Shown one piece after another: positions 1 to 64,000 of a stretch of 64,000 bases of DNA. The stretch comes from an uncultured Woeseiaceae bacterium. Its GTDB lineage: Bacteria; Pseudomonadota; Gammaproteobacteria; Steroidobacterales; Woeseiaceae. The DNA lies in contig CALZJH010000004.1 in the NCBI GenBank assembly GCA_945787845.1, positions 124,001 to 188,000 of the forward strand. The letters run 5' to 3'. Under the pieces are notes generated by a model. That model was not told the origin of the DNA and made no database searches. It worked only from the letters and a program-made list of their open reading frames with translations. The first letter of the stretch is position 1. Each line of letters opens with the position of its first letter. A program made the translations under genes and the position numbers.

Positions 1-1334
1 GCTGGGTCCTCAGGAACGAGTTCAATAACAATCGCGACGCATTTGGAACGTCTGCTGCCTTGTCGGGCGATCTTGCGGTAATCGGCGCTGATGGCGATGA
101 CGATGTTACGACCGATGCCGGAGCGGCCTATATCTACCGGCGTACCGGTGACAACTGGACCCAGGAAGCCAAACTCACGCCCAGCGACGGCGCCAGTGGG
201 GACAATTTCGCGTACTCGTCGGCAATCTCGGGAAACTACGTGCTGATAGGCGCGTGGAACGCGCTCGATAGCCAGGGTGCCGCCTACATCTTCGAATATC
301 AGGATGGCAGCTGGGTCGAGGCAGCGAAGCTTGTAGCCGATGATGGTGCTGCGGGCGACCAGTTCGGTTCGTGGTTCCTCGACATCGAGGGTGACTATGC
401 TGTTGTCGGCGCCCTGAACGACGATGACCTCGCGACCAACGCCGGATCGGCCTACATTTTCCATCGCGGCACCGATGGTGCCTGGTCCCAGCAGGCAAAA
501 CTGTTGCCGAGCAATGGGGTTGCCAACGACCAGTTCGGTACCTCCGCCGCAATCAGCGGAGACTTCGCGCTGATCGGTTCGTTTGACGGTGCATATGCCT
601 ACTTGTTCAAACGGGACGGCGAGGTCTGGACGGAGCAGTACATCATCACGTCCAGCGACTACGAGGATGGTGACGATTTTGCCTACGCCCTGGCGATGGA
701 CGGAGCCTACGCCGCCATCGGCTCGGACGATGACAAGATCGGCGGACTGGAAACGGGTTCGGCGTACGTCTATTGGGGCTATGTGGAGGGCACACAAGGG
801 CTCTCGGTGTCGAACATACCCGGCCAGACGATATCTCTGGGCGAAACCTTCGATTCAATCGCGCTCGACGACTACGTGTCTCACGATGTTTATCTGGATG
901 AAGAAATTACCTGGATAGCGTCGGGAAACGTTGGCCTCGAGGTGACGATCGATGCCGAGAGGCTGGCCACCGTCACAGCGTTCGACGGCTGGACCGGATC
1001 CGAGGTCGTGACGTTCGAGGCAACCTCGCCGGACAGCCAGGTGGATTCCGATGACGCGACCTTTACGGTCGACGACCCCACGGCCGTGGCGCCGAGCAAC
1101 CTCAGCGTTGCATTTGTCGGGACCGTCGCCACGCTGACCTGGGACGGCAGCGCAACCGACATTTCCTGCACGTCGTTGACGGACGTCATTTCGGGCGATT
1201 CTTACGTGATCACGTTCCCCGACGATGTCGCCTACATGGTGCCGCAGGAGTGCACGGTTTCGAATGCAATCGGCTCGTCCGAATCCTCCGGGCGGTTTGG
1301 CTGCCGCAACGCATCAACCTGTATCTCACCCTAG
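1..1334 (+). CDS. FG-GAP/integrin-type repeat protein, C-terminal part
   Basis: The frame is open from the left edge, so the N-terminus lies outside the window. At least four copies of a roughly 50-residue unit are visible, with cores such as ISGNYVLIGAW, IEGDYAVVGAL and ISGDFALIGSF, alternating with G-A/S-AYI-F/Y strands and Asp/Gly-rich loops. This is the pattern of FG-GAP beta-propeller blades. From about residue 260 of the visible part a Thr/Val/Asp-rich segment resembles an Ig- or cadherin-like domain. Such proteins are usually exported and act at the cell surface; export is inferred here because the signal peptide is not in view. The last 20 residues look unlike the rest and a second frame is open there, so a frameshift near the 3' end is possible. 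Confidence 0.75.
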   Translation, partial: WVLRNEFNNNRDAFGTSAALSGDLAVIGADGDDDVTTDAGAAYIYRRTGDNWTQEAKLTPSDGASGDNFAYSSAISGNYVLIGAWNALDSQGAAYIFEYQDGSWVEAAKLVADDGAAGDQFGSWFLDIEGDYAVVGALNDDDLATNAGSAYIFHRGTDGAWSQQAKLLPSNGVANDQFGTSAAISGDFALIGSFDGAYAYLFKRDGEVWTEQYIITSSDYEDGDDFAYALAMDGAYAAIGSDDDKIGGLETGSAYVYWGYVEGTQGLSVSNIPGQTISLGETFDSIALDDYVSHDVYLDEEITWIASGNVGLEVTIDAERLATVTAFDGWTGSEVVTFEATSPDSQVDSDDATFTVDDPTAVAPSNLSVAFVGTVATLTWDGSATDISCTSLTDVISGDSYVITFPDDVAYMVPQECTVSNAIGSSESSGRFGCRNASTCISP

Positions 1335-1349
1335 GATCGACAGAACACA

Positions 1350-1367
1350 GGCCCCCGCGAGGGGGCC
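1350..1367 (+). terminator. GC-rich hairpin after the FG-GAP gene
   Basis: GGCCCCC (1350-1356) and GGGGGCC (1361-1367) form a perfect 7-bp stem with a GCGA loop, 16 bases after the stop codon at 1332-1334. There is no clear T-tract, so efficient intrinsic termination is uncertain. It separates the FG-GAP gene from the copA promoter. Confidence 0.5.
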
Positions 1368-1391
1368 TACTTCAGGCGACACCGGTTTTGT

Positions 1392-1422
1392 TTGCACACA
1401 ACCGGCTGTGTGGGACTAGAAT
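1392..1422 (+). promoter_or_regulatory. Probable metal-responsive copA promoter with 19-bp spacer and dyad
   Basis: A -10 box TAGAAT (1417-1422) lies 19 bases after TTGCAC (1392-1397). A perfect inverted repeat, CACACA-ACCGGC-TGTGTG (1395-1412), lies almost wholly between the two boxes. A second, overlapping near-perfect dyad, CCGGTTTTGT/ACACAACCGG, covers 1382-1405. Overlong 19-20 bp spacers holding a dyad are typical of promoters activated by MerR-family regulators such as CueR. The bases do not match the classical CueR half-site, so a different metal-sensing regulator is equally possible. No such regulator gene is in the window. Confidence 0.5.
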
Positions 1423-1461
1423 GCTCGCTGTTGAAGCGATTCCCCGCTGAGGAATTTGGAC

Positions 1462-3690
1462 ATGAACACCATTCGCCTGTCGCTGTCCGGCATGAGCTGC
1501 GCTGGCTGCGTCTCCCGTGTCGAGACAGCTCTGAACGACGTAGCCGGAGTGATCTCGGCCAGCGTCAACTTTGCGGAGCACACGGCGACGATTCAGGGCG
1601 ATGTGCCTGTCGCCAGGCTGATCGATGCTGTCGGCAACACCGGGTACGGTGCAGCCGAACTTAAGGGTGTCGAGGACGAAGGCGAGAAAGAGGCGGCCGA
1701 AATGGCCCACTATCGGAAGCTGCTGCAGAAGGCGGCGGTTGCGGCGGCGATTGGCGTGCCGCTTTTTGTTCTTGGCATGGGCGGCCTGCTTCCCAGCCTG
1801 GACACTGACGGCGGACGCCTGTTCTGGTTCATTGTTGGCGGTTTGACCCTTGGGGTCCTGGTGTACTCGGGCGGGCATTTCTTTACCGGTGCCTGGAAGT
1901 CGGCACGTCACCACAATGCCAATATGGATACGCTCATCGCGCTCGGAACAGGCACGGCGTGGATATTCTCCATGGTCATTATCGCGTGGCCGGACTGGGT
2001 GCCACTCTCGGCACAGCATGCCTATTTCGAAGCTGCTGCCATCATTATTGCGTTAATCAATTTTGGATCGGCGCTGGAAATGCGCGCGCGTGGCAAGACG
2101 TCGGAGGCCATCAAGCGGTTGATTGGACTGCAGCCCAAGACCGCGCGCGTCATTCGCACGGGTGTCGAAATGGACGTCGCCATTGATGAAGTCCGTCTGG
2201 ACGAAACGCTCAGGGTACGGCCAGGTGAGCGTATTGCGGTGGACGGCGACATCATCGAAGGGCACTCCAGCGTCGACGAGTCGATGCTTACGGGGGAGCC
2301 GGTTCCTGTACAGAAGCAACAGGGCGACCCGGTCGTCGCCGGCACGATAAACAAGCTGGGAACATTCCTGTTCCGGGCGAGGCGGATTGGCAAGGACACC
2401 GCGCTGGCGCAGATTATCGAGATGGTGCGCGCGGCACAGTCGTCAAAACCCGCCATCGGCCGCTTGGCCGACAAGGTGTCGTCTATCTTCGTACCGACGG
2501 TCCTGATCATCGCGGTGCTGACGTTCCTGGCGTGGTCTAATTTCGGCCCGTCGGGGCAGGCGTCGACGTTGGCGGTCGTGACGACGATGACGGTGCTGAT
2601 CATTGCCTGTCCCTGCGCGCTCGGGCTGGCCACTCCGATATCCATTATGGTCGGCGTCGGCAAGGCGGCGGAATTCGGCACGCTGATTCGCAATGGCGAT
2701 GCGCTGCAGCAGGCGGGACGCCTGGATACCATTGTTCTCGACAAGACCGGTACGGTGACCGAAGGCAGGCCCAGTGTCACCAGGCTTGTGTCGACCGGTG
2801 ACTGGAAACAGGATGAACTTCTGCGCTGGGCCGCCAGTATCGAGCAGGGTTCGGAGCATCCCCTGGCCGAGGCAATCCTGGACGCGGCGAACGACAGGCA
2901 GCTGACTTTGCTCGATGCCGAAGGCTTTACCGCTATTGCAGGCCGAGGCGTTGTGGCAAGCGTTCAAGGTCGTCGAGTCCTGCTTGGCAATCGCCAATTG
3001 ATGCGGGAAAACGACGTAGAAACTGCTGTCGTTGAAGAAGTGGCAGCGGCATTGACGCAGAAAGCACAAACGCCCGTGTTCGTGGCTGTCGCGGGCGATA
3101 TGGCGGGCGTAATTGGTATTGCCGACGCAATCAAGGGCGATTCGCATGCCGCGATCCGGCGCTTGCAAGGTCTGGGACTGAAGGTCGTGCTGCTGACCGG
3201 GGACAACAAGGCGACCGCGGATGCAGTGGCACAACAGGTCGGCATCGACCAGGTATTCGCCGACGTCTTGCCGCAAGACAAGGCGGCCAAGGTCGCAAGC
3301 CTGCAGCAACAGGGCGAGCGCGTCGGCATGGTGGGCGACGGCATTAACGATGCACCGGCTCTTGCGAGAGCGGATGTCGGTTTTGCGATCGGCACAGGGA
3401 CGGACGTCGCTATTGAGAGTGCCGATATCACGCTAATGCGGGGATCGCTGCACGGTGTCCCCGATGCGATAAATATCTCAAGACAAACCGTCCGCAACAT
3501 CAAGCAGAACCTGTTTGGAGCGTTTGTTTACAACACCCTGGGTATCCCGGTGGCAGCGGGGGTGCTGTTCCCGTTTGTCGGAATATTGCTCAACCCAATG
3601 ATCGCGGGTGGCGCTATGGCCATGTCATCGCTGACTGTCGTAAGCAACGCGAACCGCCTGCGCTTCTACAAACCAGGAGCTGAATCGTGA
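1462..3690 (+). CDS. copA: Copper-exporting P1B-type ATPase
   Basis: This inner-membrane pump uses ATP to export Cu(I). One N-terminal heavy-metal-associated domain carries GMSCAGC (residues 10-16). The P-type core follows in order: the actuator motif with TGEP near 279, the transmembrane metal site [10 protein letters not shown] near 383-392, the phosphorylated DKTGT near 427, SEHPL near 464 and GDGINDAP near 624-631. CPC together with a CxxC HMA domain indicates the copper subclass rather than Zn/Cd. Two in-frame starts exist; the ATG at 1462 is chosen over TTG at 1456 because TGAGGAA (1448-1454) is better spaced from it. Length (742 residues) is normal with a single HMA domain. The stop overlaps the next gene by three bases, so the two are probably co-transcribed. 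Confidence 0.95.
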
Positions 3691-4064
3691 ATGTCCTTTT
3701 CGTCAACCTGGCCGGAGTAGCGCTTATCGCGTTTATTATCTGGTGGTTCTGGCTGTCCAGGCCGAAAGCTCAGCGAGTTCGTAAGAACGTCGTCGATATC
3801 GTGGTCGAGGCGGGCACCTACACGCCTCCCAGGATCGAAGTAGAGGCGGGAAAAGAGGTGACCTTGAGATTCTTGCGTAAGGACGCGAGCCCGTGTGCGG
3901 AGAAAGTCATCTTCGAATCGCTCGGGATCAATGCGGACTTGCCGCTCAATACGCCGACCGACATCGTCGTCACGCCGGTCGAGGCCGGCGAAATTCCCTT
4001 CACGTGCCAGATGCAAATGTATCGAGGGAGCCTCGTGGCGACGAACGAAAGCCCGCCTGAATAG
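3687..4064 (+). CDS. Membrane-anchored cupredoxin-domain protein
   Basis: A 125-residue protein starts at a GTG that overlaps the copA stop. Residues 4-24 form one hydrophobic segment (uncleaved anchor), leaving a small periplasmic domain. The domain has the cupredoxin layout, with a beta-rich body, a Cys in DASPCAEK, and a C-terminal [10 protein letters not shown] segment offering one Cys and two Met as candidate copper ligands. The usual His ligands are not obvious, which fits Cu(I) handling better than electron transfer. Overlap with copA suggests it accepts copper from, or assists, the pump at the periplasmic face; that role is inferred. Similar short cupredoxin proteins often neighbour copA. 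Confidence 0.75.
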
Positions 4065-4132
4065 CGGGGTCTTCGAGACCTGTTGCGCAGGTGGCGAATC
4101 AAATTCGCATGAGCTGAAATCTCGCCCTCCGA

Positions 4133-4822
4133 CTACGGCGCCTCCTTGGCGGCCGCGATAACTTCTTCGAGGCCCTTGATATGTCGAAGTGCTTCTTCGC
4201 GCTGGTTTTCGCGCATCGCGATTTCGAGGCGTAGATCGTCCAGGCTCATATCATTCCGGACCAGGATCGCCGGAACCTTGGGGAGCATGACGCGATTGAC
4301 GTAACGCTCGATCGCCGTCTCCACGTTGTATCGCTGTTTCTCGGGTAGCGCGGCAAACGCGCCCTGGTTCAATTTGAACTGCACATACTGCGACGGTGAC
4401 ATTGCGGTCTCATTGACGGGTACCGACACGGATTCATCCGCGGCAGGCCCGCCGGTGACTGTGACTACGAGCAAGTCAGGGTACACGCCCTGGGCAACGG
4501 CGGGCGCAGCACCTTCCTGCACCTCAAACGTCACGCTGTGACCTCGAGTTGCCGCGTCGTCGATAAGTGCCACGACGCGCCGGTAGCTGCGCATACGCTC
4601 GGTCCACCAGTTCAGCGCATCGACGACAAGAGGGTCGGTATCCTGCTGGGCGACCAGCTGAGCAAGCTCGGATTCCTGTTGCTGCACCTGGTAGGTGATG
4701 ATCGGCGCGACCTTCCAGATTCCGACTACTGCGAGAAGCAACATCCCGAACGTCGAGACCGCCTGTACGCCGGAGACCATCAATGACCAACGTTCGCGAA
4801 ACTCAAGTTCCTTCCAGCCCAT
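4133..4822 (-). CDS. Single-span membrane protein of unknown function
   Basis: I do not recognise this 229-residue protein. A short cytoplasmic N-terminus with ELEFRERW precedes one transmembrane helix at about residues 16-38 (SGVQAVSTFGMLLLAVVGIW). A polar Gln/Glu-rich helix (YQVQQQESELAQLVAQQ), probably coiled coil, follows, then a mixed domain (about 60-200) and a Glu/Arg-rich C-terminal helix. The GGAGGAAC-like ribosome site just upstream supports the ATG at 4822. It stands alone between the convergent copper pair and the divergent diguanylate cyclase gene. No catalytic motif is visible. The C-terminal domain may lie in the periplasm; this is inferred only from the N-terminal charge pattern. 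Confidence 0.7.
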   Translation of the reverse strand: MGWKELEFRERWSLMVSGVQAVSTFGMLLLAVVGIWKVAPIITYQVQQQESELAQLVAQQDTDPLVVDALNWWTERMRSYRRVVALIDDAATRGHSVTFEVQEGAAPAVAQGVYPDLLVVTVTGGPAADESVSVPVNETAMSPSQYVQFKLNQGAFAALPEKQRYNVETAIERYVNRVMLPKVPAILVRNDMSLDDLRLEIAMRENQREEALRHIKGLEEVIAAAKEAP

Positions 4823-5051
4823 GAGTTCCTCCTTACCAAGCTCCTAACCGATCAAGCATATGCCTCCTTCGCGGGGGCATGCACCGGGGAAATCCGAAGA
4901 AGACATGGGGTAGAACCGGATTCCCAGAGATTCGCGATGATCGCGATTTTCAGAGGACGCGCGTGCAATGCGATATACTTGAAATTGTTGGAGTTGCTTA
5001 CTGTGCGAAACGCGCAGGCGCAAAATTATCCAGACAGGAGCTTCGAGCGGC

Positions 5052-6392
5052 ATGGTGGAGCGCAGGGAACGTTATCCCGTTAAGCGTTACAGGAGATGGA
5101 GATGGCTCAGGAGCGAGTTGTTCGGTTCAATTCTGCTCGCCGTGTCGCTACTGGTGATTGCCTGGCAATATTTCGGCATGAACCGAACGCTCGTCATTGA
5201 ACCCGGTGAATCCCACACGATGTGGGTTGAGAATGACAGCAGGGAGGGAGGCAACTCGATAGTCTCTCTCAGCCGTGAGGACGGGTTGCGGATGGATTGC
5301 GATATTGGCTCCGCTATTTCCTTTCCGCATTGCAACCTGCTCATCGCGCTGGGTGAGACCGATGAAAGCGGTGTGGATTTGAGCGGTTTCAGTTCCTTGT
5401 ACGTCGAGTTGAGCCAGGAATCCACGATTCGAGATTCCGTGCGCATTTCCCTGAATCATTTTTTTCTCGCTTCGGAACAGCCGGAAAACGCCCTGCCATT
5501 CAAGGCTCATCAGAGAGTCTTCAACGCATCCGACCAGCGAATGGGATATGAACTGCAACTGGCGGATTTCTATGTTCCGGCCTGGTGGGTGTATGCCAAT
5601 AATCTGCCGGCAAGAGCATCAAGCCGCGATCTGAGCAATGTCCATCACCTGGTGTTTTCGCCGGGTGATATTTCGGACGAACGACGCACCAGTATCACGC
5701 TGTATCGGGCGGAATTCCGCGGGAAATGGTTGACTGTTGCAGAGCTTTACCAGCTGCTGGTCTGGGTGTGGATATCGTGGCTCTTCGTTTATTTCATGAC
5801 GGGCGCAATAATTCTCAAACGCAGGGTGCGGCAGAATCGACAAGAAGCGGATCAACTCGCGAAATTGAATCGCAAGCTCGGAAGTGAGAGCAAAAAGTAC
5901 GAGGAGATGGCGAAGCGCGATGAGTTGACGGGTGCGTTGAATCGCAACGGCCTTAACGGGGTGCTGGAGGATTCGATCCGCGACCACTTCTACAGACAGC
6001 AGCCTTTTTCGATATTGCTCCTGGATATTGATCACTTCAAGGCGATCAATGACAAACACGGTCACGCTGAAGGGGATCGAATCCTGAAGGAGCTTGTCGA
6101 TGTAATTTCTCGACGTAAACGAAATACGGATTTCGTTGCCCGCTGGGGCGGGGAGGAGTTTCTGATCGTCTGCAATAATACAAAAACCGATCAGGCCTAC
6201 ATATTCGCTGAGGTGCTGCGCGAGCAGATTGCCGCTCACCCTTTCCTGGGCGAGCAGCCAGTCACCTGCAGCATTGGTGTTGCGGAGATGTTTGGGGCAG
6301 ATATTGAACTCGCATTCCAATCAGTCGACAAGGCGCTGTACAAAGCCAAAGCCGGTGGCAGGAATCGTACAGAAGTTCATCGGCCAGACTAA
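5052..6392 (+). CDS. Membrane-bound diguanylate cyclase (GGDEF)
   Basis: This 446-residue enzyme should condense two GTP into cyclic di-GMP. Residues about 17-36 and 236-258 are membrane helices flanking a ~200-residue periplasmic sensor region that I cannot assign to a named domain. A short coiled coil (about 260-285) leads to the GGDEF domain, beginning near AKRDELTGALNRNG. The active site is GGEEF (366-370), a functional variant. An RxxD inhibitory site (RNTD) lies exactly five residues before it, so product feedback is expected. No EAL domain is present. A TATACT (4974-4979) upstream could be a -10 box but lacks a good -35. Two c-di-GMP riboswitches lie elsewhere in this window (near 34.5 and 46.1 kb). 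Confidence 0.92.
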   Translation: MVERRERYPVKRYRRWRWLRSELFGSILLAVSLLVIAWQYFGMNRTLVIEPGESHTMWVENDSREGGNSIVSLSREDGLRMDCDIGSAISFPHCNLLIALGETDESGVDLSGFSSLYVELSQESTIRDSVRISLNHFFLASEQPENALPFKAHQRVFNASDQRMGYELQLADFYVPAWWVYANNLPARASSRDLSNVHHLVFSPGDISDERRTSITLYRAEFRGKWLTVAELYQLLVWVWISWLFVYFMTGAIILKRRVRQNRQEADQLAKLNRKLGSESKKYEEMAKRDELTGALNRNGLNGVLEDSIRDHFYRQQPFSILLLDIDHFKAINDKHGHAEGDRILKELVDVISRRKRNTDFVARWGGEEFLIVCNNTKTDQAYIFAEVLREQIAAHPFLGEQPVTCSIGVAEMFGADIELAFQSVDKALYKAKAGGRNRTEVHRPD

Positions 6393-6464
6393 TGACGGAA
6401 AAGGTCTGACGTGCGCGTGTCGCGATGCGCGCAGACACGGAGTGACCAATGTGTGGGATTTGAA

Positions 6465-6551
6465 TGGTGCCCAGAGGGAGACTTGAACTCCCACCTACCT
6501 AAGTAGACCAGCACCTGAAGCTGGCGCGTCTACCAATTCCGCCACCTGGGC
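6465..6551 (-). tRNA. tRNA-Leu (anticodon CAG)
   Basis: Read on the minus strand the sequence starts GCCCAGG and ends CTGGGCACCA, so the acceptor stem pairs fully and CCA is encoded. The D-arm carries GCGGAATTGGTAGACGC. The anticodon stem CCAGC/GCTGG encloses loop TTCAGGT, giving anticodon CAG (reads CUG). A long variable arm and the T-arm GTTCAAGTC complete a class II tRNA, as expected for Leu. It is monocistronic and points away from rnr. The 293 bases between it and rnr contain only the truncated copy at 6697-6740 and no gene. Confidence 0.95.
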
Positions 6552-6696
6552 ATTTCACATTCCAATCAGGTCTTCAAACTACCTTGCCAAACTGCACATA
6601 CGATGGAAACCATACCAGTCGTATTGCCCGTGGTCGACCTGGCAATGTAACCGCGTGATTCGCTGGTAGATTTTCATCACGTGTCACATCCCTTCA

Positions 6697-6740
6697 CTAG
6701 CACCTGAAGCTAGCGCGCCCACCAATTCCGCCACCAAGGC
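6697..6740 (-). pseudogene. Truncated tRNA-Leu(CAG) copy, 5' half only
   Basis: The minus strand repeats the 5' half of the neighbouring tRNA-Leu: acceptor strand GCCTTGG, the D-arm, and an anticodon arm with the same loop TTCAGGT. The match stops after the anticodon stem; no variable arm, T-arm or 3' acceptor strand can be found towards 6552. The anticodon stem differs from the intact gene by a compensatory pair (CTAGC/GCTAG instead of CCAGC/GCTGG). This copy therefore probably descends from a once-functional, independent tRNA gene rather than a recent partial duplication. Confidence 0.75.
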
Positions 6741-6844
6741 AGGTAAGAACCGCGTACAATCGCAGCTCTACGGGTGGCGCACTGTAAGAAATGAGAGGCC
6801 GCCTGTCAATCAACATTTGACGCTAGATCACGGAGCCGCAGCAC

Positions 6845-9061
6845 TTGCCACAACCCCCCCGAAAGAACAGGAAGCCTCGCGCGGGCAAGCCTTACAAGCA
6901 CCCGATCCCGGGCCCTAACGATCTGATCGATTTTCTGACCGAGGCCGGCAAGCCGCTCAAGGCCGACGCCATCCTCGAGGCGTTCGGCCTCAGGGGGCAG
7001 AAGATGCGTGCTCAGCTAGTGGACAAGCTCTACGCGATGGTCCGCTCCGGCCGGATCCTCGAGAATCGCCGCGGCGAATACTGCCTCACGGCCAAGCTCG
7101 ATCTCGTGACCGGAACCGTCAGCGGCCACCGGGATGGTTTCGGGTTTGTGGTGCGTGATGACGGCGAGGCCGATGACGTCTACCTGTCCGCACGTGAAAT
7201 GCGGTCGCTGTTCCATGGTGACCGCGTTGCGGTTCGGGTTTCCGGCATGGACCGGAGGGGGCGGGCCGAAGGTGAACTGGTCGATGTACTTGAGCGCGGC
7301 ACACGGCAGACGGCGGGACAGTTTATTCGTGAGCGTGGTATTGGCCTGGTCATTCCCGATAACTCGAAAATCTCGCATCGTATCCTGATCGCGAAAGGTG
7401 AGTCGGGCGGAGCGAAACACGGCCAGATGGTCGTCGTCGAGATTCTCGACTATCCGACTCAGGTGGAACAGGCGACGGGACGCATCGTCGAAATCATCGG
7501 CACGCCCGGTGAAAAGGGCATCGCGACGGATATCGCGATTCACTCACATGCGATTCCTTGCAAATGGCCTGACGCCGTAAGAGAGCAGGCGCAGGATTTC
7601 GGTGCCGAGGTGCCGGATTCGTCGATGCATGGGCGGACGGAGCTTCGCAATGTAGATCTCATCACTATTGATGGCGCGGATGCTCGTGATTTCGATGACG
7701 CCGTGTACTGCATGAAAGCAGACAACGGGTGGCGACTGTTGGTAGCTATTGCAGATGTTGCCAACTACGTGAGCGTCGGTTCGGCCCTCGATAAGGAAGC
7801 GATTGTACGTGGCACGTCGGTGTATTTTCCGGATCGAGTAGTGCCGATGCTTCCTGAGGTGCTGTCAAACGGTCTGTGTTCGCTCAATCCGAAAGTTGAT
7901 CGGCTTTGCATGGTCTGCGACATGGAAGTCAGTTCTTCCGGCAAAGTGAGTAAGGCAACCTTCTTTGAGGGCGTGATGAAATCCAAGGCACGCCTGACCT
8001 ACACTCAGGTTGGCGATTTTCTCAGCGGTGCTTCGACAACGTCCGTGCCGAGTGAGCTCCAGGCGTCGGTAAGAGACTTACACGATCTGTACAAAGCATT
8101 TGCGAAGCAACGCGGCCGTCGCGGGGCCATTGAGATCGACTTACCGCAAACCAAATTCAAGCTCAATGACGACGGTGAGATCGATCGAATCGAAGTCGTC
8201 CCCAGGAATGACGCCCATCGCCTGATTGAGGAATGCATGATTGCTGCGAACGTCGAGGCGGCGAAGTTTCTGAAGAAGCACAGGATCCCCGGGCTCTACC
8301 GCGTCCACCCCAAACCCGACCCTGACCGATTCAATGACCTGCGCCTGTACCTTACTTCACTCGGTCTGAAAGTCCCGCATCCCGACCACGTCGAGCCGCG
8401 CCACTTCACGCAGTTGATCGAGCAAGTGAAAGACCGCCCGGACAGCGCGGCCATCACGATGGCAATGTTGCGGTCGCTAACTCACGCGGAATATTCGCCG
8501 GCAAATGTTGGCCACTTTGGTTTGGCACTGGAGTCCTACGCCCATTTCACATCGCCGATTCGTCGCTATCCTGATCTGCTGGTGCACCGGGCGATCAGGC
8601 ACATTATTCGTGGCGGTAAGCCCGGAAAGTACGACTATGCGCCGAAGGAAATGGAACGCCTTGGAGCGATCACGTCGGCCCATGAAAAGCGTGCGGAGGA
8701 GGCGACTCGAGATGTCGAAGCCTGGCTCAAGTGCCAGTACATGGAACAACATCTGGGCGACGAGTTCGACGGCGTGATCACCGGGGTCACCAATTTCGGT
8801 GTCTTCGTGCAGATCACTGAGCTCATGACCGATGGCCTGGTGCACGTGACGAGCCTCGCCAATGACTACTATAAGTACGATGCCGGCTCGCAAAGACTCA
8901 TTGGTGAGCGCAGCGGCCATTCGTACAGCCTGGGCGAGGAAATGCGAGTTCGGGTACAGCGGGTCGATATGGAGACCCGCAAGATCGACTTCAGGCCCGT
9001 GACCGAAGACTCGCCCAGACCTCAGAAGAAACGACCGGCTGGCAAGAAGAGGCGCCGATGA
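6845..9061 (+). CDS. rnr: Ribonuclease R
   Basis: This processive 3'-to-5' exoribonuclease degrades structured RNA in mRNA turnover and rRNA quality control. The 738-residue protein has a basic N-terminus, an N-terminal helix-turn-helix-like region (LIDFLTEAGKPLKADAILEA), cold-shock domains, then the RNB catalytic domain with Asp-rich DGADARDFDDAV near residues 277-288. A C-terminal S1 domain begins near GDEFDGVITGVTNFGVFV, followed by a Lys/Arg-rich tail. The only start after an in-frame stop at 6824-6826 is TTG at 6845, preceded by CGGAG (6831-6835), so a TTG start is accepted. Seven bases separate it from rlmB, the usual rnr-rlmB pair. Confidence 0.95.
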   Translation: MPQPPRKNRKPRAGKPYKHPIPGPNDLIDFLTEAGKPLKADAILEAFGLRGQKMRAQLVDKLYAMVRSGRILENRRGEYCLTAKLDLVTGTVSGHRDGFGFVVRDDGEADDVYLSAREMRSLFHGDRVAVRVSGMDRRGRAEGELVDVLERGTRQTAGQFIRERGIGLVIPDNSKISHRILIAKGESGGAKHGQMVVVEILDYPTQVEQATGRIVEIIGTPGEKGIATDIAIHSHAIPCKWPDAVREQAQDFGAEVPDSSMHGRTELRNVDLITIDGADARDFDDAVYCMKADNGWRLLVAIADVANYVSVGSALDKEAIVRGTSVYFPDRVVPMLPEVLSNGLCSLNPKVDRLCMVCDMEVSSSGKVSKATFFEGVMKSKARLTYTQVGDFLSGASTTSVPSELQASVRDLHDLYKAFAKQRGRRGAIEIDLPQTKFKLNDDGEIDRIEVVPRNDAHRLIEECMIAANVEAAKFLKKHRIPGLYRVHPKPDPDRFNDLRLYLTSLGLKVPHPDHVEPRHFTQLIEQVKDRPDSAAITMAMLRSLTHAEYSPANVGHFGLALESYAHFTSPIRRYPDLLVHRAIRHIIRGGKPGKYDYAPKEMERLGAITSAHEKRAEEATRDVEAWLKCQYMEQHLGDEFDGVITGVTNFGVFVQITELMTDGLVHVTSLANDYYKYDAGSQRLIGERSGHSYSLGEEMRVRVQRVDMETRKIDFRPVTEDSPRPQKKRPAGKKRRR

Positions 9062-9068
9062 GCGGACT

Positions 9069-9821
9069 ATGAGCAAGGCGCAGTACATAGCCGGCCTGCG
9101 AGCGGTCGAACAGATCATGGCGTCCGAGTCGGCCGAGATTCAGCGTATCTACGCGGAATACCAAACGGCCAACCCGCGGGTTGAGGCAATCATCAAGGCC
9201 GCCCGGCAGGCGGGGGTAGAGATCCAGCCCGCGAACCGCGCTCGACTGACCCAGATCAGCGGGGAGTCTCGGCACCAGGGTGTTGTTGCCGAAGTGAGGC
9301 GCAGCACGGTCCTCGATGAGGCAGCTCTGCGCACCATGGTTGAAACCCGGCTGCAAGAGGGCAAATTGCTCTTGCTGCTGGTGCTCGACGGTGTACAGGA
9401 CCCGCACAACCTGGGGGCCTGCATGCGCACAGCCGATGCGGCAGGCGTGGATGCGGTCATCGTGCCGCGTCACGGCGCGGCGGGATTGGGGCCGACGGTG
9501 AGCAAGGTGGCGGCCGGTGCAGCCGAACAGCTTCCATTCGTGCCCGTCGGCAACCTCGGCAAGGTTCTTGCGTGGCTGGGTGACTACGGCATACAGCGCG
9601 TAGGGACCAGTGACCGGGCGGATTCCAGCCTCTATGGGGCCGATCTGGCGGGCTCTGTGGCGCTGGTCATGGGGCGCGAGCACACCGGGCTGGGCAAGGC
9701 CATTGCGAGCCGCTGCGACACGCTCGTGAGCCTGCCCATGCAGGGCGTAGTCTCCAGCCTCAACGTTTCTGTCGCGACCGGCATTTGCCTGTACGAAATC
9801 GTCCGTCAGCGGTCCTTGTAA
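9069..9821 (+). CDS. rlmB: 23S rRNA (guanosine-2'-O-)-methyltransferase RlmB
   Basis: A SpoU/TrmH-class SAM methyltransferase predicted to methylate the 2'-O of G2251 in the 23S rRNA P-loop. The small N-terminal L30e-like substrate-binding domain is at residues 4-75 (GLRAVEQIM). The SPOUT knot motifs follow: LDGVQDPHNLGACMRTADAAG near 102-122, VALVMGREHTGLG near 197-209 and the C-terminal SLPMQGVVSSLNVSVATGI. Length (250 residues) is normal for the family. It follows rnr directly. Its 3' end overlaps the likely -35 box of the rpsF promoter. Confidence 0.95.
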   Translation: MSKAQYIAGLRAVEQIMASESAEIQRIYAEYQTANPRVEAIIKAARQAGVEIQPANRARLTQISGESRHQGVVAEVRRSTVLDEAALRTMVETRLQEGKLLLLLVLDGVQDPHNLGACMRTADAAGVDAVIVPRHGAAGLGPTVSKVAAGAAEQLPFVPVGNLGKVLAWLGDYGIQRVGTSDRADSSLYGADLAGSVALVMGREHTGLGKAIASRCDTLVSLPMQGVVSSLNVSVATGICLYEIVRQRSL

Positions 9822-9844
9822 TAGGGCCAAGGCTTGGGTAGGAT
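9816..9844 (+). promoter_or_regulatory. Probable rpsF operon promoter
   Basis: TTGTAA (9816-9821) and TAGGAT (9839-9844) each match four of six consensus bases and are 17 bases apart. They overlap the end of rlmB and would give a leader of about 100 bases carrying the hairpin motif at 9879-9901 before rpsF. Confidence 0.4.
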
Positions 9845-9878
9845 TCGCGTCCCCGTCCATAAGGCCGGGCAAAACCTT

Positions 9879-9901
9879 GCTGCACCGGATAGCCGGGCAG
9901 C
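9879..9901 (+). promoter_or_regulatory. Probable S6:S18-binding leader hairpin (autoregulation)
   Basis: GCTGC (9879-9883) pairs with GCAGC (9897-9901), enclosing A-CCGG-ATAG-CCGG. Leaders of rpsF operons in many bacteria carry a hairpin with a CCG element that mimics the 16S rRNA site of the S6:S18 complex and represses the operon. The position about 50 bases before rpsF, with rpsR in the same operon, fits that role. The assignment rests on position and the CCG-containing hairpin, not on a covariance search. Confidence 0.5.
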
Positions 9902-9948
9902 TGTAATCCCTGGAATAACCCAGGTGATTTCATCCATAAGGGAAGACA

Positions 9949-10602
9949 ATGAGACACTACGAAATCGTGTTTCTGGTCCATCCGGACCAGAGCGAGCAGG
10001 TTCCTGCCATGGTAGAGAAATACCACGGCATGGTGACCGAAGCAGGCGGTCAGGTTCACCGCTCAGAGGACTGGGGCCGTCGCCAGCTGGCGCACCCGAT
10101 CAACAAGATTCACAAAGCCCATTACGCCTTGCTGAATATCGAATGCCCGTTCGACGTGATCACCGAGATCAAGACCGCATTCAAGTTCAACGATGCTGTG
10201 CTGCGCCACATGGTGCTCGCGCGCGAGGAGGCCGTAACTGAGGCCTCGCCCATGGCCGTTGCCGTGGCGGAAGAAAAAGCCAAGGAAAAAGAAGCGCAGC
10301 AGCGCCGTGAGGCCAAGGCAGCCGCCGAGGCCGCGCAGCGTGCCGAGGAAGAAAAAGCTGCAGCTGAGAAGCCTGCTGCTGAAGAGGCCCCGGCTGAAGA
10401 GCCTGCTTCCGAAGAGGCAAAGGCTGAGGAGCCTGCTGCGGAAGAAGCGAAGGCTGAAGAGCCTGCTGCCGAGGAAGCGCCGGCTGAAAAGGTTGCCGCT
10501 GAAGACAAGACAGACGATGCTGCGGCTGACGAAGCCGAAGCGGTATCGAAAGAAAGTGCAGCAGAGGGTTCTGACGAGCCGTCCAAAGCACGAAGCGCCT
10601 GA
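9949..10602 (+). CDS. rpsF: Ribosomal protein S6 with long Ala/Glu tail
   Basis: Residues 1-95 are a complete S6 domain ([21 protein letters not shown], then [19 protein letters not shown]), which binds the 16S platform together with S18. From about residue 100 to 217 the protein is a low-complexity, highly acidic tail: first a Lys/Glu/Ala helix ([20 protein letters not shown]), then tandem units like [14 protein letters not shown]. Typical S6 is about 100-135 residues; many gammaproteobacterial S6 proteins have a short acidic tail that RimK can extend with Glu, but this genetically encoded one is unusually long. The ATG at 9949 follows AAGGGAAG. rpsR follows after 11 bases. Confidence 0.95.
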
Positions 10603-10613
10603 GGAGATAAATC

Positions 10614-10838
10614 ATGAGTCGTTATTCACGCAGGCGTAAGTATTGCCGTTTTACCGCTGAAGGCATCGAGGAGATCGATTACAAGGATCTCAACCTGCTC
10701 AAGGCCTACGTTACCGAGACGGGCAAGATCGTACCCAGCCGTATCACGGGCACGAAGTCTCACTACCAGCGCCAACTCGCGGCCGCGGTAAAGCGTGCAC
10801 GCTACCTGGCGCTGCTACCGTACACCGACCGACACTAG
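10614..10838 (+). CDS. rpsR: Ribosomal protein S18
   Basis: The 74-residue protein has normal length and the family pattern [36 protein letters not shown] and the basic [18 protein letters not shown]18 binds S6 on the 30S platform. GAGGAGA precedes the ATG. It sits between rpsF and a DUF2232 membrane-protein gene in a continuous operon. Confidence 0.97.
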
Positions 10839-10858
10839 TCGCCGTCGGAGGTAATCTG

Positions 10859-11734
10859 TTGCAGGCGTTCGCCGCTTGGCTGGTCGCTAGGCCGCAGAAT
10901 GCCTTAATCGGGCTCGTGGCAACGTTGCTGTTGCCGTTGCCAGGCCTGATGGGCGTGGTCAGTAGCATGATTGTTGTGCTGCTGATCATGACACATGGTT
11001 GGAGACGTGCGGCCATGCAGGTCGCCGTCGCTGGCGCGGTCCTCGTCGCCGTGGCACTCGTGGTCGGTCTTGCCGTGACGGTGCTGACGGAGCTAATGGC
11101 GCTGTTTTGGGTGTCGGCGCTGCTGCTGGGCGCGCTGCTCCAGAAGAGCCGGTCGCTGACATTGACGATGCAGATGTCGGTGATTATTGCGATCGTGGCG
11201 TTGACAGCATTTTATGTTGTCGTGCCAGACCCGGTCGCATTTTGGGAGCCCCGGGTCGCCGAGGCGGCCGAGGCAATGATAGCGAGTGGCTTCGAACTGA
11301 GGACGGAGCTGCTGGAGCTTGAATACATGACGGTTTCGGCCGTCTTGATGGGCTGGACGATCGGTACGACCGGATTCTTGCTGGGTTACGGTCTGTACCG
11401 CAAGCTACCCATGGAAACCGCTGAATTTGGGCGGTTTCGAAATTTGAATTTTGGACGTGTAATTGCGTTCGCCGTGGCGCTGGTTTCACTGCTGGCGATC
11501 GTGGTTGATGCGGCCTGGCTAAAGAATGTCGCGCCCGTACTGTTCGTGATCTTCTGGCTGCAGGGATTGGCCATCGTGCACTACATGCATGCGCAACAGC
11601 TGATTCCGATACATGCACTGGTTGCGGTTTATGTACTGGTGCCGTTACTGCAGGTCTTGATTGTGACGGTACTGGCAATAATTGGATACATGGACGCCTG
11701 GTTTGACTTCCGGCGTCGAATGATAAAAGCGTAA
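10859..11734 (+). CDS. DUF2232 / YybS-like integral membrane protein
   Basis: A 291-residue protein with about eight hydrophobic helices across its whole length and few polar loops; there are no catalytic motifs. The layout and its place between rpsR and rplI match the DUF2232 (YybS-like) proteins found at this site in many gammaproteobacteria. The function is unknown; resemblance of the family to substrate-capture membrane subunits is general knowledge, not visible here. The start is TTG at 10859, supported by a strong CGGAGGTAA at 10845-10853. It is likely co-expressed with the ribosomal genes. Confidence 0.8.
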   Translation: MQAFAAWLVARPQNALIGLVATLLLPLPGLMGVVSSMIVVLLIMTHGWRRAAMQVAVAGAVLVAVALVVGLAVTVLTELMALFWVSALLLGALLQKSRSLTLTMQMSVIIAIVALTAFYVVVPDPVAFWEPRVAEAAEAMIASGFELRTELLELEYMTVSAVLMGWTIGTTGFLLGYGLYRKLPMETAEFGRFRNLNFGRVIAFAVALVSLLAIVVDAAWLKNVAPVLFVIFWLQGLAIVHYMHAQQLIPIHALVAVYVLVPLLQVLIVTVLAIIGYMDAWFDFRRRMIKA

Positions 11735-11746
11735 GGGTTCGAAAAA

Positions 11747-12199
11747 ATGAACGTTATTTTGTTGGAAAGCGTTGAAAATCTCGGTGGCATCGGCGATCTC
11801 GTGAAGGTCAAACCGGGCTATGGTCGCAACTACCTCTTGCCGCAGGGCAAGGCAGCTCTCGCGACTCCGGAGAACATGAAGGCGATCGAAGCGCGCCGCG
11901 CGGAGCTCGAGAAGACCGCAGCGGAAGAGCTGGTCAAGGCAAAAGAACGCGCGAAGGCGTTCCAGGGTCTCGAAGTCGTTATTCACGCCAACGCCGGTGC
12001 CGAAGGCAAACTGTTCGGTTCCGTTGGCCCGATCGACATTGTCGAGGCTCTCGCTGCCGTGCAGGTTGAGATCGAGCGCGCCGAAGTCCGTATGCCGGAA
12101 GGCCCGGTCCAGGAAATTGGCGAGTACCCGATCGGTGTGCACCTGCACTCGGACGTCGACGTCGAAGTGCTCGTCAAAGTTGTTGGCGAAGAGCAGTAA
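11747..12199 (+). CDS. rplI: Ribosomal protein L9
   Basis: The 150-residue protein shows the two-domain L9 layout: N-terminal domain MNVILLESVENLGGIGDLVKV with GYGRNYLLPQGKA, a long connecting helix (residues 42-75, Glu/Lys/Ala rich), and a C-terminal domain beginning near GKLFGSVGPIDI. L9 binds 23S rRNA near the L1 stalk and helps maintain frame and spacing. It ends the ribosomal segment before a hairpin at 12208-12227. Confidence 0.97.
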   Translation: MNVILLESVENLGGIGDLVKVKPGYGRNYLLPQGKAALATPENMKAIEARRAELEKTAAEELVKAKERAKAFQGLEVVIHANAGAEGKLFGSVGPIDIVEALAAVQVEIERAEVRMPEGPVQEIGEYPIGVHLHSDVDVEVLVKVVGEEQ

Positions 12200-12207
12200 G
12201 AATTGCC

Positions 12208-12227
12208 GCCGACGGATCTCCGTCGGC
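12208..12227 (+). terminator. Hairpin between rplI and dnaB
   Basis: GCCGACGGA (12208-12216) pairs perfectly with TCCGTCGGC (12219-12227). The sequence after it is moderately T-rich (TGTGTTACCTTTT). It starts nine bases after the rplI stop and may end or attenuate the ribosomal transcript before dnaB. Confidence 0.55.
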
Positions 12228-12275
12228 TGTGTTACCTTTTAGTCAGGGAACTTTTCTGGCAGGGGAATCCGATCA

Positions 12276-13682
12276 ATGGTCCGAGCTTTGGACGATGGCT
12301 ATGCAGACGGGGGTGCTGAGCAGCGCCTCAAGGTGCCGCCGAACTCCATAGAAGCCGAGCAGGCCCTTATCGGCGGTCTGATGCTCAACGCACAGGCGTG
12401 GGACAAGGTTGCCGACGTGGTTTCGGCCGACGACTTCTATCGCAAGGACCACCGCCTGATATTCAAATCGATTGCCAACCTTATCGAGGATGGCAGTCCC
12501 TGTGACGTCGTCACGGTATCCGAACACCTTGATAATCGCGGAGAACTCGAGAAGGCGGGCGGTCTCGAGTACCTCGCAATGCTGGCGAATGAAACCGCAG
12601 GTGCGGCAAACGCGCGCGCCTACGCCAAGATCCTGCGGGAACGCTCCATGCTGCGCTCGCTGATCAACGCGGGAAACGAGATCAGCGGCAGCGCCTTTGC
12701 TACCGACGGACGCTCCGCCGCGCAGGTGCTCGACGACGCTGAACGCATGGTTTTCGAGATTGCCGAAAAGGGCAGTCGTGGCCGTAAAGGGTTCAAAGCC
12801 CTGAAGGACATCCTGCCTGAGGCGGTCGATCGTATCGACGAGTTGCACCAATCGGAAGGCAGTATCACGGGCATATCAACCGGATTCAACGAATTCGACA
12901 AGTTGACGGCGGGTCTGCAGGGCGGCGATCTTGTCATTGTTGCGGGGCGCCCGTCGATGGGCAAGACAACCCTGGCGATCAATATTGCTGAAAATGCCGC
13001 GATTGGCTCCAGGAAAAGCACGGCTATCTTCTCCATGGAAATGCCTTCGCAGCAGCTCGCGTTTCGCATGATTTCGTCGCTCGGTCGCGTCGACCAGACA
13101 CATCTGCGCACGGGCAACTTCCCGGACGAGGACTGGTCACGGATTAATACGGCCGTGCAACTTATGTCGGAGGCACCGATTCATATCGACGATACCCCCG
13201 GGCTTTCACCGACCGAGATTCGTGCGCGCTCGCGCCGTCTCCAACGTGAGCACGGGCTCGACCTGATTGTTGTCGATTACCTGCAGCTCATGCAGGTCGA
13301 AGGTACGAAAGAAAACCGTGCTACAGAAATTTCCGAGATTTCGCGCGGTCTCAAGGCGCTGGCGAAGGAGCTCGATCTTCCGGTCATCGCATTGTCGCAG
13401 CTCAATCGAAGCGTGGAGCAGCGAACCGACAAACGGCCGGTCATGTCCGACCTGCGAGAGTCCGGCGCTATTGAGCAGGATGCGGATGTCATCGTCTTTA
13501 TTTATCGTGAAGAGGTCTACAACCAGGATACGCCGCGCAAGGGTATCGCCGACATCACGATTGCGAAGCAGCGAAATGGACCTATCGGCGACTTCCCACT
13601 CACCTTCGTAGGGCGCTACACCAAGTTTGAGAACTGGGTGCCTGATACCTACAACGACTACCCGGATGAGGGTTATCAGTGA
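12276..13682 (+). CDS. dnaB: Replicative DNA helicase DnaB
   Basis: This hexameric 5'-3' helicase unwinds DNA at the replication fork. The N-terminal primase-interacting domain starts at VPPNSIEAEQALIGGLML (about residues 22-39). The RecA-type motor has Walker A GRPSMGKTT near 224-232, Walker B LIVVDYLQLM near 330, and the C-terminal motifs SQLNRSVEQR and MSDLRESGAIEQDADVI. No intein is present and length (468 residues) is normal. The start is read as the ATG at 12276 after GGCAGGGGAA. The stop overlaps the alr start. Confidence 0.97.
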   Translation: MVRALDDGYADGGAEQRLKVPPNSIEAEQALIGGLMLNAQAWDKVADVVSADDFYRKDHRLIFKSIANLIEDGSPCDVVTVSEHLDNRGELEKAGGLEYLAMLANETAGAANARAYAKILRERSMLRSLINAGNEISGSAFATDGRSAAQVLDDAERMVFEIAEKGSRGRKGFKALKDILPEAVDRIDELHQSEGSITGISTGFNEFDKLTAGLQGGDLVIVAGRPSMGKTTLAINIAENAAIGSRKSTAIFSMEMPSQQLAFRMISSLGRVDQTHLRTGNFPDEDWSRINTAVQLMSEAPIHIDDTPGLSPTEIRARSRRLQREHGLDLIVVDYLQLMQVEGTKENRATEISEISRGLKALAKELDLPVIALSQLNRSVEQRTDKRPVMSDLRESGAIEQDADVIVFIYREEVYNQDTPRKGIADITIAKQRNGPIGDFPLTFVGRYTKFENWVPDTYNDYPDEGYQ

Positions 13683-14782
13683 GTTTCGGAGCACGAGCGC
13701 TTATCAGGCTCGGCGCACTGGAACACAATCTCGGGGTTATTCGCAAGGCGGCTCCAGGCTGCAAGGTCATGGCGGTCATCAAGGCGAATGCCTATGGCCA
13801 TGGCATGGTCCATGTCGCACAGCATCTCGCTCATGTCGATGCGTTCGCCGTCGCCCGCGTTCCGGAGGCCCTCGAGCTTCGCGATAATGGAATTACTGGC
13901 AGGATTATTCTGCTGGCCGGTGTCATGAATACCGGTGAACTGGCTGCCGCGATGGAGTACGAGTTCGAGCCCGTGGTCCACAGTCCGATGCAGCTTGAAC
14001 TACTGGATCACTCGATCGGCGGCAAGGTCAACGTCTGGTGCAAGTTCGATACAGGCATGAATCGGCTGGGATTCGATCCCGCTGATGCGGATGGGGTCCT
14101 GGCGCGGTTGCGGCGCTCCGCCGGTGTAATGGACATCCGTTTAATGACGCATCTTGCCAGTGCCGACGAGATGAACGGCATCACGACCACCGAGCAACTG
14201 GACAGATTTCGGCCGATTGCCAGCGGATTCGACGGCGATGTGAGCATCGGCAATACGCCTGCGACACTCGGATGGTCGGCCGTGGTGGAAGCGAAGCGGG
14301 AATTCGGGTTTGGTGGTGATAACTGGATTCGACCGGGTATCGCCCTGTTCGGTGTTTCGCCTTTCGGTGACAGAACCGGTGCTGAGCTTGGTCTCAAACC
14401 CGTGATGCAATTCGAGGCTCGGCTCATTGCGATCAAGCCCCTTAAGTCCGGTAGCCGGGTAGGCTACAAGGGCGCCTATGTGAGCGATGACGACACAACG
14501 ATCGGGATTATCTCGGCCGGCTACGGCGACGGGTACTCGCGGCACTTTCGAAGCGGCACGCCGGTACTCATCAACGGCCGCAAGGTGCCGGTTATCGGCA
14601 ATGTCTCAATGGACATGATCGCCGTCGACCTCGGCGAGAACCGGGATGACAGGGTTGGAGATATTGCGACCTTGTGGGGAGACGGTTTGCCAGTGGAAGA
14701 GGTCGCCCCCTGGGCGAACGCAATTCCTTATGAACTGGTATGCGGCGTCATGAACCGCGAGGACAGCGAAGTTATCGCTTAG
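13679..14782 (+). CDS. alr: Alanine racemase
   Basis: This PLP enzyme interconverts L- and D-alanine, supplying D-Ala for peptidoglycan. The PLP lysine lies in VIKANAYGHG near residue 35. The catalytic tyrosine region RVGYKGAYV and ISAGYGDGYSR lie near 255-290, and NVSMDMIAVD towards the C-terminus. Length (367 residues) is typical. The GTG start overlaps the dnaB stop by four bases (translational coupling), a common dnaB-alr arrangement. Its 3' end overlaps the end of the convergent FHA gene by about four bases, leaving no room for a terminator between them. Confidence 0.95.
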   Translation: MSFGARALIRLGALEHNLGVIRKAAPGCKVMAVIKANAYGHGMVHVAQHLAHVDAFAVARVPEALELRDNGITGRIILLAGVMNTGELAAAMEYEFEPVVHSPMQLELLDHSIGGKVNVWCKFDTGMNRLGFDPADADGVLARLRRSAGVMDIRLMTHLASADEMNGITTTEQLDRFRPIASGFDGDVSIGNTPATLGWSAVVEAKREFGFGGDNWIRPGIALFGVSPFGDRTGAELGLKPVMQFEARLIAIKPLKSGSRVGYKGAYVSDDDTTIGIISAGYGDGYSRHFRSGTPVLINGRKVPVIGNVSMDMIAVDLGENRDDRVGDIATLWGDGLPVEEVAPWANAIPYELVCGVMNREDSEVIA

Positions 14783-15627
14783 GACGCAAAGAACCCCATC
14801 TTTACGCCGGCCAGCTGGACAACATCGTTATCGCTGAGCTTGCGGGCCTGGGCCCCAATGGGCGTCCCGTTGACGAGCGGGAAGTCGCCTTCCGTGCCGG
14901 ACTCGACGTGTACGATGTAGTACCCTTCGGCACGCCGAGTAATCGCCGCGACCTGGACGCCCGGACGACCGAGAGTCGTCAGTGCCTTGGTCAATTCGAG
15001 TTCGCGGCCGGCAAATGCGCCGCTCAGGACCTGCAACTTGGCAAGCGGCAGCGCGTTTGGCGCCAGCGCCGGGTCGATGCCGGTCATCGTCGATGCAGGG
15101 GAAACAGGCTCGACCTTTTCCTCTGCAGCGGGGGACGGTGGCGTATCGTCTTCGAGTGCCGCCGCCTCTTCAGGATCCAGTTTCACAGATTCCGCGACAG
15201 CGTCGCCTTCCAGCGATGCGGCTGCGGCTGCAGCTGCCTTGTCTGCGGCGCGCTCGGCCTGCGCCAGCTGTTCTGCATTCTGCTGACCGGCCGGAATGAC
15301 CATGGTCTTTTCGAATTCGTCCTGCTCCGTCTCCGGGGCCTGCTGGTCCGAGAAGCGCAGCTGGTGGTGGCCGATCGTAATGACGTCACCATGCTGCAGT
15401 GCGTGTTTCTTGATCAGCTTGCCATTGACGTAGGTGCCATTGGTGCTGTTCAGGTCCTCGAGAAAGGAATCATTCAGGATGTTGATGATGAGCGAGTGAT
15501 GACCACTGACCGCGGGGTTATCAATACGAACATCATTGTCAGGCAGGCGACCAATCGTGTATCGCTCTTTGGTCATGTTGTATTCAGCCAGGACCTGGTT
15601 GTCCAGGCTCAGAATTAAACGTGCCAT
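14779..15627 (-). CDS. Cytoplasmic protein with two FHA domains
   Basis: The 282-residue protein begins with a clear forkhead-associated domain (about 8-95) holding the phosphothreonine-binding GR, SGHH and NSTNGTYVNG motifs. A low-complexity Ala/Glu/Pro linker follows (about 100-195), then a second, more divergent FHA-like domain (about 197-282, with TTLGRPGVQVAAITRR and LVNGTPIG). No membrane helix or enzyme domain is present. It should bind phosphorylated partners of the kinase encoded upstream. It is the last of three genes on this strand, 28 bases after the PP2C gene, and overlaps alr tail to tail. The partner is unknown. Confidence 0.88.
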   Translation of the reverse strand: MARLILSLDNQVLAEYNMTKERYTIGRLPDNDVRIDNPAVSGHHSLIINILNDSFLEDLNSTNGTYVNGKLIKKHALQHGDVITIGHHQLRFSDQQAPETEQDEFEKTMVIPAGQQNAEQLAQAERAADKAAAAAAASLEGDAVAESVKLDPEEAAALEDDTPPSPAAEEKVEPVSPASTMTGIDPALAPNALPLAKLQVLSGAFAGRELELTKALTTLGRPGVQVAAITRRAEGYYIVHVESGTEGDFPLVNGTPIGAQARKLSDNDVVQLAGVKMGFFAS

Positions 15628-15655
15628 GTTTTCTCGCTCTTAGACCAATGCATCC

Positions 15656-16483
15656 TTACGAACGGAACAAGCCAGCAATTTTCGAGATCAGGCCCCTTTT
15701 TGCCGGGAAGGCTTCCTTAACCTGAGCAAGCATTACTGACACGTTATCGCGTCCGCCGTGGTCGTTGGCCAAGTCAATCAATTGTTGACCAACCACGTCA
15801 AGACTAGCATTAAAAGTACTGATAGTTAAGTGAATATCGTCATCTTCGACCATGTCCGGAAGACCGTCGGAGCACAGCAGATAGATGTCATCGGGTAATA
15901 CCTCGTGCTCGCGAACCTCGACCTCGACGGTCGGCTCAACGCCGAGCGCTCGCGTAACGTAATTGCGGTTGGTCGAGCGCTGGGCTTCCTCCTCGGAATA
16001 AAAGCCGCGATCGACCAGTTCCTGGAGCAGGGAGTGGTCGAGCGTGATCTGCTCAAGCTGGCCACCGCGCAGCCGGTAGGCGCGTGAGTCCCCGACGTGC
16101 GCGATCGACACCTTGTCGTCGTAGAACATACAGGCAACGATCGTGGTGCCCATGCCCTCACAGTGTGTCTGGCTCTGGGCGGTCTGGAAGATAATTTTGT
16201 TGGCTCGGTAGACGGCGTCGCGCAGGATAATTGACTGGCGCATCAGGCCGCTGTGCGGATCGATATCGTTCAGCTCCTGGCGGCTGGCGCCTTCGCTGGC
16301 AAGTTCGGTGACGATCTGCACGGCGATGCCGCTCGCGACTTCACCGGCGTTATAGCCACCCATGCCGTCGGCCAGTACCATGAGCCCAAGGTCCGGATTG
16401 GAACCGATTGCGTCCTCGTTGTGTTCGCGGACGCGCCCCGTATCGGTCAATTCGGCATATTCAATTTTTCCGCGCAAGCTCAT
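15656..16483 (-). CDS. PP2C-family Ser/Thr protein phosphatase (Stp1/PppA-like)
   Basis: The 275-residue enzyme should dephosphorylate Ser/Thr using two metals. The metal ligands are in RVREHNEDAIG (near 18-28), VLADGMGGYNAGEVAS (near 36-51), HVGDSRAYRLRGG, LCSDGLPDMVEDD, and the final NDHGGRDNVSVML. A signal peptide and membrane span are absent, so it is cytoplasmic. It lies 27 bases after the kinase gene and 28 before the FHA gene, forming a kinase-phosphatase-reader trio. It is the obvious antagonist of that kinase. Confidence 0.94.
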   Translation of the reverse strand: MSLRGKIEYAELTDTGRVREHNEDAIGSNPDLGLMVLADGMGGYNAGEVASGIAVQIVTELASEGASRQELNDIDPHSGLMRQSIILRDAVYRANKIIFQTAQSQTHCEGMGTTIVACMFYDDKVSIAHVGDSRAYRLRGGQLEQITLDHSLLQELVDRGFYSEEEAQRSTNRNYVTRALGVEPTVEVEVREHEVLPDDIYLLCSDGLPDMVEDDDIHLTISTFNASLDVVGQQLIDLANDHGGRDNVSVMLAQVKEAFPAKRGLISKIAGLFRS

Positions 16484-16510
16484 CGTCAGGGTTCTATCGC
16501 TCTGAGTTAA

Positions 16511-18604
16511 TTATGATGCCCGGGCGCAATTCCGCAGCGCTATTGCCATCTCCGCGCCGCAGGAAAAACGATCGTTGGGCCGTTTGGCCAAGGCTTTAGC
16601 CAGGACCGCGTCGACGCTGGGGGGGATCCCTGCGCGGCGCGAGGAGACGGGCGCGGGATCTTCAGTTGTAATTTTTGTCATCAATACAGCGATGTTTGAT
16701 GCCCTGAACGGCACCTCACCAACCAAAAGCTCATATAGGGTAACACCAAGCGAGAACAAGTCCGATAGGCCCGTGAGGTTTTCTGCTCCCAGCTGTTCCG
16801 GCGACATGTACATCGGCGTACCGAGAACGATGCCTGTCTTGGTGCGATTATTATCCGTGATCCGGGCGACCCCAAAGTCGCTGATCTTCAGCGATCCTTC
16901 TTTGGGGTTGTAGATCAGGTTTGCCGGCTTGATGTCGCGATGGATGACACCCTGGTTGTGCGCGTAGTCGAGGGCCTCTGCGGTCGTGGCCGCGAGCTCC
17001 AGCGCGCGCTTCGGTGCGAGCAGCTTCTTCGGGTCCGTATAGTCGCGCAGCGGGATGCCGGGAACGTATTCCATGGCAATGTATGCGAGCCCCTTGTCTT
17101 CACCAGCATCAAATACCGTAATAATGTGTGGATGTGTCAGGCGACCTGCAGACTCTGCCTCGCGGTAGAATCGCAGCCGGGCTTCCTTGAGTTCCTCATC
17201 CTCGAACTCTTTTTCGATAGGAATCGCTTTCAGCGCGACGGGACGATTGATCCTCGGGTCTTTGGCGAGATACACCGCACCCATGGCGCCGCGTCCGATG
17301 CGTCGTTCGATGACATAGCGTCCGAGACGTTGTGGCGCACCGGTGAGTTTCCGGGTCGTCAGCGTGTCGTCCTGAATGGTGGGCGTGCTATGTGTGCGCT
17401 TCATCCATTCGAGCACAGCTTCGGCACGCTCGGGTTTGGCCTGCTGCTCGAATGCAAGCGAGAGCTTGTACATGACGGCGGCTACGGTCTCCGACGGGTT
17501 GCAGCGTCGGAATTCCGCAAAGGCCGGTTCCAGTCGACCGGCCGCAAGAAAATCAGACCCCTTCTTGAACGCGTCGACGGACGCTTTCTTGACGCCGCCG
17601 ACAAGATAGACGCTGAGCAAACCCACGCCGATAAATATGAGTATCGGGCGACCCAGGTCGATACGTGTATGCAGGCCGACCAGCAAAGTAGCCTGGAACA
17701 AGATCAGTCCGAACACGCCAGCGACAGTGAGAATCATAATTTCTTTGCGATTGCGATCGGGCATGAACAATATCGCCACTATCGCCAGCAGTGCGGGCAG
17801 GAGGTACTCCATGGCACGCACCCAGGACGGTGCAATGATCATTCGATTGTGTTCGATATCGGCAAGCAGTGCTGCCGTAATTTCAGAGTGCGTCACAAAC
17901 TGACCGGAGGGCAGCACCTGGACGGACCCGATGATGACGGGTTCCGCGTCGACAAACACGGTGGCATCGCGCAACAGTTCCGGATTCGGCGTGTTGAGCA
18001 GGTCATCGACTTCGATGCGCGGTATTTCCTCATAGCTCGAAAAATACACGGCATCGTCTGAGCCTGACATGCGCGGAGCCGTCGCTGTCGCTGATTCGTC
18101 GAAAGCAATGGCCAAAGGCAGTGACGGCGACATCATTCCACCGTTGAGGTGCCAGAGGTTGGAGCGTCTCAGGATGCCGTCGCTGTCAGCGATAAGTTGC
18201 ATGACGCCACTCTTGCCGCTGATCTCGGCAAAGCGATGGCGTTCGGGAACGAAGACAGGGGCGCCGGATGTGAGCAGGGCCGACCAGCTCGGCAGGTTGG
18301 CAGAGGCCGGCAGTTCGGGCGGATTGCTTAGAACGATTCGGCTGACCTTGCTGGCCTGCAGCTTCTCGAGCAGCCGCCCGTACGTGGCCATAAGCTCGTC
18401 GGCGGAAGCGCGCTGCGGGTCGATGCTGACGATAAAGGCATTGTCCAAAGCGCGGGCAGGACGGCCGCCGGCAAGCTGGTCATACAGCGCACGGTCGGCG
18501 GAAACGAACCACTGCGCGAGCGGCCCGTACATGAGCAACAGCAGTACGCTGACAAAGCTGAGCGCGATGATGCGGTTTCGTTTCTGGTGTTCTACCTTGT
18601 TCAA
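16511..18604 (-). CDS. CHASE2-domain transmembrane Ser/Thr protein kinase
   Basis: The 697-residue receptor kinase has an N-terminal helix (about 11-31), a ~220-residue extracytoplasmic region of CHASE2 type (ALYDQLAGG, FIVSIDPQRAS), and three closely spaced helices (about 265-345). A short helical TPR-like linker (about 350-410) precedes a C-terminal Hanks-type kinase (about 428-690). The kinase motifs are GRGAMGAVY, the lysine in VALKAI, HRDIKPANLIY, SDFGVARI, GTPMYMSPEQL and DLFSLGVTLYELL, so it should be active. The start is TTG at 18604; the ribosome site is weak. The ligand sensed by CHASE2 is unknown. No type VI secretion genes are nearby, unlike PpkA loci. Confidence 0.93.
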   Translation of the reverse strand: MNKVEHQKRNRIIALSFVSVLLLLMYGPLAQWFVSADRALYDQLAGGRPARALDNAFIVSIDPQRASADELMATYGRLLEKLQASKVSRIVLSNPPELPASANLPSWSALLTSGAPVFVPERHRFAEISGKSGVMQLIADSDGILRRSNLWHLNGGMMSPSLPLAIAFDESATATAPRMSGSDDAVYFSSYEEIPRIEVDDLLNTPNPELLRDATVFVDAEPVIIGSVQVLPSGQFVTHSEITAALLADIEHNRMIIAPSWVRAMEYLLPALLAIVAILFMPDRNRKEIMILTVAGVFGLILFQATLLVGLHTRIDLGRPILIFIGVGLLSVYLVGGVKKASVDAFKKGSDFLAAGRLEPAFAEFRRCNPSETVAAVMYKLSLAFEQQAKPERAEAVLEWMKRTHSTPTIQDDTLTTRKLTGAPQRLGRYVIERRIGRGAMGAVYLAKDPRINRPVALKAIPIEKEFEDEELKEARLRFYREAESAGRLTHPHIITVFDAGEDKGLAYIAMEYVPGIPLRDYTDPKKLLAPKRALELAATTAEALDYAHNQGVIHRDIKPANLIYNPKEGSLKISDFGVARITDNNRTKTGIVLGTPMYMSPEQLGAENLTGLSDLFSLGVTLYELLVGEVPFRASNIAVLMTKITTEDPAPVSSRRAGIPPSVDAVLAKALAKRPNDRFSCGAEMAIALRNCARAS

Positions 18605-18634
18605 AGTGGTTCAGGTCCCTGTTTTATGGGAAAA

Positions 18635-18640
18635 ATTATA
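18635..18640 (-). promoter_or_regulatory. -10 box of the kinase-phosphatase-FHA operon
   Basis: A perfect TATAAT is read on the minus strand, about 31 bases before the kinase start. At 17-base spacing the -35 position reads CATTAA, a poor match, so the promoter may need an activator. Confidence 0.4.
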
Positions 18641-18690
18641 GGGAATTGCCGCGCTCCTTAATGAGATAGGGTTGGCACTTTTTATGTAAT

Positions 18691-18709
18691 ACCCGCCACC
18701 TGAGCGGGT
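18691..18709. other. Hairpin between divergent kinase and radA genes
   Basis: ACCCGC (18691-18696) and GCGGGT (18704-18709) form a stem with a 7-base loop, flanked by AT-rich sequence (TAAT...TTATTA extends the dyad). Neither neighbouring gene ends here, so it is not an ordinary terminator for them. It could be an operator or part of a leader or small RNA. The rest of 18605-18822 shows no open frame of note. Confidence 0.35.
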
Positions 18710-18822
18710 GTTATTATTGGTCTTCATCGAATCCGGCGAATTTAACAATAATCTGCCCTGCAGTCGCCCTGATTTGCTGCTATCAAACGTTAAATAACCT
18801 TTAAAACAAAGACTTATAGCCT

Positions 18823-20163
18823 ATGGCGAAGGCAAAGACTGCCTACGTATGCACGGAATGCGGCGCTCACAGTTTCAAGTGGGCCGGGCAGTGTCCCGAA
18901 TGTACGTCCTGGAATACCCTCGCCGAGACCACTTTTCGCGCGCCGCCGTCGGCGGCGGGTGGCGGTCTCGCCGCGACGACGCTGGAGGCGTTGCCCGACG
19001 ATATGGACGCGCGGCATGAGACCGGCTTCGGTGAGTTCGATCGCGTGCTCGGCGGCGGCCTGGTGCCGGGTGCGGTGGTCCTGTTAGGGGGCGATCCCGG
19101 CGTCGGTAAATCGACGCTGCTGCAGCAGGTTTCTGCCAGCCTCGTGCAGTCGTTGCCACTTTGCTATGCGACCGGCGAGGAGTCGCTGCGACAGATCGGG
19201 CAACGATCGATTCGACTGGGCCTGGATGCGGCAGCCATGAACCTGCTGGCCGATACCTCACTTGAGAACGTACTGGAGCAGGCGCAGCGCTGTAAGGCCA
19301 GGGTTGTTGTCATTGACTCCATTCAGACCATGACCTGTGAAAACCTGCCGTCGGCTCCAGGGTCGGTGGCCCAGCTCAGAGAAGGCGTCGGCCGTATCGT
19401 GCAGTTTGCCAAGCAGAACGAGATATCGGTTTTTATCATCGGCCATGTGACGAAAGAGGGCGCCATCGCGGGTCCACGCGTCGTCGAGCACATGGTGGAT
19501 ACAGTGCTGTACTTCGAAAGCGATCCGTCGAGTCGATACACGATGATCCGCTCAGTGAAGAACCGGTTTGGCGCGAGCGGCGAGATGGGTGTATTCGCGA
19601 TGACCGAGACCGGCTTTCGCGAGGTGAGTAATCCGTCGGCCATCTTCCTGTCGCGCGAATCAGTCGATGAACCGGGTAGCGTCGTCTCTGTTGCCTGGGA
19701 AGGCAGCAGACCGCTGCTGGTCGAGATACAGGCGCTGGTCGCGGATGGCAGCAGCAACTATCCGAAACGACTGGCCCAGGGTGTCGACCAGAATCGGTTG
19801 GCGCTGTTGCTGGCCGTCCTCCAGAAGCATGGTGGTCTTGCCGTGAGCGATGAGGACGTATTCGTGAATGTCGTGGGCGGCCTGCGTATCGGCGAAACCG
19901 CCGTGGACCTGCCAACATTGCTCGCCATTGTCTCGAGCTTTCGCGATCGGCCTGCACCGGAGCGCTTGGTTTGCTTTGGTGAGATTGGCCTGGCCGGTGA
20001 AATCCGACCTGTCCGCTTCGGCACCGAGCGGATTGCCGCGGCGGCCAAACAGGGCTTCACCAGGGCCATCGTGCCTGTTGGCAATGTGCCCAAACGATCG
20101 CCGAAGGGCATTGACGTTGTTGGCGTGCGCCGGTTGACCGATGCACTGGAGGCTGCCTGGTAG
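18823..20163 (+). CDS. radA: DNA repair protein RadA (Sms)
   Basis: This RecA-related, DnaB-like branch-migration motor acts in recombinational repair. The N-terminal zinc finger has C10, C13, C24 and C27 (CTEC...CPEC). Walker A is GGDPGVGKST (89-98), the RadA-specific KNRFG is at 246-250, and the C-terminal third is a Lon-protease-like domain lacking proteolytic residues (VGGLRIGETAVDLPTLLAI). Length (446 residues) is normal. It starts at the ATG after an AT-rich region. It is divergent from the kinase operon and ends two bases before the convergent CorC-type gene. Confidence 0.95.
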   Translation: MAKAKTAYVCTECGAHSFKWAGQCPECTSWNTLAETTFRAPPSAAGGGLAATTLEALPDDMDARHETGFGEFDRVLGGGLVPGAVVLLGGDPGVGKSTLLQQVSASLVQSLPLCYATGEESLRQIGQRSIRLGLDAAAMNLLADTSLENVLEQAQRCKARVVVIDSIQTMTCENLPSAPGSVAQLREGVGRIVQFAKQNEISVFIIGHVTKEGAIAGPRVVEHMVDTVLYFESDPSSRYTMIRSVKNRFGASGEMGVFAMTETGFREVSNPSAIFLSRESVDEPGSVVSVAWEGSRPLLVEIQALVADGSSNYPKRLAQGVDQNRLALLLAVLQKHGGLAVSDEDVFVNVVGGLRIGETAVDLPTLLAIVSSFRDRPAPERLVCFGEIGLAGEIRPVRFGTERIAAAAKQGFTRAIVPVGNVPKRSPKGIDVVGVRRLTDALEAAW

Positions 20164-20164
20164 C

Positions 20165-21439
20165 CTACTCTTCGACGGGTTCTACTTCGCGTTGACCCAC
20201 GCGCGCAGTGCGTACGCGGTTGTCGTCAGTCTCTATTATCTCGATCGGATAGCCATTGACGTTGAGGCAGGTCCCGGGCGCCGGAATCGTCTCCAGGAGT
20301 TCGACGATCAGACCGTTGAGTGTCTTGGGTCCGTCAGTGGGAAGGTCCCACTCCTGCGAACGGTTCAACTCACGGATGTTGGCGGTCGCATCCACAATAA
20401 ACGTATCCGCTCCCTCAGAAACGACGTCCTCAATGTCGTCGGCCGGGTCCGTCGTGAACTCACCGACGATCTCTTCGAGAATGTCTTCGAGAGTTACGAT
20501 GCCCTGAATGTCGCCGTATTCGTCAACTACCAGCGCGATGCGTTCCTTGCGCCGCTGGAACTGCACGAGTTGCGTACTTAGCGGCGTTCCTTCCGGAACG
20601 AAATAAGGCTCTGTGACAAGCGTTTGCAGTGTGCCTTTCGTTAGTTCTTTTTTCGCCAGGTTGGCGAGCATACGCAGATGCAGAATACCGACGACCTGGT
20701 CGATACTGTCCCGATACACGGGCAGGCGCGTGTGCTGGCTGTCCGAAATAATCTTCTCTATCTCGTCGTCGTCGCTATCGAGATCGATACCGATTATTTC
20801 GTTATGCGGGACCATGACGTCGTCGACGGTGACCTTCTCCAGGTCGAGAATGCTGAGCAGCATGGTCCGATAGCGCACGGAAATGCGCGACCCTGCCTCG
20901 TGCACGACGGTACGCAATTCCTCTCGCGTGAGTGCCTGTAGTTCGTTGTCGCTCGAGCGCACCCCAAACAGGAACAGCACCGCGTTGGCACACAGGTTGG
21001 TGAACCACACGAGCGGATAGGTGATCTTGAGCAAGGGGTAATAAACCAGCGCGGCGGGGAAAGCCACCTGCTCCGGGTGCAATGCAGCCAGCGTTTTTGG
21101 TGCTGTTTCGGCGAATACGAGGACGACCAGAGTGAGCACTACGGCCCCCAGTGTCGCGGCCGGGTCACCGCCAAGCTTGAATGCAAATACAGCGACCAGG
21201 GAGGCTGCGTAGAAATTGACGAGGTTGTTGCCCAGCAGAATGAGGCCGATCAGCCGGTCGGGGCGCTTGAGAAGATTTTCGGCGAGGCGTGCGCCCCGGT
21301 GGCCTTCACGGGCTTTGTGCCGCAGCTGGTAGCGGTTCAGGCTCATAAGCGCCGTTTCCGAGCCGGAGAAGAAGGCGGAAAGGAGCAGGAGCAGTAGTAG
21401 CAGACCGATGAAACCTGCTAAAGGAACGTCATCGCCCAA
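20165..21439 (-). CDS. CNNM/CorC-type transporter with CBS pair (YfjD-like)
   Basis: The 424-residue protein has an N-terminal DUF21 membrane domain (four helices between residues 6 and 160, including FFSGSETALMSLNRYQLRH), two CBS domains (about 200-330, VTVDDVMVPHNEIIGI and DEYGDIQGIVTLEDILEEI), and a C-terminal CorC_HlyC domain. The family is linked to Mg2+/Co2+ efflux or homeostasis. The start is TTG at 21439, supported by GGAGGTG about eight bases upstream. The next gene on this strand, upstream, is the CcsA-like gene, and ffh lies beyond it; E. coli has the same ffh-ypjD-yfjD neighbourhood. Confidence 0.9.
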   Translation of the reverse strand: MGDDVPLAGFIGLLLLLLLLSAFFSGSETALMSLNRYQLRHKAREGHRGARLAENLLKRPDRLIGLILLGNNLVNFYAASLVAVFAFKLGGDPAATLGAVVLTLVVLVFAETAPKTLAALHPEQVAFPAALVYYPLLKITYPLVWFTNLCANAVLFLFGVRSSDNELQALTREELRTVVHEAGSRISVRYRTMLLSILDLEKVTVDDVMVPHNEIIGIDLDSDDDEIEKIISDSQHTRLPVYRDSIDQVVGILHLRMLANLAKKELTKGTLQTLVTEPYFVPEGTPLSTQLVQFQRRKERIALVVDEYGDIQGIVTLEDILEEIVGEFTTDPADDIEDVVSEGADTFIVDATANIRELNRSQEWDLPTDGPKTLNGLIVELLETIPAPGTCLNVNGYPIEIIETDDNRVRTARVGQREVEPVEE

Positions 21440-21517
21440 AGAAGGGCACCTCCGGTTGTCAGAACGCGGTCAGTTCAACAGTACAGTGACAGGCTGTCAA
21501 GGACGGCGCAGGCCGTC

Positions 21518-22324
21518 TCAGCTCCAGCTGCTGTTGAAAATTTCTTCGAGAATCAGGCGGCTGCCAAAGTAGGCGAGACACAGCACCGCGAAGCCCCCGA
21601 GGTACAGTCGTACGGCGCGCTTGCCGCGCCAGCCGCGGAAATACCGCCCGGCCAGCAATACACCGAAAATTATCCAGGCCAGCAAGGACAACCCGAACTT
21701 GTGCGCGAGATGCTGCTCCACCAGGTCATCCACGAAAGACAGGCCGGAAACGATGGCAAGCGTGAGGCCGGCAAAACCGGCGGCGGCGACACCGAACAGT
21801 AATTTTTCGGTCGTTTCAAGAGGCGCGAATAACTGGTTGACGGAAGAGAGCTTCGCCGCATGCAGACGACGTTCCTGCACCAGCGCATACACCGCGACAA
21901 TCGTGCCGACCGTAAGGAGCCCGTAAGACAACATGGCGATCAGGATATGCCCACGAACCTGCCACGCCAGGCCGGTTCCGGTAAGGGCGTCAGCGGACGG
22001 CCCCATGAGCAGGACAGTCAGCGATGCCAGCAGTGCCAGCCCGCCGCTGATGCCGCGCAAAGTCGGCTCCAGTGCGGCAATCAGGCTGACGATTGCCAGT
22101 TCAAAACCGATCATCGAGATCACGTTGCCGATCGTCAGGTCGAACCCATCACTCTGGAAAATCAGGGAAAACAGCGCCTCGCCATGAACAACGATGCCGG
22201 TTGCAGCTGCGATAGTGGCAACGACGAATAGCGGTCGTGACCGGGTACCGAATCGCGGCAGGCGACTCGCAGTGAAAGCCACGGCTGCCAAGAGATACAG
22301 CAATAGAATTGTGATTTGAGACAC
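21518..22324 (-). CDS. CcsA/YpjD-family inner membrane protein
   Basis: The 268-residue protein has about eight hydrophobic helices. The CcsA-family signature region is recognisable around GLAWQVRGHILIAMLSYGLLTVG, with conserved His residues near 125, and the C-terminal VEQHLAHKFGLSLLAWIIFG. The true cytochrome c assembly WWD motif is missing, as in YpjD-type members encoded next to ffh. The role is uncertain; YpjD has been tied to membrane or cytochrome functions. It is transcribed away from the phosphodiesterase and ffh genes and towards the CorC-type gene. Confidence 0.85.
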   Translation of the reverse strand: MSQITILLLYLLAAVAFTASRLPRFGTRSRPLFVVATIAAATGIVVHGEALFSLIFQSDGFDLTIGNVISMIGFELAIVSLIAALEPTLRGISGGLALLASLTVLLMGPSADALTGTGLAWQVRGHILIAMLSYGLLTVGTIVAVYALVQERRLHAAKLSSVNQLFAPLETTEKLLFGVAAAGFAGLTLAIVSGLSFVDDLVEQHLAHKFGLSLLAWIIFGVLLAGRYFRGWRGKRAVRLYLGGFAVLCLAYFGSRLILEEIFNSSWS

Positions 22325-22392
22325 AGAAACCCGGTAGGCAATAACCTAGCGTTTGATCATCCCATAAGCACCAGATTAAGAGAACCCTCCTG

Positions 22393-23160
22393 ATGCGAAT
22401 TCGTGTACTAGGTTGCAGTGGCGGGATCGGTGCTGGCGCACGGACGACCGCGTTACTTGTCGACAACGACGTGTTGATCGATGCCGGCACCGGTGTCGGC
22501 GACCTGGCGCTGGAGGACCTCGATTCCATCCGCCACGTTTTCCTGACACACGCGCATCTTGATCACATTGCCGGGCTGCCGATGCTGGCCGACAGGGTTT
22601 TCGACGAGAACTTCGACGTTCCGCTCACCGTCTATGCGCGCGAAGAAACGCTGCGGGCGGTGCAGGATCATCTGTTCAACGGCGTGATCTGGCCGGACTT
22701 CTCGAGGCTGCCCACCGCTGAGAATCCCATGCTCCGTTTTCGAGTCTGCAGCCCGGGCGATACCGTCACGATTGGGCACCGGGACTTTTACGCGGTGGAC
22801 GTGATGCATTCGGTACCGTCTCTCGGTTTCACCGTGCAGAACTCCAGCGGCGCATTTGCTGTGAGCGGCGACACCAAGACAAACGAGACGCTCTGGCCTG
22901 TATTGAATGCCTGCGAAGACCTGCGGGTACTCGTTATCGAGGTATCCTTCCCCGACGAGATGTCGGACCTGGCGGTTGAGTCGGGTCATTACACGCCCAG
23001 GTCGCTGACTGACGATCTCAAGCGGCTGCACCACGAGCCTGATATCTGGCTGACCGGCATGAAGCCGGGCGAGGAACGGCGCATCTACGAGCAGGTCGTC
23101 AAGGCCGCGCCGGAAAAAAACATCCGGATGCTCTCTGCAGGAACCGTCCTGACAGTTTAA
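22393..23160 (+). CDS. Metallo-beta-lactamase-fold phosphodiesterase (class II PDE-like)
   Basis: The 255-residue protein has the MBL metal site HAHLDHIAG near residues 56-64, a histidine in MHSVPSLG, and SGDTKTNETLW supplying the bridging Asp. The sequence around FLTHAHLDH and the overall length resemble class II 3',5'-cyclic-nucleotide phosphodiesterases, so cAMP or cGMP hydrolysis is a reasonable prediction. Other phosphoesterase substrates cannot be excluded. No signal peptide is seen, so it is cytoplasmic. The ATG at 22393 follows GAACCCTCC. It ends nine bases before ffh. Confidence 0.75.
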   Translation: MRIRVLGCSGGIGAGARTTALLVDNDVLIDAGTGVGDLALEDLDSIRHVFLTHAHLDHIAGLPMLADRVFDENFDVPLTVYAREETLRAVQDHLFNGVIWPDFSRLPTAENPMLRFRVCSPGDTVTIGHRDFYAVDVMHSVPSLGFTVQNSSGAFAVSGDTKTNETLWPVLNACEDLRVLVIEVSFPDEMSDLAVESGHYTPRSLTDDLKRLHHEPDIWLTGMKPGEERRIYEQVVKAAPEKNIRMLSAGTVLTV

Positions 23161-23169
23161 ACTCGCGGC

Positions 23170-24546
23170 ATGTTTGAGAACCTGACCGGGCGCCTTTCCG
23201 ACGCCGCCAGACAACTGACCGGCAAGGGCCGGCTGACAGAAGCCAACGTCAAGGACACGCTGCGGCAGGTCCGTCTTGCGCTGCTGGAGGCCGATGTCGC
23301 CTTGCCCGTCGTAAGAACATTCATCGAGCGGGTCAAAGACCGGGCGCTGGGCGAAGAGGTCGGCAAGAGCCTGACTCCCGGCCAGGCCTTTGTAAAAATT
23401 ATCCACACGGAACTCGTGCAGATTCTCGGCAGCGATTCCGTGCCGCTGGATCTGAAGGCGCAACCGCCCGTCGTTATCATGCTCGCGGGCTTGCAGGGCG
23501 CTGGCAAGACGACGACGGCCGCCAAGCTGGCCAAGCGTCTGATCGATCGTGACAAGAAGAGGGTCATGCTGGTTAGTGTCGACGTGTACCGTCCAGCCGC
23601 CATTCTCCAGCTGCAGACCCTCGCCGGCGAGGTTGGCGCGCTGCACTGCGAAAGCTCTGAGAAGGAAAAGCCGGTCAAGATCGTCGACCGCGCCCTCGAC
23701 GAGGCACGCCGGTCCCACGCCGACGTCCTGATCGTGGACACTGCAGGCCGCCTGCACGTCGATGCCGACATGATGAGCGAAGTGCAGGCGGTACACGCAC
23801 GGGCCGCACCTCATGAAACACTGTTCGTTGTCGATAGCATGGCCGGGCAGGACGCGGTCAATGCCGCGACCGCCTTCGATCAGAGCCTGCCACTGACCGG
23901 CATCGTACTGACCAAGGCCGACGGCGATGCGAAGGGTGGCGTGGCGCTCTCGGTTCGCGAGGTCACCGGCAAGCCCATTCGCTTCATGGGCGTGGGCGAA
24001 AAAACGGACGCCCTGGAGGCCTTTCATCCGGATCGCATGGCGTCGCGCATCCTCGGCATGGGCGACGTGTTGTCACTCGTCGAGGAGATGGAACACAAGG
24101 TCAGCAAGGATAAGACCGAGAAGCTTGCGAGGAAACTCAAGAAAGGCAAGGGCTTCGACCTTTCGGACCTCAAGGACCAGCTCGAACAAATGATGAACAT
24201 GGGCGGACTCGCGTCGATGCTCGAGAAACTGCCGCTGCCGGGCAACGTCAATCCGGCCGCGTTGCAGGACAGCGCCAACGAACAGAAGATCAGGCGTCAG
24301 ATCGCGATTATCAATTCCATGACACCGGGCGAGCGGCGTTTTCCGAAAACGATTAACGGCTCTCGCAAGAAACGCATCGCGGCCGGTTCCGGCCAGCAGA
24401 TCCAGGACGTCAACCGTCTCCTGAAACAGCATGTGCAGATGGAGAGGATGATGAAGAAGATGTCCAGAGGCGGCATGAAGAAGATGCTGCGAGGCATGCC
24501 CGGTGGCGGCATGCCGCCAGGTGGGATGCCCCCCGGATTCCGCTGA
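23170..24546 (+). CDS. ffh: Signal recognition particle protein Ffh
   Basis: This SRP GTPase binds 4.5S RNA and signal sequences and delivers nascent inner-membrane proteins to FtsY. The N-domain is MFENLTGRLSDAARQLTGKG. The G-domain has GLQGAGKTTTAAKLAK (near 107-122), DVYRPAAILQL, DTAGRLHVD and TKADGDAKGG. The C-terminal M-domain ends in the Met/Gly-rich RGMPGGGMPPGGMPPGFR. Length (458 residues) is typical. It is followed by a 208-base gap with the rpsP promoter. Confidence 0.97.
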   Translation: MFENLTGRLSDAARQLTGKGRLTEANVKDTLRQVRLALLEADVALPVVRTFIERVKDRALGEEVGKSLTPGQAFVKIIHTELVQILGSDSVPLDLKAQPPVVIMLAGLQGAGKTTTAAKLAKRLIDRDKKRVMLVSVDVYRPAAILQLQTLAGEVGALHCESSEKEKPVKIVDRALDEARRSHADVLIVDTAGRLHVDADMMSEVQAVHARAAPHETLFVVDSMAGQDAVNAATAFDQSLPLTGIVLTKADGDAKGGVALSVREVTGKPIRFMGVGEKTDALEAFHPDRMASRILGMGDVLSLVEEMEHKVSKDKTEKLARKLKKGKGFDLSDLKDQLEQMMNMGGLASMLEKLPLPGNVNPAALQDSANEQKIRRQIAIINSMTPGERRFPKTINGSRKKRIAAGSGQQIQDVNRLLKQHVQMERMMKKMSRGGMKKMLRGMPGGGMPPGGMPPGFR

Positions 24547-24657
24547 TTTCGGCGATTTTCGGCGCAAATCGACGCCGTTTCTGGCCGCTCCAGGCGAAGA
24601 TTCCGCGGCCGGTCGACAAGTGACTGAATTAACAGCAGATTTTGCACGCCAAAACGC

Positions 24658-24685
24658 TTCACATTTGGCCCAAAACCCGTACAAT
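24658..24685 (+). promoter_or_regulatory. rpsP operon promoter
   Basis: TTCACA (24658-24663) and TACAAT (24680-24685) each match five of six consensus bases with a 16-base spacer. The predicted transcript begins about 60 bases before rpsP and serves rpsP-rimM-trmD-rplS. Confidence 0.6.
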
Positions 24686-24694
24686 GCGCCGTCT

Positions 24695-24712
24695 ACTCGG
24701 GCCAGCCCGAGT
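24695..24712 (+). promoter_or_regulatory. Leader hairpin upstream of rpsP
   Basis: ACTCGGG (24695-24701) and CCCGAGT (24706-24712) form a perfect 7-bp stem with loop CCAG, close to the predicted start of the rpsP transcript. It could stabilise the mRNA 5' end or serve in ribosomal feedback; neither can be decided from sequence. Confidence 0.45.
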
Positions 24713-24754
24713 CAAGGCATGTCTGCCTTCCTTTGAATTTAATACGGAAATGTA

Positions 24755-25012
24755 ATGGTTAGTATTCGACTTTCGCGCGCTGGCGCGAAAAAGCGTCCTT
24801 TCTATCACCTGGTAGTCACCGACTCGCGCAATCGTCGTGACGGCCGGTATATCGAGCGCGTGGGCTTCTTCAACCCGGTGGGCCAGGAACACGAGGAGAA
24901 TCTCCGGATCGACGTCGAGCGCGTGGATTACTGGATCGGCCAGGGCGCACAGCCGTCTGATCGCGTTGCCTCACTCCTGAAGAAGCACGCTAAGGCAGCC
25001 GCGGCGAACTGA
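24755..25012 (+). CDS. rpsP: Ribosomal protein S16
   Basis: The 85-residue protein is typical: [20 protein letters not shown], then [20 protein letters not shown]. It binds 16S rRNA in the 30S body. Its stop is directly followed by the rimM start. Confidence 0.97.
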
Positions 25013-25519
25013 TTGGGCGTTACGTCTCAACCCATCATCCTGGGCCGAATTTCCGGTCTTTTCGGGGTACGGGGTTGGGTCAAGGTGTATTCGTACACCG
25101 AACCGCGAGAAGCGGTACTGAATTACGATCGCTGGCTGCTTATCCGGAAGGACGGATGGCAGGAGGCGACAGTCGCTGAAGGTCAGCGACACGGCAAGAC
25201 CGTCATCGTGCGTATCGAGGGATACGACGATCGAGACCAGGCAGCAGGGCTCGTCGGGACCGAAATCGGAGTACCGAGAGACGAGTTGCCTGAAACCGGG
25301 AGCGATCAGTACTACTGGTCGGATCTTGAGGGTCTTCGGGTGGTACATCGGGATGGCAGCGAACTCGGCAGGGTGGACTACCTGCTCGAAACCGGGGCCA
25401 ACGATGTGATGGTGGTCAAGGGCGAGACGGAACGCTTGATTCCGTTCGTCATGGACAAGGTAGTGCTCGGCGTTGATCTGGCGAATGGCGAGATCAGGGT
25501 CGACTGGGAATGGGACTGA
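25013..25519 (+). CDS. rimM: Ribosome maturation factor RimM
   Basis: RimM binds S19 and assists 16S 3'-domain assembly. The N-terminal domain has the family pattern [20 protein letters not shown], and the C-terminal PRC-barrel contains [11 protein letters not shown] and the ending [10 protein letters not shown]. The start is TTG at 25013, immediately after the rpsP stop, so it depends on coupling. The 168-residue length is normal. trmD follows after four bases. Confidence 0.94.
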
Positions 25520-25523
25520 CGCA

Positions 25524-26264
25524 ATGCATTTTGATGTCATCACCCTGTTTCCGGAAATGGTCGCGACGATTGCCGAATTTGGCGTTGTCGGACGCGCGCA
25601 GCGCCGCGGACTGGTCACGCTGGATATCGAAAATCCACGCGACCATACGAGCGATGTGCATCGCACGGTGGATGATCGGCCGTACGGCGGCGGTCCGGGC
25701 ATGGTGATGAAATGCGAACCACTGGCCGGAGCGGTTAACGCTGCACGACAGCGGTCACCCGCGGGCAGCCCGGTTGTGTATCTGTCGCCGCAAGGCAGGG
25801 TATTCGACCAGGCATCGGCAAAGCGCTATGCCGGCATGCCAGGGCTGATTCTGCTGGCGGGCCGGTACGAAGGTATCGATGAGCGATTCATCGAGTCGCA
25901 GGTCGATGAGGAGCTGTCGCTTGGCGATTTCGTGTTGTCGGGCGGTGAAGTTCCGGCCATGGCCGTGATCGATGCCGTCGTGCGATTGTTGCCGGGCGTT
26001 TTGGGTGACGAGGAGTCGGCGGCCCAGGATTCCTTTATGGAGGGATTGCTGGATCATCCGCACTACACGCGGCCCGAAGACGTCGATGGGCGCAAGGTGC
26101 CGGACGTGTTGTTGTCTGGCGACCACGCAGAAATTGCGCGGTGGAGATTGAAGGAGGCCCTGGGTCGTACGTACACGCGGCGCCCGGACCTGGTTGAGAA
26201 ACTTGGATTGAGTGACGAGCAGCAGGCGTTGCTCGACGAATATTTGAAAGAGCAGAGACAATGA
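25524..26264 (+). CDS. trmD: tRNA (guanine-N1-)-methyltransferase TrmD
   Basis: TrmD methylates G37 of tRNAs with a purine at 36, preventing +1 frameshifts. The start is set at the ATG at 25524 ([13 protein letters not shown]) because the preceding in-frame codons overlap rimM and are not conserved TrmD sequence. The SPOUT knot is visible in [28 protein letters not shown] and [14 protein letters not shown]. Length (246 residues) is normal. The stop overlaps the rplS start. Confidence 0.96.
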
Positions 26265-26605
26265 GCAAAATTATCGAAGCGATCGAACAAGAGCAGATGG
26301 AAAAGGAAATTCCGCCGTTTGCTCCTGGTGATACCGTCATCGTGCAGGTCAAGGTCAAGGAAGGCGAGCGCGAGCGTTTGCAGGCGTTCGAGGGCATTGT
26401 GATCGCCAAGCGTAATCGCGGGCTTAACTCGTCGTTCACGGTTCGCAAGATCTCGCACGGCGAGGGCGTCGAGCGTGTCTTCCAGACCTTCAGCCCGGTC
26501 GTTGATTCCGTCAAGGTGAAGCGTCGTGGCGATGTGCGGCGTGCCAAGCTGTACTACCTCCGTGGTCGTACGGGCAAGGCCGCGCGGATCAAGGAAAAAA
26601 TCTAG
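26261..26605 (+). CDS. rplS: Ribosomal protein L19
   Basis: The 114-residue protein shows the L19 pattern [49 protein letters not shown] and the C-terminal [19 protein letters not shown]19 sits at the 30S-50S interface. It overlaps trmD by four bases and ends the operon before the hairpin at 26626. Confidence 0.97.
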
Positions 26606-26625
26606 ATTCCATCAGGAATCCATCA

Positions 26626-26654
26626 CCCCGGCCCGCCAGTGGCCGGGGGGCTTT
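26626..26654 (+). terminator. Intrinsic terminator after rplS
   Basis: CCCCGGCC (26626-26633) pairs perfectly with GGCCGGGG (26641-26648) around a 7-base loop, followed by GGCTTTT. This is a good Rho-independent terminator for the rpsP-rplS operon. Confidence 0.8.
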
Positions 26655-26658
26655 TCGA

Positions 26659-26664
26659 TATAAT
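26659..26664 (+). promoter_or_regulatory. -10 box upstream of the TRAP operon
   Basis: A perfect TATAAT follows directly on the rplS terminator, 54 bases before the TatT start. No convincing -35 is seen at 16-18 bases upstream because the terminator stem lies there. Confidence 0.4.
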
Positions 26665-26717
26665 ACGGGCCAGCCGAATAAGCTGAACCATTTGCTTCCA
26701 GCGGGGTCCGTGGTCAT

Positions 26718-27566
26718 ATGAAAAATGCACTACTCATTGGCGCTCTGGCCACGATCCTGAGTGGTTGCGCGTCGCTGGTATCGTCAGCGACCAGCGGCTT
26801 CACAGACAGCTTGTCTGCGTCCATTCTCGATCATGACGATCCCGAACTCGCCAAGGCGGCACTGCCGGCCTTCATGGTGACGATCGACAGCTTGATCCGG
26901 AATAACCCCGACGATCCTGATCTCCTGGCCTCGGGCGCGACCCTGTATGCGTCCTATGGTGCGATTTTCGTCGATAACGAGGCGCGCGCCTCACGCCTGA
27001 CATCGCGGGCCCGTCGGTATGCCTCCACGGCTATATGCGAAACCTACACGCCATCGTGCAACTGGTCGGACCTGAACTATGACGATTTTGTTGCGACCCT
27101 GGATGGCATCAAGCCGAAGCAAAGCGAAGTTCTGTACACCTATGGCTTTGCATCGCTCGTCTACCTGCGCGCCCATAGTTCGGACTGGAACTCGCTGGCG
27201 GAGCTCCCGCAGATCGAAGCGCTGTTCAATCACTATCTGGACATAAGTGGTGACGAAGTTAACAGTGGCGTCTACACCTATATGGGAATATTACTGACCT
27301 TGCGTCCGCCGGCCCTGGGTGGCGAGCCCGAAAAGGCGCGCGAGTACTTTGAGAAAGCGATTGCGTTGACCGATGGGCGCGATCTTAGCGCCAAGGTTGA
27401 GTACGCGCGCGGTTACGCCAGATTGCTGTATGAGCGTGAGTTACATGATCGCCTGCTCAATGAGGTCATGGCGACGGACTCGGAATACGATGGCTACACG
27501 TTGAGTAACGTAATGGCCAAGGAACAGGCAAAGGCCCTGCTGGCCGACGCGGACGACTACTTCTGA
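26718..27566 (+). CDS. TRAP-associated TPR lipoprotein (TatT family)
   Basis: The 282-residue protein begins with a lipoprotein signal, the lipobox ending at C17 (TILSGC). The rest is helical with TPR-like spacing, including IRNNPDDPDLLASGATLYASYG and EPEKAREYFEKAIALTDGRD. The TatT family are periplasmic TPR partners that bind TRAP substrate-binding proteins, probably in trimers. Five bases separate it from dctP, so the partner is almost certainly the protein encoded next. The substrate is unknown. Confidence 0.85.
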   Translation: MKNALLIGALATILSGCASLVSSATSGFTDSLSASILDHDDPELAKAALPAFMVTIDSLIRNNPDDPDLLASGATLYASYGAIFVDNEARASRLTSRARRYASTAICETYTPSCNWSDLNYDDFVATLDGIKPKQSEVLYTYGFASLVYLRAHSSDWNSLAELPQIEALFNHYLDISGDEVNSGVYTYMGILLTLRPPALGGEPEKAREYFEKAIALTDGRDLSAKVEYARGYARLLYERELHDRLLNEVMATDSEYDGYTLSNVMAKEQAKALLADADDYF

Positions 27567-27571
27567 CTGGG

Positions 27572-28567
27572 ATGACGATGAGAAAACTTATTCTGGGGCT
27601 GCTGGTCCTGATGTTCAGCCTGCCGCTGCATGCGGCGACGCTCAAGATTGCCACCGTGACGCCGGAAGGTTCGCAGTGGATGAAGGACATGCGTGCAAGC
27701 GCCAAGGAGATCAAGGAACGCACCGATGGTCGGGTGCAGATCAAGTATTACGGCGGCGGTGTGATGGGTAACGATCAGAAGGTGCTGAGCCGCATCCGGA
27801 TCGGGGCATTGCAGGGCGGTGCGTTCACGCCCACCGCGCTGGCCGGACAGTACTCGAATCTTAATCTTTATGGTTTGCCGATGGTGTTTGATTCCGAGGA
27901 AGAGGCCACCTACGTACGCAGCCGCCTGGATGACACGCTAAGGCAGGGTCTTGAGAAAGCGGGCTTCGTGAATTTCGGTTTCGCGGCCGGTGGTTTCGCG
28001 GTTCTCATGTCGAACATACCGATCGACTCACTCGACGACCTTAAAGGCAAGAAAGTCTGGATTCCCGAAGGCGATGATGTCAGCCGCCGTGCCATGGAGG
28101 CGCTGTCGCTGTCGCCTGTTACGCTGCCGCTTACCGACGTATTGACGGGGCTGCAAACAGGCCTTATCGATATTGTGGCCATGTCGCCCATCGGCGCGCT
28201 TGTGCTGCAGTGGCATACGAAAGTGAAATACATCACCGAACTGCCGCTGGTTTACACATTCGGATTCATGGCCGTCGAGAAACGCGCATTTGGCAAGCTG
28301 TCGGCCGATGACCAGGCGATCGTGCGTGAGGTCATGGGCCGCACCTACGAGAATTTTGACATGTCGAACCTGGCGGATAATCGTGGCGCCAGGGATGCGC
28401 TGCTCAACACCGGTATCGAGAGCGTGCAGGTCGCGCCGGAGGAGTACGAAAAGGTTCGCGCCGCCCTGATGAAATTGAATACGGATATGGCAGACCAGGG
28501 CCTTTTCGACAAGGCCCTGTTCGACGAGATGTTTGCTTACATCTCCGAGTACCGTAGCTCGCATTGA
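27572..28567 (+). CDS. dctP: TRAP transporter substrate-binding protein DctP
   Basis: The 331-residue protein has a cleavable signal peptide (MTMRKLILGLLVLMFSLPLHA) and the DctP-fold pattern: LKIATVTPEGSQWMKDM, IKYYGGGVMGNDQKVLSRI, the conserved KGKKVWIPEGDDV and LQTGLIDIVAM. The carboxylate-binding Arg of classical DctP is not clearly placed, so the ligand cannot be named. Its stop overlaps dctQ. With TatT, DctQ and DctM it forms a sodium-driven uptake system. Confidence 0.92.
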   Translation: MTMRKLILGLLVLMFSLPLHAATLKIATVTPEGSQWMKDMRASAKEIKERTDGRVQIKYYGGGVMGNDQKVLSRIRIGALQGGAFTPTALAGQYSNLNLYGLPMVFDSEEEATYVRSRLDDTLRQGLEKAGFVNFGFAAGGFAVLMSNIPIDSLDDLKGKKVWIPEGDDVSRRAMEALSLSPVTLPLTDVLTGLQTGLIDIVAMSPIGALVLQWHTKVKYITELPLVYTFGFMAVEKRAFGKLSADDQAIVREVMGRTYENFDMSNLADNRGARDALLNTGIESVQVAPEEYEKVRAALMKLNTDMADQGLFDKALFDEMFAYISEYRSSH

Positions 28568-29079
28568 AGAAATTTCTAGACAGGCTGGAGCGCTTCGGAG
28601 TGCTCGCCGAAAATACGGCGCTGGTTGTCCTCCTCGGGACGATGATCGGTGTATCGGTGTTCCAGATCATCAACCGGCAATTGCTGGGCGGCGCATTCAG
28701 CCTCACGTGGGCTGACGAACTCGTCAAGATCATCGTGTTGTGGCTCGCGATGGTCGGATCCATCGCGGCCTGCCGCGATAACAAGCACATTCGTATCGAC
28801 CTCATATCTCATATCCTGTCGGGTCCCGTCGTCGCGTGGAGCAAGGTGGTGGTCGATCTCTTTGCTGCAGCGGTCTGCGCCGTTATCGGCTGGCAGGCCT
28901 GGCGACTGATTCGCGAGGAAATGAGCTGGGGCGATACGGTGTTTACGGACGTTCCGCTGTGGACGTTACATGCCATCGTGCCGCTGGCATTTGTGCTGAT
29001 CAGCTATCAGTTCCTCGTGCGGGTCGTGCGTCTGTTGCTCGATATCTTCCGCCCGACCGACGCGGAATCCGCCGCATGA
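28564..29079 (+). CDS. dctQ: TRAP transporter small permease DctQ
   Basis: The 171-residue protein has four hydrophobic helices (about 15-35, 55-70, 90-110 and 135-155). The family signature SLTWADELVKIIVLWLAMVG and CRDNKHIRIDLI are present. The start is TTG at 28564, overlapping the dctP stop; dctM overlaps its end (ATGA). Confidence 0.92.
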   Translation: MKKFLDRLERFGVLAENTALVVLLGTMIGVSVFQIINRQLLGGAFSLTWADELVKIIVLWLAMVGSIAACRDNKHIRIDLISHILSGPVVAWSKVVVDLFAAAVCAVIGWQAWRLIREEMSWGDTVFTDVPLWTLHAIVPLAFVLISYQFLVRVVRLLLDIFRPTDAESAA

Positions 29080-30338
29080 TTGTCGTAAGCCTGCTGCTTG
29101 TCATATTGGCGGTACTCGGTGCTCCGCTGTTTGCGATCATTGCAACCAGCGCGATGGTGGGCTTCCAGAGCAATGACACCGAGCTGATGACGATCGCGCT
29201 CGAGTTGCTCAGCATTTCGCAGATGCCGGTGCTTACGGCAATTCCGTTGTTTACATTTGCCGGATACCTGCTCAGTGAGAGCAAGGCCCCGGGGCGCCTG
29301 GTGCGCCTGACCAGTGCCATGTTCGGCTGGATGCCGGGCGGACTCTCACTGGTCTGTCTCGCAGCGTGTGCGTTTTTCACGGCCTTTACCGGCGCGTCGG
29401 GCGTAACCATCATCGCCCTCGGCGCCATTCTCTACCCGGCCCTCAAGCAGGATGGTTACAGCGACCGGTTCAATCTCGGACTCGTCACTTCGTCCGGCAG
29501 CCTGGGACTGCTGTTTGCTCCGTCACTGCCTATCATCCTCTACGGCGTTGTCGCCAAGGTGAGTATTGACGACCTGTTCAGGGCCGGCATTCTCCCGGGC
29601 CTCCTGATGCTGATCATGCTGGGCGGCTACAGTATCTGGGTGAACCGCGACAACCGGAGGCCGCTGAGCACCTTCTCATGGCGCGAGGTAGGTGCAGCGC
29701 TGCGCGAGGCGGTCTGGGAGCTCCCGCTTCCGTTCGTGGTGCTGGGCGGCATCTACTCCGGGTTCTTCGCCGTGTCCGAGGCCGCTGCGATTACGGCGCT
29801 GTACGTGTTCATAGCTGAGGTGTTGATCTACCGCGAGATTGCCGTGCGAGACCTGCCACGCATCATCCGCGAGTCGATGGTCCTGGTTGGCGGGATATTG
29901 ATGATTCTCGGCGTATCGCTGGCATCGACGTACTACATGATCGATGCCGAGATACCACAGAAGCTGCTGGGATTGGTTGCGGAACTCGTCAGCAGCCCGA
30001 CCTCGTTCCTGATCCTCCTGCTACTGTTCCTGCTCGTGCTCGGCGCGATTCTCGATATCTTCTCAGCCATTGTGCTGGTTGTGCCGCTGATTCTCCCTAT
30101 CGCAGCCGGTTTCGGCGTGAACGAGGTGCATCTCGGTATCGTCTTCCTGGCGGCCATGCAGCTGGGCTACCTGACACCGCCGGTTGGCTTGAACCTGTTT
30201 ATCGCCAGTTATCGGTTTAACAAGCCCATCATGCACGTGTATTCCGCCACGTTCCCTTTCCTGATAATTCTTATGTTGTCGGTTATCCTGATAACATTCC
30301 TTCCGGAACTGTCATTACTTTTCGTGTCCGGTGATTAG
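29076..30338 (+). CDS. dctM: TRAP transporter large permease DctM
   Basis: This 420-residue, roughly 12-helix protein is the transport channel. Signatures include IPLFTFAGYLLSESKAPGRL, FTGASGVTIIALGAILYPAL, LLFAPSLPIILYGVVAK and the C-terminal QLGYLTPPVGLNLFIASYRF. The ATG at 29076 overlapping the dctQ stop is chosen; the frame is open further upstream, but that part would lie inside dctQ and is not DctM-like. Confidence 0.93.
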   Translation: MIVVSLLLVILAVLGAPLFAIIATSAMVGFQSNDTELMTIALELLSISQMPVLTAIPLFTFAGYLLSESKAPGRLVRLTSAMFGWMPGGLSLVCLAACAFFTAFTGASGVTIIALGAILYPALKQDGYSDRFNLGLVTSSGSLGLLFAPSLPIILYGVVAKVSIDDLFRAGILPGLLMLIMLGGYSIWVNRDNRRPLSTFSWREVGAALREAVWELPLPFVVLGGIYSGFFAVSEAAAITALYVFIAEVLIYREIAVRDLPRIIRESMVLVGGILMILGVSLASTYYMIDAEIPQKLLGLVAELVSSPTSFLILLLLFLLVLGAILDIFSAIVLVVPLILPIAAGFGVNEVHLGIVFLAAMQLGYLTPPVGLNLFIASYRFNKPIMHVYSATFPFLIILMLSVILITFLPELSLLFVSGD

Positions 30339-30352
30339 GTGCGGGGTGTAGC

Positions 30353-31432
30353 GTGATACGCAGGTTGGTTCTTCTACTCGCAGTGTTACCGTCGTTCGCG
30401 CTGGCGTCGATTGACGATGTCGTGGTGCCACCCGGCTTCATTATCGAGGAATTTGCGGACGTGCCCAATGCGCGGTCCCTGGCGCTGGGCGACAAGGGCA
30501 CGCTCTTTGTGTCCAACCGCAAGGGAAGGTCGGTCTACGCGGTCGTCGAGAATGCCGATGGTTCAACCCGGACGATCGAGCTGCTTCGCGGCATGAGTAC
30601 GCCGAACGGCATCGCCTTTCACGACGGTGATCTGTTCGTCGCGGAAATCGACCGCGTCTTGCGTTACGCAGATATCGAAGCAAACCTCGATGCCGTTCCT
30701 GAGGCCGAGGTTCTGGATGTGGACCTGCCGTCGGATCGGCATCATGGTTGGCGTTACATTGGATTTGGCCCGGACGACAAGCTCTATATCAGCATCGGTG
30801 CGCCGTGCAATGTCTGTGACAACTTCGGCTATGCGCAGATCATACGCATGAATGCCGACGGATCCGGGCGAGAAACATTTGCTTCGGGAATTCGCAACTC
30901 GGTTGGCTTTACCTGGCACCCCACGACCGATGAGCTGTGGTTTACCGATAACGGTCGGGACATGATGGGCGATGACACGCCTCCCTGTGAGTTGAATCAC
31001 GCACCCCGGGCAGGACTGCACTTTGGCTTCCCGTATTGCCATGGTGGAGACATTCTCGATCCGCAATTCGGCAATGGCCGGGAATGTGAAAATTACAGGC
31101 CACCGGCACAAAAACTCGGTCCGCATGTTGCCCCGCTGGGGGTGAAGTTCTACACCGGCGATATGTTCCCGGCTGAGTATCGCAACCACGTGTTTATTGC
31201 AGAACATGGATCGTGGAATCGATCCAAAAAGATAGGCTATCGCGTTACGCTTGTTCGCCTTGACGGCAATCGGGCGGTGTCCTATGAACCCTTTGCATTC
31301 GGCTGGCTGCAGGGTCAGTCGGTGGCGGGTCGCCCGGTCGACCTGCTTGTGAAGGAGGATGGGTCGTTGCTCGTAAGCGACGATCTGGCCGGCAAGATTT
31401 ATCGAATCAGTTACATTGGCGAGTCGGAATAA
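30353..31432 (+). CDS. Secreted sorbosone/glucose dehydrogenase-like beta-propeller
   Basis: The 359-residue protein has a signal peptide (ending near LPSFALA) and a six-bladed propeller of the soluble glucose/sorbosone dehydrogenase type: FADVPNARSLALGDKGTLFV, DLPSDRHHGWRYIGFGPDD, GSGRETFASGIRNSVGFTWHP and VFIAEHGSWNRSKKIGYRV. The conserved His and Arg that contact PQQ in the family fit HH (near 124-125) and R near 179. Cofactor and substrate are inferred. The start is GTG at 30353, 14 bases after dctM, so it may be co-transcribed and process a sugar or related compound handled by the TRAP system. Confidence 0.82.
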   Translation: MIRRLVLLLAVLPSFALASIDDVVVPPGFIIEEFADVPNARSLALGDKGTLFVSNRKGRSVYAVVENADGSTRTIELLRGMSTPNGIAFHDGDLFVAEIDRVLRYADIEANLDAVPEAEVLDVDLPSDRHHGWRYIGFGPDDKLYISIGAPCNVCDNFGYAQIIRMNADGSGRETFASGIRNSVGFTWHPTTDELWFTDNGRDMMGDDTPPCELNHAPRAGLHFGFPYCHGGDILDPQFGNGRECENYRPPAQKLGPHVAPLGVKFYTGDMFPAEYRNHVFIAEHGSWNRSKKIGYRVTLVRLDGNRAVSYEPFAFGWLQGQSVAGRPVDLLVKEDGSLLVSDDLAGKIYRISYIGESE

Positions 31433-31443
31433 GGGTTCAGCGT

Positions 31444-33300
31444 ATGAGTGGCGGCAACTTCGTATTCAGGTTTTTGGGCGCTATCTGGAGAGGCATGGAC
31501 GGGCTTCGCAAGTTCCTGCACTTGTTGCTGATGCTGTTCATTTTCCTGATTTTCTTCGGGGCCTTGTCGGGCGAGGCTCCACAACTGATGCCGCAAAAGG
31601 CCGCCCTGATCGTGCAGCCGGTTGGCGCACTGGTGGAGCAGGTTGCCGGTGATCCGTACGATCGGGCTGTTGCCGAACTCGTTGGTGATGCACAGCCGCA
31701 GACGCTGGTGGCGGACGTGGTTGCGGCATTGGACCACGCGCGTGACGATGATCGAATCGAAGTCGTCCACCTGGAACTGTCCGCACTGGGTGGTTCAGGC
31801 CTGAGCAAGCTGCAGCGCGTGGCGGACGCCATGCAGCGCTTCAGGGATACCGGCAAGCGCATCGTTGCGAGTGGCGATTTCTATACGCAACAGGGCTACT
31901 ACCTCGCGGCACACGCCGACGAAATCTACCTGCATCCGGAAGGAGTGGTGTACCTGCAGGGCTACGGCGCATACCGGAATTATTTCAAGGATGCGATCGA
32001 TCTTCTCCGCATCGACTGGAACGTTTTCAAGGTAGGTACGCACAAGTCGTTCGTTGAACCGTACACCCGCATGGATATGTCACCGGAAGACCGCGTGTCC
32101 CGTAGCCGCCTTATCGAGCAGTTCTGGACGATGTATGAAGACGACGTCGTCGCAGCGCGAGGTCTGTCGGAAGGTGCAATTGACGACTATGCGCAGAACC
32201 TCGTTGAGCACGTTGCAAGCGCCAATGGCGACATTGCGCGGGCGGCACTGGATCGAGGGCTTGTTGACGAGCTTCTTGGCCGTGCGGAGTTGCGGGAGTT
32301 AATGCAGGCCTACGTAGGAGTCGATGAGGATGACGAGTCGATGTACCCCGCGGTGCATATGGTCGATTACCTGAACCAGGTGCATTTGCTGGGCGGTGAC
32401 CGAACCCAGACCGAAAACGTTGCGGTCATCGTTGCGGCGGGTGACATACTGGACGGTGCGCAGCCGCCTGGCACCATCGGCGGTGACTCGACGGCCGCGC
32501 TCCTCAGGCGGGCGCTGACGGACGAGTCTGTCAAAGCGGTGGTCCTGCGTGTGGACAGCCCCGGCGGCAGCGTCTTCGCATCCGAGGTTATCGCACAGGA
32601 AATTGAAACCCTGCAGGAAGCCGGTAAGCCCGTGATCGCCTCGATGGGCAGCGTGGCGGCTTCGGGTGGTTACTGGATTTCGGTCGTCGCTGATCGCGTT
32701 ATCGCCAGTCCGGCAACGGTTACCGGATCGATCGGGATTTTCGGGATGGTCCCCACGTTTCAGCGTACGCTGGAGGCAGTAGGGGTCGCCACCGATGGCG
32801 TCGGGACGACGCCGTGGTCCGGAGAACTGCGTGCCGACCGGGAGATGAGCGAGCATACAAAGCAGCTGTTCCAGATGGTCATCGAGGATGGCTATAACGA
32901 TTTTATTTCCGGCGTGGCGGAACACCGTGAGCTGGAGAAAGACTATGTCGACTCAATCGGGCAGGGCCAGGTCTGGACAGGTAACGATGCCTTCGAAAAT
33001 GGCCTGGTCGACCAGCTCGGCACCTATGATGACGCCGTGGCGGCCGCCGCCGAGTTGGCCGGACTTGCTGATGGTGAGTACGGACAGAAGCTGATTGAGA
33101 AGCAATTGACGCCAACCGAGCAGATGATTCTCGACTTCCTGTCGATCCTCAGGATCACCGGGATTAACCCGGAGGCGTTCGTACGCGAGCCCACGCCAAT
33201 CGAAGTGTTTGCCGATCGTCTGCAAGCCCTGGCGGCGGACGTACGGAGATTCAACGACCCGAAGGGCGTCTACTCGCACTGTTTCTGCGAGATACAGTAA
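31444..33300 (+). CDS. sppA: Signal peptide peptidase SppA, 67K type
   Basis: This 618-residue inner-membrane serine protease degrades released signal peptides. A single N-terminal helix (about 20-42) anchors it. Two tandem S49 domains follow. The catalytic Lys is K201 (VGTHKSFVEPY) in the first domain and the catalytic Ser is S407 (GSVAASGGYW) in the second, as in E. coli SppA. It starts at the ATG at 31444 and ends just before a strong hairpin. The link to the TRAP genes appears positional only. Confidence 0.95.
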   Translation: MSGGNFVFRFLGAIWRGMDGLRKFLHLLLMLFIFLIFFGALSGEAPQLMPQKAALIVQPVGALVEQVAGDPYDRAVAELVGDAQPQTLVADVVAALDHARDDDRIEVVHLELSALGGSGLSKLQRVADAMQRFRDTGKRIVASGDFYTQQGYYLAAHADEIYLHPEGVVYLQGYGAYRNYFKDAIDLLRIDWNVFKVGTHKSFVEPYTRMDMSPEDRVSRSRLIEQFWTMYEDDVVAARGLSEGAIDDYAQNLVEHVASANGDIARAALDRGLVDELLGRAELRELMQAYVGVDEDDESMYPAVHMVDYLNQVHLLGGDRTQTENVAVIVAAGDILDGAQPPGTIGGDSTAALLRRALTDESVKAVVLRVDSPGGSVFASEVIAQEIETLQEAGKPVIASMGSVAASGGYWISVVADRVIASPATVTGSIGIFGMVPTFQRTLEAVGVATDGVGTTPWSGELRADREMSEHTKQLFQMVIEDGYNDFISGVAEHRELEKDYVDSIGQGQVWTGNDAFENGLVDQLGTYDDAVAAAAELAGLADGEYGQKLIEKQLTPTEQMILDFLSILRITGINPEAFVREPTPIEVFADRLQALAADVRRFNDPKGVYSHCFCEIQ

Positions 33301-33307
33301 CCACCGC

Positions 33308-33331
33308 GGTGCCCGGCTTCGGCCGGGCACC
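33308..33331. terminator. Bidirectional hairpin between sppA and the beta-helix gene
   Basis: GGTGCCCGGC (33308-33317) and GCCGGGCACC (33322-33331) form a perfect 10-bp stem capped by a stable TTCG tetraloop. It lies 8 bases after the sppA stop and 13 before the end of the convergent gene, so it can serve both. No T-tract follows on either strand. Confidence 0.7.
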
Positions 33332-33343
33332 AGCAAATCGAAC

Positions 33344-34384
33344 TCAGAAGTCCGGGTCAGGACAGTTGATCATTGGGGGATTGACGACGACCGAGTCATC
33401 GATCGAGATGCTCGATTCCTTGTCACGGCACTCGATCTGCACCATATCACCTGCCGTGTTGTACTCAATTCGCGTACCGTCCCCGGCGAACAAAGCTGCG
33501 TCGGATTCGACAACAATGCCATGGGCCGCGTTGTTGTCGACGCTGACACCACCCAGGCTGAGCGTCGAATGCGAATTCACATAGGCGCCATAGAGGCCAT
33601 TCCAAGAAATACCGCCGCCGATGAACTCCAGTGCGGAGTTAGTCTCCAGCAGAATTCCGATCTCGGCATTGGCATTTGCGTATGAGTTATCGATAATTCC
33701 CGTCGATCCCAGACTCAGGCCGATCCCGACAGGATTGCTGACACCGACATGAGTATCGCTCAGGTTAATCGACGAGCTGTTTTCGGCACGTATTCCGAAT
33801 CCATTTTCGTGGTAGTTGATCCCGCCGCCGTCGAAGTTCAACGCTGCATTATTTGTCACCAAAATACCGTCAGCACCGTTGTTCGTGACCTGCGTATTGC
33901 GAATGCGAGTTGACGCACTATTGAGCACTATGCCGGCTACGCCATTGTGTTCGACGAAGCAATCGAGGAGATTGACCGTTCCGTTCTGGGTAACGAATAT
34001 GCCGCTCCCGGTGTTCCCCGAAATATGCGATCGGATTAGCCGAATTCTGCCGTCAACGATTCTCAGGCCGTCCCCGGGCCCGGTAAAGTTGACGTCCTCA
34101 AACCAGACGCTCTTAGTGCTAAAGAATCGGGCAGTACCCACAATGGTCGTGTTGCCGTCGCCGTAGATCCTGAGATCGTCACGGTTAAACGTGACGTCTT
34201 CGTAGCACGTGCCGTACAGATTGATCTCGATCAGCTTTGCAGAGCCTGCGGCTTTGCCCAGCGCGTCCCGCAATGAATCGCCCTCGTCACAGTTGACGAC
34301 GTACGGGTTGGCCAATGCACCAGCCGCGGACAGGGTCAAACAAGCGGCACCAGCCGCCAAGAGTCTTGATAGTGAAATCTTCAT
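33344..34384 (-). CDS. Secreted right-handed beta-helix repeat protein
   Basis: The 346-residue protein has a signal peptide (about 1-25, cleavage near AGALA-NP). Most of the rest is short, irregular ~22-residue coils rich in Asn, Ser, Gly, Ile and Val (RIRNTQVTNNGADGILVTNN, INLSDTHVGVSNPVGIGLSL), the hallmark of parallel beta-helix proteins. No pectate-lyase or other catalytic triad can be picked out, so binding, adhesion or polysaccharide processing are all open. Cysteines near both ends may form disulfides. Its leader carries a c-di-GMP riboswitch behind a good promoter, so expression should follow the cell's surface-attachment state. AAAGGAGAAGG precedes the ATG. Confidence 0.85.
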   Translation of the reverse strand: MKISLSRLLAAGAACLTLSAAGALANPYVVNCDEGDSLRDALGKAAGSAKLIEINLYGTCYEDVTFNRDDLRIYGDGNTTIVGTARFFSTKSVWFEDVNFTGPGDGLRIVDGRIRLIRSHISGNTGSGIFVTQNGTVNLLDCFVEHNGVAGIVLNSASTRIRNTQVTNNGADGILVTNNAALNFDGGGINYHENGFGIRAENSSSINLSDTHVGVSNPVGIGLSLGSTGIIDNSYANANAEIGILLETNSALEFIGGGISWNGLYGAYVNSHSTLSLGGVSVDNNAAHGIVVESDAALFAGDGTRIEYNTAGDMVQIECRDKESSISIDDSVVVNPPMINCPDPDF

Positions 34385-34422
34385 CGCCTTCTCCTTTGCG
34401 GATAGGTTGTACTCCGCTCAAT

Positions 34423-34530
34423 GCGGCAACCCGGCGATCTTGGGTCCTTCGTGAAGCTGCCTGATACATCTCGGAGGAGGCGAGGACCCGTGGCTTTGCG
34501 TCTTCGACTTTCATCGAATTTGCTCTTGTC
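34423..34530 (-). promoter_or_regulatory. Cyclic di-GMP class I (GEMM) riboswitch, copy 1
   Basis: On the minus strand the leader carries the GEMM core in order: GAGCAAATTCGA, a GAAA tetraloop hairpin, the near-invariant GACGCAAAGCCACGGG, a P3 stem closed by GGGTCC (about 34485-34490) and GGACCC (about 34442-34447), and a closing strand CGCCGGGTTGCC (end near 34425). Downstream GCGGA (34413-34417) can pair either with CCGC at the end of P1 (34423-34426) or with TCCGC (34398-34402) next to the Shine-Dalgarno sequence (34390-34395). This suggests control of translation. The direction of control is not evident. Confidence 0.88.
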
Positions 34531-34539
34531 GCGATTGAA

Positions 34540-34567
34540 ATTTTGCTCCCTTGGCAGAAATTGTCAA
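34540..34567 (-). promoter_or_regulatory. Promoter of the riboswitch/beta-helix transcript
   Basis: A consensus -35 TTGACA (34562-34567 on the minus strand) is followed after 16 bases by CAAAAT (34540-34545). Transcription would start just before the riboswitch. The same arrangement precedes the second riboswitch at 46005-46032, including shared CCAGAATTGAC sequence. Confidence 0.7.
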
Positions 34568-34617
34568 TTCTGGGAATTACTTAAACCGGTGTGAACGGCA
34601 GGCACTCTACGGACGCG

Positions 34618-34682
34618 AAAGGGCGAGTCTGGCAAAAGCCAGTGACGCAACGTCACGAAGGACCCAGGATCGCGGGGCCGCC
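34618..34682 (+). pseudogene. Internally deleted c-di-GMP riboswitch relic
   Basis: On the plus strand, AAAGGGCGAG, a hairpin CTGGC-AAAA-GCCAG, GTGACGCAA, CACGAAGGACCC and CGGGGCCGCC line up with the intact riboswitch at 46044-46150. About 50 bases, including the rest of GCAAAGCC and the 5' strand of P3 (GGGTCC), are missing. The fold cannot form the ligand pocket. No gene lies downstream on this strand; the sequence runs into the 3' end of the GDPD-like gene. Confidence 0.65.
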
Positions 34683-34692
34683 GATAAGGACT

Positions 34693-35934
34693 CTAGTTGT
34701 CCTGGTCGCACCCGACGAGTTCGAAAGAGGTTTCGTACAGGTCTGCGTCGTCTTGCGTAATTCGCACCTGTATCGTGCCGTCACGCCGGTGTTTCCGTTT
34801 TAGCCTCATAGTTCCGGCAGTGACGAAGCTCTGGCGACGCGGATAAATTCGGTTTCTCGAGTAGAAGATGCGATCGTCGTCCGGGTAAGCGGAATGGGTC
34901 CAGTAGTATTGAATCAGCGTTCGGCCGATTCTGTTCGCCCAGGCCTGTTCGCTGGCGTAATCAGCTTTGGGCAACGTGTGCACGACATCCACGATCACGC
35001 CGAGGCGCTCGAACTCGTGGCAGTCCACCTGCACCGGCTCCTGCGATGGCTGCGGAGCGTAAAATACGGTATCGGATCGCGACTTCGGGTCCAGGAGTGA
35101 TTCCCGGATCTGGCTGTAGTAGTGCAGATTCGGGTCTGTCGTGACAATTCGCGCCCGCGGATAGATGGCGGTTCGAGGACGTGCGGACGCCCTGATAAAT
35201 CGCTCGATCTCTTTTCTGACGGCGGTGGGGCGTCTTGTAACGACTCCATCAACGCCCAGCTGCAGGTAATGCTCAATTCGAGCGCCGAAATTTATCGTCC
35301 AGACGTGGACCTCCAGGCCTTTGAGCTTGAGGGCCTTGATGAACTCGGCGTCCAGCAAGAGCCTGCCTTTCAGGCTGACGCGGTCGATGTCGTTCGCGGC
35401 CAGCAAGCCGGCCAGTTCGGACGGGGATGCCGGGGCCACGAACGGTACAACGCCGTGCGCCGCGGATGCGTAAGACCGCGTGACTTCCGGCCATAGTTCC
35501 CTGACCCTGGCCAGAACATCGAAGTCGTCACTCTGAAGGACAATTTGCTCGGTTGGTATCTGGCTCAGTCGGATTGCGGCAATCGCGAAGCCGACGCGGT
35601 CAATGTCCGGTATGCGGAGATCGAAAACAAAGTAACCGGAATGCGGGGCGTCACGCAGCAGCGTGTCCAGCGTCGGAAGGTCGTAGGTGTAGGTTTCGAG
35701 AATGTCGCTGTACGTTCGATCGTTCAGCCCTGGTGTCTCGAGCAGGCCGTCGTAGAACACGTAGACGGTGCCGTCCGTTGAAACCCGAACATCGATCTCG
35801 ACACCATCGGCGCCTGCGGCCCACGCGGCCGCTATCCCGTCCTGTCTCTTCGCGAAATTAGAATACGCAACGATGTCCGTTGCCTGCGCTGCACAGCAGG
35901 TCAGCAGTAACAGGATGCGGACGACGTTGATCAA
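34693..35934 (-). CDS. GDPD-like exported protein lacking catalytic histidines
   Basis: The 413-residue protein has a signal peptide (to about residue 18) and a TIM-barrel of the glycerophosphodiester phosphodiesterase family: [20 protein letters not shown] and [12 protein letters not shown], and late [10 protein letters not shown]. Metal-binding E46 and D48 are kept. The family's first catalytic motif HRG is replaced by Y24-S25-N26 and the second HD by Y61-D62, so hydrolysis by the known mechanism is unlikely. A ~150-residue C-terminal domain of unknown type follows ([13 protein letters not shown], then [20 protein letters not shown]). The GDPD gene's stop is close to the riboswitch relic. 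It overlaps tdh by about four bases at its start. Confidence 0.82.
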
Positions 35935-36956
35935 TTCCAGTGCAGGATGACTTTACCGGATTGTCCCGATTCCATGAGTTCGAACGCAGGCCGGAATTCA
36001 TCGATGTCGAAGTGATGCGTAATAATCGGCTCCATGTTGAGACCGCTCTGGAGCATGCTCGACATCTTGTACCAGGTCTCGAACATCTCTCGACCGTAGA
36101 CGCCCTTCAGAATCAGGCCCTTGAAGATTACGTCGTTCCAGTCGATGGCCATGTCCCCCGGTGGGATCCCGAGAATCGCGACCTTCCCGCCATGGTGCAT
36201 CGTACGGAGCAGGTCGCGAAACGCCTGCGGGTTGCCCGACATTTCCATGCCCACGTCGAAGCCCTCGACCATACCGAGTTCTTTCATGGTTTCGTCGATC
36301 GTCGTAGCGGTTACGTTTATCGCGCGCGTGGCACCCATCTTGCGGGCAAGATCCAGGCGATAGTCGTTGACGTCGGTGATAACGACATGGCGCGCACCGG
36401 CGTAGCGCGCGATGGCAACGGCCATGATACCGATTGGGCCGGCACCGGTAATCAGAACATCCTCGCCGACGAGGTCGAATGAGAGGGCGGTGTGCGTGGC
36501 ATTACCGAGAGGATCCAGAATCGACGCCATGTCATCGGTGATGGCGTCCGGGAGCTTGAAGGCGTTGAAGGCCGGAACTGACAGGTATTCCGCAAAAGCG
36601 CCGGGACGGTTCACGCCAACGCCGACGGTATTCATGCACAGGTGGCGACGGCCGGCCCGGCAGTTGCGACAGTAACCGCAGGTAATGTGTCCTTCGGCTG
36701 ACACCCGGTCGCCGATCTCGAAGCCCTTGACCTCGATCCCCATATCAACGATTTTGCCGCTGAATTCGTGACCCACGGCCATTGGAACCGGGATCGTCGC
36801 CTGTGCCCAGTTGTCCCACTTGAAGATGTGAATGTCCGTGCCGCAAATTGCGGTGCGCTTGACCTTGATCAGGACATCGTTGTGACCAACGTGCGGCTTT
36901 TCGATGTCTTCCATCCAGATGCCGCGTTCCGCTTTTGCCTTGACGAGTGCTTTCAT
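35931..36956 (-). CDS. tdh: L-threonine 3-dehydrogenase
   Basis: This zinc- and NAD-dependent enzyme oxidises threonine to 2-amino-3-ketobutyrate. The catalytic zinc site is CGTDIHIF and GHEFSGKI (near 38-75). The structural zinc cysteines are in [15 protein letters not shown] (near 93-107), and the NAD Rossmann motif is [13 protein letters not shown] (near 171). Length is 341 residues, as in E. coli. It overlaps kbl by four bases, so product passes to the ligase encoded immediately upstream. Confidence 0.96.
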
Positions 36957-38152
36957 GAAATAACCCCAAGTTCGCGGCCGACCTCAGTGAACGCGGCAAT
37001 CGCCTTGTCGAGTTGTTCACGAGTCAGGCCGGCCGACATTTGCGTGCGGATTCGTGCCTGGCCTTTCGGTACGACCGGGAACGAGAATCCAATGACATAG
37101 ATGCCGCGCTCCAATAGTTTGTCGGCCATTGTCGTCGCAAGTTTCGCGTCACCCAGCATCACCGGAATGATCGGGTGTTCGCCGGGCTTCAGGTCGAAAC
37201 CACGTTCGGTCATTTGCTCGCGGAAATAGGCAGCATTTTCGTGCAGCTGCTGCTGCAGGGAGTTGTCTCGCTCGAGCAGGTCGAGTACGGCAATGGAGGA
37301 GGCCGCGATCATCGGCGCTACCGAGTTTGAAAAGAGGTAGGGTCGCGAGCGTTGGCGCAGCCAGCCGACGATTTCCTTGCGACCCGCAGTGTAACCGCCC
37401 GATGCACCACCGAGTGCCTTGCCAAGTGTCCCGGTGATGATGTCGATGCGCCCCATCACTTCGCGGTACTCATGCGTACCCTTGCCGTGTTTGCCCATGA
37501 AGCCGGCTGCATGACAATCATCAATCATGACCAGCGCGTCATACTCGTCAGCGAGGTCGCAGATGCCTTCGAGGTCGGCGATTGTACCGTCCATGGAAAA
37601 AACTCCATCGGTCACGATCAGGCGAACATTCGCCTGCCTGCTCGCTTCGAGCTGCGCCCGCAGGTCTGCCATGTCGTTGTTCGCATAACGATATCGGCTC
37701 GCCTTGCACAGCCGGATGCCGTCGATGATGCTCGCGTGGTTCAGGGCATCGCTGATCACGGCATCCTCAGGCCCGAGCAGCGTTTCGAACAGACCGCCGT
37801 TGGCATCAAAGCACGACGGGTACAGGATCGTATCCTCGGTACCCAGAAATGTGCTGATACGCCCTTCGAGCGTCTTGTGAATCGTCTGCGTACCGCAGAT
37901 GAAGCGCACTGATGCCATCCCGTAGCCGTACTCATCCAGCGCCTTGTGCGCGGCGGCGATGACGTCAGGGTGGTTCGCAAGTCCGAGGTAGTTGTTCGCG
38001 CAGAGGTTCAGCACTTCGGCGGTACCACCGTTTGACCGCACCTTGATTGCGGCTTGTTGGGGGCCGGCGATCAGTCGTTCTTGCTTGAACAGGCCTTCGT
38101 CGCGAAGGGCTTCGGTTTGTTCCGCGAGGGAGGCGAGGAATTCGGCAGGCAC
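36953..38152 (-). CDS. kbl: 2-amino-3-ketobutyrate CoA ligase (glycine C-acetyltransferase)
   Basis: This PLP enzyme cleaves 2-amino-3-ketobutyrate with CoA into glycine and acetyl-CoA. The PLP lysine is in [14 protein letters not shown] (near 240); [24 protein letters not shown] and [10 protein letters not shown] are typical. A GTG start at 38152 ([16 protein letters not shown]) gives 399 residues, the family length. An upstream in-frame extension of 35 residues is Arg-rich and not conserved. It is the first gene of kbl-tdh, divergent from hslR. Confidence 0.95.
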
Positions 38153-38213
38153 TGGGTTTGCTCTCGAGGTTGGAAGGAAGCAAAGTATATCAGTACGAAG
38201 ACGGAGATCGATT

Positions 38214-38603
38214 GTGGCAGACCGCAGCCTGAGGCTGGACCGCTGGTTATTCTTCACGCGCTTTTACAGGACGCGGTCGGCCGCGAGTGCGGCCGTGCAG
38301 GGTGGCCACGTGCGCCTCAACGGCGAGCGTGCCCGAAGCTCGGCGAAGGTCGCGATTGGAGACCGTATTCGCCTGGTCAGAAATCAGCTGACCTATGAAA
38401 TGACGGTCGAGGACATACCCGCGCGGCGTGGCCCTGCGCCTGAGGCGCAGGCCTGCTATACCGAATCCGAGGGCAGCGTAACGGCGCGCAAAAGCCACCT
38501 GGCCGACCTGCGCAGCGACCGCTTGCAGATGGCGACAACGCCCGGCCGGCCCGACAAACATACGCGCCGCAGGCTGCGGGACAGGAACCGCGGTAAAGAC
38601 TGA
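38214..38603 (+). CDS. hslR: S4-domain RNA-binding heat-shock protein 15
   Basis: The 129-residue basic protein has an S4 domain ([19 protein letters not shown], then [14 protein letters not shown]) and an Arg/Lys-rich C-terminus. Hsp15 binds stalled 50S subunits carrying nascent chains and helps recycle them. The GTG start at 38214 is chosen for its GGAG (38202-38205) and because translation upstream is unlike the family. It is divergent from kbl, with only 61 bases between the two starts. Confidence 0.88.
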
Positions 38604-38645
38604 AAATCCGGGTCAATACGAGTGCCTGTCTCGTTATTAATAACC

Positions 38646-38651
38646 TATAAT
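38646..38651 (+). promoter_or_regulatory. -10 box upstream of putA
   Basis: A perfect TATAAT in an AT-rich run lies 68 bases before putA. No matching -35 is seen, so an activator may be needed. Confidence 0.4.
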
Positions 38652-38719
38652 CGCCGGCCACGGGCCCTTTCACAGGGCGCTAACGCGAATCCACTGGAAG
38701 TGGACGTACGGAGTTTTTC

Positions 38720-41700
38720 ATGAGCTTCATCGATCAGCCAGCTGCGCGCGAAAGCAGCATCCCTTACATCAACGACAACTACCTTGCCGATGAGCAGACT
38801 ATCGTCCGCGCGCTGGTCGCCGAGGCGGATCCCGGCGAAGCGGCACGCGAGAACATCATGAAAACGGCGGCGCAGCTGGTACGCGCCGTACGCAAGAATA
38901 CGAAGAACGACGGCGGCATCGAGGCATTCCTCAAGACATACGACCTCTCATCGGACGAGGGCGTGCTGCTCATGTGTATCGCGGAGGCGCTACTGCGCAT
39001 TCCAGATGCCGATACAGCTGACCGCCTGATCGCGGACAAGATCACCTCGGCCAAGTGGCAGGACCACGTGGGTACCAGCGATTCGCTGTTCGTCAATGCC
39101 TCGACCTGGGGCCTGATGCTGACGGGCAAGATCCTGACGCTCGATGAGATCGAGAAAGGTAACCCGGCCAGGCTGCTTGGCAAACTCGTGAGCAGGGCAG
39201 GCGAGCCCGTCGTGCGGACGGCAATGCGCCAGGCCATGAAGATCATGGGTCACCAGTTCGTCATGGGGCGCAATATCGGCGAGGCTCTCAAACGTGCGAT
39301 GAAAAGCACGGACCTGCCGTATCGGTATTCCTTCGACATGCTTGGCGAATCTGCCCTGACGGCGGCCGATGCACAGCGCTACCTGGACAACTACCACGAC
39401 GGTATCAAGAGCATCGCGGAAGGACCGCAGATCGACGCACCCGACGTGTTCGCAGCGCCCGGTATCTCGGTCAAGCTATCGGCGCTGCATCCACGCTATG
39501 AGTATTCCCAGGAAGAACGCGTCATGGCCGAACTCGTGCCGGCCGTGCTCGAGCTTGCGAAGCATGCGAAAGACGTGGGTATCGGACTGACCATTGACTC
39601 TGAAGAGGCGCATCGCCTGGAGATGTGGCTCGGTATTTTTGAGCGCGTCTATCGCGACCCGGCATTAAACGGCTGGGAGGGATTCGGCGTTGCATTGCAG
39701 ACCTACCAGCGACGCGGCCGCGACTGCATGCGGTTCCTGATTGATCTTGCCGACGAGGTCGGGCGCCGTATTCCGGTCCGCCTGGTCAAGGGCGCCTACT
39801 GGGACAGCGAAGTGAAATGGGCGCAGGAGCTGGGCCTTCAGAGCTACCCGGTGTATACGCGCAAGTCCCATTCCGACGTGTCCTATCTCGCTGCCGCGCG
39901 AGCTGCGCTTGACGCGGGCGATAAGATCTACGCGCAGTTCGCGACGCACAACGCACACACTCTGGCCAGCGTATTGCACTATGCGGGTTCGCGGCGCGAT
40001 TACGAGTTCCAGCGCCTGCACGGCATGGGCGAAGAGCTCTACGCTGAAGTGGTCGATCCGGAGAAACACGATCGGCCGTGCCGCGTGTACGCTCCGGTTG
40101 GTAACCATGAAGACCTCTTGCCTTACCTGGTGCGCCGTCTGCTCGAGAATGGCTCGAACACGTCGTTCGTGAACAAGATTGCGGACGAGACGATCGACGT
40201 CCAGGACATCGTGGCAGATCCACTGGTGACGGCCGCCGCACACGACTATGCAGCGCACGACCGGATTCCGGCACCGACCGATATCTTCCAGCCCGAGCGT
40301 ATTAACTCACGCGGCGTGAACCTTCCCGACCGCAGTGTCAGCAGGCAGCTGCTCGCCGAACTGGAGGCGGCGAGCAAGAAGACGATTACAGCGAAGCCGA
40401 TTATTGGCGGTAAAGAGGTCGATGGTCGCGAGGAGCCGTCGGTCAACCCGTCGGATACCTCCGAGATTGTTGGCGTGTGCCACCAGGCGACAGAGGAGCA
40501 CGTCGATAAGGCCATAGAGCTGTCGGTTGCCGCACAGCCGGCCTGGGATCGGCTTGGCGGCAATGCGCGAGCGGACATTCTGAACCGTGCAGCGGATCTG
40601 TTCGAGAAACACCGTGACGAACTCCTGAGACTCTGCGTCACCGAGGGCGGTCGCAGCATTCCGGACTCAATCTCCGAGTTGCGTGAGGCGGTCGACTTCA
40701 TGCGCTATTACGGGGCCCAGGCGAGGAAGCACTTCGGTGAGCCGATCGTGTTGCCGGGACCGACCGGTGAACGGAACACCTACAGCATGCGTGGACGCGG
40801 CGTCTTCATCGCCATCAGCCCGTGGAATTTCCCGCTGGCTATTTTTACCGGCCAGGTGACGGCTGCGCTTGCCGCGGGTAACGCCGTGCTTGCCAAGCCG
40901 GCGGCGCCAACGCCACTCGTCGCCTACAGGGCGGTACAACTGCTGCACGAGGCCGGAGTGCCGCCTGAGGTGCTGCATTTCATGCCCGGGAGCGGCAGGC
41001 TGATTGGTAGCCGTGCCGTCGCCGATCCGCGCGTTGCAGGCGTGGTGTTCACCGGTTCGACCGAGGTCGCCCAGACGATTAACCAGACGCTGGCTCACCG
41101 GGATGGTCCGATCGGCGTGCTGATAGCCGAAACCGGCGGCCAAAACGCTATGTTCGTCGACAGCTCCGCGCTGCCCGAGCAAGTCGTGCACGACAGCATC
41201 TACTCGGCGTTTAACAGCGCCGGCCAGCGTTGTTCGGCGCTGCGTCTCCTGTGCATTCAGGAGGACATCGAACCGCGTACGCTGGACCTGCTCAAAGGTT
41301 ATATGGAGGAGCTCACGATTGGCGATCCGCGGCACCTTTCGACGGATGTCGGCCCGTGCATTGATGACCCATCAAGGCAGATCCTGGGCGCGCACGTGGA
41401 GCGCATGACGAAGGAACAAAATGTCGTTTATCGCTGTCCGTTGCCGGAGGCAACGCGGAGTGGCACCTACTTTGCGCCGACACTGGTTGAGATTGACGAT
41501 ATCGGGGCACTGACCGAAGAGCAGTTCGGCCCGATCCTGCATGTCGTCAAGTTCAAGGGGCGTGACCTGGACAAGACGGTGGCAGCCGTCAATGGCACGG
41601 GCTTCGGCCTGACCATGGGTCTGCACAGTCGCATTGACTCCCGGGTAGCGGGCCTGGCCGCCGATTGTGGCGCGGGTAACCTCTATGTCAACCGCAATAT

Positions 41701-41872
41701 GATTGGCGCGGTCGTCGGTGTGCAGCCCTTTGGGGGCAGGGGGCTCTCGGGGACCGGGCCCAAGGCGGGTGGTCCCCACTACGTGCAGCGCTTCGGTACG
41801 GAGTTCACGCTTAGCAACAACATATCGGCGGTGGGCGGCAATGCCAGCCTGCTGACACTTGGCTCCGATTGA
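38720..41872 (+). CDS. putA: Bifunctional proline dehydrogenase / P5C dehydrogenase
   Basis: PutA oxidises proline to glutamate in two steps with an internal channel for the intermediate. The FAD-dependent PRODH barrel spans about 90-500 (VRLVKGAYWDSEVKWAQ, YPVYTRKSHSDVSYLA). The NAD-dependent P5CDH domain spans about 560-1040, with ETGGQNAM (near 804) and catalytic C838 in SAGQRCSALR. The 1050-residue length and absence of an N-terminal ribbon-helix-helix or a C-terminal extension mark the short, non-DNA-binding class, so it is not its own repressor. A perfect TATAAT lies upstream. Its stop overlaps sdaA. Confidence 0.96.
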   Translation: MSFIDQPAARESSIPYINDNYLADEQTIVRALVAEADPGEAARENIMKTAAQLVRAVRKNTKNDGGIEAFLKTYDLSSDEGVLLMCIAEALLRIPDADTADRLIADKITSAKWQDHVGTSDSLFVNASTWGLMLTGKILTLDEIEKGNPARLLGKLVSRAGEPVVRTAMRQAMKIMGHQFVMGRNIGEALKRAMKSTDLPYRYSFDMLGESALTAADAQRYLDNYHDGIKSIAEGPQIDAPDVFAAPGISVKLSALHPRYEYSQEERVMAELVPAVLELAKHAKDVGIGLTIDSEEAHRLEMWLGIFERVYRDPALNGWEGFGVALQTYQRRGRDCMRFLIDLADEVGRRIPVRLVKGAYWDSEVKWAQELGLQSYPVYTRKSHSDVSYLAAARAALDAGDKIYAQFATHNAHTLASVLHYAGSRRDYEFQRLHGMGEELYAEVVDPEKHDRPCRVYAPVGNHEDLLPYLVRRLLENGSNTSFVNKIADETIDVQDIVADPLVTAAAHDYAAHDRIPAPTDIFQPERINSRGVNLPDRSVSRQLLAELEAASKKTITAKPIIGGKEVDGREEPSVNPSDTSEIVGVCHQATEEHVDKAIELSVAAQPAWDRLGGNARADILNRAADLFEKHRDELLRLCVTEGGRSIPDSISELREAVDFMRYYGAQARKHFGEPIVLPGPTGERNTYSMRGRGVFIAISPWNFPLAIFTGQVTAALAAGNAVLAKPAAPTPLVAYRAVQLLHEAGVPPEVLHFMPGSGRLIGSRAVADPRVAGVVFTGSTEVAQTINQTLAHRDGPIGVLIAETGGQNAMFVDSSALPEQVVHDSIYSAFNSAGQRCSALRLLCIQEDIEPRTLDLLKGYMEELTIGDPRHLSTDVGPCIDDPSRQILGAHVERMTKEQNVVYRCPLPEATRSGTYFAPTLVEIDDIGALTEEQFGPILHVVKFKGRDLDKTVAAVNGTGFGLTMGLHSRIDSRVAGLAADCGAGNLYVNRNMIGAVVGVQPFGGRGLSGTGPKAGGPHYVQRFGTEFTLSNNISAVGGNASLLTLGSD

Positions 41873-43182
41873 TGGCGGCGGTCAGTGTCTTCGATATCTT
41901 CAAGATAGGAGTCGGCCCGTCCAGTTCTCATACGGTCGGGCCGATGAAAGCCGCACGCGCGTTCGCCCAGGATGTGAGCCATCTGGCTGTAGCGTCCTAT
42001 GACGTGACTTTGTACGGGTCGCTCGCATGGACGGGCAAGGGGCATGGCACCGACTCGGCAATCCTGCTCGGCCTGTCCGGTCAGGAACCGCAATCCGTCG
42101 ACCCGGATGCCGTCGCCGGCATCCTCGATGCCGTGCGCGCCGAGGGCCATATCAACATTGATTTCAATTACGAACGGGTGCTGGACCGCCACACCAACGG
42201 TATGCGCTTCGTAGCGCTCGATGAGCAGGGCACCGAGCTGCGTAGCGATGATTACTTCTCTCTCGGTGGCGGGTTTATCGCGCGTAATGACGAGCCGGAA
42301 GCCGCAGCGAATGACCGGGAACCACCGTTGCCGTATTCGACGAGTGAGTCGCTGCTGGCCCTCGCGGCCGAGCATGGCCTGAGTATTGCCGAACTCGTCT
42401 GCAGGAATGAGCAAACCTGGCGTGACGAGGCGTCCATTAACGCCGGCATTGACGGTATCTGGGCTGCGATGAACTCGTGTATCGAGCGGGGCATGCGGAC
42501 CGAGGGTGTTCTGCCGGGCCAGATGTCCGTGTTGCGGCGTGCCGCGAAGCTGGCGAAACGCCTCAAAGAGCGCGGGGAACCGCAGGCGCTGGATGCCATG
42601 GAATGGGTGAATGTCTACGCCATTGCGGTGAACGAGGAAAACGCCGCCGGCGGCCGGGTCGTGACGTCCCCGACAAACGGTGCTGCCGGGATCATTCCCG
42701 CGGTCCTGCGTTTTTACCTCGATTTCGTGTCGGGGGCGGATAATGACGGCATTCGCACGTTTCTGCTGACCGCCGGGGCCATTGGTATTCTCTACAAGGT
42801 CAATGCGTCGATTTCGGGCGCGGAGATGGGATGCCAGGGCGAAGTCGGTGTGGCGTGCTCAATGGCGGCCGGCGGACTCGCCGCGGCCCTGGGCGGCTCT
42901 AACGACCACGTCGAGGAGGCGGCCGAAATCGGGATGGAGCACAACCTCGGCCTGACCTGCGACCCGATTGGCGGACTCGTGCAAATCCCGTGTATCGAGC
43001 GCAACGCGATGGGAGCCGTCAAGGCAATCAATGCGGCAAAGCTTGCCATGCACGGTGACGGCACGCACAAAGTGACGCTCGACCAGGTCATCGAGACTAT
43101 GCGGCAGACTGGCGAGGACATGTCGTCGCGCTACAAGGAAACCTCGCAGGGTGGTCTCGCGGTAAACGTTCCGGAATGCTAG
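41872..43182 (+). CDS. sdaA: L-serine ammonia-lyase (iron-sulfur type)
   Basis: This 436-residue enzyme deaminates serine to pyruvate using a [4Fe-4S] cluster. The substrate-domain signature is [12 protein letters not shown] near residues 13-24. Three cluster cysteines are visible in CQGEVG, CDPIGG and CIERNA, in the usual order. The ATG overlaps the putA stop (TGATG), so proline and serine breakdown are co-expressed. The threonine-to-glycine genes kbl and tdh lie close by on the other strand, making the region an amino-acid catabolic cluster. Confidence 0.95.
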
Positions 43183-43260
43183 TGACGCACCGCTCGGTGG
43201 CCGCCAGGGTTGCCTGATTCCTTGCAATGGCCGCGCCATTGCAGCGAACATCATGCCCGT

Positions 43261-44394
43261 ATGGAAGAACAGCACACCCTGGTCATGAACTGGCGCAGCG
43301 CCATGCTGGTAATCATCATGCTTTGCGCAATGATTTCCCTCGCGTATCTCTATTCGCGAAAGATCGAACGACGCGCGGTCGCGTGGCTTGGTGCCTTCGT
43401 CATGGCCGCTATTGTATCCGGCATTCCCGTCGTGGCCGGTTTCGCGGGGGCCTTTGACGTATGGCCCGGGCTGACCTTCTTGCCGACCCAGATGACGCTG
43501 CTACTTGGTCCCCTGGTCTATCTTCATGCCCGGGCGTTGATGCTCGGTGAACCAAACGGGCGCTTGTGGTGGCTGCTCGTTCCCGGCGCCGTGTACTGGC
43601 TGTATCAGCTGTGGGCATTTCTGTTTCTTGGCGACTACCAGGCGAAATGGGCGTTCAATGAGGCCGTGCACTATCCGTATGTTCTGCCCGTGGTGTTTTA
43701 TGCCGGCCTCGGGCTCATGGTGTGGGCGCTGTTCGCAATCTGGCGCATGCGGACACGCTATCTCGCCTGGTTGCAAGACCACCACTCGGACGATGATGCA
43801 TTTAATCCGGCCTGGCTGACGCATTTGATCGCCATCGGTGTGCCGTTGGTCGTAGTCTGGTCGCTCGAGAATTTCCTGGGCAGGATGATCGGTCTCAATT
43901 ACGTCGAGCGTTTTTGGGCGGAATTCTCTGTTTTTGTTTTACTCTTCTTTGTCTCGACAGAGGCCCTGGCGCGAATTCAGCGGCCTTATCCAAAGATGGT
44001 CGAACCCCAGGGGACCGCAGCGCCCAGGGGCCGGGAGCGCAGCGAACGCGATTGGTCCGCCGAAGGGCTGCGGCTCAAGACGGCTGTCCTCGACAACGGC
44101 TGGCACCTTGAGCCCCGTCTTTCACTGCAGGAGCTTGCGCGTCGTTTCGGCATGAACCAGGCGTATGTGTCACGCGCACTCAATCAGGGCTTCGGACTCA
44201 ATTTCAGCAGTTTTATCAACGAGCTGCGTGTCGAACACGCCAAGCACCTGCTGCATGAGGGGCGCCTGGGCCTGCTGGAGGTTGCAATGGCCTCCGGATT
44301 TGGCTCAAAGGCCAGTTTCAATCGCGCCTTCAAGCTGTTCAGCGGGCTGACACCGAGCGCCTACAGACGGGCCGAAAAGTCTCAATACCCATAA
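43261..44394 (+). CDS. AraC-type regulator with membrane sensor domain
   Basis: The N-terminal ~235 residues carry six or seven hydrophobic helices with short loops (MLVIIMLCAMISLAYLYS, MTLLLGPLVYLHARAL and others). The last ~100 residues are an AraC double helix-turn-helix (LSLQELARRFGMNQAYVSRA, LLEVAMASGFGSKASFNRAF). The DNA-binding domain is therefore tethered to the membrane. The ATG at 43261 (MEEQHTLVMNWRS) is preferred over an upstream in-frame extension. It is 76 bases before an S41 peptidase gene on the same strand, a pairing that suggests regulation of it. The signal is unknown. Confidence 0.88.
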   Translation: MEEQHTLVMNWRSAMLVIIMLCAMISLAYLYSRKIERRAVAWLGAFVMAAIVSGIPVVAGFAGAFDVWPGLTFLPTQMTLLLGPLVYLHARALMLGEPNGRLWWLLVPGAVYWLYQLWAFLFLGDYQAKWAFNEAVHYPYVLPVVFYAGLGLMVWALFAIWRMRTRYLAWLQDHHSDDDAFNPAWLTHLIAIGVPLVVVWSLENFLGRMIGLNYVERFWAEFSVFVLLFFVSTEALARIQRPYPKMVEPQGTAAPRGRERSERDWSAEGLRLKTAVLDNGWHLEPRLSLQELARRFGMNQAYVSRALNQGFGLNFSSFINELRVEHAKHLLHEGRLGLLEVAMASGFGSKASFNRAFKLFSGLTPSAYRRAEKSQYP

Positions 44395-44470
44395 ATCTGC
44401 AGCGATTTGGTGGATTGCGGCGACACGCATGGCTGCTCGCCCGATACTCCCAGGGAAGTCGGAGGAACTT

Positions 44471-45955
44471 ATGAGACTGCACACCAGGATGATTGCTATT
44501 GCCCTTTCCTTGGCGTTTTTTGTTGCCGCGGCTGCACAGGAAGCGGGGCCCGACTGGCTGACGCCGGCCCAGGTACGTGCGGACATCGAACTCGCCGAAT
44601 CAGCCTATGCCCGTGTCCATCCGGGTTACACCCGCTATGCGTCGAAGGACGAAATGCGTACCGCCTGGCAGCAGATCGTCGATCAGGCCGAGGCAGGAGG
44701 CGGTCTGTCGCTTGGTGACTTTTACCTCGCTGTAGAGCGTGCTCTGGTCACAATCCGTTGCGACCATACCAAGGCAGAGCTGCCCAGGGCTTTACGCGTC
44801 AAGCGCGAGCTTGAGCCAGTCTACCTGCCGTTTCGCTGGCAGCTTATCGAGGAACGCGGCATTGTTTCCGCCCCGGGCGAGACTTCGGGCCTGTCTTTCG
44901 GCGATGAAATTCTTGCGATCGACGGTCGCTCGCTTGCCACTATCGTCGCCGCAGTGTCGCCATACATTCCCGTTGACGGATACACAGACTGGTCGCGCCG
45001 CGGCGGTATTACCAAATCGCTGGAATTCATGGGCGGTGCCATCGATCATTTCGGTGCGCTTCTGTGGCCGGTAGGTCCAATGGCCGAACTGGACATCCGG
45101 ACGGCGGGCGGCGAACAGCGCACAGTTGCTGTCGAGCGTCTCACCTTCGACGCCTGGACTGCGCTCGGCGATCAGTCTGGCACAAGGAGAAACTTCAAAG
45201 ACGCCGTAAGCTTCGAGAGGATAGGCGACAAAGCTGCCTATTTGCGCGTCGATACGTTCGTGAATTATCGCAACCCGGTGGATCCGGATGACATCTACGA
45301 CCCGATTTTCGAGGCGATCAGGGACGAGGGGCGCGACAAGCTGATCCTGGACTTGCGCGAGAACGGGGGCGGTTCAACTGACGCGAGCCAACGGCTTGTT
45401 GCGCATCTCATTGATCGAAAGCTGCAGATCAAGACAGACATGCGCGCCGCCACCCTCGATCTCGATGGCCTGAGAGCCCATCTCGACACATGGGACAAAC
45501 GTGCGCTGAACCCTTCTCGTTTTGCGTTTCGCGCGAACACAGACGGGACCTATTCGCTGCGGCGTTTCTTCACCGATGATCTGGACACGGTGAGGCCCGA
45601 TAATCTCGCATTCGAGGGCGAACTGATCATTCTCACGAGCTCCGGCAATTCGTCGGGCAGCACCAACCTGATTGCAGTACTCAACGGACTGGGCCGCGCG
45701 ACGCTGGTGGGTGAGAAAACCGGCGGCAGCGCTGAGGGACCAACCGCCGGACTGCTCTTCACGTTGACCTTGCCGGAGAGCGGCGTCAGGACACGACTGC
45801 CGTTTTTTCGGGTCTCCAACAACGTGCCCAGTTTTGATTCCGGGCTCGGTGTTTCGCCCGATATTGAAGCCCCGCTAACGGTTGCGGCATTCCGCGCCGG
45901 GCGCGACCCGGCGATGGAGGCCGCGCTTAAGCTGATCGGAGACCAGGCCAGATAG
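44471..45955 (+). CDS. Exported S41-family peptidase
   Basis: The 494-residue protein has a signal peptide (about 1-22, ending near VAAAAQ). An N-terminal helical domain leads to a PDZ-like region (LSFGDEILAIDGRSL) and the S41 core: DLRENGGGSTDASQRL, LTSSGNSSGSTNLIAVLNG with the likely nucleophile Ser, and EKTGGS about 20-25 residues later with the likely general-base Lys. This matches tail-specific/C-terminal processing proteases. Substrates are unknown. GGAGGAAC before the ATG at 44471 supports that start. It is probably controlled by the membrane AraC protein encoded upstream. Confidence 0.88.
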   Translation: MRLHTRMIAIALSLAFFVAAAAQEAGPDWLTPAQVRADIELAESAYARVHPGYTRYASKDEMRTAWQQIVDQAEAGGGLSLGDFYLAVERALVTIRCDHTKAELPRALRVKRELEPVYLPFRWQLIEERGIVSAPGETSGLSFGDEILAIDGRSLATIVAAVSPYIPVDGYTDWSRRGGITKSLEFMGGAIDHFGALLWPVGPMAELDIRTAGGEQRTVAVERLTFDAWTALGDQSGTRRNFKDAVSFERIGDKAAYLRVDTFVNYRNPVDPDDIYDPIFEAIRDEGRDKLILDLRENGGGSTDASQRLVAHLIDRKLQIKTDMRAATLDLDGLRAHLDTWDKRALNPSRFAFRANTDGTYSLRRFFTDDLDTVRPDNLAFEGELIILTSSGNSSGSTNLIAVLNGLGRATLVGEKTGGSAEGPTAGLLFTLTLPESGVRTRLPFFRVSNNVPSFDSGLGVSPDIEAPLTVAAFRAGRDPAMEAALKLIGDQAR

Positions 45956-46004
45956 GTACCAGCGACGCCCGGCGCTTCGCGTTGTCTCTATGCACTTCCC
46001 AGAA

Positions 46005-46032
46005 TTGACGCAGCGAGCTCAACTGGCAAAAT
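46005..46032 (+). promoter_or_regulatory. Promoter of the second riboswitch transcript
   Basis: TTGACG (46005-46010), a 16-base spacer and CAAAAT (46027-46032) reproduce the promoter of riboswitch copy 1, including the preceding CCCAGAA. The interval 45956-46192 holds this promoter and the riboswitch and no other gene. Confidence 0.7.
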
Positions 46033-46043
46033 AAATCCTGCGA

Positions 46044-46150
46044 CAAAGGCAAACCTGACCAAAGTCAGTGACGCAAAGCCACGGGTCCTCGCTTCCTCCG
46101 CGACGCATTCTGCTACGCCACGAAGGACCCCAAGACAGCCGGGCTGCCTG
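46044..46150 (+). promoter_or_regulatory. Cyclic di-GMP class I (GEMM) riboswitch, copy 2
   Basis: The plus strand carries AAAGGCAAACC (ending 46054), the hairpin TGAC-CAAA-GTCA, the core GTGACGCAAAGCCACGGG (about 46068-46085), P3 closed by GGGTCC and GGACCC, and the closing strand AAGACAGCCGGGCTGCC (ending 46148). All conserved GEMM blocks are present in order. CCTG (46147-46150) can pair with CAGG at 46161-46164 or with CAGG at 46180-46183 inside the Shine-Dalgarno sequence AGGAGG (46181-46186), so translational control is plausible. Confidence 0.9.
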
Positions 46151-46192
46151 CCGCGTCTTACAGGTCTAATCCGAGTGGACAGGAGGTATGCC

Positions 46193-46813
46193 ATGAAAGC
46201 GCTGCAAGTTACGTTTCTTGTAATTTTCGGCTGTTTGTTCAGCACACAGGCCATTCGACACATACATGTCTACACCATTGGTTTCGAGGAATCGATCGTG
46301 GATCCGGGGACTGCCTTCTATGATGTGCAGGAACAGGTGCGAATGGAGGAATCTACCGAGGAGCTTCTCGCGGAATACGAGTCAACGCGCGCAAGTGTTG
46401 AGGAGGTTCGCAAGTCCGACCCGAGCAGAGATCAGTTCTCGATGCGCCAGGAAAATATCGAGCTGTTCACACGCCATGATGCGCTCGCATCGGAACTAAG
46501 GCAAAGAGAAAACGTAACGCGAGAAATCAGGGATCTTTGGATTTTCTCGGTCGCGGGACTGGCTCTGATTGGCGTCGGTTCGGTCCTTTACACACGGGGA
46601 ATTGAGTGGGTCGGGATGTCGTTAATCCTGCCAGGTTTCCTCGAGCTGAGCTGGTGGTCAGCGCCGTCGTTTACGCTGGGTGGGGCCGTCCGCGAATACG
46701 ATATCTTGCTTATGAACAAGATCATCCTGACCGTTGTCTCGATCGTTTTGTTGTACACGCTCTGGTTCTTTGCTCAGCGCAAGAGACGAGCGAAGCAGGG
46801 CGCGAGTTCCTGA
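46193..46813 (+). CDS. Membrane protein of unknown function under c-di-GMP riboswitch
   Basis: I do not recognise this 206-residue protein. Its layout is a hydrophobic N-terminus (about 3-20, signal anchor), an acidic helical segment of about 85 residues likely to be coiled coil (EESTEELLAEYESTRASVEE), then three hydrophobic helices (about 112-132, 138-158 and 175-195) and a basic tail (RKRRAKQG). The acidic helix probably faces the periplasm. The ATG at 46193 is preferred because AGGAGG sits seven bases upstream. Riboswitch control suggests a role linked to attachment, envelope or motility; that is inference. It converges on sixA. Confidence 0.75.
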   Translation: MKALQVTFLVIFGCLFSTQAIRHIHVYTIGFEESIVDPGTAFYDVQEQVRMEESTEELLAEYESTRASVEEVRKSDPSRDQFSMRQENIELFTRHDALASELRQRENVTREIRDLWIFSVAGLALIGVGSVLYTRGIEWVGMSLILPGFLELSWWSAPSFTLGGAVREYDILLMNKIILTVVSIVLLYTLWFFAQRKRRAKQGASS

Positions 46814-46832
46814 CAGCGCCCGTAGTGCGTGC

Positions 46833-47330
46833 TTACAGGGCGGACTTTTTTGGCCAGTCGTGCACGAGTAATTCAGTCGCGGGTCGCTCGTAAAGCGACC
46901 AGTTGTCCTGGTCGATCTGGACGCTGACTACGCCTGCGGTCGGCAGGTTGTTGGTCAGGCCGGAAACCAGGAAATTGACGAAGTCGGTCAGTCCGGGATT
47001 GTGTCCGATCACCATGAGATTATTGAAACCGTTGTCCTGGGCAACAACGACATCGAGAATGTCGTCGAGCGACGCCAGGTACAGGCGATCTTCCTTCTGC
47101 AGGAACTCGCGGGGGTAGCTGATGGCTTGCGCTATGACCTTTGCGGTTGTCCAGGCGCGAACCGCGGGGCTGGAGACGATGAGCGAGGGTCGAATGCCGT
47201 GTTCCTGTATGCGCCGGCCCATTTCAGGCGCGTCGCGTTCGCCGCGACGATTCAGCGGTCGCTTGTTGTCCGGCAGGCTGGAGTCTTTCCAGCTGGACTT
47301 AGCATGTCTTACAATTGTTAGTATTTTCAA
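46833..47330 (-). CDS. sixA: SixA-type histidine phosphatase
   Basis: The 165-residue protein is a small histidine-phosphatase-superfamily member. The catalytic RH motif is in TIVRHAKSSWKD near residues 6-17, the second His lies in VIGHNPGLTDF, and VSSPAVRAWTTAKVIA is typical. SixA dephosphorylates phosphohistidine on relay or PTS proteins; the actual partner here is unknown. It lies 24 bases after sufT on the same strand and may be read through from the SUF operon. Confidence 0.88.
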   Translation of the reverse strand: MKILTIVRHAKSSWKDSSLPDNKRPLNRRGERDAPEMGRRIQEHGIRPSLIVSSPAVRAWTTAKVIAQAISYPREFLQKEDRLYLASLDDILDVVVAQDNGFNNLMVIGHNPGLTDFVNFLVSGLTNNLPTAGVVSVQIDQDNWSLYERPATELLVHDWPKKSAL

Positions 47331-47354
47331 CGATGTAAGGCCTTGATCTAGAAA

Positions 47355-47906
47355 TTACATCAACCCTGTTTGTAGCCGGGCTTCGTCCGTCATCATGCCG
47401 ACATTCCACGGCGGGTCAAATACGAGTTCCACCGTCACGTCGGTAACCGTCGGAATGACAGCGATTTTTTCGCGCGCATCCTGCACCAGCACATCGCCCA
47501 TGCCGCAGCCAGGTGCGGTGAGCGTCATATCGACACTCACAGAACGCTGGCCGTTTCCGAGCGGTGTGACGTCGCACCGATAGACCAGGCCGAGGTTGAC
47601 GATATCGACGGGAATTTCCGGGTCATAACAGGTCTTCAATTGCTCCCAGATCACGCTCTCGATGTCTTCATCAGTCGCGTTTTCGGGGATGGCCGGTGGT
47701 GGGACCGGCTCCTTGCCAAGCGCATCCGCATCGGTGCCCGAAATCCGAAACAGGTTGCCTTCGACGTATACGGTGAAGCTGCCACCCAGCGCCTGGGTGA
47801 TAAACCCCTCGGTTCCTTCGCGCAACGTAACGACTTCTCCCACGGGAATGATGATCGCGCTGACGTCACGTATCAGGTTTACGGGTTCATTGGTGTGACC
47901 GAACAT
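47355..47906 (-). CDS. sufT: Fe-S cluster assembly protein SufT
   Basis: The 183-residue protein has an N-terminal segment special to SufT (VSAIIIPVGEVVTLREGTEG) and a C-terminal MIP18/DUF59 domain (IWEQLKTCYDPEIPVDIVNL, TAPGCGMGDVLVQDAREKI). SufT helps mature Fe-S proteins under high demand. The ATG at 47906 (MFGHTNEPV) is chosen; the longer frame upstream overlaps sufU. It follows sufU by seven bases and is the last gene of the SUF set. Confidence 0.92.
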   Translation of the reverse strand: MFGHTNEPVNLIRDVSAIIIPVGEVVTLREGTEGFITQALGGSFTVYVEGNLFRISGTDADALGKEPVPPPAIPENATDEDIESVIWEQLKTCYDPEIPVDIVNLGLVYRCDVTPLGNGQRSVSVDMTLTAPGCGMGDVLVQDAREKIAVIPTVTDVTVELVFDPPWNVGMMTDEARLQTGLM

Positions 47907-47913
47907 TGGCAAT

Positions 47914-48381
47914 CTACTCCGTGGTAGCCGGTTGGGTGTCGTTGGTGAGGGCTGCTTGCAGAGCGTGCCAGGCAAGCGTCGCGCATTTGACGCGCGACGG
48001 GTAGGCGCGTACGCCGTCGAGCGCCTTGAGGTTTTCAAGATGCGCATCGAGATTCGCGTATGGCGCAGCCGTCGTCAGGCGGGTGCTAATCGTAGCCGAG
48101 CAGCTCTTCGCGTCGTCGACCTCGAGCCCGGTGACCGCTTCTGTCAGCAGCGATGCCGAGGCGATGGAAATGGCACAACCACTGCCCTCGAAGCTCGAGG
48201 ATTCTATCGTGCCGCTTGCGTCCACGCGAAAATACAGCCTGAGCTTGTCGCCACACAGAGGATTTATGCCGTCCGCTGTGTGGGTGGCGTCCTCAAGCCG
48301 CCCGAAATGCCGGGGATTGCGCGAATGATCGATGACCAGCTCACGGTACAGGTCCTGCATATCGGGTGCCGCGTCGCTCAT
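47914..48381 (-). CDS. sufU: SUF scaffold/sulfur acceptor SufU
   Basis: The 155-residue IscU-fold protein keeps three metal-binding cysteines, in GINPLCGDKL, SFEGSGCAISIASASLL and SRVKCATLAWHAL. It starts DLYRELVIDHSRNPRHFG. The spacing before the third Cys is that of SufU rather than IscU. SufU accepts sulfur from the desulfurase SufS. The ATG at 48381 overlaps the sufS stop by four bases. Confidence 0.93.
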   Translation of the reverse strand: MSDAAPDMQDLYRELVIDHSRNPRHFGRLEDATHTADGINPLCGDKLRLYFRVDASGTIESSSFEGSGCAISIASASLLTEAVTGLEVDDAKSCSATISTRLTTAAPYANLDAHLENLKALDGVRAYPSRVKCATLAWHALQAALTNDTQPATTE

Positions 48382-49613
48382 GCAAAAAGCTCTCTGGCCT
48401 TGTCGAGCGCGGCGACCAGCCGGTCGATGTCGTCGTGAGTGTTGTAGAACGCCAGCGATGCCCGACACGTGCCGGACACTCCGAAGTACTGCATGACCGG
48501 CATTGCGCAGTGATGGCCGGTGCGGATCGCTACGCCCTGGTGATCGAGAATGGTGCCGAGATCGTGTGAATGAATATCGTCCAACAGGAACGACTGCACA
48601 CTGGCTTTGCGGCGTGCCTGCCCGATCAGGCGCATGCCGTCGACGTTGCTGAGCCGCGCAACCATGTGATCGTGCAGTTTCTGTTCGTAACGAGCGATCG
48701 TCTGCATGCCGATGGACTGCAAATAGTCGACGGCCGCACCGAGACCGACGACACCGGAGATATTCGGTGTCCCGGCTTCGAACTTGTAAGGGAGCTCGTT
48801 GTAGATTGTCTTGTCGAAACTGACTTCGAGAATCATGTCGCCGCCGCCTTGCCACGGTGGCATGGCGTCGAGGATTGCCTCGCGGCCATACAGGACACCC
48901 GTGCCGGTCGGCCCGAACATCTTGTGGCCGGAGAACGCATAGAAATCACAGTCCAGAGCCTGCACGTCGACGTCAAGATGCGGGACACCCTGCGCGCCAT
49001 CAATCAGGACAGGAATGCCGCGCTGTCGCGCATGTTCAATGACTTTTTCGACGGGGCAGACCGTGCCCAGGGCGTTGGAGATATGGGCCATACCGATGAG
49101 GAAGACCCGGTCATCGATCAAGCCCAACAGGGAATCGAGTTCGACTTCGCCACGCTCATTGATGGGTGCCACCACGAGCTCGGCGCCGGTTTGCTCGCAG
49201 ACCAGCTGCCAGGGGACGATGTTGGCGTGGTGCTCAAGATGCGTAATCAGGATCTTGTCGCCAGGTTGCAGGCGTGGGCGGCAAAAGCTCTGCGCCACGA
49301 GGTTGATCGACTCGGTGGTGCCGCTGGTCAGGACGATTTCGCTACGGGACTTCGCGTTGATGAAATCCCGAACCTTGTCGCGGGCGCCCTCATACGCTTC
49401 AGTTGCGCGATGGCTGAGCGTGTGTACGCCGCGATGGACGTTGGCGTGATCCTCTCGCTGGTAGCTGGCTACCGCATCAATTACGGCAGCGGGCTGTTGT
49501 GCCGACGCCGCGCTGTCGAGGTAGACGAGCGGTTGCCCGTGGACCGACTGGTCAAGCGCCGGGAAGTCAGCGCGCCAATCGGTAGCGGTGACAGTCTTGG
49601 CGGTCGCGCCCAT
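48378..49613 (-). CDS. sufS: Cysteine desulfurase SufS
   Basis: This PLP enzyme removes sulfur from cysteine for cluster assembly. The PLP lysine is in AFSGHKMFGPTG (near 233), with HHANIVPW and SGTTESINLVAQ upstream. The persulfide cysteine is in RTGHHCAMPVM (near 369). Group II architecture and 411 residues fit SufS. Its ATG overlaps the sufD stop by one base. Confidence 0.96.
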   Translation of the reverse strand: MGATAKTVTATDWRADFPALDQSVHGQPLVYLDSAASAQQPAAVIDAVASYQREDHANVHRGVHTLSHRATEAYEGARDKVRDFINAKSRSEIVLTSGTTESINLVAQSFCRPRLQPGDKILITHLEHHANIVPWQLVCEQTGAELVVAPINERGEVELDSLLGLIDDRVFLIGMAHISNALGTVCPVEKVIEHARQRGIPVLIDGAQGVPHLDVDVQALDCDFYAFSGHKMFGPTGTGVLYGREAILDAMPPWQGGGDMILEVSFDKTIYNELPYKFEAGTPNISGVVGLGAAVDYLQSIGMQTIARYEQKLHDHMVARLSNVDGMRLIGQARRKASVQSFLLDDIHSHDLGTILDHQGVAIRTGHHCAMPVMQYFGVSGTCRASLAFYNTHDDIDRLVAALDKARELFA

Positions 49614-50803
49614 TAGGAAAAGTCCTCGTCCGACTGAATGATCTCCCGCAGGCGCGTCTTAACCAGCTCACTGACAATACTCTTGGCTGACTCGATCGGG
49701 ACGCGGGAAACGAGGCCCGCCGCGAAGGCATGCGTCAGCACCTGCTTCGCGTGCTGGCGGTCCAGCCCCCTGGTGCGCAAGTAGAAGAGGGACGTCTCGT
49801 CCAGCTGTCCCACGGTCGTTCCGTGGCTGCACTTTACGTCGTCGGTATAGATCTCGAGTTCAGGCTTTGCGTCGATCTCGGCTTTCTCGGACAGCAGCAG
49901 GTTGTGATTCGCCTGGTCGGCATCGGTGCCGTCGGCCCCTTTGTGCACGATGGCCTTGCCGTTCCAGACGCAGCGGCATCGCCCGTTCAGAATGCCGCGG
50001 TATTCCTGCCTCGACGTCGCGGGCCCGACGCGGTGATCGACACGCGTGTGGTTGTCAATGTGCTGGCCCTCACCGGCCAGGTAGAGACCGTCAAACGAAA
50101 TCTCGGCACCCGGATTCGAGATACCAATAACGATGTCGTTGCGCACGAGCCCGCCGCCGAGGTCGAAGCTGGCCGACGTAAAGCGCGCATCCCGTCCTGT
50201 GTTGACGGTCGTGTGCGTCGTTTGCACATGCCGCAAGTCGCGTGACTGGATACGGAGATGCGCCGCGTTAGCGTTGTCGCCAACGGAGATTGCAACGATA
50301 GTGTTCGCGTAGTGGTCCTGGGCGCCCTGGGACGTGTGGTATTCCACGACGTCACCGCTGGCCCCTGCCGCAAACTCGATCTCAACATGCGCTTGTGATG
50401 TCGCGGCATCGGCCGCGCCGTCAATAAAGAGCAGACCGACCGGTTTATCGGGTGCGCCGTCGATGCGAACCCGCAGGCCGTCGACCAGCAGTGCCGAATT
50501 GAGTTCTGCGAGTGCATTAGCGGCTGCGGGCACGTCATCCAGCCGCTCGGCACTGATGCCCGACGTAGCGCCGGGCAGCCGAAGTTCGCCATTCGCGATA
50601 ACAAACCAGGTTGCGTCGATCGAGCCGGTAATGCGTTCGATCTCCTCGTCAATGTCGGCCGCCACGGTTTTAGCCCCGGCTTCGAGCCAGCGCGATGTGA
50701 TGTCCCGCGCACGCGAAAGATCGGTGTACCTCCAATCTTCATCGCGCGTCGTGGGCAGGCGCCCAACGATTTCGCGCAGGTCTTCTGGCGATTGCCGCGT
50801 CAT
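49613..50803 (-). CDS. sufD: Fe-S assembly scaffold subunit SufD
   Basis: The 396-residue subunit forms the SufBC2D scaffold. The family's beta-helix core is seen in [21 protein letters not shown]-like [16 protein letters not shown] and [20 protein letters not shown]. The strongly conserved SCHG-type region appears as [20 protein letters not shown] with the histidine near 335. It overlaps sufC by four bases. Confidence 0.95.
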
Positions 50804-51552
50804 CCGTTTGCCGCCTCGCGAACCCAGTCGTAGCCTTTTTCTTCGAGCTCGTGGGCCAGCATTTTGTCGCCCGACTTGATGATCTGTCCCTGCGACAGCA
50901 CGTGCACGAAATCGGGTTCGATGTAGTCGAGCAGGCGCTGGTAATGAGTAACCAGGATGATTGCCCGATCGGGTCCCCGCAGTGAATTGACACCCTGCGC
51001 AACCGCCTTGAGCGCATCAATGTCGAGACCGGAGTCGGTCTCGTCGAGAATCGCCAGCTCGGGCTCCAGCATCGCCATTTGCAGGATCTCGTTGCGCTTC
51101 TTTTCGCCACCCGAGAAGCCTTCGTTGACACCGCGATTCAGGAACTTCGGGTCCATGCCCAACATCGCCATTTTTTCTTTCGCGAGCTTCAGGAATTCAA
51201 ATGCATCGATCTCGTCGATTCCCTGGTGCTTGCGTTTCGCGTTTAGCGCCGCCTTGAGGAGGTAGGCATTGTTAACGCCCGGAATCTCGACCGGGTACTG
51301 GAAGCCCAGGAAAATGCCGTTGCGGGCGCGTTCTTCGGGTTCGAGTTGCAGCAGGTCCTGACCCTTGAAGGTGACGGAACCGCCCGTGACTTCGTAGTCC
51401 TCGTGGCCCGCAACGACCTGCGCCAACGTACTCTTACCGGAGCCGTTGGGGCCCATGATGGCATGTACTTCGCCGGCGTTAACCGACAGGGACAGGCCGC
51501 GGAGGATTTCACTGTCGCCGATGCGACTCTTGAGGTTCTTGATTTCGAGCAT
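50800..51552 (-). CDS. sufC: Fe-S assembly ATPase SufC
   Basis: The 250-residue ABC-type ATPase has Walker [10 protein letters not shown] (near 35-43), the signature [11 protein letters not shown] (near 144-154), Walker [14 protein letters not shown] and a switch His in [10 protein letters not shown]. It drives conformational change of SufB-SufD. It is soluble and has no transporter domain. It follows sufB by eight bases. Confidence 0.97.
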
Positions 51553-51560
51553 GTCTTTTC

Positions 51561-53009
51561 CTAACCGACGGCGCCTTCCAGGCTGACGTTGAGCAACGCC
51601 TGGGCCTCTACGGCAAATTCCATCGGGAGTTCCTTGAAGACTTCCTTGCAGAAGCCGTTAACAATCATATTCACGGCATCCTCTTCCGAGATGCCGCGCT
51701 GGCGGCAGTAGAACAGCTGGTCTGCCGAGATCTTGGACGTTGTTGCCTCGTGTTCGACTTTTGCCGAAGGGTGCTTGATTTCCATGTAGGGGAACGTGTG
51801 CGCGCCGCAGTTCTTGCCAATCAGCAACGAGTCGCACTGCGTGTGATTGCGGGCGCCGGCCGCCTGCGGCATGATGCGCACCAGGCCGCGGTAGGACTGC
51901 TGCGCCCTGCCGGCCGAAATGCCTTTCGACACGATCGTCGAACGTGTATTGCGCCCGATATGAATCATCTTGGTGCCGGTGTCGGCCTGCTGCAGGTTGT
52001 TGGTGACGGCCACCGAGTAGAATTCTCCGACCGAGTTTTCGCCACGCAGCAGGCAGCTCGGATATTTCCAGGTTATTGCGGAACCGGTTTCGACCTGTGT
52101 CCAGGAAATCTTGGAGTTCTTGCCGCGGCAGTCGCCGCGCTTGGTCACGAAGTTATAGATGCCCCCGACACCGTTCTCGTCGCCCGGATACCAGTTCTGG
52201 ACGGTTGAATACTTGATTTCAGCGTCGTCGAGCGCCACGAGCTCGACGATGGCGGCGTGCAGCTGGTTCTCATCACGCATCGGCGCCGTGCACCCTTCCA
52301 GGTAACTGACGTAGCTGCCTTCTTCGGCCACAATCAGGGTGCGCTCGAACTGTCCCGTGTTGGCGGCGTTGATACGGAAATACGTGGACAACTCCATCGG
52401 GCAGCGCACGCCCTTCGGGATATACACAAACGATCCATCACTAAAGACGGCCGAGTTTAGCGCCGCAAAATAATTGTCGCGTCGGGGTACGACGGACCCG
52501 AGGTACTGTTTGACGAGTTCGGGGTGCTCGATGACGGCTTCGGAGAACGAGCAGAATATGACGCCGGCATCGGCCAGCTTGTCCTTGAACGTCGTTGCGA
52601 CTGAGACACTGTCAAATACGGCATCCACGGCGACGCCGGCGAGACGCGCCCTTTCATGCAGGGGAATGCCGAGCTTGTCGTAGGTTTCCAGCAGCTTCGG
52701 GTCGACCTCATCGAGGCTCTTGGGCCGATCCTCGTCGGACTTCGGGGCGGCAAAGTACGAGATCTGGTCGTACTCGATTTTCGGGTAGTGCAGGTGCGCC
52801 CACTCCGGCTCTTTCATTTCCAGCCATTGACGATAAGCCTGCAGTCGCCATTCGAGCAGCCATTCGGGCTCGTTCTTGCGTGCCGAGATTGCGCGCACGA
52901 CGTTCTCGTCGAGCCCTGGTGGGAAACTCTCGGTCGCAATGTCGGTTACGAAGCCGTGCTCGTAGCGTCGATTGACGAAGCCTTCGATATTTTCTGATTC
53001 AGTCGACAT
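51561..53009 (-). CDS. sufB: Fe-S assembly scaffold SufB
   Basis: The 482-residue protein is the cluster-building subunit of SufBC2D. Typical blocks are [59 protein letters not shown] and the C-terminal [20 protein letters not shown]. The cysteines in EGC and YC match the sulfur path and cluster site of SufB. The ATG at 53009 (MSTESENI) is used; a longer reading would run into the regulator gene, whose end it already overlaps by 11 bases. Confidence 0.97.
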
Positions 53010-53463
53010 TGTTTTCCACGTTGATTGGCAGGCCGGCAAAGCGAAATGTCGGTACCGGGCTGTTGCTGCGTAAAAGGTCATTGAGCGTCACGTCCTGAAG
53101 GGCGCGACGAATAGCCACATTGATGCGTTGCCAGGCGCCCCCGACGCTGCAGACGCCCTCATGCTCGCAATCGCCGTCACTGGCGCTGCACTCTGTTATG
53201 GACACGGGGCCTTCCAGCGCATCGATGACATCGGCGGCCGTTATATTCTGTGGCGGTCGTGCCAGCCGGTAGCCGCCATTTGCCCCGCGCATCGAAGTGA
53301 CCAGTCCGGCGCGTGCCAGCGATTTCAGCAACTTGCTGACCGTGGGCACGGCTATGCCGGTCGACTGGGCGACATCGGCAGCACTGCAGACGCTCGCCTG
53401 ATGCGCTGCAAGATGCGCGAGCAGGACCGTTCCGTAGTCGGTTAATTTACTGATTCTAAGCAC
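52999..53463 (-). CDS. Rrf2/IscR-family regulator of the SUF operon
   Basis: The 154-residue protein has an N-terminal winged helix-turn-helix ([38 protein letters not shown]) and three cysteines C92, C99 and C105 ([15 protein letters not shown]) placed like the [2Fe-2S] ligands of IscR. It is the first gene of the SUF operon and should sense cluster status and repress its own operon. A perfect GACTATTTTAGTC dyad lies 27 bases upstream, inside the promoter. Confidence 0.93.
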
Positions 53464-53489
53464 GAAATTGGCAGAGTTCGGTCAATAAA

Positions 53490-53524
53490 GGACTATTTTA
53501 GTCCTATTTCGTCCAGCGTACCAA
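53490..53524 (-). promoter_or_regulatory. suf promoter with embedded IscR type-1-like operator
   Basis: GGACTATTTTAGTCC (53490-53504) is a perfect inverted repeat around a 3-base centre, and its core fits the type 1 IscR pattern GACTRWWWYAGTC. Read on the minus strand, TTGGTA (53519-53524), an 18-base spacer and TAAAAT (53495-53500) form a promoter whose -10 lies inside the operator. A bound repressor would block RNA polymerase. Confidence 0.7.
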
Positions 53525-53604
53525 CCCCTGGGGCGAATTCTTGGGCGTTTTCGAGGTCTTTTTTGTTATCCTACGCCGCGACAGACGGACCTGACTGGAA
53601 TACC

Positions 53605-54420
53605 TTGGGCGATTACTCCGAAAACCTGATTGAGATACACGATCTCAAGTACTCTCGCGGCCATCGCGCGATATTTGACGGACTGAACCTGACCATCAAG
53701 CGTGGTGAGATTACGGCGTTGATGGGCCCCAGTGGTACCGGGAAGACAACGCTATTGCGCCTGATCACCCGGCAGCTGATTCCGGAGCAGGGTGCTATTT
53801 TCGTCGACGGCATCGACATCTCGACGCTCAATCAGACAGAGCTGTACCAGCTGCGGCAACGCTTCGGGATGCTCTTCCAGAACGGCGCATTGCTGACCGA
53901 CCTGAGCGTTTTCGAAAACGTCGCGTTTCCGCTGCGCGAGCATACGAAGCTCAGCAATCGCCTGATTCGCCATATTGTGCTGACCAAACTGCATGCCGTT
54001 GGACTGCGAGGTGCGGCCGACATGATGCCGGCACAGCTCTCTGGCGGTATGGCGCGGCGTGTCGCTTTGGCGCGCGCGATGGTCATGGATCCGGAAATCC
54101 TGATTTACGACGAACCGTTTGTCGGGCTCGATCCGATCTCGCTGGGTGTCATCGTGCGCCTCGTCCGTCGGCTCAACGACGCGCTCGGGATCACGAGCAT
54201 TGTCGTCAGTCACGATGTCGAGGAAATTGCCACGGTGGCCGATTGCAGCTTTCTGCTGTCTGATGGCAAGGTTGCGGCATCCGGTAGCCCGGACGAACTG
54301 CGCACGGCCAATTCGGAACTGGTACGGCAGTTCATGCACGGCATGGCCGACGGTCCGGTGGCGTTCCACTACCAGGCGCCGGGATATGAAGAACAGCTGC
54401 TCGGACGGGATATCGAGTGA
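53605..54420 (+). CDS. mlaF: Mla phospholipid transport ATPase MlaF
   Basis: This ABC ATPase powers lipid movement between the membranes in the MlaFEDB complex. Walker A is GPSGTGKTT (near 38-46), the signature is LSGGMARRVALARA (near 145-158), Walker B is ILIYDEPFVGLDP, and the switch His is in VVSHDVEEI. A TTG at 53605 with GGAA before it gives 271 residues, the family length; a second in-frame TTG at 53563 would add 14 residues and cannot be excluded. It overlaps mlaE by four bases. It is divergent from the suf operon. Confidence 0.94.
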   Translation: MGDYSENLIEIHDLKYSRGHRAIFDGLNLTIKRGEITALMGPSGTGKTTLLRLITRQLIPEQGAIFVDGIDISTLNQTELYQLRQRFGMLFQNGALLTDLSVFENVAFPLREHTKLSNRLIRHIVLTKLHAVGLRGAADMMPAQLSGGMARRVALARAMVMDPEILIYDEPFVGLDPISLGVIVRLVRRLNDALGITSIVVSHDVEEIATVADCSFLLSDGKVAASGSPDELRTANSELVRQFMHGMADGPVAFHYQAPGYEEQLLGRDIE

Positions 54421-55190
54421 CCCGGGTTCTCAGGGACATCCGCAACAACCTCCTTGAATTCGTCCGCACGTTCGGCGCGTTCCAGCTGTTCTTCCTGCGT
54501 CTTCTTCGGCATTCGCCGGCCATTCTCAGCACGCGATTTGGCCTGGTTATCAAGCAGGTTTACAACACCGGGGCCCAGTCGCTCGTCATCATCATGGTGT
54601 GCGGCCTGTTCGTTGGTGCGGTGCTGGCGCTCCAGGCCTACTCGAACATGGCAATCTTCAATGCCGAGGACTGGACGGGCGTTGCTGCCCACCTGGCGCT
54701 GGTCAAGGAGCTGGGACCGGTCATGACGGCCATTCTGTTCGCCGCAAGGGCCGGGACAGCGCTCACGTCGGAGATTGGCCTGATGAAGGCGACGGACCAG
54801 CTCTCGGCCATGGAGATGATGGCCGTCAACCCGGTGCGCCGCGAACTGGTGCCGCGATTTCTCGGTGGCGTCATTGCCATGCCGTTTCTCGCCGCCATTT
54901 TCAGCGCGACCGGCATGTTTGGCGCGCATATCGTCGGCGTCGAGCTATTCCAGGTAGACGTCGGGTCGTTCTGGCAGCAAATCCAGCTCATCGGCGAATC
55001 AGCGGATGTCAACGAGGGCATTATCAAAAGCGTCGTGTTTGGTTTTGCGGCCAGCGTGATCGCCGTCTGGGAAGGTTATAATGCAATGCCAACGGCGGAA
55101 GGCGTCGGGCGTGCAACCACTCGAACTGTAGTCATCACGGCGATATCGATTCTCGTTTTCGACTTTATGATTACAGCAGCGTTGATCTGA
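54417..55190 (+). CDS. mlaE: Mla permease MlaE
   Basis: The 257-residue membrane protein has an amphipathic N-terminus (FVRTFGAFQLFFLRLLRH) and about five helices. Family motifs LALVKELGPVMTAILFAARAG and ATDQLSAMEMMAVNPVRREL are present. It forms the dimeric membrane core for phospholipid transport. The start is GTG at 54417, overlapping the mlaF stop. Confidence 0.95.
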   Translation: MTRVLRDIRNNLLEFVRTFGAFQLFFLRLLRHSPAILSTRFGLVIKQVYNTGAQSLVIIMVCGLFVGAVLALQAYSNMAIFNAEDWTGVAAHLALVKELGPVMTAILFAARAGTALTSEIGLMKATDQLSAMEMMAVNPVRRELVPRFLGGVIAMPFLAAIFSATGMFGAHIVGVELFQVDVGSFWQQIQLIGESADVNEGIIKSVVFGFAASVIAVWEGYNAMPTAEGVGRATTRTVVITAISILVFDFMITAALI

Positions 55191-55199
55191 GGAAATAGT

Positions 55200-55676
55200 A
55201 TGCGGCAAACGCGATCAGTTGAAATTGGCACGGGTCTATTTGTATTGCTCGGGATGAGCTCTCTATTCTTCCTGACGACGCAGACCACCGGTGGCGACGA
55301 CTTCAAGGCCGAGTCCGTGTATACGGTCGAGGCACGATTTGAGAATATCGGCAGCCTGCGCACGCGTGCGCCGGTAACGATATCGGGCGTGACGATCGGG
55401 CGTGTGACGGAGGTGTCCTTTGATCCCGTCTCGCTCGAAGCCGTGGTGCACTTTGTCGTCGATGCAAAATATGATCAGATTCCAGACGATTCGGACGCCA
55501 GTATTCTTACGTCAGGCATTCTTGGCAGTCAGTACATCGGTTTGCAGGCGGGTGGCTCGGACATGTACCTCGAAGACGGGAGTGAGATCCTCTTTACCCA
55601 GTCTGCCATTGTTCTCGAGAACCTGATTGGCAAGTTCCTCGTCAATGCCGGCTCTGGTGACAAGGAGTCCGACTAA
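55200..55676 (+). CDS. mlaD: Mla MCE-domain protein MlaD
   Basis: The 158-residue protein has one N-terminal anchor helix (about 7-26) and a single MCE domain (YTVEARFENIGSLRTRAPVT, GVTIGRVTEVSFD, LTSGILGSQYIGLQAG). MlaD hexamers form a periplasmic lipid channel on MlaE. GAGGAAATAGT precedes the ATG. Its stop overlaps the mlaC start (TAATG). Confidence 0.95.
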   Translation: MRQTRSVEIGTGLFVLLGMSSLFFLTTQTTGGDDFKAESVYTVEARFENIGSLRTRAPVTISGVTIGRVTEVSFDPVSLEAVVHFVVDAKYDQIPDDSDASILTSGILGSQYIGLQAGGSDMYLEDGSEILFTQSAIVLENLIGKFLVNAGSGDKESD

Positions 55677-56290
55677 TGCGTAAATGGCTGTTACTGGTTG
55701 CACTGCTGACGTTGGGCTGCGGCTCGGCGCTTGCTGAGGACTCGCCCAATGCGGTGATTGAAAGCTCGGTGAAGCTGCTTGCCGAGAAACTCGACGGTCG
55801 CAAGGAGGAACTGGCTGAAAATCGTCAGGAACTCTACGAAATTATCGATGGCATCCTGATGCCCCGTTTCGACCGTCGCTTTGCGGCGCAGGTGGTGCTG
55901 GCAAAACACTGGCGCACAGCCAGCGAAGAGCAGCAGGCACGCTTTATCGAGGCGTTCTACCGGGCGCTGCTGCGCAAGTATTCCGATGGCATCCTCGAAT
56001 TCGATCCCGACATGATTACCGTACTGCCGTTTCGCGGCGACGATACGAAGAAGCGAACGCGGGTACGGAGCACGGTCGCTCTTGATGACGGGAGTACGGT
56101 GTCCGTCGACTACGAGCTGGTCAAGCGCAAAGCGGGCTGGCTCGTTTTCAATGTCGTCATTGAGGGTGTCTCGTACGTTCGGAATTTCCGCGCCGAGCTT
56201 GATTCGGAAATTCGGGCTTCGAGCCTGGAGGCGGTGATTCAGCGACTCGAAGGCGAGGCCGGAATTGCCTCCGCCCAGCCGGCCGGATGA
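55676..56290 (+). CDS. mlaC: Mla periplasmic lipid carrier MlaC
   Basis: The 204-residue protein has a signal peptide (about 1-20, ending SALAE) and the MlaC fold: FDRRFAAQVVLAKHWRTAS, RFIEAFYRALLRKYSDGIL and FNVVIEGVSYVRNFRAEL. It ferries phospholipids between outer-membrane MlaA and the inner-membrane MlaFEDB complex. It overlaps mlaB by four bases. Confidence 0.94.
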   Translation: MRKWLLLVALLTLGCGSALAEDSPNAVIESSVKLLAEKLDGRKEELAENRQELYEIIDGILMPRFDRRFAAQVVLAKHWRTASEEQQARFIEAFYRALLRKYSDGILEFDPDMITVLPFRGDDTKKRTRVRSTVALDDGSTVSVDYELVKRKAGWLVFNVVIEGVSYVRNFRAELDSEIRASSLEAVIQRLEGEAGIASAQPAG

Positions 56291-56625
56291 GCGAGTTCAC
56301 GATTGAGGATCATGGCGACGGGCGCTTCGCTGTCAGTGGCGAATTGACGTTCGATACCGCCGAGAAGATCCTCAAAGCCAGTGAGGAGCATTTTGATGAG
56401 CATACGCAGATCGAGGTCGATTTGTCCGAGGTCACGGCGAGCGATTCAGCCGGCCTTGCGCTGTTGCTGGAGTGGGTGACCTGGGCGAATCATAGCGTTC
56501 GTGAGATTCGCTTTACGGGCATGCCTGAGAAGATCCTCGCCATTGCAAGGACGACGGAAGTCGAACCCCTGTTAACGCGCGGCGAGCGCTGGTCCGGCTT
56601 TATCGAGGCGCCTGACGAGTTGTAA
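56287..56625 (+). CDS. mlaB: Mla STAS-domain protein MlaB
   Basis: The 112-residue cytoplasmic protein is a single STAS domain (GRFAVSGELTFDTAEKI, EVDLSEVTASDSAGLALLLE), which binds and stabilises MlaF. It completes mlaFEDCB and converges on mlaA, 17 bases away. Confidence 0.92.
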   Translation: MSEFTIEDHGDGRFAVSGELTFDTAEKILKASEEHFDEHTQIEVDLSEVTASDSAGLALLLEWVTWANHSVREIRFTGMPEKILAIARTTEVEPLLTRGERWSGFIEAPDEL

Positions 56626-56642
56626 GGCGCCCGCGCGCAGGC

Positions 56643-57380
56643 CTAGTAGTCCTCGTCCTCGAGGAATTCGTCATACAGTTCGTCGTCCGCCTCGTCGAGC
56701 GGCGGGTCACCGTCGTAAATCTCGAACTCACGATTTTGCAGGTAGGATTCACGCAGGGACACATACGGGTCCTTAGAGTCCTGCAGAAATTCCTCGAGAG
56801 AGAGCACCCGGTACCGCGCATCAATGGTTCGCAGGGCCCACAAGCGATCCCGAACGGAGGAATCGTCGACGTGATGCAGAATGTCGAGCTGGATATTAGC
56901 CGGTAGCAGTACCGCACTCCGCAACGTCTGCGGACCCAGGAATGGAATCATGAGGTAGGGTCCCGAGGGCACGCCCCATACGGCGGCCGTCTGTCCAAAC
57001 CCTTCCGGATGGGGCTCAAGCCCGCCCGGGGTCGCGACGTCAAAGATCCCGCCGATGCCGAACGTGGTATTTACCATGAACCGGAGAAATTCCTCGACGC
57101 CATGCCGGGGCTTGCCCTGCAGGAGGTTATTCACGACGTTACGTGGCGCCCCCAGGTTGCGGCTGAAGTTGGTGACGCCCTTGCGGACCGGCTCTGGCAG
57201 GATTTTCCGGTAGCCCTTGGCGATGGGTTTGAGGGTCGCCTTGTCGACAGCCTCATTGAAGCGGAACAGGTGACGGTTCGTCCTCTCCCACGGGTCGTAG
57301 GCGACGGGCTCACCGGGCGGCAGCGTCGCACAGCCCCCCAGCAGGCCACCCACGCAAAGCACAGCAAGTACCTGCTTCAC
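56643..57380 (-). CDS. mlaA: Outer-membrane lipoprotein MlaA (VacJ)
   Basis: The 245-residue protein has a lipobox ending at C17 (LLGGC) and the MlaA core YDPWERTNRHLFRFNEAVDK, PVRKGVTNFSRNLGAPRNVV, NLLQGKPRHGVEEFLRFMVN and FGIGGIFDVATPGGL. MlaA removes phospholipid from the outer leaflet and passes it to MlaC. The C-terminus is very acidic (LDEADDELYDEFLEDEDY). It overlaps the bepA stop by four bases. Confidence 0.94.
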   Translation of the reverse strand: MKQVLAVLCVGGLLGGCATLPPGEPVAYDPWERTNRHLFRFNEAVDKATLKPIAKGYRKILPEPVRKGVTNFSRNLGAPRNVVNNLLQGKPRHGVEEFLRFMVNTTFGIGGIFDVATPGGLEPHPEGFGQTAAVWGVPSGPYLMIPFLGPQTLRSAVLLPANIQLDILHHVDDSSVRDRLWALRTIDARYRVLSLEEFLQDSKDPYVSLRESYLQNREFEIYDGDPPLDEADDELYDEFLEDEDY

Positions 57381-58882
57381 GGGTGCCCGTCGCTCCAGCT
57401 GAGTCCCACCTGGCGCGCCGAGCGCAACTGCCTGAGTTGATCCTCCGTCATAAATTCCTGGATAAAGTCGATTCTTGCTTCAAAGCGGGCGCGCTGGATC
57501 TCCTGCAGTTCCGGCAGGCGCAGAGCCTGCTGCAGATAACTGATGCCGCCCGTCAGGTCGCCGATCATCAGGCGGTACTCCGACAGGTAGTAGTAGGCCT
57601 CAGCCTCTTCGCCAGCGAGACTGGCGGCGCGCGCGATCAGCCGCACCTGTTCGGGTGTCGGCGGGACGTTGTTCAGAAGGTCCAGCAGCAAGGCGTGAGC
57701 CTTTTGCGGCTGGCGCATTTCGAGGAGACGCTCGCCGTATTCGACGACCAGCGGCACATTGCGTGGGAATAGCTCGAGGGCGCGTTCAAAGATCTTGATG
57801 GCATCGCTGGTCTGGTCCAGGGCAACCAGCGTCTGGCCGAGGCCAATATGGTAGGCGATGACCGACTTGTCCTTTTCCAGCAGCTCCTCAAAGATGTCGA
57901 GGGCCGCGTAGTAGTTCTCATCCCGTTGGTAGGCGACGGCCCTGCCATAGCGCTCTATATCAGTCTGTTTTTTGTAGTCTCGCGCCTCGAAATACGCGAC
58001 GGCCTCCTTCGGTGTGTCGAAGCGGGAGACGATGATGCGAGTGCGTGCAATACCGTAGCTGATCGAATCGTCGCTATTGACCACGGGATAATCGCGAGCG
58101 CGGCTGCGTGCTTCGGCGATGCGCGCCGTCGTTACCGGGTGGGTGCGCATGAATTCAGGTGCCCGCATTTCCGGGCTCGTGGTCTGTTGCCGAGACATGA
58201 CTTCGAAGAATGAGGCCATCCCGTAAGGGTCGAAACCCGCGTCGGCCAGCGCGGCAATGCCGACACGGTCAGCTTCGTACTCGTTGGTCCGCGTGAAGTT
58301 GATCTGTTGCTGGATCGCGGTTCCCTGCGCCACGGCCATGGCACCTTGTACCGCGTCCGAGCTGCCGCCGGCAGCCGCAACGATGATTGCGCCGAGCATC
58401 ATCGCCGTCGTCAGCAAGCTCTGTCGTGAATTGGCATGAATCGCGCGGGCGATGTGTCGCTGCGTTACGTGAGCAACTTCGTGGGCGACCACGCCGGCCA
58501 GTTCGTCCTCGTTGCGGCTCGACTCGATGAGTCCGGTATGTACCCCGATGTAACCGCCGGGCAGGGCGAACGCGTTGATCCGCTCGTCCTGGACGGCGAA
58601 AAACGTGAAGTTGTGGTCGCCCTTGTTGGTCTGCGCCGCGATGCGATTGCCGATATCGTTGAGGTACTCGGTGATCAGCGGATCCTCGACCACCTGACCG
58701 CTGCGGCGAATATCGCGCATGATCATACGGCCGATCTGGGACTCCTGGGTGTTGTTGAGGATGGCATCTGCCGGGCTGCCCATGTCGGGCAACTGGATGT
58801 CGTCAGCACCGGCGCCCGCCGTAAACACAAGTGCGGCAAGCGTGGTGGCAACTAGCAGGCGTTTGAATAGGCTGGTGATCAT
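57377..58882 (-). CDS. bepA: Periplasmic M48 metalloprotease with TPRs (BepA-like)
   Basis: The 501-residue protein has a signal peptide (about 1-26). The zinc motif is HEVAH (134-138), with the third ligand Glu in NEYEADRVG near 208. The C-terminal half is TPR repeats (VIAYHIGLGQTLVALDQTSD, DAIKIFERALELFPRN). BepA degrades or assists misassembled outer-membrane proteins such as LptD. Next to mlaA it makes an outer-membrane quality-control pair. Confidence 0.92.
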   Translation of the reverse strand: MITSLFKRLLVATTLAALVFTAGAGADDIQLPDMGSPADAILNNTQESQIGRMIMRDIRRSGQVVEDPLITEYLNDIGNRIAAQTNKGDHNFTFFAVQDERINAFALPGGYIGVHTGLIESSRNEDELAGVVAHEVAHVTQRHIARAIHANSRQSLLTTAMMLGAIIVAAAGGSSDAVQGAMAVAQGTAIQQQINFTRTNEYEADRVGIAALADAGFDPYGMASFFEVMSRQQTTSPEMRAPEFMRTHPVTTARIAEARSRARDYPVVNSDDSISYGIARTRIIVSRFDTPKEAVAYFEARDYKKQTDIERYGRAVAYQRDENYYAALDIFEELLEKDKSVIAYHIGLGQTLVALDQTSDAIKIFERALELFPRNVPLVVEYGERLLEMRQPQKAHALLLDLLNNVPPTPEQVRLIARAASLAGEEAEAYYYLSEYRLMIGDLTGGISYLQQALRLPELQEIQRARFEARIDFIQEFMTEDQLRQLRSARQVGLSWSDGHP

Positions 58883-58945
58883 TGGTGGCTCAATTAAGGG
58901 CTGCTGTTCCTTCCGACTGGCATAGACGACCCATGTTCCCGGTAA

Positions 58946-59413
58946 TTACAGGGATTTCGCGGCCTCCAGCACTTCCTCAGCATGCCCGGCGACCTTTACC
59001 TTACGCCATTCCTGGCGCAGTTTGCCGTGCGCATCGATAAGGAATGTGCTGCGCACAACCCCCATGAACTTGCGCCCGTAGAGGGATTTTTCATGAATAA
59101 CGTCAAATTTCTTGCAGAGTTTCTCGTCCGGGTCCGATATCAGGTCGAACTTGAAGCCTTGTTTTTCCTTGAATTTTTCATGTGAGGCAATACTGTCGCG
59201 GGAGACCCCGAAGATCACCGTGTTGGCTCGCTTGAAGCGGGCGTGCAGGGCGCTGAAGTCCCGGCCTTCCGTGGTACAGCCCGGCGTGCTGTCCTTGGGG
59301 TAGAAATAGATGACGACGTTCTTGCCGCGCAGGTCCTTGAGGCGGACTTTCCGGTTGCCGGTGGCTTCGGCCGTAAAATCGGCAACAACGCGGTTCATTC
59401 GGGGTGCGCTCAA
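58946..59413 (-). CDS. bcp: Thioredoxin-dependent peroxiredoxin Bcp/PrxQ
   Basis: The 155-residue thiol peroxidase has peroxidatic C46 in KDSTPGCTTEG. The resolving Cys five residues later, found in E. coli Bcp, is replaced by Arg; the only other Cys is C100 (DEKLCKKFDV), which may resolve instead. The start is TTG at 59413 because GGAGAG lies close before it; an in-frame ATG five codons later has no such site. The gcvR-bcp order is conserved in gammaproteobacteria. Confidence 0.93.
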   Translation of the reverse strand: MSAPRMNRVVADFTAEATGNRKVRLKDLRGKNVVIYFYPKDSTPGCTTEGRDFSALHARFKRANTVIFGVSRDSIASHEKFKEKQGFKFDLISDPDEKLCKKFDVIHEKSLYGRKFMGVVRSTFLIDAHGKLRQEWRKVKVAGHAEEVLEAAKSL

Positions 59414-59438
59414 TGCTCTCTCCAGTGATCAGGGTGTT

Positions 59439-59969
59439 TCAGGCTTTGACGGGTTCGAGGATCGCGTCGAGATTGAGGCGATCGCAAAGTTCCAGGAATT
59501 CGTCCCGCAACTGTGCAACGTGCACCGATGACGGGACGTTGACCGCCATCTGCACGGCGAACATCGGCGCGCCGGTGTGAGCGGCCGCATAGCTACGGGT
59601 CGCGACGTCGGCAATTTCGATGTCTCGTGACGCGAAGAAATTGGCGAGGTTGAATACGATGCCCTGCTGATCGAGCGCCACCACGTCGACAGCGTAGGGC
59701 ATCCGGTTTTCGGCGATGGGCTTGTCATCGGTCTTCTTGATCGAGACCTGCAGGTCGCCCTTGTCGCAAAGCTTGTCGAGGCCCTGCTCAAGGCGGCTGA
59801 GCGTGTGCCAGTTCCCGGAAACCAGGAGCAACATGGCAAATTCCGCGCCGAGCGTGGTCATGCGGCTCTCCTCGATGTTGCCGCCGCATGCCAGTACCAC
59901 TTTGGTCAGGTCCTGGACAACGCCTGTTCTATCCGTGCCAATCGCAGAAATAACAATAAGTTGTGACAT
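59439..59969 (-). CDS. gcvR: Glycine cleavage repressor-like ACT protein GcvR
   Basis: The 176-residue protein has two ACT domains (VISAIGTDRTGVVQDLTKVV, and VVALDQQGIVFNLANFFASR) and no DNA-binding domain. GcvR binds glycine and restrains the activator GcvA. Position between bcp and divergent dapA matches E. coli. No gcv genes are in the window. Confidence 0.9.
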   Translation of the reverse strand: MSQLIVISAIGTDRTGVVQDLTKVVLACGGNIEESRMTTLGAEFAMLLLVSGNWHTLSRLEQGLDKLCDKGDLQVSIKKTDDKPIAENRMPYAVDVVALDQQGIVFNLANFFASRDIEIADVATRSYAAAHTGAPMFAVQMAVNVPSSVHVAQLRDEFLELCDRLNLDAILEPVKA

Positions 59970-60118
59970 TTATCTAGAATTTTCCTTGTTTTTGTCGCAG
60001 CGTCGCCAGAGCCTATTCTTGTGTCTCTTCGTGCTGCGGGAAGCGCCCGCCGTCAGTCCTTGCCAGCACCGCATATGAACAGTAACATCGCCGCCTCATT
60101 TGTGGCGAGGAAAGTCTT

Positions 60119-61009
60119 TTGTTTTACGGTAGCTTGGTCGCCCTCGTGACGCCGTTTGACGGCAATAATCGGGTCGATTATGGCAGTCTCAAGCGACTGA
60201 TTGATTTTCACGTCGAACAGGGTTCGAACGGGCTGGTCATTGCGGGCACATCGGGCGAGTCGCCGACGCTCAGGCGGTCCGAGCATATCGAGCTGATCGG
60301 CCGCGCGATCGAGATCGCGGCAGGGCGTATGCCGGTCATTGCCGGGACGGGGTCAAATTCGACCGACCAGTCGATTGAACTGTCGAAGGCCGTGGCCGAT
60401 CCGAGGCTGTCCGCCTATATGGCTGTGGTGCCGTATTACAACAAGCCCACCCAGGAAGGCATATTTCGGCACTATACTGCCATTGCTGACGGCATCGACA
60501 AGCCGCTGCTCATGTACAACGTACCGGGCCGCACGGTTGCCGACATGCTGCCCGAGACGGTGGCGAGACTGTCGCGACACGGAAATATATTCGGAATTAA
60601 GGAAGCCACCGGTGATATGGAGCGCCTGCAACAGATCCAGGCCGGGGTGGACGACGATTTCATGCTCTACAGCGGCGATGACTTTACCTTGCGGCCTTTC
60701 ATAGAGCAGGGCGGTCACGGCGTAGTGACGGTAAGCGGCAACGTGGTACCGGATCAGGTCGCGGCGCTGTGTCGGCTGGCGGCGGCTGGCAAGGCCAGCG
60801 AGGCCAGGGCGCTGGACGACAGGCTGCAGCCTCTGAACAAGGCGCTATTCGTCGAGTCGAACCCGATACCGGTCAAATGGGCAGTCAGCCAGTTGGGGCT
60901 GATAGAGCCGCACATTCGATTACCACTGACCCCGTATTCAGAGCAGTACCATGATCAAATGCGATCGGCGATGCGCAAGGCAGGCGCCGGTCTGGAGGAC
61001 AAAGCATGA
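60119..61009 (+). CDS. dapA: 4-hydroxy-tetrahydrodipicolinate synthase
   Basis: DapA condenses pyruvate with aspartate semialdehyde, the first step to diaminopimelate and lysine. The 296-residue protein shows MFYGSLVALVTPF, GTSGESPTL, the tyrosine in YNVPGRTVADML and the Schiff-base lysine in FGIKEATGD near residue 160. The start is TTG at 60119 with GAGGAAAG just upstream. It overlaps a small lipoprotein gene by four bases. Confidence 0.95.
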   Translation: MFYGSLVALVTPFDGNNRVDYGSLKRLIDFHVEQGSNGLVIAGTSGESPTLRRSEHIELIGRAIEIAAGRMPVIAGTGSNSTDQSIELSKAVADPRLSAYMAVVPYYNKPTQEGIFRHYTAIADGIDKPLLMYNVPGRTVADMLPETVARLSRHGNIFGIKEATGDMERLQQIQAGVDDDFMLYSGDDFTLRPFIEQGGHGVVTVSGNVVPDQVAALCRLAAAGKASEARALDDRLQPLNKALFVESNPIPVKWAVSQLGLIEPHIRLPLTPYSEQYHDQMRSAMRKAGAGLEDKA

Positions 61010-61260
61010 CAAACGGCCAGCTTATTGCTGTTATTTTCCTGGGAGCGTCGCTAGCGGCCTGTGGCGGTAACGATTCGAAACCGCTGGAATGCGACGACCA
61101 GTTGCAGTACCAGAATCGCACGGTGGGCAAGCGAGTGGTTGTTCCCGAGGGGCTTGATCCTCTCAACGAGTTCGCTGAGATGCCGATTCCCAAAGCCGAT
61201 CCGGACGCGCCCAAGCCCGAACCCGGAAAATGTGTGGATATGCCGCCGTCAGTAGGGTAG
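61006..61260 (+). CDS. Small lipoprotein after dapA, possible minimal BamC
   Basis: The 84-residue protein has a lipoprotein signal with lipobox LAAC (C19). The mature ~65 residues are Pro/Asp-rich with no predicted fold. The stretch LQYQNRTVGKRVVVPEGLDP recalls the unstructured N-terminal region of BamC, which binds BamD, and bamC is the usual gene after dapA in gammaproteobacteria. The two globular BamC domains are absent. Either a naturally short BamC-like protein or an unrelated lipoprotein is possible. It overlaps dapA and precedes tRNA-Ser. Confidence 0.7.
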   Translation: MTNGQLIAVIFLGASLAACGGNDSKPLECDDQLQYQNRTVGKRVVVPEGLDPLNEFAEMPIPKADPDAPKPEPGKCVDMPPSVG

Positions 61261-61289
61261 AAAGGCGCGCGATACACGACAAACAACCC

Positions 61290-61380
61290 GGAGAGATGGC
61301 TGAGTGGTTTAAGGTGCTCGCCTGGAAAGCGAGTGTACGGTGATACCGTACCGAGGGTTCGAATCCCTCTCTCTCCGCCA
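61290..61380 (+). tRNA. tRNA-Ser (anticodon GGA)
   Basis: GGAGAGA (61290-61296) pairs with TCTCTCC before GCCA, giving a full acceptor stem with encoded CCA. The anticodon stem CTCGC/GCGAG holds loop CTGGAAA (anticodon GGA, reads UCC/UCU). A long variable arm (GTGTACGGTGATACCGTACC) marks a class II Ser tRNA, and the T-loop GGTTCGAATCC is canonical. Confidence 0.97.
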
Positions 61381-61391
61381 AAATGAAAAAG

Positions 61392-61411
61392 GCCCCATCC
61401 GGGGCCTTTTG
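61392..61411 (+). terminator. Terminator of tRNA-Ser
   Basis: GGCCCC (61392-61397) and GGGGCC (61402-61407) form a stem with loop ATCC, preceded by A-rich and followed by T-rich sequence. It is a compact Rho-independent terminator, possibly two-way because of the A-run upstream. Confidence 0.85.
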
Positions 61412-61488
61412 CATTTTTGCCGAGTGGGTTGCGGGTGAGAACCCTGTTCGACGGGCGCAGCAGCGTAGCTGCCTGCCCGGTCGCGAAG

Positions 61489-61510
61489 CGACAATCCCTC
61501 TCCCTCCGGC
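61489..61510 (+). repeat. Near-repeat of the tRNA-Ser 3' end
   Basis: CGACAATCCCTCTCCCTCCGGC closely repeats the last bases of tRNA-Ser (61360-61379), with a two-base insertion and two substitutions. It is 129 bases downstream in the same orientation. It could be an old attachment-site duplication or an rtT-like tail repeat. Confidence 0.5.
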
Positions 61511-61530
61511 GCGCAGCGCCCATCCCTCTC

Positions 61531-62658
61531 CTATTTCTTCGGCGCCCTCCACTTATCCGCGAACTCAATCGTCGGCGGCGCAGCCTGTGACACCACCCGG
61601 TCACCGCGATTCGGAGTCTGCGCAAGCGTTGCCCACTGGGCAATTGAGAACTTCTCGGCGACCTGGATCACTTCGACGTCGCCCAGCGCGCTATCGCTGC
61701 TGCCGAGGCTGATGCCGGTTTCCGGATCGATGAGCTCTTCCCCTTTCGACATCACGGTGAGGCGGTCGCCCATGTCGACACCGTCTTCACCGATGTTCAG
61801 CCACACGCGCTTGCCTTCCGCTTTGATGATAGAGCCTTCCGCCGGACGCGCGCCGATCTCCTTGATGACGTCGTATACGCCCTTGTTGATGCCGGCGATC
61901 ACGGCCTGACCGATAGGGGTCTTGGCATAGCTACTGATGAAGCCGCCCAGCACGGCATCGCCGGTCCAGCCCGCGCCGGCGAGCGTCAGGCCCGATTCCT
62001 TGATGATGGACTCGACCTGTTTGGTGTACAGCACCTCGCTCGTGGTTGCGTCGATAAGCCGGAAGTTCAGACCGACCCGTCCCTTGCCACTCTTGATGCC
62101 GACGCCGCCAACCAGTGGTACCTTCCGGAACAATCCGCCAACGCCGCCGCCGGTGCTCGAGGTGTTCTCCTCGTAGTCGGTGACAACAACCTGCATCAAT
62201 AATTCGGCACCAAGCACTTGACCCGTCGCGGCTGCCGAAGGCTGTGCGACACGGCCGGACGTTGCCAGATCCTGCTCACCGAGTACGTTACCCAGCGCAG
62301 CACGCTCGACCAGGCGGAAGCGCCCGGTACGATTCATGGTATCGGTGACGATCGCCTCGATGCCGTTGACCGGCACGGTTCCACCCCCGACGTTCCATTC
62401 CGATTCGTAGGTGTTGCCGGCCGAATCAGTCACCTTGTAGGAACTGGCCGAGGAGTTGTTATCGACCTCCAGTACACCAACGCGAGTCTTTTTGCCCGCA
62501 AAATCTCCCCACTCGATGTTGAGCAGGTACTTGGCATCGATTTCGTCAATCTGCTCAGGTAACGGCGAGCGGCCCTTCTCGCTCGCGGAATAGGCCAGGA
62601 AGTCCGCGGACGCGAAGCTGAAGGCCAGAAGTAGAAAACCAGCAAGTAACAGGCGCAT
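61531..62658 (-). CDS. CsgG/HfaB-family outer-membrane assembly protein
   Basis: The 375-residue protein has a signal peptide (about 1-18, no lipobox Cys). The CsgG-type region includes RVGVLEVDNNSS, IVTDTMNRTGRFRLVERAAL, VLGEQDLATSGRV and GKGRVGLNFRLIDATTSEVL. A C-terminal domain (about 265-375) contains VWLNIGEDGVDMGDRLTVMS, an OB-like strand pattern. Known relatives form secretion pores for curli or holdfast, but no csgA/B-like gene is seen here. Lack of the lipid-anchor Cys is unlike CsgG. AAGGGGATCC precedes the ATG at 62658. Confidence 0.78.
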   Translation of the reverse strand: MRLLLAGFLLLAFSFASADFLAYSASEKGRSPLPEQIDEIDAKYLLNIEWGDFAGKKTRVGVLEVDNNSSASSYKVTDSAGNTYESEWNVGGGTVPVNGIEAIVTDTMNRTGRFRLVERAALGNVLGEQDLATSGRVAQPSAAATGQVLGAELLMQVVVTDYEENTSSTGGGVGGLFRKVPLVGGVGIKSGKGRVGLNFRLIDATTSEVLYTKQVESIIKESGLTLAGAGWTGDAVLGGFISSYAKTPIGQAVIAGINKGVYDVIKEIGARPAEGSIIKAEGKRVWLNIGEDGVDMGDRLTVMSKGEELIDPETGISLGSSDSALGDVEVIQVAEKFSIAQWATLAQTPNRGDRVVSQAAPPTIEFADKWRAPKK

Positions 62659-62816
62659 TTGGATCCCCTTCAAGTAATTTTTCTTGTCGTTATATGGTCC
62701 AATGATACTACTGCGCCCGCGCAACGTGGTGCAACCTGAACCCGGCTCCCGTCCGAAGAAGGCCCTGCCGCTGGCGTTGTGTGATCTGATCGTCTGGCGA
62801 CTGCAAGCTCACAGAA

Positions 62817-63530
62817 TTAGGCTGGCGCCGGCGCAGAATATAAACCAAGTATCAGTGCGACATGTGCTGCTGAATGCGCCAATATGACTATCCATAAATT
62901 GCGACCGCATAGCAGGTAGGCTGCGCCCCAGATCAATCCCATCACCGATGTCATCACTACTCCACCGAGGCCCCACTGGAAGTGTACTGAGCCGAATATC
63001 AACGCCTGCGACACAACTGCGAGCACCGCGGCCGCCGGGGCCTCGCCATAGAGACGCTCGAATTGCCGGATCAGGAAGCCGCGATACACGATTTCTTCGG
63101 GTATTGCGGCGGTCAGCGGTAGCAGTAACGCCATCGCCACGGCCGCCTGCGCATTGCCGCGAATGAAGTCGTATCGCGACATGTCCGGTGGCGGCAGGTC
63201 AAAATACGGCGCGAGTAGCTGGGGGACGAGCGCCTGTGCAGTGCCGAAGACAACCAGTATGCCGAACACCCAGAAGGGGACCGTCCACCAACGCCTGGGC
63301 CGGGTCATTCCCAGGCCAGCCAGCGATCCGGCCTGTCTAATCGTCAGCCACAACGCCGTGATCGCGCCTGCCATGACCGCAATGACGCCTCGTGCCTCCT
63401 CGCCCCAGGGGAGGCGGTCGGCCACGGCGAGCTCGCCGCCGAAAGCGACGGCCGATACGACAATAACAATGGCAATGGCGGTCAACGGACGTGGCCGCTG
63501 GTCCCGGACGTGCATTGATGTTCCGGTCAT
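62817..63530 (-). CDS. CPBP-family intramembrane protease
   Basis: The 237-residue membrane protein has about seven helices. The CPBP (CaaX protease and bacteriocin-processing, Rce1-like) motifs are IPEEIVYRGFLIRQFERLYG (EExxxR near 143-148), the His in FGSVHFQWGLGG and the final LAHSAAHV. The substrate is unknown. The ATG at 63530 is used. Between it and the divergent DUF305 gene is a 162-base gap with no clear promoter. Confidence 0.85.
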   Translation of the reverse strand: MTGTSMHVRDQRPRPLTAIAIVIVVSAVAFGGELAVADRLPWGEEARGVIAVMAGAITALWLTIRQAGSLAGLGMTRPRRWWTVPFWVFGILVVFGTAQALVPQLLAPYFDLPPPDMSRYDFIRGNAQAAVAMALLLPLTAAIPEEIVYRGFLIRQFERLYGEAPAAAVLAVVSQALIFGSVHFQWGLGGVVMTSVMGLIWGAAYLLCGRNLWIVILAHSAAHVALILGLYSAPAPA

Positions 63531-63692
63531 CGAAATTGCCCTCCATTGGAGACGTTGAAACGCCGCGACGGATTTCGCGTCAAGATAGCCGATCTGGCGG
63601 CAGGTGGGCTCGACATGCAGTAGGATTCAATAATCTGGAGTCACTACAGTCTATGTGAATACCCGTCGCACATCGACACTGGAGGAAGTACC

Positions 63693-64000
63693 TTGCAACG
63701 AGTTTCCGCTTTTCTACGTCGCTTGACTGGTTGCGCCATCGTGGGCGTCTTTTCTTTCGGTGCGTCGACAGCCGCGTTCTCACAGGCGCCGATCGTGCAG
63801 CCGGGTGCACCCGGCGAGCCTTCGCGTGAGCTGAGTGCCGACGCCGCCGTCGAGATAGCCGACACCAGTTACTCGCCCGATGACGCGCAGTTCATGCGGG
63901 ACATGATTCCGCACCACCACCAGGCCATCGAGATGGCGGACCTGGTTGCCGACCGGACCAACCGGCCGGAATTGATCGATGTCGCCGGGCGTATCAATGC
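63693..64000 (+). CDS. DUF305 family exported protein, 5' part
   Basis: The gene runs off the right edge. A TTG at 63693 after GGAGGAAG (63681-63688) starts a signal peptide (Arg-rich, then a hydrophobic stretch ending near AAFSQ). After a Pro-rich linker, YSPDDAQFMRDMIPHHHQAI and EMADLVADRTNRPEL are the opening of a DUF305 ferritin-like domain. Its His cluster is thought to bind metal, often copper. About 100 residues are visible. Confidence 0.82.
   Translation, partial: MQRVSAFLRRLTGCAIVGVFSFGASTAAFSQAPIVQPGAPGEPSRELSADAAVEIADTSYSPDDAQFMRDMIPHHHQAIEMADLVADRTNRPELIDVAGRIN

Follow-up and report, generated by a model that had tools for sequence, protein, structure and literature searches.

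A predicted class I c-di-GMP riboswitch with an extended P3 upstream of a membrane protein gene in an uncultured Woeseiaceae bacterium

The aptamer and the gene that follows it

The window analysed here is a stretch of 64,000 nucleotides from the genome of an uncultured Woeseiaceae bacterium. On its forward strand a conserved 21-bp sequence (45989-46009) overlaps a sigma-70-like promoter (46005-46032), and these are followed by a c-di-GMP-I (GEMM-I) aptamer (46038-46151), a short leader (46149-46192) and an open reading frame for a 206-aa protein (46193-46813). The initial annotation had read all GEMM-I blocks in order at this place, proposed a class I c-di-GMP riboswitch and suggested a check with the Rfam covariance model. 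Those blocks are indeed all present, and a cmscan search of the 64 kb gave a match to the Rfam c-di-GMP-I model RF01051 at 46038-46151 (+) with 56.6 bits, well above the gathering score of 35 (E 2.2e-8). The core (46040-46148) scored 123.6 bits with R1, a model of the extended sub-type described below that was built in the present analysis and has this element in its training set. The fold of class I c-di-GMP aptamers, a textbook kind of riboswitch, is known, and a GAAA tetraloop with its receptor is common in it but not required for the class. Here the P2 hairpin (46054-46069), a covarying helix, carries the loop CAAA (46060-46063) in place of the usual GAAA, and an insertion is found instead of the P3 receptor. 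When the bases are numbered according to the Vc2/Vc1 mapping of PMC4744006, the c-di-GMP-contacting bases G20 (46048), A47 (46075) and C92 (46147) and the interhelical pair C44-G83 (46072 and 46138) are all intact, and all fit the c-di-GMP type. The helices also covary as those of a c-di-GMP-I aptamer should, as judged from 45 non-redundant elements. By all the sequence-based tests that we ran the element qualifies as a c-di-GMP-I riboswitch, and its ligand would be c-di-GMP. The host genome (3.68 Mb) encodes 28 GGDEF domains and is therefore rich in c-di-GMP signalling. It holds 11 RF01051 matches, which R1 splits cleanly into five extended (107-124 bits) and five short elements (49-62 bits), beside decayed copies (34-50 bits).

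The open reading frame begins with ATG, six nucleotides after an AGGAGG, and its product is predicted to be membrane-bound. A hydropathy scan supported the signal-anchor helix at the N-terminus and further segments near 115-131 and 171-187; between them lies an acidic, coiled-coil-like segment (30-112, net charge -11), and the protein ends in a basic tail. The four helices originally proposed are thus recovered in part, as the fourth (about 138-155) appeared in nothing but a low-confidence, single-sequence predicted fold (pLDDT 60.9, pTM 0.36). The view that the protein belongs to no assignable family holds, since searches of Pfam, NCBIfam and PDB gave no relative that passed the cut-offs; the weak matches to these databases fell far below and were discarded. 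Its family is small and patchy. Close relatives were found in only three other genomes, G241 (83% identity), G199 (68%) and G035 (60%), and distant ones in G195 (28%) and G842; the homologues have in common a motif GxxExxWWSxP and a lysine in the last helix. A survey of homologues for GEMM leaders had also been proposed, and two of the three close orthologues (G241 and G199) do carry an extended riboswitch at the same place, in the two different forms of the insertion. The aptamer of G241 is almost unchanged while its flanks have diverged. In G035 the gene is present and the riboswitch is not, indicating that the gene can do without the RNA.

Anatomy of an extended P3 sub-type

We place the element in an extended sub-type of c-di-GMP-I that seems not to have been described before. 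A literature search of incomplete coverage found no paper on this sub-type or on c-di-GMP in Woeseiaceae, and Rfam does not model the feature that defines it, a 46-nt insertion in P3 (46088-46133) standing where the usual tetraloop receptor is located and containing a conserved UCCUCGCUUCCUCC and a covarying hairpin. Conservation and covariation in the 45 non-redundant elements resolve the insertion into P3b (46088-46091 with 46121-46125), a conserved unpaired strand CUUCCUCC (46092-46099), the hairpin P4 (46100-46102 with 46116-46118) and a bulge CCCCAA before GA(C/U). The marks of the sub-type, namely the inserted UCCUCGCYUCCU, the P4 hairpin and a lower P3 of CGG/CCG, are all found at 46038-46151. 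In the same 45 elements P2 covaries at six of six pairs and P4 at one, pair 62-81 (CG 19, AU 7, UG 2, GC 1, UA 1); the outer P3b hardly varies and is consequently uninformative in this respect. The contact bases are invariant except for A20 in five elements and a swapped 21-46 pair in three. The strand CUUCCUCC is nearly invariant too, which is partly set by the search pattern; in the subset found with the Rfam model, 24-31 of 31 elements agree at those positions. A hairpin UCGC/GCGA at the 5' side of the insertion was considered and P4 was preferred, as pair 52-62 of the former fails in 15 of the 45 elements and none of its pairs covaries. An alternative P3 pairing GUCCUCG with CGAAGGAC was indistinguishable from the canonical P3.

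The first base of the P2 loop, NAAA, is free (20 C, 15 G, 6 A and 4 U), whereas short elements of the same genomes mostly have a GAAA loop and a UAAG/UAU-like receptor. Most likely the P3 insertion would offer the NAAA loop a different dock, that is, a new tertiary contact. With Vc2 and Vc1 of Vibrio cholerae (RF01051) the contacts G20, A47 and C92, the pair C44-G83, P2 and the lower P3 are shared, but the extended elements have the conserved 46-nt insertion, NAAA rather than GAAA, and CUCGCUUCCUCC...CCCCAA in place of the receptor UAAG/UAU. The lower P3 reads CGG/CCG in extended elements and CCG/CGG in short elements of the same genomes. Vc1 precedes the exported-protein gene gbpA (PMC4744006), a position similar to that of the element studied here.

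Two other assignments were considered and rejected. The c-di-GMP-I-GGC family (RF03167) has the clan, the core and an open-ended P3 tip in common with our element, but its consensus has G at the A47 position, where A is found (46075), and the RF03167 score of 55.4 bits is below the cut-off of 59, which several relatives exceed. The GEMM-Ib (3',3'-cGAMP) riboswitches of Geobacter share the architecture and A47/C92; their reported preference for cGAMP goes with A20 (G20A, PMC6274999), and the base at 46048 is G.

A sub-branch of the extended elements (L047, L064, L065, L073, L079, L105, L117, L128, L148, L162, L163, L175 and L179, together with L141 and L150) shows a G-to-C change beside G20. 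We discarded the reading of this change as one in a ligand base, because the numbering of PMC4744006 and PMC9049102 assigns it to the neighbouring pair 21-46, which is swapped to C21-G46. Two members also have A20, and a change of ligand in this sub-branch is possible. Its members lack the Woeseiaceae promoter sequence wherever the upstream DNA is long enough.

The window contains a second extended c-di-GMP-I element, overlooked by the initial annotation, at 34422-34534 (-). It precedes the gene 33344-34384 (-), whose product is a secreted protein with a right-handed beta-helix (Pfam Beta_helix, 3e-17). This element has A20, as in cGAMP-type aptamers, and since its counterpart in a related genome (L109) has G20 there may have been a recent shift of ligand preference. 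A divergent extended riboswitch at 34614-34682 (+) survives only as a remnant, scoring 28.6 bits and no longer having the P3 insertion; the related genome keeps an intact copy in the matching divergent position (L109 3756-3863).

Distribution, promoter and downstream genes

Five of the RF01051 matches in the host genome are 105-114 nt long and all have the P3 insertion, as do 25 of the 28 matches of at least 100 nt taken from relatives. The insertion pattern was found in at least 111 stretches of genome contigs, and the matches listed come from many Woeseiaceae, other Gammaproteobacteria, several Thermoanaerobaculia and several Gemmatimonadota. Whole-genome searches gave several extended copies per genome in Thermoanaerobaculia and about one in Gemmatimonadota. 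MAGs are the source of most of these sequences, and not all phylum labels can be trusted; those of Rubripirellula, Rubricoccaceae and Acidimicrobiaceae are probably due to misbinning, given that the contigs are short and bear the Woeseiaceae promoter sequence. A broad presence in Pseudomonadota was rejected, as a 300-genome sample of the phylum gave matches at about control level outside the host genome and no convincing copy. Viral contigs gave no exact match to the pattern.

The putative promoter at 46005-46032 (TTGACG, 16 nt, CAAAAT, with an extended -10 TG) is a pattern match of which 0.6 would be expected by chance in the region, and it places the predicted transcript start next to the aptamer. 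Overlapping its -35 box is a copy of the 21-bp sequence TAxGTACATCCCAGAATTGAC, here TATGCACTTCCCAGAATTGAC (45989-46009). Allowing up to two mismatches, the core of this sequence was found at 73 of 115 extended elements and at none of 21 short ones, mostly 38-48 nt upstream of the aptamer, and most extended copies in Woeseiaceae sit behind it. The spacer between -35 and -10 is not conserved among extended elements, which favours selection on the 21 bp over recent block copying. The sequence also occurs without a riboswitch at two sites of the host genome, L185 (C5:4985) and L190 (C13:5753, before an epimerase-like gene), and in G035 it still precedes the orthologue of our gene, from which the RNA is absent. 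Perhaps the 21-bp sequence defines a regulon of its own, and a regulator acting there is possible.

Elsewhere in the host genome, a decayed extended element (L182, C2:372926; 33.6 bits with R1) before a penicillin-acylase-like gene retains an intact promoter sequence, and two promoter-plus-element units stand in tandem at C7:149175-149926 (L010 and L011). The first of these is truncated, and the genes behind them encode a membrane protein of 143 aa and a secreted one of 180 aa.

For 95 extended elements the median distance from aptamer to start codon is 47 nt, and 78 of the 95 downstream products have an N-terminal hydrophobic segment compared with 18 of 51 control ORFs of the window. Most of these products have no family in common and most have export signals, the families recognized being as diverse as beta-helix, GDSL lipase, Calx-beta, papain-like protease, kelch and TonB plug. 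As judged from these predictions, the genes behind extended elements are unrelated to one another, apart from encoding in most cases an exported or membrane protein. The initial annotation took the 206-aa protein for a candidate attachment or envelope factor, a role that it may have.

Control of translation and its probable direction

Only 44 nt separate the aptamer from the start codon at 46193, the Shine-Dalgarno sequence AGGAGG lies at 46181-46186, and no terminator was found on the coding strand. The short distance and the lack of a terminator make translational control of the 206-aa protein gene plausible, and the most likely level of regulation. The particular switch helix first suggested, between CCTG (46147) and the CAGG of the Shine-Dalgarno region, had to be abandoned: it was seen in an unconstrained fold, but neither of the two orthologues with a riboswitch has it, G241 having CCGG and AAGGAGG there and G199 lacking both partners. 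CAGG also occurs a second time in the leader.

When the aptamer was forced to form, the mean predicted accessibility of the Shine-Dalgarno sequence increased from 0.34 to 0.48, and from 0.14 to 0.45 for the element at 46038-46151; it rose in 18 of 37 elements and fell in four. Swapped and dinucleotide-shuffled aptamers gave the same values, so that the shift is not specific and the computed ON direction is weak, and shuffled sequences fold just as well as the full leader (z 0.58). Better, though indirect, evidence for an ON switch is provided by four to five Gemmatimonadota members (L098, L099, L118, L124 and L174), in which a hairpin of 13-16 bp is followed by a T-rich tract. The 5' arm of this hairpin is the 3' strand of the aptamer, so aptamer and terminator-like hairpin would be mutually exclusive, and these members are likely to be transcriptional ON switches.

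The explanation that we consider probable is that 46038-46151 is a c-di-GMP riboswitch acting on translation, probably as an ON switch, and that it controls one gene of a regulon of envelope and secreted proteins. The mRNA would start from the sigma-70-like promoter with its 21-bp upstream sequence, and its first 110 nt or so would fold into the extended aptamer, in which the insertion would most likely engage the P2 loop. Binding of c-di-GMP would then most likely regulate how translation of the membrane protein is initiated. As long as the RNA is unbound, the Shine-Dalgarno sequence would be buried in alternative pairings, and formation of the aptamer would free it, the ON direction being the likelier. 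The same kind of promoter and RNA precedes the set of unrelated, mostly exported or membrane-protein genes. The opposite sign, with c-di-GMP lowering translation of the membrane protein, seems to us rather unlikely. Both signs are known among GEMM-I members, Cd1 being an OFF switch (PMC9262584), and accessibility does fall in four of the 37 elements; however, it rises in more than four times as many, and the Gemmatimonadota relatives have an ON layout.

A different use of the insertion would be as a built-in anti-Shine-Dalgarno, with CUUCCUCC pairing to GGAGG in one of the two states and blocking translation with no need for a tailored platform. Such an arrangement would account for a nearly invariant strand complementary to Shine-Dalgarno sequences and for the observation that the effect stays the same when aptamers are swapped between genes, and in predicted ensembles the share of Shine-Dalgarno pairing held by CUUCCUCC was 0.158, against 0.033 for the same place in shuffled aptamers. 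Yet total masking with CUUCCUCC aptamers was not above that with shuffled ones, no more than 16 of 92 elements showed this pairing above 0.5, Gemmatimonadota copies with a terminator-like platform conserve the strand just as well, and complementarity of such a sequence to any Shine-Dalgarno is trivial; we regard this role as improbable. Least probable by far is a relic or promoter-linked repeat with no regulatory effect. Decayed copies in the host genome and the orthologue without the RNA in G035 speak for it, but here all contact bases are intact, the helices covary, and the aptamer has stayed almost the same in G241 between diverged flanks.

Beyond our preferred reading, an ON riboswitch acting on translation, there is a wider one that we put forward tentatively and consider doubtful at present. 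The P3 insertion might be a functional module of its own. It could be a new kind of tertiary receptor, with which the way class I aptamers lock on c-di-GMP would have to be redefined, or a portable strand for translation control, and together with the 21-bp sequence it might mark a global c-di-GMP regulon of exported proteins under dual transcriptional and RNA control in uncultivated sediment bacteria, the 206-aa protein being one member. The insertion, whose sequence is conserved across Gammaproteobacteria, Acidobacteriota and Gemmatimonadota, occupies the site that normally locks the fold, which suggests either a second solution for the tertiary contact or an added function. The extended sub-type would mark many uncharacterised exported proteins as controlled by c-di-GMP, and it may thus give a handle on their function in these abundant, uncultivated sediment bacteria.
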